DNA from: an uncultured Eubacteriales bacterium | GTDB taxonomy: Bacteria; Bacillota; Clostridia; Saccharofermentanales; UBA5734 | Length of the DNA stretch: 32,426 nucleotides | Assembly: GCA_903835065.1 (NCBI GenBank) | Contig: CAILLO010000024.1 | Span: 1-32,426, forward strand | Reading direction: 5' to 3' | Part shown: positions 1 to 32,426 of the stretch, piece after piece | Position numbering within the stretch: the first letter of the stretch is position 1 | Layout: each line of letters begins with the position of its first letter | Position numbers and translations under genes: made by a program | Notes under the pieces: model-generated | Seen by the model: only the letters and a program-made list of their open reading frames with translations | The model's database searches: none | What the model was told of the DNA's origin: nothing

Positions 1-363
1 TCGATACAGGACGGAATACGTGCCCGCGACCAGCGAGGTGGTCGCGATCGGCTTCGGCGTCGCCGTCGGGGCGGGTGTCGCGGTGGGCTTCGCGGTAGGC
101 CGCGGAGTCGGGGCCTTCGTGGGGCCCGGAGTCGGGGTCGGCCCGGATGAAGGCTCCGGTGCGGACGTGTCCGTCGCGGAAGGCTCCGGCGTGCCGGTGG
201 GGAAGAGGGACGGAGTCAGCGACGGGAGAATCCGCGCGCAGGCGACGACGAGAAGCAACGCCAGAGCCACCCCGGCGATCGGGACCAGACGGCGGTACCG
301 CCTCGGTCCGGCGATCCGGCCCTGGGACATCGGCGGGAGGGGGTTCTGCGTCTCGCTCGGCAC
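1..363 (-). CDS. Putative lipoprotein with Thr/Pro-rich linker, partial
   Basis: This reading frame is open from a GTG at 363 to the left edge (121 codons, no stop), so the C-terminal part is missing. The GTG is preceded on its own strand by an AAGGAAGG-type ribosome-binding site. An in-frame ATG at 330 is a weaker alternative. The N-terminus is Arg-rich, followed by one hydrophobic segment (about residues 27-41) ending in VVAC. That fits a lipobox, with Cys42 as the lipidated residue. About 60 residues rich in Thr, Pro, Ala and Ser follow, typical of a flexible linker outside the membrane, before the edge cuts the protein at a probable folded domain. The functional domain is outside the window, so no role can be assigned. 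It is divergent from the riboswitch-controlled adhesin locus. Confidence 0.72.
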   Translation of the reverse strand, partial: MPSETQNPLPPMSQGRIAGPRRYRRLVPIAGVALALLLVVACARILPSLTPSLFPTGTPEPSATDTSAPEPSSGPTPTPGPTKAPTPRPTAKPTATPAPTATPKPIATTSLVAGTYSVLYR

Positions 364-404
364 TGCGCCTTCCTTTCCCCGGACCTCCTGGAGGCACGGT
401 GAAT

Positions 405-441
405 GCAGTCCCATTATAGCAGACGTCGCGGACCCGAATCG
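405..441 (-). promoter_or_regulatory. Probable promoter of the leftward lipoprotein gene
   Basis: On the minus strand a perfect TATAAT -10 box lies at 418-413, about 50 nt upstream of the GTG at 363. The region 17 nt further upstream does not resemble TTGACA, so the -35 element is weak or absent. Confidence 0.45.
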
Positions 442-463
442 CCCGAAACCACGAAACACCCTG

Positions 464-492
464 TTGACAAGCCTTTCTGGCCGTGATATGTT
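464..492 (+). promoter_or_regulatory. Strong sigma-A type promoter ahead of the class I c-di-GMP riboswitch
   Basis: A perfect TTGACA (464-469), a 17-nt spacer and TATGTT (487-492) give a near-consensus vegetative promoter. The start of transcription would fall near 499, a few bases before the riboswitch aptamer. Confidence 0.85.
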
Positions 493-499
493 GCTCACG

Positions 500-592
500 T
501 AGAGTCCTATCACGAAACGGCAAACCCGGCGAAAGCCGGCGGCGCAAAGCTACAGGGCCTTCCGACCTCGGTCGATGGCAGCCAGCTCCCGA
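500..592 (+). promoter_or_regulatory. Cyclic-di-GMP-I (GEMM-I) riboswitch
   Basis: The RNA carries the class I cyclic-di-GMP landmarks in order. First comes CACGAAACGGCAAACC, close to the Vibrio cholerae Vc2 aptamer. Next is a GC stem closed by a GAAA tetraloop (CCGGC-GAAA-GCCGG, 526-539), then the conserved CGCAAAGC (543-550). Last is CTACAGGGCCTTC, leading to the second helix and the GATGGCAGCC block (574-583). It begins just after a strong promoter, as a leader should. The outer P1 helix is weak (about GAGT with GCTC). The expression platform is unclear: a short CCC/GGGG pairing followed by five T (604-608) is the only terminator-like feature nearby. The natural target on this strand is the adhesin at 1285, although another promoter and a class II riboswitch intervene. 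Confidence 0.85.
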
Positions 593-610
593 AAGAGAAG
601 GGGTTTTTCT

Positions 611-796
611 ATGTTCAGGAACCTCCCCTCCTCCTTCTTCAATGGGATCCCCACGGTGGACCGCTTCGGTCCTTCCGTTTTCGTCGTCGTTTCGTGCAAC
701 CCTCTTCGCGCCTTCCAGGCGTCGGCCCCGATTTCCGTCAACCCCGGACCCGTAGCGGTGGATGGAATTTTCATGCGTTCGCGCATGGGAAGATAG
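611..796 (+). CDS. Small ORF directly after the c-di-GMP-I riboswitch (doubtful)
   Basis: A 61-codon frame starts at the ATG at 611, preceded by GAGAAGGGG at a plausible distance. It ends with TAG at 794-796. The predicted peptide has a short hydrophobic stretch (FVVVS) and matches nothing I recognise. Third-position G+C is high but below that of clear genes here. It may be a leader peptide or a chance ORF. It is listed because it is the only frame with a start site immediately downstream of the first riboswitch. Confidence 0.22.
   Translation: MFRNLPSSFFNGIPTVDRFGPSVFVVVSCNPLRAFQASAPISVNPGPVAVDGIFMRSRMGR
658..683 (+). terminator. Possible intrinsic terminator after the c-di-GMP-I leader
   Basis: A perfect 6-bp hairpin, GGACCG-CTT-CGGTCC (658-672), is followed by a T-rich but interrupted tract (TTCCGTTTTC). 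It could stop transcripts that start at the first promoter. It lies inside the doubtful small ORF. Confidence 0.33.
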
Positions 797-1104
797 TACC
801 TTTTTGTCGGCACGTCCGCTGGAAACGGCGGCAGGTAGAGTCGGACGAGCAGAAACGGCAGGACGGCAGGCGCGATCGGATCGCATTCGCTGACGCATGG
901 ATCATGGGTCCCGGAACGGAAGAACGGCTCCGCGGCATTCTGCAGGCGGCTTTCGCGACGACGAACGAGGAAGTGGATCGTCAGGATCAGGAAGAATGGT
1001 CCCACCGGCGAGCGGCACGCGTCGGTGAACGAACCGCTTCCTCCTTTGTGGGGTCCAATGACCCCTGATGACCCAAAATGAAGGCTTTCCGTATCATATG
1101 GCAT
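797..1104. other. Unexplained non-coding-like region between the two riboswitches
   Basis: No convincing gene is seen on either strand. The frames that span it have unremarkable composition and no recognisable domain. It follows a UUCG-capped hairpin (CATGCG-TTCG-CGCATG, 772-787) and contains a short T5 tract near 801-805, purine-rich sequence, and a perfect hairpin GGGGTC-CAAT-GACCCC (1050-1065). The latter ends 40 nt before the next promoter, where an operator could sit. I cannot assign a function. Confidence 0.4.
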
Positions 1105-1133
1105 TTGACAAGGCATTGAAGCGGTTGTAGATT
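1105..1133 (+). promoter_or_regulatory. Sigma-A type promoter of the adhesin transcript
   Basis: TTGACA (1105-1110), a 17-nt spacer and TAGATT (1128-1133). The start would be near 1140, placing the perfect hairpin GCAATGTT-ACAAA-AACATTGC (1143-1163) at the 5' end of the RNA, just ahead of the class II riboswitch. Such a 5' hairpin may stabilise the transcript. Confidence 0.82.
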
Positions 1134-1182
1134 GATGTTGCGGCAATGTTACAAAAACATTGCAGAACACAACACAGCCAAG

Positions 1183-1282
1183 GATTGGGGATGCAAGGAT
1201 CCGCGCACTTTAATTGGGCACCTGGTGCGCGGGGAGCTAGTGGTGCAACCGGCCCCGATTCCTACCGAAGAGGAGGAATCGG
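1183..1282 (+). promoter_or_regulatory. Cyclic-di-GMP-II riboswitch with SD-controlling platform
   Basis: The core matches the class II cyclic-di-GMP aptamer described from Clostridium: a P2 loop reading TTTAATTGGGCACCTG (1209-1224) and a 3' part GAGCTAGTGGTGCAACCGG (1234-1252). P2 pairs CCGCGCAC (1201-1208) with GTGCGCGG (1225-1232). The pseudoknot pairs GCACC (1218-1222) with GGTGC (1242-1246). P1 pairs GATTGGGG (1183-1190) with CCCCGATT (1253-1260). The 3' strand of P1 is shared: CCGATTCC (1255-1262) is also a perfect 8-bp match to GGAATCGG (1275-1282), which overlaps the AGGAGG ribosome-binding site (1271-1276). Ligand-stabilised P1 should therefore free the site, giving an ON switch for the adhesin at 1285. 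The ON polarity is inferred from this base-pairing; it agrees with class II switches studied in C. difficile. Confidence 0.92.
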
Positions 1283-1284
1283 AG

Positions 1285-2727
1285 ATGAATAGTCAAGTTT
1301 TCAAGAGGTCTCGGCTTCGCGGCTCCAAGATGGCCGTGACGATGGCAGTGGTGGCGATTGTTACATTGCTGGTATTCTCCATGGTTTCCGGCGCCATCGA
1401 TTATTCGCAAACCTACAAGTATACCGGCAGCGGAACGGCCGGATACGGGCAAGCCTATCGATTCTCCATGACGGAAGGTTGGTACGCTTTCTGCGGAGAC
1501 TATTCCGTATATATCAACACATCGTCGAATTATGTAAAGGTTCCGCTCGACGAACCGAATCTCGCCAGCATCTGCAACATCACGAATCCCGACAAGATCC
1601 GTGCAATTCTGAACTACAGTTGGAATCACACAAGCAAGGAAGACATCACGGCCGTCCAGTACGCTCTGTGGCACTTCATCACGTTTTCGGGCAGCACACC
1701 CCCGACGCTGACGTCATCTTCCGTGGGTTCGTCACATTATGACGCGGTCAAGGCCATCTATGACATGTTGCTCGATGACGCGCAGACTCCTCCCATTACG
1801 GCCGCTGAAGCCTCGACCGTGAACACGTTCACTCTTGTGGGCCCTCTCTCCGGGTCCTGGGCGCTGACGGGCGGCGTCACGCAGTACACCTTCGATTTCA
1901 GTGCGACGAGCTCGACCGGCGCCGCGATCGTCTTCGATGTTCTGGGCAGCGGCGGGACATCGCTCGACGCCTCCAAGTACGAAATCGTCGATATGGGATC
2001 CGGCGATTACCAGCTCATCCTGAAGGGCGTGACTTCGCCGACCTCCTTCACACTGAAGGCCACAACGCTGAAGAACAAGTCCACTGATGCCGAAGTGTTC
2101 GTCACCTACGACAATAAGCGCGGAACATACAGCCTGAACCGCGAGCATTCCCAAACGGTGATTGGCATTCTGCTCAGCCAAACGACCCAATCCGAAATTT
2201 TCGGCCTCTCCTGCACGGATCCGACCCCGACCCCGACCCCCAGCAACACACCTACGCCGACCCCAAGCAACACTCCGACCCCGACCCCCAGCAACACTCC
2301 TACGCCGACCCCCAGCAACACTCCTACGCCGACCCCCAGCAACACTCCGACCCCGACCCCCAGCAACACTCCTACGCCGACCCCCAGCAATACTCCTACG
2401 CCGACCCCCAGCAATACTCCTACGCCGACCCCCAGCAACACACCTACGCCGACCCCGAGTGACACTCCTACGCCGACCCCCAGCGTCACACCGACCCCTA
2501 CCCCGAGTGACACTCCTACGCCGACCCCCAGCAACACGCCGACTCCCACCCCTGAGATCTCGATACCTCAGGACACCCCGCCTCTGACCACCATCACGTC
2601 CGAAGCGACCGTCACCGAACCCCCGCTGCCCAAGACCGGCGGCGTGGATACCAACCTTCTCTACCTGCTCGGCTCCGCACTCGTTGCGGGCGGCCTGATG
2701 CTCAAGAGACGTCGGAACGACCGCTAA
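1285..2727 (+). CDS. LPxTG-anchored thioester-domain (TQXA-like) adhesin
   Basis: A 480-residue surface protein. A basic N-terminus and hydrophobic segment (about 17-36) form a signal peptide. The next part resembles a thioester (TED/TQXA) domain, with Cys70 in YAFCGDY and Gln125 in AVQYALW as the expected Cys-Gln thioester pair, which in this family can bond covalently to host or substrate amines. A second beta-rich region (about 170-300) is followed by a TPTPTPSN stalk, then LPKTG (448-452), a hydrophobic stretch and KRRRNDR, the classic sortase signal. The ATG at 1285 is chosen because AGGAGG lies 8 nt upstream and the riboswitch ends there; the longer frame from 1132 would translate the aptamer. 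A sortase gene follows. The role in attachment is inferred from domain architecture and cyclic-di-GMP control. Confidence 0.9.
2221..2552 (+). repeat. 24-nt tandem repeat encoding the Thr/Pro stalk
   Basis: About 14 imperfect copies of a 24-nt unit encode TPTPTPSN, with Asn replaced by Asp or Val in three late copies. The units differ mainly at synonymous bases (for example CCTACGCCGACC against CCGACCCCGACC). Such arrays change copy number by slippage, so stalk length may vary between strains. Long open frames on the opposite strand here are artefacts of the repeat. Confidence 0.93.
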
Positions 2728-2744
2728 GGTCCGTGGATGAACCG

Positions 2745-2780
2745 AAGGCCCCCCGATGTCCTCGGGGGGCCTTCTCTTTG
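2745..2780 (+). terminator. Intrinsic terminator between adhesin and sortase
   Basis: A 12-bp perfect stem, AAGGCCCCCCGA (2745-2756) with TCGGGGGGCCTT (2762-2773), has a 5-nt loop and is followed by CTCTTTG. It should end most adhesin transcripts and leave lower read-through expression of the sortase. Confidence 0.85.
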
Positions 2781-2800
2781 CCCGAAAGGATTCGACCGAC

Positions 2801-3517
2801 ATGAAGAGCAACGTGAAAGCCGCAAGAAAGCACAGTGAGCACAAGTGGACCTCGAACGTCGCCATCCTGTGCGGCGCCGCGATCCTCCTGACGACGGGCG
2901 GCACTGAAATCTACAATTACCTGCAGCGGCGCGCGGCCGAAGCCAACTTCGGCGCGCAAATGCAGCAGTTGGAGGCCGCGGCCCTGACCGCGGCGGCGCA
3001 GGCGAGTCCGACGACCGCACCGCCCACGCCCGGCGTGGGCACTCCCATGCCGACGGTCGCCGTGCCGATCGTCACGGGCAACGCGAATCCGACTCTGGCG
3101 CCCATCGCGTCGTTCCAGGTCCTCGGCATCCTCACGATCAAGAGCATGGGCCTCACGGTCCCCGTCGTCGAAGGCACCGGCACGGACCAACTGCACGTCA
3201 CGGTCGGCCACATCGCCGGCACGCCGATGCCCGGGCAGCTCGGGAACTCCGCGCTGGCGGGCCACCGCAGCGGCGTCTCCGCCAAGCCTTTCGTGCATCT
3301 CGACTACGTCCACGTCGGCGACAGCATCGACTTCTTCGACGGCGGCACGACCTACCGCTACATCGTCTTCAAGACCTTCGTGGTCAAGCCCGACGAGAAC
3401 TGGGTCCTCCGGCCGCTGGCGGACTCCCCGTACACGATGACCCTGATCAGCTGCTACTATCCTCTGTTCGGAGCGACCGAGCGCCTGATCGTCCAGGGAC
3501 GCCTCCAAGGCACCTGA
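2801..3517 (+). CDS. Sortase, class D-like
   Basis: A 238-residue membrane-anchored transpeptidase expected to cleave LPxTG-type signals and attach proteins such as the upstream adhesin to the cell wall. One transmembrane segment (about 19-34) is followed by an Ala/Pro/Thr-rich linker (about 60-100) and a sortase barrel. The catalytic triad is visible: His155 in ALAGHRSG, Cys218 in TLISCYYP and Arg228 in ATERLIVQG. The TLxxC and the single N-terminal anchor fit class D better than class C, which would have a C-terminal segment, but class is not certain. The ATG at 2801 is used because it follows the terminator hairpin and has AAAGGA 10 nt upstream; a longer frame would run back through the hairpin. 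Confidence 0.9.
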   Translation: MKSNVKAARKHSEHKWTSNVAILCGAAILLTTGGTEIYNYLQRRAAEANFGAQMQQLEAAALTAAAQASPTTAPPTPGVGTPMPTVAVPIVTGNANPTLAPIASFQVLGILTIKSMGLTVPVVEGTGTDQLHVTVGHIAGTPMPGQLGNSALAGHRSGVSAKPFVHLDYVHVGDSIDFFDGGTTYRYIVFKTFVVKPDENWVLRPLADSPYTMTLISCYYPLFGATERLIVQGRLQGT

Positions 3518-3553
3518 TTCCCCGCACCTCGCGTCTTTGCGCTCCTTCTGGGT

Positions 3554-3559
3554 TATAAT
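3554..3559 (+). promoter_or_regulatory. -10 box for the pilus-like operon
   Basis: A perfect TATAAT lies 51 nt before the pilC ATG. No good -35 match is found at the expected distance, so this promoter may be weak or need an activator. Confidence 0.5.
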
Positions 3560-3610
3560 GGGTGCGTACCGGTTTCCCCGGCTGCCGCCGGGCCCGGAAG
3601 GAGCGTGCGC

Positions 3611-4669
3611 ATGGTTCGAATTCCGAGACCCGTCCGACTCCTCCCCGCCGCCGACCTCTCCTGGATGTGCGGCCAGGCCGCGCTCGTCCTGCGCGCCGGC
3701 ATTCCGCTCGGCGAGGGACTTTCCATGGTCGCCGCCAGCACGTCCGACCGCCGGGCCGCCGATGCGCTGGACCGGCTCGCCGCCGGCGTATCGGACCGGA
3801 AGGCGCTGTCGGCCGCGATGGCCGAGATCGGCGGATTCCCGTCCTATTCGGTCGACATGGTCAAAGTCGGAGAATACACGGGAAATCTCGACAAGGTGCT
3901 CGAGAACCTGTCCGACTACTTCGAGAAGGAAGACCACATCCGGAAGCGCCTGCGCGGCGCCCTGGTGTATCCGGCGGTCCTCCTCGCGATGATGGCCGCG
4001 ATCATCCTCATGCTTGTAGTCGAGGTCCTGCCCGTCTTCCGCAACATCCTCGCCTCCCTCGGCGGCACGCTGCCCGGCTTCTCGGCCTTCCTGCTGGATG
4101 CGGGCGCCTGGCTCGTCGATTTCGCCTGGATCTGGATCCCGGTGCTCGCCCTCCTGGTCGCGGCCTGCGTCCTGTTCTTCCGTCTTCCGTCGATGCGTCG
4201 GTCGTCCGACGCCCTGCGCCTGAAGTTGCCCTTCTTCCAGGGACTCTACCGTCGCCTGCACGCCGCCCGGTTCAGCCTGGCGATGGGCTACCTCCTCGGC
4301 AGCGGCGTCGGTCTCGAGGAATCGATCCGGCTGTCCTCCAGCGTCGTCGGGAATTCCGTCGTCTCGGAGCGCCTCGAGGTCTGCCGCCGCATCGTCGCGG
4401 CCGGGGGAGACCCGTTCGATGCCCTCGGCGCCACGAAGATCTTCCCGCCTCTCTTCGTCCACATGCTCGCGCTGGGCAACCGCACCGGCGAACTCGACTC
4501 GGTGATGCGCCGCGTCTCCCGCCTCTACGAGGAGGAGGTCGACGCCAGCCTGCGCCGGATCACCGGCATCGTGGAACCCCTGCTCGTGACGCTTCTGTCG
4601 ATCGTCGTGGGTTCGATCCTCCTCTCGGTCATGCTGCCGCTGATCGGCATCATGTCCTCGATCGGCTGA
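3611..4669 (+). CDS. pilC: PilC/GspF-like inner membrane platform protein
   Basis: A 352-residue type II secretion F family protein, the inner membrane platform that couples the cytoplasmic ATPases to pilin assembly. Two T2SSF repeats are visible. The first carries VKVGEYTGNLDKVLENLSDY, the second LALGNRTGELDSVMRRVSRL, each followed by hydrophobic helices (about 115-140, 165-195 and 320-348). The ATG at 3611 is chosen over the GTG at 3605 because AAGGAG lies at a proper distance only for the former. It is first in a six-gene operon ending in pilT. The family also serves competence (ComGB) and secretion systems, so the platform is certain but the machine it serves is inferred from pilT. Confidence 0.9.
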   Translation: MVRIPRPVRLLPAADLSWMCGQAALVLRAGIPLGEGLSMVAASTSDRRAADALDRLAAGVSDRKALSAAMAEIGGFPSYSVDMVKVGEYTGNLDKVLENLSDYFEKEDHIRKRLRGALVYPAVLLAMMAAIILMLVVEVLPVFRNILASLGGTLPGFSAFLLDAGAWLVDFAWIWIPVLALLVAACVLFFRLPSMRRSSDALRLKLPFFQGLYRRLHAARFSLAMGYLLGSGVGLEESIRLSSSVVGNSVVSERLEVCRRIVAAGGDPFDALGATKIFPPLFVHMLALGNRTGELDSVMRRVSRLYEEEVDASLRRITGIVEPLLVTLLSIVVGSILLSVMLPLIGIMSSIG

Positions 4670-4682
4670 GGGAAGGCCGCGG

Positions 4683-5003
4683 ATGAACCGCATCGGACGG
4701 GAACGGGACTACGGGGCCCTCGCGCGGTGGATCACGGTCGCGATCACCGCGGTGCTCGCCATCGTCGTCGCGGTCGCGCTGCTTCAAGTCTCAGGCCGCA
4801 CCGGGGATCTGTCGACCGCGTCCGTCGAGCGGGCGATCCGCAGTTCGATCGCCCAGTGCTACGCGCTCGAAGGCGCCTATCCGCCCGACCTCGCCTATCT
4901 CGAGAAGAACTACGGGCTGCTGCTGGACGAAAAGCGCTACATCTTCGATTACCAGGTGCCCGGCGCCAACGTGTTCCCGATCGTCAGAGTGGTCGTCCGA
5001 TGA
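4683..5003 (+). CDS. Small pseudopilin-like membrane protein
   Basis: A 106-residue protein with one N-terminal hydrophobic helix (about 17-38), then a short amphipathic stretch and AIRSSIAQCYALEGAYPPDL. That pattern is typical of the alpha-1 end and first loop of GspG/PilA-like minor pilins. No clear prepilin peptidase site (Gly followed by Phe/Met and Glu at +5) precedes the helix, so it may not be processed in the usual way. It sits 13 nt after pilC and overlaps the next gene by 4 nt (ATGA). The likely role is a minor component of the pilus-like fibre or its base, inferred mainly from context. Confidence 0.7.
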   Translation: MNRIGRERDYGALARWITVAITAVLAIVVAVALLQVSGRTGDLSTASVERAIRSSIAQCYALEGAYPPDLAYLEKNYGLLLDEKRYIFDYQVPGANVFPIVRVVVR

Positions 5004-5500
5004 GCGCGCGAAGGGCCGGCAAGGCCAACGCCGAGTTCGTGCTGTACATGTCCCTGCTGCTGATCCTGGGCCTACTGGTCTTCTCGCTGGCCGCCGCCGG
5101 CAGCCGCGCCTACGCGAAGCTGGTCGACCGCAAGGAGCGGGACGGGGAACTGCGCGTCGCGGTCTCCTACCTCGAGGTCGTGCTGCGCAAGCATGACGCC
5201 GCGGGCGCCGTGAAGCTCGGCGACAACCCCTTCGGGTCGGGCCCGGCGCTGTTCCTGTCGGACGAATCGAACGGCGAGATCTACGAGACGGTGGTCTTCT
5301 GCCAGGACGGCGCGCTGCGCGAGCTGATGTACCTCGAGGGCACCGTCCATACCTACGACATGTCGACGGTCGTGTCCACGGTCGCCCAGGTCGAGTTCGC
5401 GGCCGAAGGGCAGGGCGTCCGCGTCCGGGCGGTCGCCACGGACGGCATGTCGCTGTCCTCCTATATCCACCTGCGCTCCTACGCGGGGGCGACGCCATGA
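5000..5500 (+). CDS. DUF4860-like pseudopilin-cluster protein
   Basis: A 166-residue protein with one hydrophobic helix near the N-terminus (about 14-33). A soluble domain follows with AVSYLEVVLRKHDAAG and NGEIYETVVFCQDGALREL, a pattern I associate with DUF4860 proteins found in type IV pilus clusters of Firmicutes. The function is not established. It has no canonical prepilin cleavage motif. Start and stop overlap both neighbours by 4 nt, so it is translationally coupled in the pilus-like operon and probably a structural or assembly part of the same machine. Confidence 0.75.
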   Translation: MSARRAGKANAEFVLYMSLLLILGLLVFSLAAAGSRAYAKLVDRKERDGELRVAVSYLEVVLRKHDAAGAVKLGDNPFGSGPALFLSDESNGEIYETVVFCQDGALRELMYLEGTVHTYDMSTVVSTVAQVEFAAEGQGVRVRAVATDGMSLSSYIHLRSYAGATP

Positions 5501-5967
5501 GCGCCGGGCGCGCGGCGGTCCGCCGCAGGCAGGTACGGACGGGCTTCACGCTCGCCGAACTCGTGATGTCGATCGCGGTGCTCGCGCTCGCCGGCGTGTT
5601 CCTCGCGCAGGTGTTCCTGTCGGCCGACCGGATGGCCACGAAGGCCTCGGACCTCGACCACGCCGTGTCGCTGTGCACGACGGTCGCCGAAGAATGGAAG
5701 GCGGGAGCGGTCTCTCCAGGCGATCTCGCCGAGTTCGCGGGCGGGCAGACCGTGGCGAACGCCCACGGCGGCTACGACGGAAGCGGTTGGCTCGATGCCG
5801 GAATGAAGCCCTGCGCGCCGGCCGACGCCAGATTCACGTATGCGGTCCACGTCGTCTGGGACGTCGACCTCTACAGGTTCACGGTGACGGTATCGTACAA
5901 GGGCGACGCGAAGGCGCTCTATTCCCTCGAGGCCGCGCGCTGGGCGCCGGCTCCGGCGGTCTCGTGA
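5497..5967 (+). CDS. Type IV prepilin / pseudopilin
   Basis: A 156-residue prepilin with a 16-residue basic leader ending in Gly and the canonical sequence GFTLAELV. Cleavage after Gly16 would leave N-methylated Phe, and Glu21 is the conserved Glu5 of the mature pilin. A hydrophobic alpha-1 helix runs to about residue 42, followed by a soluble domain with two Cys residues (Cys61 and Cys108). It is the only gene in the cluster with a textbook prepilin peptidase site. It resembles PilV/ComGD-type minor pilins rather than a typical major pilin, but the rank cannot be decided. No peptidase gene is in the window. Confidence 0.88.
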   Translation: MSAGRAAVRRRQVRTGFTLAELVMSIAVLALAGVFLAQVFLSADRMATKASDLDHAVSLCTTVAEEWKAGAVSPGDLAEFAGGQTVANAHGGYDGSGWLDAGMKPCAPADARFTYAVHVVWDVDLYRFTVTVSYKGDAKALYSLEAARWAPAPAVS

Positions 5968-6503
5968 CCGCGCGGCGCGCCGGCCCGGCCGGCTTCCGCC
6001 TCCGGCTCCGCTCCCGCCGCGGCAGCGCCTCCGCCGTCGTCGTGATGGTGACCGTGCTGCTCGCCGTGTTCGGCGTGCTCGCCCTCGTCTCCTCCTATTC
6101 CGGCTACAAGCTCGCACAGCGCCACGCCGACTGGACGACCGCCTACTACAAGGTGGACTCCCAGGCGGAGGGCGCGCTCGCCCTGATCGAGGGCGACCTC
6201 GCGGCCGCGGCCGCCGAGGCGGGCGACGTCTCCGCCACCGGGCGGTTCCCGGCCCTTGCGGCCCTGGCGCTGGCCGACCGAGTCCCGGAAGGGCAGGGGT
6301 CCGTCGTCGGCGACGCGAAGGGGTTCACGATCCAGATCAACGTCGGCGATGCCGCCGGGCAGCTGATCCGCATGGAATTGCGCGTCGACTTCCAGGATGG
6401 CCCGATCCCGACCCGACTCTGCCGCATCGCCTCCTGGCGGCAGTGGCAGAAGCCGTACGCGTACGACGAGAACCCGGGAGACGTGTGGGGAGGCCAAGGA
6501 TGA
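5964..6503 (+). CDS. PilX-like membrane protein of the pilus cluster
   Basis: A 179-residue protein with a Gly/Arg-rich N-terminus and one hydrophobic helix (about 24-44, ASAVVVMVTVLLAVFG). An extracytoplasmic domain follows, with an Ala-rich helix carrying EGALALIEGDL. The GTG start at 5964 overlaps the previous stop (GTGA), and the gene overlaps pilT by 4 nt. The layout (short N-terminus, helix, then a region with conserved acidic and Ala residues) recalls PilX/GspK-like minor components, but similarity is loose and there is no clear prepilin motif. The role is inferred from operon membership. Confidence 0.72.
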   Translation: MTARRAGPAGFRLRLRSRRGSASAVVVMVTVLLAVFGVLALVSSYSGYKLAQRHADWTTAYYKVDSQAEGALALIEGDLAAAAAEAGDVSATGRFPALAALALADRVPEGQGSVVGDAKGFTIQINVGDAAGQLIRMELRVDFQDGPIPTRLCRIASWRQWQKPYAYDENPGDVWGGQG

Positions 6504-7603
6504 GATCGCTCCTGGAGATCATGGCCGAGAGCGCCCGTCAGGGTGCCTCCGACATCTTCATCACCGTCGGGGTCCCGCCGGTGCTCAAGATCGAGGGCCG
6601 GCACGTCCGGATGGCCGGCGAGCCCCTGAAGCCCGAAGAGACGTCCTACATGGCCGCCGAACTGAACGTGAAGCGCGACGAGCTGATCCAGAACGGCAAT
6701 CCCGGCGAGCGCGATTTCTCCGTCTCGCTGCCGGAGGTCGGACGCTTCCGTGTGAACGTGTTCCTCCAGCGCGGCTCGATCGGCATCTCGATCCGACGGA
6801 TCTACTCGAGCCTGCCGTCTCCCGAGACGCTCCGGATTCCCGCGGCGGTGCTCGAACTCGCCAACCGGCAGAAGGGCCTCGTGCTCGTGACCGGCCCGGC
6901 CGGCAGCGGCAAGACGACCACGCTCGCGACGCTGATCGACCTGATCAACAAGCGGCGGGAGTGCCACGTCCTGACCCTCGAGGACCCGATCGAGTACCTC
7001 CACCGCCATGGCAGGAGCATCATCAACCAGCGCGAGATCGGCGGCGACACCCGCAGCTACGCCGAGGGCCTGCGCGCCGCCCTGCGCGAGTCGCCCGACG
7101 TGATCCTGATCGGCGAGATGCGCGACCTCGAGACGATCGCGATCGCCCTGACCGCCGCCGAGACCGGGCACCTCGTCCTCTCGACGCTGCACACGGTCGG
7201 CACGTCGATGACCATCGACCGCATCGTCGACGTCTTCCCGCCGAACCAGCAGCAGCAGGTCCGCATCCAGCTGTCGACCATCCTGCAGGCCGTGGTGTCG
7301 CAGCAGTTGCTGCCCACCGTGGACGGCCTGCGCGCAGCGGCCTTCGAGGTCATGCTCGTCAACCCGGCCGTGCGCAACATGATCCGCGAGAGCAAGACGC
7401 CGCAGATCGACTCGGTGCTCCAGATGAACGCCGCGCTGGGCATGTGCACGATGGACACGAGCCTCGCGCAGCTGGTCAATTCGGGCGTCGTGACATGCGA
7501 GGACGCGCTGCCGTACAGCCTGAACCAGGACACGTTCCTCCGGATGGTCCGTCCAGAAAAGGGAACGATTTCCGACGACGCGCCCGGGAAGGCCCGCAGA
7601 TAG
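6500..7603 (+). CDS. pilT: PilT-type pilus retraction ATPase
   Basis: A 367-residue hexameric ATPase of the PilT family, which powers pilus retraction and twitching. It has the family length and lacks the long N-terminal domain of PilB. Motifs in order: Walker A GPAGSGKTT (132-140), Asp box EDPIEY (161-166), Walker B VILIGEMRD (201-209), His box ending STLHT (228-232), and the C-terminal AVRNMIRE retraction motif. The start overlaps the preceding stop by 4 nt. No PilB extension ATPase is in the window, so it must be encoded elsewhere or the machine relies on PilT alone. The gene ends just before the T-box leader of the aro operon, with no obvious terminator. Confidence 0.95.
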   Translation: MRSLLEIMAESARQGASDIFITVGVPPVLKIEGRHVRMAGEPLKPEETSYMAAELNVKRDELIQNGNPGERDFSVSLPEVGRFRVNVFLQRGSIGISIRRIYSSLPSPETLRIPAAVLELANRQKGLVLVTGPAGSGKTTTLATLIDLINKRRECHVLTLEDPIEYLHRHGRSIINQREIGGDTRSYAEGLRAALRESPDVILIGEMRDLETIAIALTAAETGHLVLSTLHTVGTSMTIDRIVDVFPPNQQQQVRIQLSTILQAVVSQQLLPTVDGLRAAAFEVMLVNPAVRNMIRESKTPQIDSVLQMNAALGMCTMDTSLAQLVNSGVVTCEDALPYSLNQDTFLRMVRPEKGTISDDAPGKARR

Positions 7604-7614
7604 AGATCCGTCGG

Positions 7615-7643
7615 TTGACGAACGATACCTGCAGGTGCAGAAT
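7615..7643 (+). promoter_or_regulatory. Promoter of the aromatic amino acid operon
   Basis: TTGACG (7615-7620), a 17-nt spacer and CAGAAT (7638-7643). This places transcription start at about 7650, immediately before the T-box leader. Confidence 0.75.
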
Positions 7644-7644
7644 G

Positions 7645-8022
7645 GGACAAAATCGGAAAGGCGAAGACGGGATGAAGTAGCCCGGATCCTTGCGTTCCCA
7701 GAGAGCCCCGGCAGCTGGAAAGGGGCGGACGCACCCGGCGCGAAGATACCTCCCCGAGCCTCCTTGCCGAACCCCCGGCGGAACGCCGGCGGACCGCCCG
7801 GAAGGGAAGGGTCCGAAGGCAAGGACGCGTGGCGCCCGTTAGCGCGCCGGGAACCGTGCATGTCCGCCTCCGGGCGGAGTGACGGGTCCGCAACGAGGCC
7901 TCTCCTCCCGACGTCGGGCGGGCGGGCGAATCGAGGTGGTACCACGGGTCGCGCGCCCGTCCTCCGGTCCAAAGCATGGGGGGCGGGCGCGCGCTTATCG
8001 CCTCCTTACGAGTACCAGGAGG
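7645..8022 (+). promoter_or_regulatory. T-box leader, probably tyrosine-specific and translational
   Basis: The leader has Stem I features: AAGTA (7675-7679), the AGAGAG distal-loop motif near 7700, GGCAGCTGGAAAGGGG near 7710-7725, and a specifier loop CGAAGATACC (7741-7750) in which UAC (7747-7749) would be a tyrosine codon. The T-box core AGGTGGTACCACGGG (7934-7948) is present. Its UGGU bulge would pair with an ACCA tRNA end, so discriminator A, as in tRNA-Tyr or tRNA-Phe and unlike tRNA-Trp. The antiterminator pairs GAGG and CACGGG with CCCGU and CCUC (7961-7964). The competing 15-bp helix, 7951-7965 with 7978-7992, is not followed by a U tract. Downstream, CCTCCT (8001-8006) pairs with the AGGAGG SD (8017-8022), and CGCCTCC (7999-8005) alternatively pairs with GGGGGCG (7979-7985). 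These pairings predict control of translation. Confidence 0.9.
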
Positions 8023-8029
8023 TCACGTC

Positions 8030-9055
8030 ATGATCATCGTCGTCAGGCAGGGTGCGACCCAGGCGGAAATCCGCGAGATCGTCGACACCATCGAGTCCAA
8101 GGGGCTCCGGACCCACTTCTCCGAAGGGACGCAGGTCACGATCATCGGCATCGTGGGCGACAAGTCGCTGCTCGCCGACACGCCGCTCGACGCGCTGTCG
8201 GGCGTCGAGAAGATCGTCCCGATCATGGAGTCCTACAAGCTCTCGAGCCGCAACTTCAAGCCCGAAGGGACGATCATCGAATTTCCCGGGTGCCGGATCG
8301 GCGGTCGGGAGATCGTGATGATGGCCGGACCGTGCGCCGTCGAGAGCGAGGAGCAGATCCAGGCCTCCGCGAAGGCCGTGAAGGCCGCGGGCGCGAAGTT
8401 CCTGCGCGGCGGCGCCTACAAGCCCCGCACCTCCCCGTACGCGTTCCAGGGTCTCGAGCTCGAGGGCCTCCGGCTCATGAAGCAGGCTGCCAAGGACCAC
8501 GGACTGCTCGTGGTCAGCGAGATCACCAGCGAGAACGACCTGGAGGCGGCGGCCGCCTACATCGACATGGTCCAGATCGGCGCGCGCAACGCCCAGAATT
8601 TCCGCCTCCTCAAGGAAGTGGGCCGGTCCTGCATCCCGGTGCTGCTCAAGCGCGGCATCGCCGAGACCGTCGAGGAGCTGCTGCAGGCCTCCGAGTACGT
8701 CCTCAGCGAGGGCAACTACAACGTCATCCTGTGCGAGCGCGGCATCCGGACCTTCGAGACCGCCACGCGCAGCACGCTCGACATCGCCGCCGTCCCGGTG
8801 CTGAAGTCCAAGACGCACCTGCCCGTCTTCGTCGACCCGAGCCACGCGGCGGGCAAGGCGGCCTACGTCGCCCCGCTGTCCAAGGCCTCGGTCGCGGCGG
8901 GCGCCGACGGCCTGATCATCGAGGTGCACCCCGACCCGAAGCACGCGCTGTCGGACGCCGCCCAGCAGATCACCTTCGACGAGTTCGACCGGCTGTGTGC
9001 CGACGTCGCCGGGATGGCCCCGATCTTCGGCAGGGAGTTCCGGCATGGCGCCTAG
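8030..9055 (+). CDS. aroF: 3-deoxy-7-phosphoheptulonate (DAHP) synthase, type I-beta, copy 1
   Basis: A 341-residue enzyme joining phosphoenolpyruvate and erythrose 4-phosphate, the first step of the shikimate pathway. An N-terminal ferredoxin-like regulatory domain (about 1-70), as in the Thermotoga enzyme, is followed by a TIM barrel. The barrel carries AGPCAVES (Cys102, metal ligand), [15 protein letters not shown] (KPRTS at 131-135), [10 protein letters not shown] and FVDPSHAAG. The FL domain normally mediates inhibition by Tyr or Phe. The ATG at 8030 has AGGAGG 7 nt upstream; the frame extending further upstream lies within the T-box leader. It is the first gene under the T-box and overlaps tyrA. 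A second copy lies at 11613 in the same operon. Confidence 0.97.
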
Positions 9056-10187
9056 CGTGCGCATCGGCGTCGTCGGCCTCGGCCTGATCGGTGGGTCGCT
9101 TGCACAGGGCTTCCGCCGCGTGTTCCCGGACGCCCGGATCGTCGGCGTCGACCGCAAGCCCGCCGTGCTCGAGCGCATCCTCTCGGACGGCACGCTGGAT
9201 GAGGCGCGGCTCTTCGGCGACGAGGGAGGGGCCGACGACGCCTTCTCCGTGTTCGCCCCCTGCGACTTCGTCTTCGTCTGCACCCCCGTGCACCTCACCG
9301 CCGCCCACGCCGCCCGCGTCGCCCGCTTCTGCCGCGGCGTCGTCACGGACGTCGGCAGCTGCAAGTCCGTCGTGATGCGCGATGTCGCTGCCCTACCCGA
9401 GGCCGCTTCGATGCGGTTCGTCGGCGGACACCCCATGGCCGGCTCCGAACGCGTCGGCTACGCCTTCGCCCGACCGAACCTCTTCGAGAATGCGATCTAC
9501 GTCCTGTGCACGCCCGAGACGGCCACCGCCGCCGCCGAGCGCGACGCCGACACCCTCGCCGCCCTGGTCTCCGCCATCGGCGCCCTGCCCGTCCGCCTCG
9601 ACGCCGTCGAGCACGACCGCATCGCCGCCCTCGTCTCGCACCTCCCGCACGTCGCCGCCGCCGCCCTCTCCGCCGTCGCCGCCCGCGAGGGCGCCGCACT
9701 GCGGGACCCCGACCGCGTGAAGCAGCTCGCGGCGGGCGGCTTCCGCGACATCACGCGCATCGCCTCCTCCAACCCCGACCTCTGGGCGGGCATTTCGGCC
9801 GACAACGTCGCCCAGCTGCTGCCCGCACTCGACGCCTACCTCCGCCTGCTGTCCGACTACCGCGCGCGCCTCGCCGCCGCCGCCGGACCCGACCGCCCCG
9901 CCCTCGCCGCCCTCTTCGAGGAGGGACGCGCCTTCCGGGACTCCGTCGCGACGGGCGGCCGCGGCCTGCTCGAGGGCTCGGCGACGCTCGTCGTCACGAT
10001 CGACGACCGCCCGGGCGCCCTCGCCGGCATCGCATCCGTCCTCGGCACCCGCGGCATCGGCATCCGCAACCTCAACATCGTGAACAGCCGCGTCTACGAG
10101 GGCGGCTGCCTCCACGTCCAGATCGACGAGCGCCAGCTCGACGAGGCGCGCCGCGTTCTGGAGGAGGCGGGCCATGAGTGCGTCTGA
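9045..10187 (+). CDS. tyrA: Prephenate dehydrogenase with C-terminal ACT domain
   Basis: A 380-residue enzyme converting prephenate to 4-hydroxyphenylpyruvate, the tyrosine branch. A Rossmann motif GVVGLGLIGGS lies at the N-terminus, followed by FVCTPVHLT and GGHPMAGSERVG, which carries the substrate-binding HPMAG. A helical dimerisation region follows. The C-terminal 70 residues (from about 310) form an ACT domain beginning TLVVTIDDRPGAL, expected to bind an amino acid effector, most likely tyrosine. The start at 9045 overlaps aroF by 11 nt and has AGGGAG 7 nt upstream. Placement right after the T-box-controlled aroF agrees with a tyrosine signal. Confidence 0.95.
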   Translation: MAPSVRIGVVGLGLIGGSLAQGFRRVFPDARIVGVDRKPAVLERILSDGTLDEARLFGDEGGADDAFSVFAPCDFVFVCTPVHLTAAHAARVARFCRGVVTDVGSCKSVVMRDVAALPEAASMRFVGGHPMAGSERVGYAFARPNLFENAIYVLCTPETATAAAERDADTLAALVSAIGALPVRLDAVEHDRIAALVSHLPHVAAAALSAVAAREGAALRDPDRVKQLAAGGFRDITRIASSNPDLWAGISADNVAQLLPALDAYLRLLSDYRARLAAAAGPDRPALAALFEEGRAFRDSVATGGRGLLEGSATLVVTIDDRPGALAGIASVLGTRGIGIRNLNIVNSRVYEGGCLHVQIDERQLDEARRVLEEAGHECV

Positions 10188-11616
10188 CCCCCGTCGCTTC
10201 GGGCTCCTCGGTCACCCGCTCGGCCACAGCCTGTCCCCGGAGATCCACGCCTTCCTGCTGGACCAGGTGGGGCAGGAGGGGAGTTACGCGCTCTACGACA
10301 CCCCGCCCGACCGCCTCGGCGAGACCGTCGGGCGCCTGAGGGGCGATCTGTCCGGCTGGAACTGCACGATTCCCCACAAGCAGGCCATCCTCCCGTATCT
10401 CGACGCCGTCGAACCCGCGGCCGCGCGCTACGGCGCCGTGAACACCGTGCGCTGCCGGGCCGGCCGCCTCGAGGGCTTCAACTCCGACGGCCCCGGCTTC
10501 CGGGCCGCCCTCGCCGCCGCGGGCATGCATCTCGGCCCCGGCCGCGCGCTGGTCGTCGGCGCCGGCGGCGTCGCCCGCATGCTCGCCTTCGAGGCCGCGC
10601 GCGAAGGCGCCGAGACCTGGGTCGCCGCGCGCGACCCGGCGAAGGCCGAGGCCCTCTGCGCCGACACCGCCCGCGCCCTCGGCGGCCGCACCGACGCCGG
10701 CGCGCCCGTCCTCCTCCGCGCCGCCGCCCTGTCCGACCTCCCCGTGGCCATCGCCTCCGGCGTCCGCTTCGACCTGCTCCTGCAGGCGACGCCGGTCGGC
10801 ATGTGGCCCGAGACGTCCGGCTTGCCCGTCCCCCTCGAGGTGCTGGGCGGCGTGCGCGCGGTCTATGACACGATCTACAACCCGCTTGCCACCCGGCTCG
10901 TCCTCGCGGCGCGCCGCCTCGGGATCCCCGCCGCGGGCGGCCTCGGCATGCTGGTCGAGCAGGCGGCCATCTCGTTCCGCCTCTGGAATCCCGACCTGCC
11001 GGACCCGCTGCCTCCGGGCGATCCGGCGCGGCATGCCCTGTACGCGGAACTGCGGCGCGCGATCCTGCACCGCAGCCCCGTGAACCTCGTGCTCGCGGGC
11101 TTCATGGGCGCCGGCAAGACGACGGTCGGCCTCGCGCTGGCCCGGCGTCTCGACGTGTCCTTCTCGGACCTCGACGGGCTCGTGGAGGCGGCCGCGGGCC
11201 GGACGGTCCCCGAGATCTTCCGCGATTCCGGCGAGGTGGAATTCCGTCGCCTCGAGCGCGCCGCGCTCGTCTCCCTCGCCCGTCCGGACCGCACGCGCGT
11301 CGTGTCGGCGGGCGGCGGAGCGCTGTTGTCCGACGAAGCCGCCGCAATCGTTCATGAAGGTCGTGGCCTGTCGGTCTTGCTCGATGCGTCGATTGGTGCG
11401 ATTCTGGAGAGGGTCGCGGGCGACGGGAGCCGGCCGCTCCTCGCCGGACCCGACCCGGAGTCCCGCGTGCGGGCCCTGTGGGCCGAGCGCCGCCCCCGCT
11501 ACCTTGCGGCCGCCGACGCGTCCGTCCCCGCCGACGGGCCCGTGGAGCGGGTCGTCGATGATATCCTGATGGCTTTGGGGCTCGAGGAAGGGCCCGTTGG
11601 AGGAGGACCACGATGA
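10174..11616 (+). CDS. aroEK: Shikimate dehydrogenase-shikimate kinase fusion (AroE-AroK)
   Basis: A 480-residue bifunctional protein for pathway steps four and five. Residues 1 to about 285 are shikimate dehydrogenase: GHPLGHSLSP, catalytic Lys69 in IPHKQ, Asp105 in FNSDGPGF, NADP-binding GAGGVARM (129-136) and QATPVGMWP. Residues from about 302 are shikimate kinase: Walker A GFMGAGKTT (309-317), SDLDGLVE, the EFRRLE arginine and SAGGGALL, then an LID-like Arg-rich segment and R-P-RYLAAAD. A linker of about 20 residues joins them. No stop or frameshift separates the halves, so the fusion appears real. It overlaps tyrA by 14 nt and the next gene by 4 nt. Confidence 0.95.
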   Translation: MSASDPRRFGLLGHPLGHSLSPEIHAFLLDQVGQEGSYALYDTPPDRLGETVGRLRGDLSGWNCTIPHKQAILPYLDAVEPAAARYGAVNTVRCRAGRLEGFNSDGPGFRAALAAAGMHLGPGRALVVGAGGVARMLAFEAAREGAETWVAARDPAKAEALCADTARALGGRTDAGAPVLLRAAALSDLPVAIASGVRFDLLLQATPVGMWPETSGLPVPLEVLGGVRAVYDTIYNPLATRLVLAARRLGIPAAGGLGMLVEQAAISFRLWNPDLPDPLPPGDPARHALYAELRRAILHRSPVNLVLAGFMGAGKTTVGLALARRLDVSFSDLDGLVEAAAGRTVPEIFRDSGEVEFRRLERAALVSLARPDRTRVVSAGGGALLSDEAAAIVHEGRGLSVLLDASIGAILERVAGDGSRPLLAGPDPESRVRALWAERRPRYLAAADASVPADGPVERVVDDILMALGLEEGPVGGGPR

Positions 11617-12629
11617 TCATCGTCCTGAAATCCGGAACGACCCGCGAAAAGGTCGCCGAACTCTGCGGTCGCCTGCAGCAGAACTACGGCGTGACCGCGA
11701 ACCCGATCTTCGGCAGCGAATCCGTCGTGATCGGCCTCGTCGGCGACACGTCCTCCATCGAGGTCGAGACCCTCGCGCTCGACGAAAGCGTCGAGAAGGT
11801 CATGAAGGTCTCGGAGCCCTACAAGCGGGCCAACCGCAAGTTCCACCCCGACGACACGGTCTTCCGGGTCGGCGACGCCGACATCGGTGGAAGGAGGATC
11901 TGCGTGATCGCCGGACCCTGCTCGGTCGAATCCGAGGAGCAGATGATCGGCATCGCCGACCACGTGAAGATGTCCGGCGCGCTCGCCCTCCGTGGCGGCG
12001 CCTTCAAGCCGCGCACGTCCCCCTACGCGTTCCAGGGCCTCCGGGCCGAGGGACTGCTGTATCTCCGCAAGGCCCGCGAGCGCACGGGCCTCCCGATCGT
12101 CTCGGAGATCACGAACCCCAGTTCGCTCGAGATGTTCATGGAGCACGTCGACGTGATCCAGGTCGGCGCCCGCAACATGCAGAACTTCGAGCTGCTCAAG
12201 GAACTCGGGCGGATCCGCAGGCCGATCCTCCTGAAGCGCGGCTTCTCCAACACGATCGAGGAGCTGCTGATGTCGGCCGAGTACATCATGAGCGGCGGCA
12301 ACGACCGGATCATCCTGTGCGAGCGCGGCATCCGCACCTTCGAGACGTCCATGCGCAACACGCTCGACCTCAGCGCGATCCCCATGCTCAAGCGCCTCAC
12401 GCACCTGCCGGTCTTCGTCGACCCGAGCCACGCCTGCGGCCTCGCCTGGATGGTCGAGTCGCTGTCGAAGGCCGCGATCGCCGTCGGGGCCGACGGGCTC
12501 GAGATCGAGGTCCACAACGACCCGAAGCACGCCCTGTCCGACGGCCAGCAGTCGCTGACGCCGGAGGCCTTCGACGACCTGATGAAGCACCTGCGTCCGG
12601 TCGCCGAGTCCGTGGGCAGGACCCTCTAG
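11613..12629 (+). CDS. aroF: DAHP synthase, type I-beta, copy 2
   Basis: A 338-residue paralogue of the enzyme at 8030, with the same FL regulatory domain (about 1-70) and barrel: [38 protein letters not shown] and FVDPSHACGLA. The N-terminal domain differs much more from copy 1 than the barrel does, which would suit a different feedback effector (inference). The ATG at 11613 overlaps the AroE-AroK stop, with a strong GGAGGAGG upstream. Having both copies in one operon is unusual. It is not a recent duplication, since identity is moderate and indels occur. Confidence 0.97.
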   Translation: MIIVLKSGTTREKVAELCGRLQQNYGVTANPIFGSESVVIGLVGDTSSIEVETLALDESVEKVMKVSEPYKRANRKFHPDDTVFRVGDADIGGRRICVIAGPCSVESEEQMIGIADHVKMSGALALRGGAFKPRTSPYAFQGLRAEGLLYLRKARERTGLPIVSEITNPSSLEMFMEHVDVIQVGARNMQNFELLKELGRIRRPILLKRGFSNTIEELLMSAEYIMSGGNDRIILCERGIRTFETSMRNTLDLSAIPMLKRLTHLPVFVDPSHACGLAWMVESLSKAAIAVGADGLEIEVHNDPKHALSDGQQSLTPEAFDDLMKHLRPVAESVGRTL

Positions 12630-12656
12630 CCGGAAGGCGAGGGAGAGGAGAGCGAC

Positions 12657-13715
12657 ATGCCCGACCGGATCGCACGCTACAAGGGCGGAGAATACCCCGT
12701 CCGCATCGGGAAGGGGCTGCTCGACCGGATCGGCGAGACCGCCGCGGGCCTCGTCGCCGGCCGGACCGCCTTCGTCGCGACCGACGAGACGGTCGGTGCC
12801 CTCTACCTCGACCGCGCCACGGTGTCGCTCGAGCGCGCCGGATTCCGCACCGCATCCTTCTCCGTGCCCGCCGGCGAGGCGAGCAAGAGCCCCGAACGCC
12901 TGCTGGAACTCTACGGGAGCTTCCACGCGGCGGGCCTCACCCGCTCGGACCTCGTCGTGGCCCTGGGCGGCGGCGTGGTGGGCGACCTGGCCGGCTACGC
13001 GGCCGCGACCTGGATGCGCGGCGTGCCCGTCATGCAGGTGCCGACGACGCTCCTGGCGCAGGTCGACTCCTCGATCGGCGGCAAGACCGGCATCGACCTG
13101 CCGTTCGGCAAGAACCTCGTGGGCGCCTTCCACCAGCCGGCCGCGGTCGTCCTGGACCCGTCGGTGCTGGGCACGCTTCCCCGCGCCCGCATGGCGGAGG
13201 GGATGGCCGAGGTCGTGAAGTACGGCTGCATCGCCGACGAAGACCTCTTCGTCGCCATCGAATCCGGCTTCCTCGACCTCGATTGGGTCGTGGAACGCTG
13301 CGTGCGCATCAAGACCGGCGTCGTGTCGCGCGACGAGAAGGACACCGGCGAGCGCATGATGCTCAACTTCGGCCACACCGTGGGCCACGCCGTCGAGAAG
13401 GCCTCCGCCTTCGCGCTGTCGCACGGCGAGTCGGTCTCGATCGGCATGGCGGCGGCGACCCGCATCGGCGAGCGCCTCGGCGTCACCCCGCACGGGACCG
13501 CGGAGCGCCTCGAGTCCGTGCTCGTGCACCAGGGTCTCCCGATCCGGTCGACCCTGCCCCTCGACACCGTCGTCGAGGCCATGGCGTCCGACAAGAAGCG
13601 CCTGTCCGGTAAAGTCCACTTCGTGTTCCTCGAGCGCATCGGCGAAGCCGCGCTGCACCCGATGCCCGTGTCCGAACTCGCCGCCCTGCTGAAGGAGGTG
13701 GCCGTCGTTGGATGA
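12657..13715 (+). CDS. aroB: 3-dehydroquinate synthase
   Basis: A 352-residue NAD- and metal-dependent enzyme closing DAHP to 3-dehydroquinate, pathway step two. Signature stretches are GGGVVGDLAGYAAATWMRG (NAD-binding and active site), VDSSIGGKTGID, GMAEVVKYG and LNFGHTVGHAVE, which contributes metal-binding His. The family length is normal and the C-terminus is complete. GGAGAGGAGAG precedes the ATG. The next gene begins inside its last codons. Confidence 0.97.
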   Translation: MPDRIARYKGGEYPVRIGKGLLDRIGETAAGLVAGRTAFVATDETVGALYLDRATVSLERAGFRTASFSVPAGEASKSPERLLELYGSFHAAGLTRSDLVVALGGGVVGDLAGYAAATWMRGVPVMQVPTTLLAQVDSSIGGKTGIDLPFGKNLVGAFHQPAAVVLDPSVLGTLPRARMAEGMAEVVKYGCIADEDLFVAIESGFLDLDWVVERCVRIKTGVVSRDEKDTGERMMLNFGHTVGHAVEKASAFALSHGESVSIGMAAATRIGERLGVTPHGTAERLESVLVHQGLPIRSTLPLDTVVEAMASDKKRLSGKVHFVFLERIGEAALHPMPVSELAALLKEVAVVG

Positions 13716-14997
13716 TCCGCTGCGCGTGATGCCGGGACGCCTGTCCGGCACGGTGGCGGCTCCGCCCTCGAAGAGCCTCGCCCACCGGGCGCTCGTCTGC
13801 GCCTGGCTCGCCGGCGAACCCGGTTGCATCCGCGGCCTGGACGCCGCGACGTCCCGCGACGTCGCGACGACGCTGCGCTGCCTGTCCGCGCTCGGACCGA
13901 TCCGCGACGCCGGCTGGCGCGCCCGCCGGGCGCAGGTCGGCCTGTCCACGCCGACCGTCCTCGACTGCGGGGAATCCGGCACGACGCTGCGCCTGCTCGT
14001 CCCGGTCGTCGCCGCGCTCGGCCGCGCCGCCGTCTTCACGGGCGAAGGACGCCTGCCGTCCCGACCCATCGCCGAGTACATCACGATGTTGTCCGGCCGC
14101 GGCGTGGAACTCTCCCCGCCGCCCGTCGGCGGACTTCCTCTGGGGATCCGCGGGAGCCTGCTCCCCGGAACGTTCCGCGTGCCCGGCGGCGTGAGCTCGC
14201 AGTACGTCTCGGGCATGCTGCTCGCCCTGCCGCTGCTGGCCGGCGACTCCACCCTGGAGATCTCCGGCCGCCTCGAGTCGGCGCCCTACGTCGACCTGAC
14301 GCTGCAGGTCATGCGGGCTTTCGGCGTGCAGGCGGAGCGCGCCGACGATGGGTCGTCCTTCCATGTCCGCGGGAAGCAGAAGTACAAGGCGCCGGACGCG
14401 TTCTCCGTCGAGGGGGACTACTCGCAGGCCGCCTTCTGGCTGACGGCGGACTGGTTCGGGTCCGCCGCGGACGTGACCGGGCTCGACCCGGATTCCCTGC
14501 AGGGCGACGCGGCGATCAAGCCGCTGCTCGCGCGTCTCGCGGCGGCTCCGGCCGAGGCGGGCGGCAGCGAGGACGCGGGCGACGTCGTGATCGACGCGTC
14601 GCAGGTGCCCGACCTCGTACCGGTCCTCGCGGTCGCGGCGGTCGCGTGCGAGCGGGACGTGCGCATCGTGAACGCGGCACGCCTGCGGCTCAAGGAGAGC
14701 GACCGGCTGGCGTCGACCGTGGACGCGCTGACGCGCATCGGGGCCGATGTGACGGCGACGGGGGACGGGCTGCTCGTCCGCGGTCGCGGCCAGCGGGGCG
14801 GAGGGCCGCTGTTCGAGGGCGGGGAGGCCGACGCCTGGAACGACCACCGGATCGCGATGGCCCTCGCCGTCGCCGCCCTGCGCAGCCGCACCGGCGTCGC
14901 GATCACGGGCTGGCGGTGCGTCGACAAGTCCTATCCGGAGTTCTTCGAGGAACTCGAGAGGCTGGGAGGGGAAATCCATGGGCTCCATCATCGGTGA
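13708..14997 (+). CDS. aroA: 3-phosphoshikimate 1-carboxyvinyltransferase (EPSP synthase)
   Basis: A 429-residue enzyme transferring the enolpyruvyl group of phosphoenolpyruvate to shikimate 3-phosphate, step six. Visible motifs are PPSKSLAHRALVCA, CGESGTTLRLL, KESDRLAST and NDHRIAMALAVAAL. The start is the TTG at 13708, read from an AAGGAGG at 13692-13698. An in-frame ATG at 13729 lacks that spacing. The gene overlaps aroB by 8 nt and aroC by 20 nt. The 90-100 region typical of the PEP site reads ESGTTLRLL with no odd substitution. Confidence 0.96.
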   Translation: MDDPLRVMPGRLSGTVAAPPSKSLAHRALVCAWLAGEPGCIRGLDAATSRDVATTLRCLSALGPIRDAGWRARRAQVGLSTPTVLDCGESGTTLRLLVPVVAALGRAAVFTGEGRLPSRPIAEYITMLSGRGVELSPPPVGGLPLGIRGSLLPGTFRVPGGVSSQYVSGMLLALPLLAGDSTLEISGRLESAPYVDLTLQVMRAFGVQAERADDGSSFHVRGKQKYKAPDAFSVEGDYSQAAFWLTADWFGSAADVTGLDPDSLQGDAAIKPLLARLAAAPAEAGGSEDAGDVVIDASQVPDLVPVLAVAAVACERDVRIVNAARLRLKESDRLASTVDALTRIGADVTATGDGLLVRGRGQRGGGPLFEGGEADAWNDHRIAMALAVAALRSRTGVAITGWRCVDKSYPEFFEELERLGGEIHGLHHR

Positions 14998-16066
14998 ACG
15001 CGTCCGCATCTCCGTCTATGGGGAGTCGCACGGGAAGTCCGTCGGCGTGGTCATCGACGGCCTGCCGTCGGGCATCCGCATCGACGCGGACGACATCGCC
15101 GCGCACATGCAGCGTCGCGCCCCCGGCCGCGCGGCCTGGTCGACCACCCGCCGCGAGGGCGACGTCGCCGAGATCCAGTCCGGCGTCTACCGCGGCTACA
15201 CGACGGGCACGCCGCTCTGCGCCCTGATCCAGAACTTCGGGACTCGGTCCGAGGACTACGAGGACCTGAAGTCGCGGCCCCGCCCGAGCCACGCCGACTA
15301 CACCGGCAGCGTCCGTTACGGCGGGTATGGCGACCCGCGCGGCGGCGGGCACTTCTCCGGCCGACTGACTGCGCCGCTCGTCTTCGCCGGGGCCGTCTGC
15401 ATGCAGGCGCTCCACACGCACGAGATCTTCGTCGGCGGACACGCCCTGGAGATCGGCGGCGAGCGCGACACGGGCTTCGACGACGTGCGCCTGGAACCCG
15501 AGTTCCTGCGGCGCCTCGTGCGGCGGGAGTTCCCCGTGATTTCGGACGAGGCGGGAGAGCGCATGAAGGCCGCGATCGAAGCGGCCCGGCGCGACCTCGA
15601 CTCGGTCGGCGGCATCGTCGAATGCGGCATCGTCAACGTCCCGGCCGGCCTCGGAGACCCGATGTTCGGCGGCCTCGAAGTGCGCATCGGCGCGATGGTC
15701 CTCTCCGTCCCGGCAATAAAGGGCGTCGAGTTCGGCGATGGCTTCGCGATCGCCCGGAGCCGCGGCTCCCAGAACAACGACCCCATCGTGTATCGCGACG
15801 GGGCCGTCCACACCGCGACCAACCACAACGGCGGCATCGACGGCGGCATCTCCAACGGCATGCCGATCGTCTTCCGAGTCGTCGTGAAGCCCACGGCCTC
15901 GATCCCGAAGGCCCAGCAGACCATCGACCTCGAGACCAAGGAGGCCGAGACCCTCGTGATCAAGGGCCGCCACGACCCCTGCATCGTCCCGCGCGCCGTC
16001 CCGGTCGTGGAGGCCGTCACGGCGGTCGCGTTGCTCGACGTCCTCGTCTCGTCGTCGAAGTACTAG
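14978..16066 (+). CDS. aroC: Chorismate synthase
   Basis: A 362-residue FMN-dependent enzyme making chorismate from EPSP, step seven. Signatures are [17 protein letters not shown] near the N-terminus, [29 protein letters not shown] and a later [26 protein letters not shown] is diagnostic. It starts within the end of aroA (20-nt overlap) with GGGAGGGGAA upstream. It lacks the C-terminal flavin reductase domain of fungal enzymes, so it is the monofunctional type. Confidence 0.97.
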
Positions 16067-16094
16067 CCGCAGGATCGGCACAGGAGGTACCCGG

Positions 16095-16541
16095 ATGAAA
16101 CGCTTTCTCGTCCTGAACGGCCCGAACCTGAACCTGCTCGGCCAGCGCGAGAAGGAGCACTACGGCTCGTTCACGCTGGCCGACGTCGAGGCGTCGCTGC
16201 TCGCCGACGCGGCCGACGCCGGCTGCGAGGTCGGTTTCTTCCAGTCGAACCACGAGGGCGCCCTGATCGACGCGATCCAGGCCGCCGCGGGCGAGTTCGA
16301 CGGAATCCTGCTCAACCCGGGTGCGTACACGCACACGAGCGTCGCGATTCGCGACGCGATCGCCGCCTGCCCGTTGCCCGTCGTCGAGGTCCACATCTCC
16401 AATATCCATGCGCGCGAGGAATTCCGGCGGAAATCGCTCGTCGCCGCCGTCTGCCGCGGGCAGGTCGCGGGCTTCGGGCTCGAGAGCTACCGCCTCGGAC
16501 TGCTGGCGCTCGTGCGCCTCGACCCGGCCGGGAGGGAATGA
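16095..16541 (+). CDS. aroQ: 3-dehydroquinate dehydratase, type II
   Basis: A 148-residue type II dehydroquinase, step three. The N-terminal [13 protein letters not shown] includes the catalytic Arg, the mobile-loop Tyr follows (HYG), then [22 protein letters not shown] and [15 protein letters not shown] with the catalytic His. An AGGAGG precedes the ATG, 28 nt after aroC. With this gene all seven shikimate steps are present in one operon. The type I enzyme (AroD) is not in the window. Confidence 0.97.
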
Positions 16542-16543
16542 GC

Positions 16544-17689
16544 ATGGACGCCCTCGACGAACTGCGTGACCGCATCAGCGGCCTCGACGAACGGATTCTC
16601 CGCCTCTTCGAGGAGCGGATGGAGGCCGCCGCGTCCGTCGCGGAGACCAAGGCCCTGTCCCGGGCCCCCGTGTTCGACGGGGACCGCGAGCGGAAGGTGG
16701 TCGAGCGGGGGCGGGCGCGCGTACCCGAGGCGCTCGGCCAGTCCGCGGAATCGCTGCTGCGCGCGCTCATGCGCCTTTCGCGCGAACGTCAGTACGAGAC
16801 GCTGATGCCCATCGACTTCCTCTGGGACCTCGGCCGCCGCATCCAGGCCGCGCCGGCCGCACCGCCCGCCGCCGCCCGCGTGGTCGTGCAGGGCAGCCGC
16901 GGCGCGTACACCGCCCAGGCCGCCGCCGCGCTTTATGCGGACGCGGAGATCGTCCACGCCGCGACCTGGGACGCCGCCTGCCTGCAGGTCGTCTCCGCCG
17001 ACGCCGACCTCGCCGTGCTGCCGCTCGAGAACACGACGGCCGGCACCGTGAACGACGTGTACGACCTGCTGCTCAAGCACGGCCTCCACATCGTCCGCTC
17101 CGCCACCTCCTCGATCCGCCACTGTCTCGCCGGCCCGTCCGGTGCGCGGCCCGAGGACGTCCGCACCGTCGTGTCGCACCCGCAGGCGCTGTCGCAGTGC
17201 GCCGGCGCGATCCGTCGCAACGGCTGGGCGACGCGCGTGTCCGACAACACGGCCTTCGCCGCCGCCGAGGTCGCCGCCGCGAAGGACCCGTCGCTCGCCG
17301 CGATCTCGTCGCGCGAGGCCGCAGCCGTGCACGGACTCGCCGTCCTGATCCCCGACGTGAGCGACACGGATTGCAACCAGACGCGGTTCGTCGTGGTCTC
17401 GCGCACGCTGACCATCGCCCCGGACGCCGACCGCGTCGGGCTCGTCCTCAAGACGCCCCACACGAGCGGCTCGCTGTCCGGCGTGCTCGAGGTCCTCGCC
17501 GACCGGGGGCTCAACCTGGCCAAGATCCTTTCGCGCCCGGTGCCCGAACGCCCGTGGGAGTACCGGTTCTACCTCGATTTCCAGAGTCCGCCGCGTGACC
17601 CGCGGGCGATGCTGGCCCTGTACCAGCTCGACCAGGAGCTGCCGTTCCTGCGGTTCCTCGGCTGGTACTCCGAAGTGGCGCTGCCGTGA
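16544..17689 (+). CDS. pheA: Chorismate mutase-prephenate dehydratase (P-protein)
   Basis: A 381-residue bifunctional enzyme for the phenylalanine branch. Residues 1 to about 85 form an AroQ-class chorismate mutase helix bundle (LDELRDRISGLDERIL). A prephenate dehydratase domain (about 105-285) carries VQGSRGAYTAQAA, PLENTTAGTV, VSHPQALSQC and DCNQTRFVVVS with the catalytic TRF. A C-terminal ACT domain (about 293-370) starts GLVLKTPHTSGSLSG and has an LSRP in place of the common ESRP at the phenylalanine site. The ATG at 16544 has GGAGGG 7 nt upstream; an alternative ATG at 16538 sits too close to it. It also supplies the chorismate mutase needed by TyrA. Confidence 0.96.
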   Translation: MDALDELRDRISGLDERILRLFEERMEAAASVAETKALSRAPVFDGDRERKVVERGRARVPEALGQSAESLLRALMRLSRERQYETLMPIDFLWDLGRRIQAAPAAPPAAARVVVQGSRGAYTAQAAAALYADAEIVHAATWDAACLQVVSADADLAVLPLENTTAGTVNDVYDLLLKHGLHIVRSATSSIRHCLAGPSGARPEDVRTVVSHPQALSQCAGAIRRNGWATRVSDNTAFAAAEVAAAKDPSLAAISSREAAAVHGLAVLIPDVSDTDCNQTRFVVVSRTLTIAPDADRVGLVLKTPHTSGSLSGVLEVLADRGLNLAKILSRPVPERPWEYRFYLDFQSPPRDPRAMLALYQLDQELPFLRFLGWYSEVALP

Positions 17690-18609
17690 CCGGCGGACGC
17701 GGATTCCCCGACGGACCCCGCGTCGCGCTCGTGACGGGCGCCTCGGGCGGCATCGGATTCGTGATGGCCCGCTCGCTCGCCCTCCAGGGATTCCACGTCG
17801 TGATGGGCTGCCGCGATCTCGCGAAGTCCGAGCCGCTGCGCGCCGCGATCGAGACCGAGGCGCGCGCCTCGACGGCCGCGGGACCCGGCGCCCGGGTCGA
17901 CCTGCTTCGCGTCGATTTCGCCTCGCTCGCCTCGGTCCGCGCTTTCGCCGACGAGGTGGCCGCGCGATACGGGCGGCTCGACGCCGTGCTCGCCAACGCC
18001 GGCACGTTCAGCTACCGCCGGGAGGTCACCGAGGACGGGTTCGAGCGCACGCTCGCCGTCAACTACCTCGGGATGGCCCTGATGCTCGATCGCCTCGCTC
18101 CGCTGCTGCGAGCGACCGGCGCGCGGACCGGCGACGTCCGCGTCGTCGCGACCACGTCGATCGCCTCCTACTGGGGCCGCGTCTCGCCGACCGTCCGCTT
18201 CTTCCGCCGCGTGCCCGCCTTCCTGCGCGCCTACGCCGCCTCCAAGCTCGCCCAGGTCCTCTTCGTGCTGCAGTTCGCCGAGGAGATGCGCGGCACCGGC
18301 GTTGCCGCGAACCTGTTCCACCCCGGTGTCGTCGCGACCGGCATCTTCAAGGGCCGCACGGTCTTCGCGAAGCTGCTGGACGCGTACATGCAGCGCACGG
18401 CCCTGTCGCCCGAAGAGGGCGCGGCGTGGGGGATCCGGCTCGCGAGCGCGTCGGAATACGCGGGCCGGACCGGCGGATTCTACGCCAAGGAGGGCCTGCA
18501 GGGCCTGTCCCGCCGCATGCGCGACCGGACGCTGCGCGCCCGCTTCGTCGCGGCCACCCGGGAGGCCGCCGAAGAAGACGGAGCAGGAAGGAAGGCACCC
18601 CCGCCATGA
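17686..18609 (+). CDS. Short-chain dehydrogenase/reductase, retinol dehydrogenase-like
   Basis: A 307-residue SDR. The N-terminus has the dinucleotide motif VTGASGGIGFVMA, followed by LANAGTFSYRR and a catalytic set: Ser in VATTSIASY and the YAASK motif with Tyr and Lys. The longer C-terminus and the HPGVVATGIFK segment resemble retinol dehydrogenase/WWOX-like SDRs. The substrate is unknown. The GTG start overlaps the pheA stop by 4 nt and the stop overlaps the next gene, so it is co-transcribed with the aro operon and the transporter-like pair. Nothing in the sequence ties it to aromatic compounds. Confidence 0.88.
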   Translation: MTGGRGFPDGPRVALVTGASGGIGFVMARSLALQGFHVVMGCRDLAKSEPLRAAIETEARASTAAGPGARVDLLRVDFASLASVRAFADEVAARYGRLDAVLANAGTFSYRREVTEDGFERTLAVNYLGMALMLDRLAPLLRATGARTGDVRVVATTSIASYWGRVSPTVRFFRRVPAFLRAYAASKLAQVLFVLQFAEEMRGTGVAANLFHPGVVATGIFKGRTVFAKLLDAYMQRTALSPEEGAAWGIRLASASEYAGRTGGFYAKEGLQGLSRRMRDRTLRARFVAATREAAEEDGAGRKAPPP

Positions 18610-20012
18610 GCTCCGCACCCCGAGACCCCCGAGCCCCCTGCGCGCGACGCGCCCTCCCCGGCTGGCTGCAGGCCCTGCGCGGCCGCCTCGAGCCGGTTCG
18701 CGAGACGCTGGCCGACAAGGACGAATTCGCCGTCAACCGCCGCTTCATCGCGGGGGACAACTACGGCTACAACATCGCCGTCAACCTTGCCGGCGGCGGC
18801 TTCTTCACCGGCTACCTGCTGCGCCTCGGCGCCGACGACTCCTTCCTCGGGCTCGTGACGATGGCCACGCTGCTCGGAAACTCCCTGCAGTTCCTCTCGC
18901 CGCTGCTGCTCAACCGCTTCCCGCGCCGCAAGCCGATCCTGCTCGCCGCCCGCGCGGTCTTCCTGCTCATCACCGTCGTCCTGATCGGCGCCGCCCAGTA
19001 CGCGCCCGTCCCGCACGCCGCCCAGCTCTCGTTCATCCTCGCGGCCTCCTTCGTCGCCAACGCCGTCGCCGCGCTGATCCAGCCCGGCGTCCTGGTCTGG
19101 CACATCCGGAGCATCCCGGAGACGATGCGCGTCCGGTACTACTCGTTCATCAACCTATCGGTCAACGTGCTGATGTACGTGGCGATCCTGATCGGCAGCG
19201 CGGCCGTCGACGCCTTCAAGGCGGCCGGGAGCGAGCTGCTCGGACTCACCGTGCTGCGCGTCGCCGCCGTCGTCTTCGGTGTCCTCGACCTGCTCGCGAT
19301 GGCCCGCATCAAGGAGTACCCGGAGCCCTCCGCGCCGTCCGGCTTCAAGGCGTTGCTCGCGCCGTTCCGCTCGCCGCGCTACCTCGGCACGGTCGCCGTG
19401 ACCTGCGTCTGGAGTTTCGGTGCGAACCTCACGGGCCCGTATTTCACGGCCTACCTGCTCGGCGACGTCGGCATCGCCTACACGGTCTTCAACCTCGTCG
19501 CGGCGGGCGGCGTCGTCGTGATGCTGCTCGTCACGCCGGCGTGGACGCGGCGCATCGAGCGGATGGACCTGCTCGCGGCCTTCCGCCTGTGCCTCGCGCT
19601 CTACTCCGTGCACTACTTCGCGATCTCCCTCACGACGAAGGCGACGCTGTGGCTGTACCCGCTGATCTCCGTCTACGCCTACGTCATGGTCACGGGGATG
19701 GCCATCGTCATGGCCAACATGCCGTTCCGGCACATGCCGGAGGAGGACCGCACGACCTCGATCGCATTCTACGCGGGCGTCAACGCGTTCGCGGCGCTGC
19801 TCGGCGTGCTCGCCGGGCGCGAGTTCGTGCGGCGCACGGAGAACGTGGCGTATCTGGTGGCGGGGGTCCACGTGGGGAACCGGCAGATGGTCCTCTGGGT
19901 CGCCGGCGGGTCCATGCTGTTCGCGTCGCTCCTGCTCGCGCTGTGCGCCTCCCGGCGCCGGAAGCCGCCGACCGCCGCGACGGTCGGGGATATCGCTTCA
20001 ACCAATCCATAG
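18606..20012 (+). CDS. MFS-like multi-pass membrane protein, paralogue A
   Basis: A 468-residue membrane protein with about 12 hydrophobic segments and MFS-like layout. After an Arg-rich N-terminal tail (about 45 residues) comes NRRFIAGDNYGYNIAVNLAGG, then LLNRFPRRKPILLAARAVF at the 2-3 loop, the usual place of MFS motif A. It is clearly related to the next gene, sharing FIAGDNY, GYLL, LLNRF, HxRSIPE, MARIKEYPEP, GPYFTAYLL and NMPFRxMPE. The substrate is unknown. It overlaps the SDR gene by 4 nt. The tail before the first helix is much longer than in paralogue B and contains many Pro and Arg. Confidence 0.85.
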   Translation: MSSAPRDPRAPCARRALPGWLQALRGRLEPVRETLADKDEFAVNRRFIAGDNYGYNIAVNLAGGGFFTGYLLRLGADDSFLGLVTMATLLGNSLQFLSPLLLNRFPRRKPILLAARAVFLLITVVLIGAAQYAPVPHAAQLSFILAASFVANAVAALIQPGVLVWHIRSIPETMRVRYYSFINLSVNVLMYVAILIGSAAVDAFKAAGSELLGLTVLRVAAVVFGVLDLLAMARIKEYPEPSAPSGFKALLAPFRSPRYLGTVAVTCVWSFGANLTGPYFTAYLLGDVGIAYTVFNLVAAGGVVVMLLVTPAWTRRIERMDLLAAFRLCLALYSVHYFAISLTTKATLWLYPLISVYAYVMVTGMAIVMANMPFRHMPEEDRTTSIAFYAGVNAFAALLGVLAGREFVRRTENVAYLVAGVHVGNRQMVLWVAGGSMLFASLLLALCASRRRKPPTAATVGDIASTNP

Positions 20013-20032
20013 CCCGCGCCGGCGCGGTGTGC

Positions 20033-20038
20033 TACGCT
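20033..20038 (+). promoter_or_regulatory. Possible -10 box giving a leaderless paralogue B transcript
   Basis: TACGCT, preceded by TGTGC, ends 6 nt before the ATG at 20045, and no ribosome-binding site is seen. A transcript from here would start at or next to the ATG. No -35 match. Confidence 0.3.
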
Positions 20039-20044
20039 TCTCGC

Positions 20045-21385
20045 ATGACGCCCCGCATCCCGGTCCCCACGGCAATCTCCGCCCTCTGGCGGCGCGTGCG
20101 CCCTGCCGACGAGCTGGCGCGCAACCGGTGGTTCATCGCCGGCGACAACTACGCGTTCAACGTCTCCTTCTACCTCACGAACGGCAGCTTCCTCACGGGG
20201 TACCTGCTGCTGCTGCACGCCGACAACGGCTATCTCGGCCTGTTCTCGATGGTGCTCTTCCTGGGCAATTCCTTCCAGTTCCTCGCGCCGCTCCTGCTCA
20301 ACCGCTTCCACCGCCGCCGCCCGGTGCTGCTCGCCGCGCGCGCGTTCTACCAGCTCATGAACATCGTCCTCCTCGGCGTCGCGTTCCGGCTGCCGTCCGC
20401 GGTCCAGCTGCCGTTCGTGCTCGCCGTGATGTTCTTCGGCTACGCCGGCTCGGCCGTCACCTCGCCCGGCGTGCAGGCCTGGCACCTGCGCAGCATCCCC
20501 GAGAACCGGCGCATCCGCTTCTTCTCGTTCCTCAACGTGAGCCTCAACGTGCTGAACTACATCGCGATCCTGCTCGCGAGCCGCGTCGTGGACGCGTTCA
20601 AGTCCAGCGGGAACGAGATGCTCGGCCTGACGGCGCTGCGCATCGGGGCGGTCGCGTTCGCGATCCTGGACCTCGCGCTGATGGCCCGGATCAAGGAATA
20701 CCCGGAGCCCCCGGCGCCCACGCACGCCGGCGGCCTGCTGGAAGTCTTCCGCGACCGCCCGTACCTCGGCACCGTCGCCATCGCGGCGGTCTATTCGTTC
20801 GTGACCTGCCTCTCCGGTCCGTATTTCACGGCCTACCTGCTGCAGGACCTCGGGATGGCCTACACCACGATCAGCCTCGTCAGCGCCCTGCTCGTGCCGG
20901 TCATGCTGCTCACCACCCCGCTGTGGACGCGCATTCTCGAGCGGCACGGCCTGTTCCGCGTCTTCCGCCTCTGTCTCCTGGTCTTCCCGGTGCAGTACTT
21001 CACGATGGCCTTCACGTCGAAGACGACGCTCTGGATCTACCCGGTCGCCGCGGTCTACTCGTTCGTCTTCGTCACGGGCATGAACAACGTCATGTCCAAC
21101 CTGCCCTTCCGCCGCCTGCCCGAGGTCAACCGGACCAACGCGCTCGGCTTCTACGCGGCGGCCACGTCGGTCGCTGCGATCCTCGGCATCCTGGCCGGCA
21201 GGCAGTTCATGGACTGGACGCAGTCGCTGCGCTTCACGCTGTTCGGCGTGGGCTTCGCGAACCGGCAGGCCATCCTGTTCCTCGCGGGCGGCGCGATGCT
21301 GGTCTACGCGCTGGCGCTGCTGGCCGTGCGGGAGAAGGGCGGGAAGGCGGAGGCCGACGGTCCTTCCTTGTCCGAGGTACCCTAG
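20045..21385 (+). CDS. MFS-like multi-pass membrane protein, paralogue B
   Basis: A 446-residue membrane protein of about 12 helices, paralogous to the preceding gene. Shared blocks include RWFIAGDNYAFN, GYLLLLHADNGYLGLF, LLNRFHRRRPVLLAARAFY, AWHLRSIPENRRIRFFSF, MARIKEYPEPPAP and SGPYFTAYLLQDLG. The start at 20045 lacks an SD sequence, unlike most genes here. It is 32 nt downstream of paralogue A, in the same orientation. The last codons overlap the uridine kinase gene tail to tail by 4 nt. The pair could act as a heteromer or carry related substrates; neither is shown. Confidence 0.85.
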   Translation: MTPRIPVPTAISALWRRVRPADELARNRWFIAGDNYAFNVSFYLTNGSFLTGYLLLLHADNGYLGLFSMVLFLGNSFQFLAPLLLNRFHRRRPVLLAARAFYQLMNIVLLGVAFRLPSAVQLPFVLAVMFFGYAGSAVTSPGVQAWHLRSIPENRRIRFFSFLNVSLNVLNYIAILLASRVVDAFKSSGNEMLGLTALRIGAVAFAILDLALMARIKEYPEPPAPTHAGGLLEVFRDRPYLGTVAIAAVYSFVTCLSGPYFTAYLLQDLGMAYTTISLVSALLVPVMLLTTPLWTRILERHGLFRVFRLCLLVFPVQYFTMAFTSKTTLWIYPVAAVYSFVFVTGMNNVMSNLPFRRLPEVNRTNALGFYAAATSVAAILGILAGRQFMDWTQSLRFTLFGVGFANRQAILFLAGGAMLVYALALLAVREKGGKAEADGPSLSEVP

Positions 21386-21984
21386 ATCCGGCGCTTCGCG
21401 TAGTTCGAGATCATCTCGATCGCGTGCGGGTTCATCCCGCCGCGCGGGACGACGAGGTCGGCGAATTCCGCGTCGTTGCGGATATACCGCTCGTACATCG
21501 GCTTGACCGTCTCGAGATACTGGTGGGCGACGCTGTCGAGCGAGCGGCCGCGTTCGGCGGTGTCGCGCTGGACGCGGCGCAGGATGCAGACGTCGGGGTC
21601 GACCTGGACGAAGATGCGCAGGTCGAGCCTCGCGCGGACGCGGGCGTCGTGGAGCACGTGGATGCCCTCGAGGACCAGGACGTCGGGCGGCAGCGCCTCG
21701 TCGCCGGGCGGGTTGCGGCGGTGGTTCACGTAATCGTAGGACTTGAGGCGGATCGGGCGGCCGGCGGCGAGGGCATCGAGGTCATCGAGCAGCGCCTCGA
21801 ACTCGAAGGCGCCCGGCGCGTCGTAGTTCTGGGCGGCGCGCTCGGAGAGCGGCAGGTCCGGATAGTCGCGGTAGTACATGTCGAGCGTGAGGATCAGAGT
21901 GCGGCACCCGAGGGCGTCCGCGATCTCGGTCGCGAGCGTGGACTTGCCGCTGCCGCTGGCGCCGCTGATGCCGATCGTGAACAT
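21382..21984 (-). CDS. udk: Uridine kinase family protein
   Basis: A 200-residue P-loop kinase phosphorylating uridine/cytidine in pyrimidine salvage. Walker A is GASGSGKST (8-16); LTLDMYYRD, AQNYDAPGAFEFE, YDYVNHRR and VLEGIHVL are standard for the uridine kinase/PRK group. RRVQRDTAERGRS supplies the Arg-rich lid. AAGGAGG lies 6 nt upstream of the ATG. It converges on the MFS-like gene and diverges from thymidine kinase, forming a nucleoside salvage pair around a shared promoter region. Phosphoribulokinase is less likely given its size. Confidence 0.92.
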   Translation of the reverse strand: MFTIGISGASGSGKSTLATEIADALGCRTLILTLDMYYRDYPDLPLSERAAQNYDAPGAFEFEALLDDLDALAAGRPIRLKSYDYVNHRRNPPGDEALPPDVLVLEGIHVLHDARVRARLDLRIFVQVDPDVCILRRVQRDTAERGRSLDSVAHQYLETVKPMYERYIRNDAEFADLVVPRGGMNPHAIEMISNYAKRRI

Positions 21985-22068
21985 GGGGGCCTCCTTCCGC
22001 GCTTCCGTTCGATTCTGATATAGTATACCTTGTCCCGCGGAAGGGGACGAGGGGGAGGTCGGACCGCG
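21985..22068. promoter_or_regulatory. Divergent promoter region for udk and tdk
   Basis: The 84-nt gap holds overlapping -10-like boxes at 22019-22028: TATAGT rightward, TATACT leftward. Neither has a good -35 match, so assignments are tentative. Confidence 0.4.
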
Positions 22069-22668
22069 ATGGCGAAGCTCTATTTCCGCTACGGGGCGAT
22101 GGGAAGCTCCAAGACGGCCAATGCCCTGATGGTCGACTACAACTACGAGGAGCGCGGCAAGCGCCCGCTGCTCGTGAAGCCCCGCCTCGACAGCCGCGAC
22201 GGAAGCTGCACGATCCGCTCCCGCATGGGCCTCTCAAAGGAGGCCGGCTTCCTCGACGACATCGTCCTCCTGCCGGACGCCGCGCTGCGCGGCTACGACT
22301 GCGTGGTCGTCGACGAGGTGCAGTTCGCGACCAAGGCGCAGGTCGAGTTTCTCGTGCACGTCGTGGACGACCTCGACGTCCCGGTGATCTGCTACGGCCT
22401 GCGCGCGGACTTCCGCAACGTCCTGTTCGAGGGAAGCCTCTGGCTGCTGGCCTGGGCCGACACGATCGAGGAGATCAAGACGGTCTGCTGGTGCGGCCGC
22501 AAGGCGACCTGCAACGCGCGCCTCGACGCCCGCGGGAACGTGGTCCGCGAAGGAGAGCAGGTCGTGCTCGGCGGCAACGACAAGTACACGGCCCTGTGCC
22601 GCAAGCACCTGCGCGCCGGGATGACCGGCCCGCACCCCCTCACCGGCGGGAAGGACGCGCCCGCATGA
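22069..22668 (+). CDS. tdk: Thymidine kinase, type II
   Basis: A 199-residue tetrameric-type thymidine kinase converting thymidine to dTMP. The P-loop reads YGAMGSSKTANAL, so the usual SGKT is SSKT. This is followed by LVKPRLDSRDG, the Walker B-like CVVVDEVQF and the CYGLRADFRNVLFEGS lasso start. A zinc-binding set follows in CWCGRKATCN and a later C-x3-H. The gene overlaps the DUF554 gene by 4 nt. A purine-rich GGGGGAGG lies 10 nt upstream of the ATG. Confidence 0.93.
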   Translation: MAKLYFRYGAMGSSKTANALMVDYNYEERGKRPLLVKPRLDSRDGSCTIRSRMGLSKEAGFLDDIVLLPDAALRGYDCVVVDEVQFATKAQVEFLVHVVDDLDVPVICYGLRADFRNVLFEGSLWLLAWADTIEEIKTVCWCGRKATCNARLDARGNVVREGEQVVLGGNDKYTALCRKHLRAGMTGPHPLTGGKDAPA

Positions 22669-23384
22669 TCGGACTCGGCACCCTCGTCAACGTCGGGGCG
22701 ATCGTGGCCGGCGGAGTGGCCGGCACGCTGCTGAAGAGCGCCCTCAAGGAGCGCTTCCGCGACACGACGATGCAGGCGATCGGCCTGTCCGTCGTGCTGA
22801 TCGGCGTCTCGGGCGCGGTCCAGGGGATCTTCCGCGTCTCCTCGAGCGGCTCGATCTCGCGGGAGGACCTTCTGCTGATGACCCTGAGCCTCGTGCTCGG
22901 CGGTCTCCTCGGCGAGTGGATCGACATCGAGCGGCGCCTCGAGTCCTTCGGGAACCGGATCCAGAAACGGCTCGCGGGGCGCGGCGGCGGCAACTTCACG
23001 GAAGGGTTCGTCACGGCGAGCCTCGTCTACTGCGTCGGGGCCATGGCGATCATCGGCTCCCTCGAGGACGGCCTCGCGGGGAATCCGGCGACGCTCTACA
23101 CCAAGGCCGTGCTCGACGGCATCAGCGCGATCGTGTTCGCCTCCACGCTCGGCATCGGCGTCGCGTTCTCCGCGGTGCCGGTCCTGCTGTACCAGGGAGG
23201 GATCACGCTCTTCGCGACCGCGATCTCCCCGCTGCTGCCGGCGGACGTCGTCCTTCAGCTGTCGCTGGTCGGCGGCGTGCTGATCCTCGCGATCGGCCTC
23301 AATATGCTCGGCGTGCGACGAATCAAGGTGGGGAACCTCCTGCCCGCGCTGCTGGTCCCGGTCCTCTGGAGCCTCGTGAAGTGA
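22665..23384 (+). CDS. DUF554 family membrane protein
   Basis: A 239-residue membrane protein with about 7 hydrophobic segments. GLGTLVNVGAIVAGGVAGTLLK at the N-terminus and FVTASLVYCVGAMAIIGSLEDGL in the middle are the YdfK/DUF554 hallmarks. The molecular function of this family is unknown. It overlaps tdk by 4 nt and the downstream MFS gene by 4 nt, so it is translated as part of one operon. Confidence 0.93.
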   Translation: MIGLGTLVNVGAIVAGGVAGTLLKSALKERFRDTTMQAIGLSVVLIGVSGAVQGIFRVSSSGSISREDLLLMTLSLVLGGLLGEWIDIERRLESFGNRIQKRLAGRGGGNFTEGFVTASLVYCVGAMAIIGSLEDGLAGNPATLYTKAVLDGISAIVFASTLGIGVAFSAVPVLLYQGGITLFATAISPLLPADVVLQLSLVGGVLILAIGLNMLGVRRIKVGNLLPALLVPVLWSLVK

Positions 23385-24694
23385 AGAACCCCCTGGCCCG
23401 CGCGCTCGCCGTCGCCCGCGACTATGCTTCGCTGCCCCGCGGGGTGCTGGTCCTGTGCGTCGGCGTGTTCGTCAACAACCTCGGCAACTTCGTCGCGCCC
23501 TTCCTGACGCTGATCCTGACGCAGCGCGCCGGACTCACGTCCGCGAAGACCGGCCTCTTCGTGACTCTCTCCGCGCTGGTCGCGCTCTGCGGGCTGCTGC
23601 TCGGCGGGCGGCTCGTGGACAAGATCGGGCGCCGCGTCGTCCTCGCCGTCTTCACCGGCTTGTCCGTCGCGATCTACATCGCCTGCGCCTTCGCCGTCGA
23701 CCGCACGCTGCTCCTCGTCGGCCTGCTGCTCGTCTTCTCGCTGTGCAACGCGGTCGCCCAGCCGGTTCAGAACACGATCATGATGGACGTCACGAGCCCC
23801 GACCAGCGCAAGAAGGCCTTTTCGCTGCAATACGTCTCGCTCAACGCCGGCTTTGCGGTCGGCCCGCTCATGGCGTCGCTGCTCTACGCGCACCACCTGC
23901 GCCTGCTGTTCGTCCTCGACGCGGCGACGACGCTGGCCGCGATGGTCCTCACGCTCGTGTTCATCCCCGAGAGCCACCCCTTCCACGGCGTGCACGCGTC
24001 CGCCGCAGCGGGTGCTTCCGAGCCCGACGGGCCCGTCTCGCCGTCCGGTCGCGAGGCCGTCGTCTCCGGCGGCACCTGGTCCGTCCTGCGCAAGCGGCCT
24101 CAACTGCTGTTCTTCATCGCGACCAACGTCCTGTTCTTCCTTGTCTTCTCGCAGATCAACTTCGGCCTCTCGCTACAGGCGCAGGCCGTCTTCGGCGAGG
24201 GCGGGGCCGGCGTCTTCGGCCTGATGATGACCGTCAACGCACTGTGCGTGGTGATCCTGTCGATCCCCGCGACGCACCTGTTCCGCCGGCGAGACCCTTT
24301 GGTCACGATCACCGCAGGAAGCGTCTTCTACGCCGTCGGCTTCGGACTGATGGGCTTCGTCCGCACCGAGCCGCTCTATCTGGCCGCCGCGCTGGTCTGG
24401 ACCCTCGGGGAGATCCTGGTCTCGCCGAGCACGAACGTCTACCTCGCCGGACACACGCCGGCGTCGCACCGCGGGCGCTTCAACGCGATCTTCCCGATCA
24501 TTCGGCGCATCGGCTTCGCGGCCGGACCGGCGCTGGCCGGAGCCTATGCTTCCCTGCGCGGGAGCATCACGGCCATCTGGGTGCCGACGGGCCTGCTCGC
24601 CGCCGCGGCGGGCGGACTGACCCTCTTCCTGCTCGCCTGGCAGCGCCGGGCGGAGGCGCGGGACGCGTGCCAACCGAACGGAACGGTGGTATGA
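23381..24694 (+). CDS. MFS transporter
   Basis: A 437-residue major facilitator transporter with 12 predicted helices. Motif A is GGRLVDKIGRR between helices 2 and 3. A hydrophilic central loop (about 205-230, with GASEPDGPVSPSG) separates the halves. The GTG start overlaps the DUF554 stop by 4 nt. It belongs to the drug/sugar efflux type of MFS by general layout and is not closely related to the paralogous pair at 18606 and 20045. The substrate cannot be predicted. Confidence 0.9.
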   Translation: MKNPLARALAVARDYASLPRGVLVLCVGVFVNNLGNFVAPFLTLILTQRAGLTSAKTGLFVTLSALVALCGLLLGGRLVDKIGRRVVLAVFTGLSVAIYIACAFAVDRTLLLVGLLLVFSLCNAVAQPVQNTIMMDVTSPDQRKKAFSLQYVSLNAGFAVGPLMASLLYAHHLRLLFVLDAATTLAAMVLTLVFIPESHPFHGVHASAAAGASEPDGPVSPSGREAVVSGGTWSVLRKRPQLLFFIATNVLFFLVFSQINFGLSLQAQAVFGEGGAGVFGLMMTVNALCVVILSIPATHLFRRRDPLVTITAGSVFYAVGFGLMGFVRTEPLYLAAALVWTLGEILVSPSTNVYLAGHTPASHRGRFNAIFPIIRRIGFAAGPALAGAYASLRGSITAIWVPTGLLAAAAGGLTLFLLAWQRRAEARDACQPNGTVV

Positions 24695-25878
24695 TACGAG
24701 CCATGTCCAGAAGGCGTCTTCTCTTGAAAACGTTTGCAGTCTCCATGGCGGTCTTGTCCGTGCTCGCCGTCCTCGCATACGGCCTCTGGTCCTACGTATT
24801 CTCCGGCCTGGTCACCGAGCCGCTCGGCGCGTCCGGAGCCTCCTCGCTCGGCCCAACCCGCGAGGCGCCCCACAACGACCGGATCCTCAATATCCTCCTG
24901 ATCGGGACCGACAGCCGCGACCCGGCGACGTCGCGGGGCGATTCGGATATTCTCATGGTGCTCACGGTCGACCGGCTGCATGGTTCGGTCAAGCTGCTGT
25001 CGATCCTGCGCGATCTCTACGTCCCGATTCCGGGCTACGGCGGCGACAAGATCAAGAAGGCCTACAGCGTCGGAGGCGCGGAACTCGCGGTCCGCACCGT
25101 GAACGAGAACTTCGGGCTCGACATCCAGGACTACGCGGTCGTCGATTTCCAGAGCGCCGAGAACCTGATCGACGCCATGGGCGGTGTCGAGATCGACGTG
25201 AAGGATGCGGAGATCCCTTATGTCAACAAGGGAATCCGCGAGGAGAACGAGACGATCTTCCCGGACTCCGCGGCCGTGCCCCTGCTCACGAAGGGCGGCC
25301 TGCAGCGGCTCGTCGGGCGCCAGGCCGTCAGCTACGCCCGCGTGCGCAAGCTCGACAGCGACTTCGAGCGCACGCAGCGGCAGCGCGACGTGCTGAAGGC
25401 CATGATGGCCCAGTTCTCGGCCTCCGACCTGGTGACCAAGACGAACATCCTCCGCAAGGGCCTCTCCTGCGTGACGACCAACCTCACGGCGAGCGAGATC
25501 ACCTGGCTCTCGATGGAGGTCCTGCCGCTACTGCCGAACGGCGTCAAGGAGATGCACCTCCCGACCGACGGCGACTACATGATCCACGGAGAGGGCGGCT
25601 GGTTCATGGTCCCTTCCCGCAACAGCATGATCCCGAAGATCCAGGAGTTCATCTGGGAGCAGACGTTCCCGTTCGTGACCTATGCGCCGATCCGGGTGTC
25701 CCCGACGCCGACGCTCTCGCCCGAGCCGACTCCGTCCGCCGCCCCGACGTCGACGCCGCAACCGACGCCGGAGCCCAGCCCGGAGATTTCGCCGGAGATT
25801 TCGCCGGAGATTTCGCCGGAGAACACCCCCGGCCTCTCGCCGACGCCGGAGCCGATCGTGGAATCGACCGCCGCGTGA
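24691..25878 (+). CDS. LytR-CpsA-Psr (LCP) family protein
   Basis: A 395-residue membrane-anchored LCP protein, a family that transfers polymers such as teichoic acids or capsule to peptidoglycan. One transmembrane segment (about 14-36) is followed by the LCP domain (about 62-270): NILLIGTDSRDP, SDILMVLTVD, LLSILRDLYVPIPG, KAYSVGG and a later YARVRKLDSDFERTQRQRDVL with the conserved Arg residues. The last 60 residues are Pro/Thr/Ser-rich and contain SPEI repeats. The ATG at 24691 overlaps the MFS stop; an ATG at 24703, just after a TATGAT box, is an alternative. It directly precedes the Wzz/Wze/Wzb set, suggesting a joint role in polymer attachment. Confidence 0.93.
   Translation: MIRAMSRRRLLLKTFAVSMAVLSVLAVLAYGLWSYVFSGLVTEPLGASGASSLGPTREAPHNDRILNILLIGTDSRDPATSRGDSDILMVLTVDRLHGSVKLLSILRDLYVPIPGYGGDKIKKAYSVGGAELAVRTVNENFGLDIQDYAVVDFQSAENLIDAMGGVEIDVKDAEIPYVNKGIREENETIFPDSAAVPLLTKGGLQRLVGRQAVSYARVRKLDSDFERTQRQRDVLKAMMAQFSASDLVTKTNILRKGLSCVTTNLTASEITWLSMEVLPLLPNGVKEMHLPTDGDYMIHGEGGWFMVPSRNSMIPKIQEFIWEQTFPFVTYAPIRVSPTPTLSPEPTPSAAPTSTPQPTPEPSPEISPEISPEISPENTPGLSPTPEPIVESTAA
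25777..25824 (+). repeat. 12-nt tandem repeat in the LCP tail
   Basis: Four copies of a 12-nt unit encode SPEI, the last ending SPEN. The three copies after the first share TCGCCGGAG exactly, which suggests recent slippage. Confidence 0.9.
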
Positions 25879-25880
25879 CC

Positions 25881-25909
25881 TTGTAACATGGGCCCGATTC
25901 CTTCATAAT
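25881..25909 (+). promoter_or_regulatory. Promoter of the Wzz-Wze-Wzb operon
   Basis: TTGTAA (25881-25886), a 17-nt spacer and CATAAT (25904-25909), with AAGGAGGAAACCG before the ATG at 25946. Confidence 0.75.
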
Positions 25910-25945
25910 CCTCTGGTGTCCCCATTCCAGACAAGGAGGAAACCG

Positions 25946-26635
25946 ATGGAAGGCAATGTCAACCTACTGACCTACCTTCTGCTCCTCAAGCGGAGAGCGC
26001 TCGTCGTCGTCCTGGCCGTCGTGGTCGCCCTCGGGGCCGCCGGCGCATACACCTTCTTCCTCGCTCGGCCACAGTACACGGCCAACACCGTGCTGTTCGT
26101 CTGGCAGAACCAGAGCACCGACTCGACCGGATCGACGATGACCTACAACGACCTGCTGATCAACCAGAACCTGGTCAGCGACTACCGCGAGCTTTGCAAG
26201 AGCCGCGCCGTGACCTCCCTGGTCGCCGAGGCGAACGGGCTCGGCCCGACCGACACCGCCGCGCTGACCTCCAAGATCGACGTGACGACCAAGAGCAACA
26301 CCCGCCTTCTGCTGATCACCGTGACCGACACCGACCCCGTGTTCGCCGCCAACGTCGCGAACTCCGTCGCGACCGCCTTCCAGAAGGTCGTCGTGGAGAA
26401 GATGGGCGCCGAGAACGTGCAGGTGATCGACACCGCGCTGGTCCCGTCGTCGCCCTCGTCGCCCAACAAGCCGATGAACATGCTGATCGCCCTGATCGTC
26501 GGCCTCGCCGCCGGCGTCGGCCTCGCCTTCCTGATCGATTTCCTGGACGGCACGGTCAAGACGATCGAGGAGATCGAGACGATCACGGGGAAGACGCTGC
26601 TCGGCGTCGTGCCCGAATTCGAGACGGAAGGATAG
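25946..26635 (+). CDS. Wzz/CpsC-like polysaccharide chain-length determinant
   Basis: A 229-residue membrane protein with two transmembrane segments (about 18-38 and 178-200) flanking an extracytoplasmic domain. The N-terminal YLLLLKRRALVVVLA and the C-terminal Pro-rich SPSSPNKPMNMLIALIVGLAAG are typical of Wzz/CpsC polysaccharide co-polymerases. It regulates the length of exported polysaccharide and activates its partner BY-kinase. It lacks a kinase domain; the kinase is the next gene, the normal split arrangement in Gram-positive bacteria. No polymerase or glycosyltransferase gene follows. Confidence 0.93.
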   Translation: MEGNVNLLTYLLLLKRRALVVVLAVVVALGAAGAYTFFLARPQYTANTVLFVWQNQSTDSTGSTMTYNDLLINQNLVSDYRELCKSRAVTSLVAEANGLGPTDTAALTSKIDVTTKSNTRLLLITVTDTDPVFAANVANSVATAFQKVVVEKMGAENVQVIDTALVPSSPSSPNKPMNMLIALIVGLAAGVGLAFLIDFLDGTVKTIEEIETITGKTLLGVVPEFETEG

Positions 26636-26642
26636 GCGCGCG

Positions 26643-27458
26643 ATGATCGACAACAGGACGCTCCAGACCCTCTCCAACCCGCATTCGCCCGTGGCCGAGG
26701 CCTTCCGCGTCGCCCGCACCAACATCGAGTTCTCCGGCGTGGACCAGTCGATCAAGACCCTCCTCATCACCAGTTCCATGAAAGGGGAAGGGAAGTCGAC
26801 GGTCTCCTCGAACCTCGCCGTCGCCTTCGCGCAGCTGGGCCGCAAGGTCCTTCTCGTCGACGCCGACTTCCGCCGGCCCACGCTGCACCGCATCTTCGGG
26901 CTCGACAACCGCCACGGCATCACGACGTCCCTCCTGAAGAAGGGCGACCCCCTCGAGTTCGCCCACGCGACGGCCGTCCCCGGCCTCAGCGTGCTGCCCT
27001 CCGGTCCGATTCCGCCGAACCCCGCGGAACTCCTGATGACGGCCGCGATGACGGCGTTCCTCCAGAGGGTGGTCCCGCTGTTCGACCACGTGATCTTCGA
27101 TGCGCCCCCGGCCACGATCGTCACCGATGCGGCGATCCTGTCCACGAAGGTGGACGGCGTCGTCCTCGTCGTGCGCTCCGGCAAGGTCGACCGCCGTCTG
27201 CTCAAGCGCTGCCGCGAGCAGCTCGACCAGGTCAAGGCCAACGTCCTCGGCGTCGTCGTGAACGGCATCACCCGCGAGAACGAGGCGTACTACTACCAGT
27301 ACTACTACAACAGCTACTACGGCCAGTCGCAGACGCCGCAGCGCCACAAGCGCCGCGTCCGCGGGAAGCGCGGCGGCTCCGTCGCCGACGCCGTCCCGAC
27401 CGTACGCGAGCCCCAGGGGCTGCGTGTCGGCCAGGAGAACGACCACTCGGACGCCTGA
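26643..27458 (+). CDS. CpsD/Wze-like BY-kinase (tyrosine autokinase)
   Basis: A 271-residue bacterial tyrosine kinase. EAFRVARTNIEF precedes Walker A (SSMKGEGKST, 44-53); LLVDADFRRP is Walker A' and VIFDAPP Walker B. The C-terminal Tyr cluster (about residues 216-226, eight Tyr) is the autophosphorylation site that controls polymer production. It is followed by a basic tail (RHKRRVRGKRGG) of about 40 residues that goes beyond the usual end of CpsD proteins. It starts 7 nt after the Wzz-like gene. Activation by Wzz and dephosphorylation by the next gene product are expected from the family. Confidence 0.95.
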   Translation: MIDNRTLQTLSNPHSPVAEAFRVARTNIEFSGVDQSIKTLLITSSMKGEGKSTVSSNLAVAFAQLGRKVLLVDADFRRPTLHRIFGLDNRHGITTSLLKKGDPLEFAHATAVPGLSVLPSGPIPPNPAELLMTAAMTAFLQRVVPLFDHVIFDAPPATIVTDAAILSTKVDGVVLVVRSGKVDRRLLKRCREQLDQVKANVLGVVVNGITRENEAYYYQYYYNSYYGQSQTPQRHKRRVRGKRGGSVADAVPTVREPQGLRVGQENDHSDA

Positions 27459-27480
27459 CCTTCCCGTGGAGGGACCTCCC

Positions 27481-28263
27481 ATGGTCGACATCCACTCGCA
27501 CCTCCTGCCCGGCCTCGACGACGGCGCCGCCGACCTCGAGGCGTCGCTCGCGCTGCTCGGGCTCTACCAGGAGCAGGGCGTCACCGACGTCGTCTGCACG
27601 CCGCACCTGCCACCGCCGGGGGACCCCGACGCGACCTCCTACGCCTGCCGCATCTACCTGGACCGCCGCGACGACGCGCTGGACCTCCTGCGCCGCCACG
27701 CCGCCTCGCGCTTCCCCGGTATCCGCCTGCACGCCGGCGCCGAACTGCTGTTGTCCTCCGGCTTCCCGCGGTTCCTGGAGCAATTCGCCGCGGTGAGCTG
27801 CCTCGCCGGTTCCCGCCACCTGCTCGTCGAAACGCCCGTGAACCTGTCGGGCAGCCTCGGCGCCATCGACCGCATGCTCTTCCACATCCAGCTCGCGGGC
27901 CTGACGCCCGTGCTCGCGCACCCGGAACGCATGGACCTTTCTTCCGCCGAGACCGCGACGCTGTGCGACTGGGTGTCGCAGGACCGCCTGCGCCTCCAGG
28001 TCAACGCCGGCGCCTTCCTGCCGCCCGAGACGCTTCCGCCCGACAAGCGCGGGGGCCAGCGTCGACGCCACGCCACCGCCCTGCGCCTGCTCGCCGAGGA
28101 CTGCGTTTTCGCCGTCGCATCCGACACGCATAGCCCGGATCTTCGCCCCCCCGTCCTGAAGAAGGCCTTCGGCCTCGTCGCAGCCCGATGCGGGGCGGCC
28201 GTCGCGGAGCGCCTGTTCGTCTTCAATCCCCGCAGCATCCTGGAGGAGGGGAATCCGCCATGA
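27481..28263 (+). CDS. CpsB/Wzb-like PHP tyrosine phosphatase
   Basis: A 260-residue metal-dependent phosphotyrosine phosphatase of the PHP family, which dephosphorylates the BY-kinase. DIHSHLLPGLDDG at the N-terminus, TPHL, LAHPERM and SDTHS carry the metal-binding residues. The ATG at 27481 has GGAGGG at 27467-27472. A PHP-type enzyme rather than a low molecular weight phosphatase is usual for Firmicutes capsule clusters. The stop overlaps the next start by 4 nt. Confidence 0.94.
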   Translation: MVDIHSHLLPGLDDGAADLEASLALLGLYQEQGVTDVVCTPHLPPPGDPDATSYACRIYLDRRDDALDLLRRHAASRFPGIRLHAGAELLLSSGFPRFLEQFAAVSCLAGSRHLLVETPVNLSGSLGAIDRMLFHIQLAGLTPVLAHPERMDLSSAETATLCDWVSQDRLRLQVNAGAFLPPETLPPDKRGGQRRRHATALRLLAEDCVFAVASDTHSPDLRPPVLKKAFGLVAARCGAAVAERLFVFNPRSILEEGNPP

Positions 28264-28916
28264 GCATCCCCGACATCGTCCTGCTCGCCTTCCTGGGCCT
28301 CTCCACGCTGGTCGGCGCCTTCCGCGGCCTCGTGCGGATGCTCTACCGCCTCGCCTCGATGGTGGTCTCCTTCCTGATCTTCCTGTTCCTCGCCCCGCCG
28401 ATCGCCGCCGCGCTCCAGCACCTCCCGCTGTTCGACGCTCCCCGCGCCGCGGTCCGCGACTTCCTGCTCCAGCACGTCGGCGCGTCGGGCGCCCAGACCG
28501 TGCAGCACGCGGTCGCCTCGCTCGGTCTGCCGGACCGCCTCCAGTCCCTGGTGCTCGTCGGCGTCCCCGACCCGAACGCGTCGCTGTCCTCCATGGCCGA
28601 TCCCCTCGCGGCCACGCTCTTCCTGTACGCCCTGACGGCCGTCGTGGGCCTCGTCCTGTTCGTCGCCGCCATGATCCTGCTCTGGATCGCGACCGAGGCC
28701 ATCGAGGCAGGCCTCCACCGCATCAAGGCGCTGGAGGGCGCGAACCATTTCGCCGGCGCCGTGCTCGGTCTCATCGAGGGGCTGGTCACCGTGTTCGTCG
28801 TGCTGGGACTGGTCGCGATGGCGGCCGGCTGGTTCCCGGACGCCGCGAAGCTCGTCGCGGGCTCGCCGGTCGTCGGCTTCCTGTACCGCACGAACCCCCT
28901 GCTGCTGCTGCTGTAG
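28260..28916 (+). CDS. CvpA family membrane protein
   Basis: A 218-residue membrane protein with four or five hydrophobic segments (about 5-22, 30-50, 117-145, 160-185) and the GAFRGLVRMLYRLAS pattern of CvpA-like proteins. The family is named for colicin V production and its function is uncertain. It shares a 4-nt overlap with the phosphatase gene, and the downstream gap holds a new promoter. The tail ends with a run of Leu (NPLLLLL). Confidence 0.85.
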   Translation: MSIPDIVLLAFLGLSTLVGAFRGLVRMLYRLASMVVSFLIFLFLAPPIAAALQHLPLFDAPRAAVRDFLLQHVGASGAQTVQHAVASLGLPDRLQSLVLVGVPDPNASLSSMADPLAATLFLYALTAVVGLVLFVAAMILLWIATEAIEAGLHRIKALEGANHFAGAVLGLIEGLVTVFVVLGLVAMAAGWFPDAAKLVAGSPVVGFLYRTNPLLLLL

Positions 28917-28978
28917 GATGCCCGCAGAGCGGTCATCGTACGTCTCCCGACTCTCCGTACGAGCCTGGCGCCGCTGGT

Positions 28979-29008
28979 TTGACAACACCGCGGTTCGTAT
29001 AGTAGAAT
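28979..29008 (+). promoter_or_regulatory. Promoter of the rpmG-secE-nusG operon
   Basis: Perfect TTGACA (28979-28984), an 18-nt spacer and TAGAAT (29003-29008). The 5' leader of about 70 nt contains a T6 tract and a short GTGC/GCAC hairpin before the rpmG SD. Confidence 0.85.
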
Positions 29009-29081
29009 CTCCATGCTTTATCACCGAAGCGCTTATTTTTTGTGCGGGTGAATGCCGGCACGTACAGCGGAGGGAATGGAA

Positions 29082-29246
29082 ATGGCCAAGGCAGGTGCGA
29101 GGGACAAGATCACGCTGGCGTGCGAGGTCTGCAAGCAGCGCAATTACAATTCCATGAAGAACAAGAAGAACGACCCGGAACGTCTCGAGATGAAGAAGTA
29201 CTGCCGGTTCTGCCGCAAGCACACCAACCACAAGGAAACCAAGTGA
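29082..29246 (+). CDS. rpmG: Ribosomal protein bL33, zinc-binding form
   Basis: A 54-residue ribosomal protein of the large subunit. Both CxxC knuckles (CEVC and CRFC) are present, so this is the zinc-binding (C+) form. [14 protein letters not shown] is characteristic. The ATG at 29082 has GGAGGG 7 nt upstream; a longer frame from 29052 lacks support. It is first in the secE-nusG operon, its usual place in Firmicutes. Confidence 0.96.
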
Positions 29247-29282
29247 CCCTGAGCGGCGGCGTACGCATGAAGGTGGATTGAC

Positions 29283-29624
29283 ATGGCGGACAACACGCAG
29301 CAGAAGGGTTTCATCGGTGCGGTGAAGAAGCTCGGACTGAAGATCGGCAAGACCTTCCTCGATATCCGTTCCGAGCTCAAGAAGGTGATCTGGCCCGATC
29401 GTCGCAAGCTCGTCTCGAGCACGATGACCGTCGTCGCGATCTGCCTCGTCTTCGGCATCGTGATCTGGGTCGTCGACGGGATTCTGTCGTTGGTCCTCGA
29501 GTCCGTCGGCTTCTTCAAGTCCAACACGGCCACCGCTACCCCCACCACGGCTCCTGCCGTCACATCCACCCTCACGCCCACAGCCGCACCCAGCGTGACG
29601 GTCACCCTCACGCCTGCGGCCTGA
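29283..29624 (+). CDS. secE: Preprotein translocase subunit SecE with Thr/Pro-rich tail
   Basis: A 113-residue protein, about 40 residues longer than short Firmicutes SecE. The core has FLDIRSELKKVIWPDRRKLV, the amphipathic helix, and one transmembrane segment (about 47-70) that clamps SecY. After it, residues from about 80 to 113 are Thr, Pro, Ala, Ser and Val only (for example TATPTTAPAVTSTLTPTAAP). Given the usual topology, the tail is outside the membrane. The same composition occurs in the LCP protein and the left-edge lipoprotein. The frame is intact and the next gene starts 23 nt later. Confidence 0.95.
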   Translation: MADNTQQKGFIGAVKKLGLKIGKTFLDIRSELKKVIWPDRRKLVSSTMTVVAICLVFGIVIWVVDGILSLVLESVGFFKSNTATATPTTAPAVTSTLTPTAAPSVTVTLTPAA

Positions 29625-29646
29625 CCGGCAGCGGAATAGAGGCGAG

Positions 29647-30180
29647 ATGATGGAACCGATCGAGAACGAAGCCCGCTGGTATGTGATTCATACCTATTCG
29701 GGATACGAGAACAAGGTCAAGGCGACCCTCGAGCGCGTCGTCGAGAACCGCGGGATCCAGGAATTCATCCAGGAGATCGAGGTCCCGATGGAGGAGCAGG
29801 TCGAGATCAAGGACGGCAAGAAGAAGACCGTCCTGCGCAAGATCTTCCCGGGCTACGTGCTCGTCAAGATGATCCTGACCGACGAGATGTGGTACATCGT
29901 CCGCAACACCCGCGGCGTGACCGGATTCGTCGGCCCGAGCTCCAAGCCGGTCCCGCTGACCGACGAGGAACTGGCCCTGATGGGCGTCGAGACCGGCTGG
30001 GAACCCGTCGTGGACTACACGACCGGGGACAGCGTCAAGGTGATCGCCGGACCCCTCGAGAGCTTCATCGGCACCGTCGAGGAGATCAACCTCGAGAAGA
30101 AGAAGGTGCGCGTGCTGGTCTCGATGTTCGGACGCGAGACGCCCGTCGAACTGGAACTGACCCAGATCATGCGGATCTGA
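29647..30180 (+). CDS. nusG: Transcription termination/antitermination factor NusG
   Basis: A 177-residue transcription elongation factor. The NGN domain has WYVIHTYSGYENKVKATLE and FPGYVLVKM, then RNTRGVTGFVG. The C-terminal KOW domain is GDSVKVIAGPLESFIGTVEE. Position between secE and rplK is conserved in bacteria. ATG codons at 29647 and 29650 are equally possible; AGAGG (29638-29642) favours the second by spacing. Confidence 0.97.
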   Translation: MMEPIENEARWYVIHTYSGYENKVKATLERVVENRGIQEFIQEIEVPMEEQVEIKDGKKKTVLRKIFPGYVLVKMILTDEMWYIVRNTRGVTGFVGPSSKPVPLTDEELALMGVETGWEPVVDYTTGDSVKVIAGPLESFIGTVEEINLEKKKVRVLVSMFGRETPVELELTQIMRI

Positions 30181-30264
30181 TCCGCGGACCACGGAGCTTG
30201 TCGCGCCCCGCGAGGGGCGAAACGATAAGGCGCGCGAGCGCAATATGCATGGGAGGTGGAAAGC
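30181..30264 (+). promoter_or_regulatory. rplK leader with two short hairpins
   Basis: The gap contains CGCCCC-GCGA-GGGGCG (30204-30219) and a GCGC/GCGC hairpin near 30231-30242, then GGGAGGTGG before rplK. It may be the site where L1 represses the L11-L1 transcript, as in other bacteria, but I see no diagnostic L1 motif. Confidence 0.35.
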
Positions 30265-30690
30265 ATGGCAAAGAAAGTCGTAGCGTATGTGAAGCTTCAG
30301 ATACCTGCGGGCAAGGCCACGCCGGCTCCACCGGTAGGACCAGCTCTTGGCCAGCATGGCGTCAACATCGCCATGTTCGTCAAGGAATTCAATGAACGTA
30401 CCGCGAAGGACGTCGGGCTCATCATTCCCGTCGTCATCACTGTCTTCAGCGACAGGTCGTATACGTTCATCACGAAGACTCCTCCGGTGCCGGTGCTGCT
30501 CAAGAAGGCCTGCAAGATCGAAAGCGGATCGGGCAAGCCGAACAAGGAAAAGGTGGCGACCATAACCAAGGCCGAGGTGATGAAGATCGCCGAGCTGAAG
30601 ATGGTCGACACGAATGCCGCGAGTCTGGAGGCCTGTGCAAGCATGGTCGCCGGTACGGCCCGCAGCATGGGCATCGTCGTCGTCGATTGA
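30265..30690 (+). CDS. rplK: Ribosomal protein uL11
   Basis: A 141-residue protein of the GTPase-associated centre of the large subunit. [22 protein letters not shown] is the conserved N-terminal signature, and [13 protein letters not shown] and [10 protein letters not shown] close the C-terminal rRNA-binding domain. The ATG at 30265 follows GGGAGGTGG; the GTG- or ATG-starting longer frame at 30256 lacks spacing. Co-transcribed with rplA. Confidence 0.97.
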
Positions 30691-30709
30691 CGCGGGAGGA
30701 GGGAGTTTC

Positions 30710-31402
30710 ATGAAAAGAGGCAAGAAGTATGCCGCCTCGGCCAAGCTCTTCGACCGCGCCGTCCTGAACGACGTCCCGCAGGCCGTTGAACTCGTCCAGA
30801 AGACCTCATACGCCAAGTTCGACGAGACCGTCGAGCTGCATGTTCGTCTGGGCGTCGATTCGCGCCACGCAGACCAGCAGGTCCGCGGCGCCGTCGTCCT
30901 GCCCCACGGCACGGGCCGCACGGTCCGCGTCCTGGTGTTCGCCAAGGGACCCAAGGCCGACGAGGCCAGGGCCGCCGGTGCCGACTACGTCGGAGCCGAG
31001 GACCTGGTCGCGAAGATCACGGGCGAGAACTGGTTCGAATTCGACGTCGTCGTCGCGACCCCGGACATGATGGGCGTCGTCGGACGCCTCGGCAAGGTGC
31101 TCGGCCCGAAGGGCCTGATGCCGAACCCGAAGGCCGGCACGGTCACCATGGACGTTGCGAAGGCGATCAACGAGAGCAAGGCCGGCAAGATCGAGTACCG
31201 ACTCGACAAGACCAACATCATCCACTGCCCGATCGGCAAGGTGTCGTTCGGACAAGACAAGCTGATGGAGAACTTCACCACGCTCATGGATGCGATCGTG
31301 AAGGCGAAGCCTTCCGCGTCCAAGGGCCAGTACCTGAAGAGCGTCGTCCTGACCAGCACCATGGGCCCCGGCATCCGGATCAACCCCGCTCGCCTGATGT
31401 AG
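30710..31402 (+). CDS. rplA: Ribosomal protein uL1
   Basis: A 230-residue protein of the L1 stalk, also the autogenous regulator of the L11-L1 operon in other bacteria. [43 protein letters not shown] and [11 protein letters not shown] are typical. GGGAGGAGGG lies just before the ATG. The gene is complete and ends before the L10 leader. Confidence 0.97.
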
Positions 31403-31451
31403 CGGACGTCCCCGGAAGCCAGACCCGCCCCGTCCCACAAGTGAATCGCCG

Positions 31452-31530
31452 CCGACCCGAAGACAGCTGGAGCCGCAAGGCGCAAACGATCGGACGTCCA
31501 GCCGAGGCGAAAGGCGGTCTCCCGTACCGG
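31452..31530 (+). promoter_or_regulatory. Ribosomal protein L10 leader
   Basis: The rplJ leader contains CCGAAGACAGCTGG, AGCCGCAAGGC, CCAGCCGAGGCG and the flanking helices of the conserved L10 leader RNA, to which the L10-L12 complex binds to repress its own operon. CAGCTGG pairs with the CCAGC at 31498-31502. No other gene is in the 216 nt between rplA and rplJ. Confidence 0.92.
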
Positions 31531-31556
31531 GCAACCGGTCCTCGAGACCTTCCGCG

Positions 31557-31597
31557 TACCCCTCGGGCTCTTCGGCACGAGGGGTATTCATATTCTT
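31557..31597 (+). terminator. Attenuator of the rplJ-rplL operon
   Basis: TACCCCTCG (31557-31565) pairs with CGAGGGGTA (31578-31586), with a GC-closed TCTTCG loop, followed by the T-rich TTCATATTCTT. It lies between the L10-binding site and the rplJ SD, the usual place for L10 attenuation. Confidence 0.82.
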
Positions 31598-31618
31598 GAA
31601 GAGAAGGAGGAACAAACA

Positions 31619-32233
31619 ATGCCGGCAAAGAAGATCCTGGAAGCCAAGCAGACCGTCGTCGACGGTCTCGTCTCCGAGATGAAGAGCGCCAAGTCCCTGG
31701 TGATCGCCGACTACCGCGGCCTCACCGTGGAACAGGACACCAAGCTCCGCAACGACCTGCGCAAGGCGGGCGTCACGTACAAGGTGGTCAAGAACACGCT
31801 CGCCACGATCGCCGCGAAGAACGCGGGGATCAAGGGCCTCGAGACGCTGCTCGTCGGGCCGACCGCAATCGCCTACAGCACCACGGACGAAGTCGCCCCC
31901 GCGAAGGTCCTGAAGGAATTCGCGGACAAGGTCGACAAGTACAAGATCCGCGGCGGAGTCCTGGAAGGCAGAACGGTCGATCTCGACACGGTCAAGATGC
32001 TCGCTGCCATTCCGCCCAGACAAGTGCTCTACGCCCAGGTCGTCGTCACCCTCAACTCGCCCATCACCAAGCTCGCCATGCTGCTCGCCGCCATCGCCGA
32101 GAAGAACGGCGCCCCGAAGACGGAGACCGCAGACACGGCCGAAGCCGCACCGGAAGCCGCACCCGCCGTCGAAGCCGCACCCGTGGCCGAGACCGCGCCT
32201 GCCGCCGAAGCCGCTCCCGCGGCCGAAGCCTGA
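31619..32233 (+). CDS. rplJ: Ribosomal protein uL10 with Ala/Glu/Pro-rich tail
   Basis: A 204-residue protein forming the base of the L7/L12 stalk. SLVIADYRGLTVEQDTKLRNDLRKAG and YKVVKNTLA mark the rRNA-binding domain, followed by the L12-binding helix (NSPITKLAMLLAAIAEKNG, about 147-166). The last 38 residues consist mostly of Ala, Glu and Pro in imperfect EAAPA repeats. Such tails are seen in high-GC bacteria; this one is longer than usual. A strong AAGGAGG precedes the ATG. Confidence 0.96.
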   Translation: MPAKKILEAKQTVVDGLVSEMKSAKSLVIADYRGLTVEQDTKLRNDLRKAGVTYKVVKNTLATIAAKNAGIKGLETLLVGPTAIAYSTTDEVAPAKVLKEFADKVDKYKIRGGVLEGRTVDLDTVKMLAAIPPRQVLYAQVVVTLNSPITKLAMLLAAIAEKNGAPKTETADTAEAAPEAAPAVEAAPVAETAPAAEAAPAAEA

Positions 32234-32270
32234 ACCTTTCGACCTCTGTCCGAAGGAATCGAGAAGAACA

Positions 32271-32290
32271 GGACGTCCGTCCGGACGTCC
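32271..32290 (+). promoter_or_regulatory. Palindromic hairpin between rplJ and rplL
   Basis: GGACGTCC occurs at 32271-32278 and 32283-32290 and, being self-complementary, forms an 8-bp stem with a GTCC loop. No T tract follows, so it is not a terminator. It may set the higher rplL expression by mRNA processing, as in other bacteria (inference). Confidence 0.4.
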
Positions 32291-32312
32291 GGAATGAATG
32301 GAGGAAATGACC

Positions 32313-32426
32313 ATGGCCAGCGATAAGATCGCGAAATTCATCGAAGAAGTCAAGGGCCTCAGCGTGATGGAGCTCAACGAGCTCGTCAAGGCGCTCGAGA
32401 CCGAGTTCGGCGTGTCCGCTTCCGCA
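32313..32426 (+). CDS. rplL: Ribosomal protein bL12 (L7/L12), partial
   Basis: The N-terminal 38 codons of the stalk protein, cut by the right edge. SDKIAKFIEEVKGLSVMELNELVKALE is the conserved dimerisation domain, which binds L10. ATGGAGG lies upstream of the ATG at 32313. The hinge and C-terminal factor-binding domain are outside. Confidence 0.95.
   Translation, partial: MASDKIAKFIEEVKGLSVMELNELVKALETEFGVSASA

Follow-up and report, generated by a model that had tools for sequence, protein, structure and literature searches.

The window, by which we mean the whole stretch of DNA that was analyzed (32,426 nucleotides, or 32 kb, from an uncultured Eubacteriales bacterium), has as its first base the first base of its contig. 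An Rfam scan of the window gave two matches at the gathering score, both on the plus strand, namely, a class I and a class II cyclic di-GMP (c-di-GMP) riboswitch aptamer. The preliminary description of this DNA had placed a half-kilobase without a convincing gene between the two riboswitches, and this was borne out by our analysis: approximately 500 nt are flanked by the RF01051 and RF01786 aptamers. It had also called the class I riboswitch strongly promoted, which holds at the sequence level, as the promoter-like site P1 is a 10/12 match with a TG before the −10 element and ends 16 nt before the start of the aptamer. The features of the locus are as follows.

464 to 492, plus strand: promoter-like site P1 (TTGACA, 17 nt, TATGTT, with TG before the −10 element; 10/12), upstream of the class I aptamer
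509 to 593, plus strand: c-di-GMP-I riboswitch aptamer (RF01051, 64.8 bits against a gathering cut-off of 35)
594 to 610, plus strand: purine-rich stretch followed by five T, adjoining the 3′ end of the class I aptamer
611 to 796, plus strand: 61-codon frame, probably no functional gene and possibly the stub of a lost gene
961 to 1065, plus strand: strongly folded RNA element, predicted by folding against shuffles; no relative found
1105 to 1133, plus strand: promoter-like site P2 (TTGACA, 17 nt, TAGATT; 10/12)
1180 to 1263, plus strand: c-di-GMP-II riboswitch aptamer (RF01786, 80.8 bits against a gathering cut-off of 53.5)
1255 to 1282, plus strand: predicted hairpin in which the 3′ strand of the class II aptamer pairs with the adhesin gene's ribosome-binding site (z −3.60, 0/200 shuffles), the putative class II expression platform
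1285 to 2727, plus strand: surface protein with an LPxTG anchor and a thioester domain (PF08341, 35.1 bits against a cut-off of 22; PF00746, 23.1 bits against a cut-off of 20)
2756 to 3517, plus strand: sortase (PF04203, 98.8 bits)

A contig from the same genus (G001:C128) is syntenic with the locus as far as the end of the LPxTG gene and stops in the repeat region, short of the leader. The DAHP synthase encoded in the window has its nearest counterparts among named genomes in Clostridia, at identities of up to 66%. The N-terminal part of the adhesin occurs in three of the 23 genomes of the family, the window's own counted, and the available flanks of the two other loci hold no riboswitch at the gathering score.

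To determine the coding potential of positions 611 to 1104, we scored the candidate frames with a codon table trained on 17 Pfam-supported genes of the window (earlier rounds had used unverified training genes). The 61-codon frame is present at 611 to 796 as described, and the doubt already attached to it was justified: it has no relatives, no Pfam match over the cut-off, and an ambiguous codon score. Its score of 0.063, the best among the candidate frames, was reached by 9.1% of 385 wrong-frame pieces, and 11.7% of 77 true pieces scored at or below it; the codon usage is therefore ambiguous, overlapping with that of both true and wrong-frame pieces. A 124-codon frame (694 to 1068) scored like a wrong frame (−0.272), and a minus-strand frame (550 to 1170) fell in the wrong-frame range (−0.206); like the 61-codon frame, neither had a Pfam match over the cut-off. 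A protein search with the two plus-strand frames against 39 genomes returned only chance-level matches, the weak ones (e.g., G016 with E 0.001 and G034 with E 0.002, each per genome) being what chance predicts over 39 genomes. At the DNA level, a search with positions 400 to 1300 found matches in 15 of 98 genomes, the window's own included, and outside the aptamers the 97 other genomes gave only two short matches (G043, window positions 635 to 667; G042, 966 to 1003), both within unrelated genes. The preliminary description had named clear conservation of a minus-strand coding sequence as an observation that would speak against it; none was found, the minus-strand frame having no Pfam match, a wrong-frame codon score, and no DNA relative in the 97 other genomes apart from the aptamers and the two short matches. 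Owing to the missing relatives (for the minus-strand frame, in Pfam and at the DNA level) and the weak or ambiguous codon usage, a coding reading was rejected for all three frames, 611 to 796, 694 to 1068, and 550 to 1170 on the minus strand.

We then examined the structure of the same half-kilobase. Three hairpins had been reported in it (658 to 672, 772 to 787, and 1050 to 1065); their positions are exact, but as a set they do not exceed chance. The three perfect 6-bp hairpins compare with a mean of 1.14 in dinucleotide shuffles, 11.6% of 500 shuffles reached three, and at least three such hairpins occur in 29% of 59 window tiles of equal length. A scan for terminator-like sites found one (658 to 672) against 1.2 in shuffles. 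The hairpin at 1050 to 1065 proved to be the end of a far larger fold, 961 to 1065, which had been overlooked. This element has a predicted folding energy of −55.8 kcal/mol and consists of a long imperfect stem enclosing two hairpins (984 to 1002 and 1003 to 1028), followed by the hairpin at 1050 to 1065. Its fold has the lowest z (−5.30) among 1078 windows of 120 nt covering both strands of the 32 kb, with a runner-up at −4.69, and the 106-nt element alone has a z of −5.62 (0/200 shuffles), with none of 10,000 shuffles equally stable. When 260 kb of the same genome was assessed by composition regression, seven of 8632 windows were equally or more extreme, and the element is thus rare but not unique. 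It keeps its structure, with 40 pairs, when the entire RNA from 499 to 1104 is folded, and that RNA is itself ordinary in stability (z −0.79). A good fold is likewise predicted for the opposite strand (z −3.05), as expected of any inverted repeat, and the plus strand is the better folder owing to G-U pairs. A single-sequence model of the element (R1), applied with strict filters, found no relatives in 197 other genomes. These folding results make 961 to 1065 a candidate new structured RNA.

Several other structures were considered and rejected. Hammerhead ribozymes need stem II and a GAAA strand; the match to a type III hammerhead at 1043 to 1084 reached 14 bits against 48.5 (E 2.3), lacks stem II, and has AAAA in place of GAAA. 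Long-range pairing of 926 to 956 with the aptamer was equaled or surpassed in 64% of 1000 shuffles, and that of 956 to 973 with 672 to 689 in 99.8% of 1000 shuffles. Elsewhere, the runner-up fold of the window (31861 to 31980, minus strand, z −4.69) lies antisense to the gene for ribosomal protein L10, and the most extreme fold of the 260 kb, by composition regression and on both strands, lies at 19741 to 19860 of another locus of the same genome (L201).

The two riboswitches differ in what follows them. Folding predicts that the 3′ strand of the class II aptamer pairs with the adhesin gene's ribosome-binding site, and the same hairpin was obtained in all four loci where a class II aptamer comes after a class I aptamer (see below), with z values of −3.60 in the window and −5.21, −4.39, and −5.78 in the others (0/200 shuffles each). 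This suggests that class II acts on translation. After the class I aptamer, the purine stretch and T-run at 594 to 610 formed only a weak terminator hairpin (z +0.65), and the hairpin following class I was no better than shuffles in four of the four tandem loci (z +0.10 to +0.74), with the T-run present. Similar stretches come after class I in the three other tandems, where no ATG accompanies them, as well as in family members whose gene starts directly after the class I aptamer; among the 29 other loci with class I that were examined in the window's family, seven have an ATG at +13 to +17 after the aptamer. Translational control of the start at 611 by class I was rejected, as the folding model gave the same access to the ribosome-binding site (0.15 and 0.15) with and without the aptamer enforced.

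The preliminary description left P2, the second promoter-like site, out of account. The end of its −10 element lies 46 nt from the class II aptamer, and the corresponding distance is 45 to 48 nt in three of five other class II loci (G000, G001, and G003). Since P2 stands at the distance seen in these three loci, the class II riboswitch may be an independent unit, and the locus may be either a two-promoter version of a tandem or two separate units.

Next, we searched other genomes for class I and class II aptamers in close succession. Another Clostridia family has such an arrangement in three genomes, G495, G571, and G568: class I comes first and is followed on the same strand, beyond a spacer, by one or two class II aptamers and then by genes for an LPxTG surface protein and a sortase. 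The anchored protein has 545 residues with a C-terminal LPKTG anchor in G495, 1293 residues with LPKTG in G571, and 1269 residues with LPKTG in G568, each accompanied by a sortase. An LPxTG and sortase operon therefore follows four of the four class I–class II tandems seen, a count limited to mixed tandems. The spacer is 586 nt in the window versus 141, 229, and 189 nt in the other three. To judge from their family membership, both aptamers of the tandem probably bind c-di-GMP; for the class I aptamers of G571 (L216) and G495 (L214), the best-scoring family was the variant c-di-GMP-I-GGC (RF03167). On the coding strand, promoter-like sites were found upstream of class I in 3/3 of these genomes and within the spacer in 0/3, so these three are probably single leaders. 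Their spacers fold weakly (z 0.45, −2.83, and −1.08) and gave no convincing alignment. A hairpin common to them was also rejected: G571 has a 10-bp inverted repeat (0/100 shuffles), and the spacers are unlike one another.

The arrangement is uncommon. Among the 23 genomes of the window's family, class II occurs in 13 (35 places) and class I in 14 (31 places); a class I aptamer lies within 6 kb on the same strand at one of the 35 class II places, that of the window, and five other class I/class II pairs are on opposite strands. A class-wide sample contained class II in 49 of 391 genomes. The class I search covered 47 of these 49 (39 positive), the other two being covered by the family search, and class I followed closely by class II on the same strand was seen in two of the 49 (G495 and the window; tables read by eye). 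In the family of G495, class II is present in 14 of 20 genomes at 28 places, counted as 25 leaders; four loci (L218, L230, L232, and L239) had no separate scan, their places being covered by L214, L220, and L216. In the retrieved flanks, at most 1.5 kb long, class I lies on the same strand in four of the 25 leaders, in the order I–II in three (G495, G571, and G568) and II–I in one (G580). The reverse tandem (G580:C2, L246) has its aptamers 133 nt apart and precedes a secreted-looking protein of 322 residues, in which neither an LPxTG-type motif nor a Pfam match was found.

The preliminary description had reasoned that a promoted class I riboswitch needs its own target within the half-kilobase. 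Because the whole arrangement, from class I to the sortase, recurs in three genomes of another family, class I need not have a target there, and the premise is probably wrong. At the locus itself, two complete riboswitches, probably for one ligand, lie on one strand ahead of one operon with no convincing gene between them, which is the arrangement expected of a same-ligand tandem. Given its recurrence in two families, we favor, with modest confidence, the reading that 611 to 1104 is the noncoding spacer of a leader with two unrelated c-di-GMP riboswitches ahead of one adhesin–sortase operon. Among the four options originally offered (a long cis-acting leader, a small RNA, a short peptide, or a decayed gene), the long leader is thus the best supported, although through the recurrence in three genomes and not through the evidence first given for it. 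Points that speak against this reading are the presence of P2 in the spacer, the greater spacer length than in the other three tandems, the weak hairpin after class I, the rarity of the order in the window's family and in the class-wide sample, and the dissimilar, weakly folding spacers of the other tandems, which do not share the folded element.

With this tandem leader, transcription would start near 499, and class I might decide first whether it continues past the purine stretch and U-run at 594 to 608. The transcript would then traverse the spacer, folded element included, and reach class II, which would control translation through the predicted pairing of its 3′ strand with the ribosome-binding site; binding of the ligand would free this site, making class II an ON switch. 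High c-di-GMP would thus be checked twice ahead of the costly synthesis of the adhesin. The second promoter at 1105 probably feeds class II alone as well, and the folded element may protect or delimit the upstream RNA. More tentatively, we suggest a recurring Clostridia module, in which the unrelated class I and class II riboswitches are stacked before an LPxTG adhesin and sortase so that the signal is read first in transcription and then in translation; in this lineage, the spacer would have gained a promoter and a structured RNA, and the upstream half may be a c-di-GMP-gated RNA.

An alternative that we regard as unlikely is that class I once controlled a gene for a secreted protein starting at 611, of which the 61-codon stub and drifting DNA are left. 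The ATG 17 nt past the aptamer, behind the purine stretch and T-run, reproduces the layout of the seven class I loci described above, the single Pfam-tested one of which encodes a CAP-domain protein, and another of which (L071 of G010) shows a frame of just 10 codons; the 61-codon frame also outscores the other candidates in codon usage. However, the frame shows no similarity to the proteins downstream of other class I or class II loci (scores at chance level among the matches listed) and has no relatives in 38 other genomes (best per-genome E 0.001 to 0.002) or in Pfam. The purine stretch and T-run without an ATG in the three other tandems, and the unchanged access to the ribosome-binding site in the folding model, also argue against a lost gene.

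We consider it rather improbable that the upstream half is a c-di-GMP-gated small RNA, that is, a free RNA of approximately 570 nt running from 499 and ending in 961 to 1065, with a role as a sponge or regulator. The strong predicted promoter, the missing gene, and a tightly folded end shortly before P2 would suit such an RNA, as would the survival of the element in the fold of the whole RNA and the better folding of its plus strand; the merRNA of Bdellovibrio, according to the accessible part of PMC3627812, offers a precedent. Yet no U-tract follows the fold, and there is thus no classical terminator at 1065; in addition, the whole RNA is not specially stable, and the single-sequence model found the element in none of the 197 other genomes. 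Translation of the 61-codon frame into a short peptide under class I control is very improbable: a ribosome-binding-like stretch and an ATG stand at the expected spacing and the codon score is compatible with coding if ambiguous, but the frame is without relatives or a Pfam match over the cut-off and, by inspection, without the hydrophobic stretch of a signal peptide, unlike the genes that start at this position in relatives.

The preferred reading, a spacer within a mixed tandem leader, can be compared with known systems. The accessible part of a 2022 survey (PMC9481103) describes doublets and triplets of c-di-GMP-I and doublets and triplets of c-di-GMP-II, each tandem being of one class, with the c-di-GMP-II doublets mostly ahead of a gene for a surface-anchor protein. 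As in those tandems, several complete riboswitches for one signal stand in series before one gene in the window; unlike the c-di-GMP tandems presented there, the window mixes two unrelated classes and has a long spacer with a promoter-like site inside. Section 29 of the survey tabulates tandems with one ligand and two mechanisms for SAM riboswitches only; SAM-II/SAM-V joins transcriptional control by the first riboswitch to translational control by the second (PMC9481103). The window, where aptamers of two unrelated classes with probably the same ligand follow each other, resembles SAM-II/SAM-V and SAM-II/SAM-I-IV (PMC9481103) in this respect. By contrast, the SAM tandems are OFF switches of sulfur genes, whereas the riboswitches of the window are predicted to respond to c-di-GMP, are probably ON switches, and precede an adhesin operon, with only a putative transcriptional role for class I. 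The accessible part of a 2025 survey (PMC12452182) pools the c-di-GMP classes, and mixed pairs could therefore sit unnamed in its data. No mixed class I/class II pair was recognized in the literature searched, which lay outside supplementary files and most subscription journals. The pieces are thus known, and the mixed-class combination for c-di-GMP is new as far as we searched.

Individual parts of the locus have further counterparts, here as given in the accessible parts of the sources. The merRNA of Bdellovibrio bacteriovorus is a 445-nt c-di-GMP riboswitch RNA with no conserved downstream frame (PMC3627812), and the putative RNA of the window would likewise comprise a c-di-GMP riboswitch and several hundred nucleotides without a conserved frame, with respect to 611 to 1104 only. 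MerRNA is massively expressed and stands alone, whereas the putative RNA of the window precedes on the same strand an adhesin operon with a c-di-GMP riboswitch of its own. CD3246 of Clostridioides difficile, a thioester-domain protein, is listed under c-di-GMP-II (PMC11477304), and the window similarly has class II ahead of a thioester-domain surface protein; unlike the window, CD3246 appears there with no mention of an upstream class I aptamer. The same source lists one class I riboswitch of C. difficile as an orphan. The Bc1 class I riboswitch of Bacillus thuringiensis has a long expression platform with two typical terminators (PMC11218506); in Bc1 as in the window, the leader downstream of a class I c-di-GMP riboswitch is unusually long, but no convincing terminator follows class I in the window. 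If the mixed tandem is real, two unrelated RNA sensors for c-di-GMP, which signals the change to a sessile life, have been combined on one adhesin operon, either independently or by shuffling. It would then be a natural test of why a cell would benefit from two different sensors of one signal, be it through a sharper response or through two time scales or sensitivities, an idea that is established for SAM.

Further observations concern class I aptamers elsewhere in the family. At five loci of one genus, g2 (L057, L059, L060, L064, and L070), a gene starts at most 17 nt after the class I aptamer, and the protein encoded at L057 has a CAP domain. From position 1584 of L071 (G010:C50), a class I aptamer is followed by the 10-codon frame and then by hairpins with T-runs; a class II aptamer lies 241 nt away on the opposite strand, and class I is again without an obvious target. 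Finally, the class I aptamers at L066 (G001:C180) and L055 (G003:C271) stand ahead of genes whose products have a central domain resembling RsgI, which may connect c-di-GMP with anti-sigma-like proteins.
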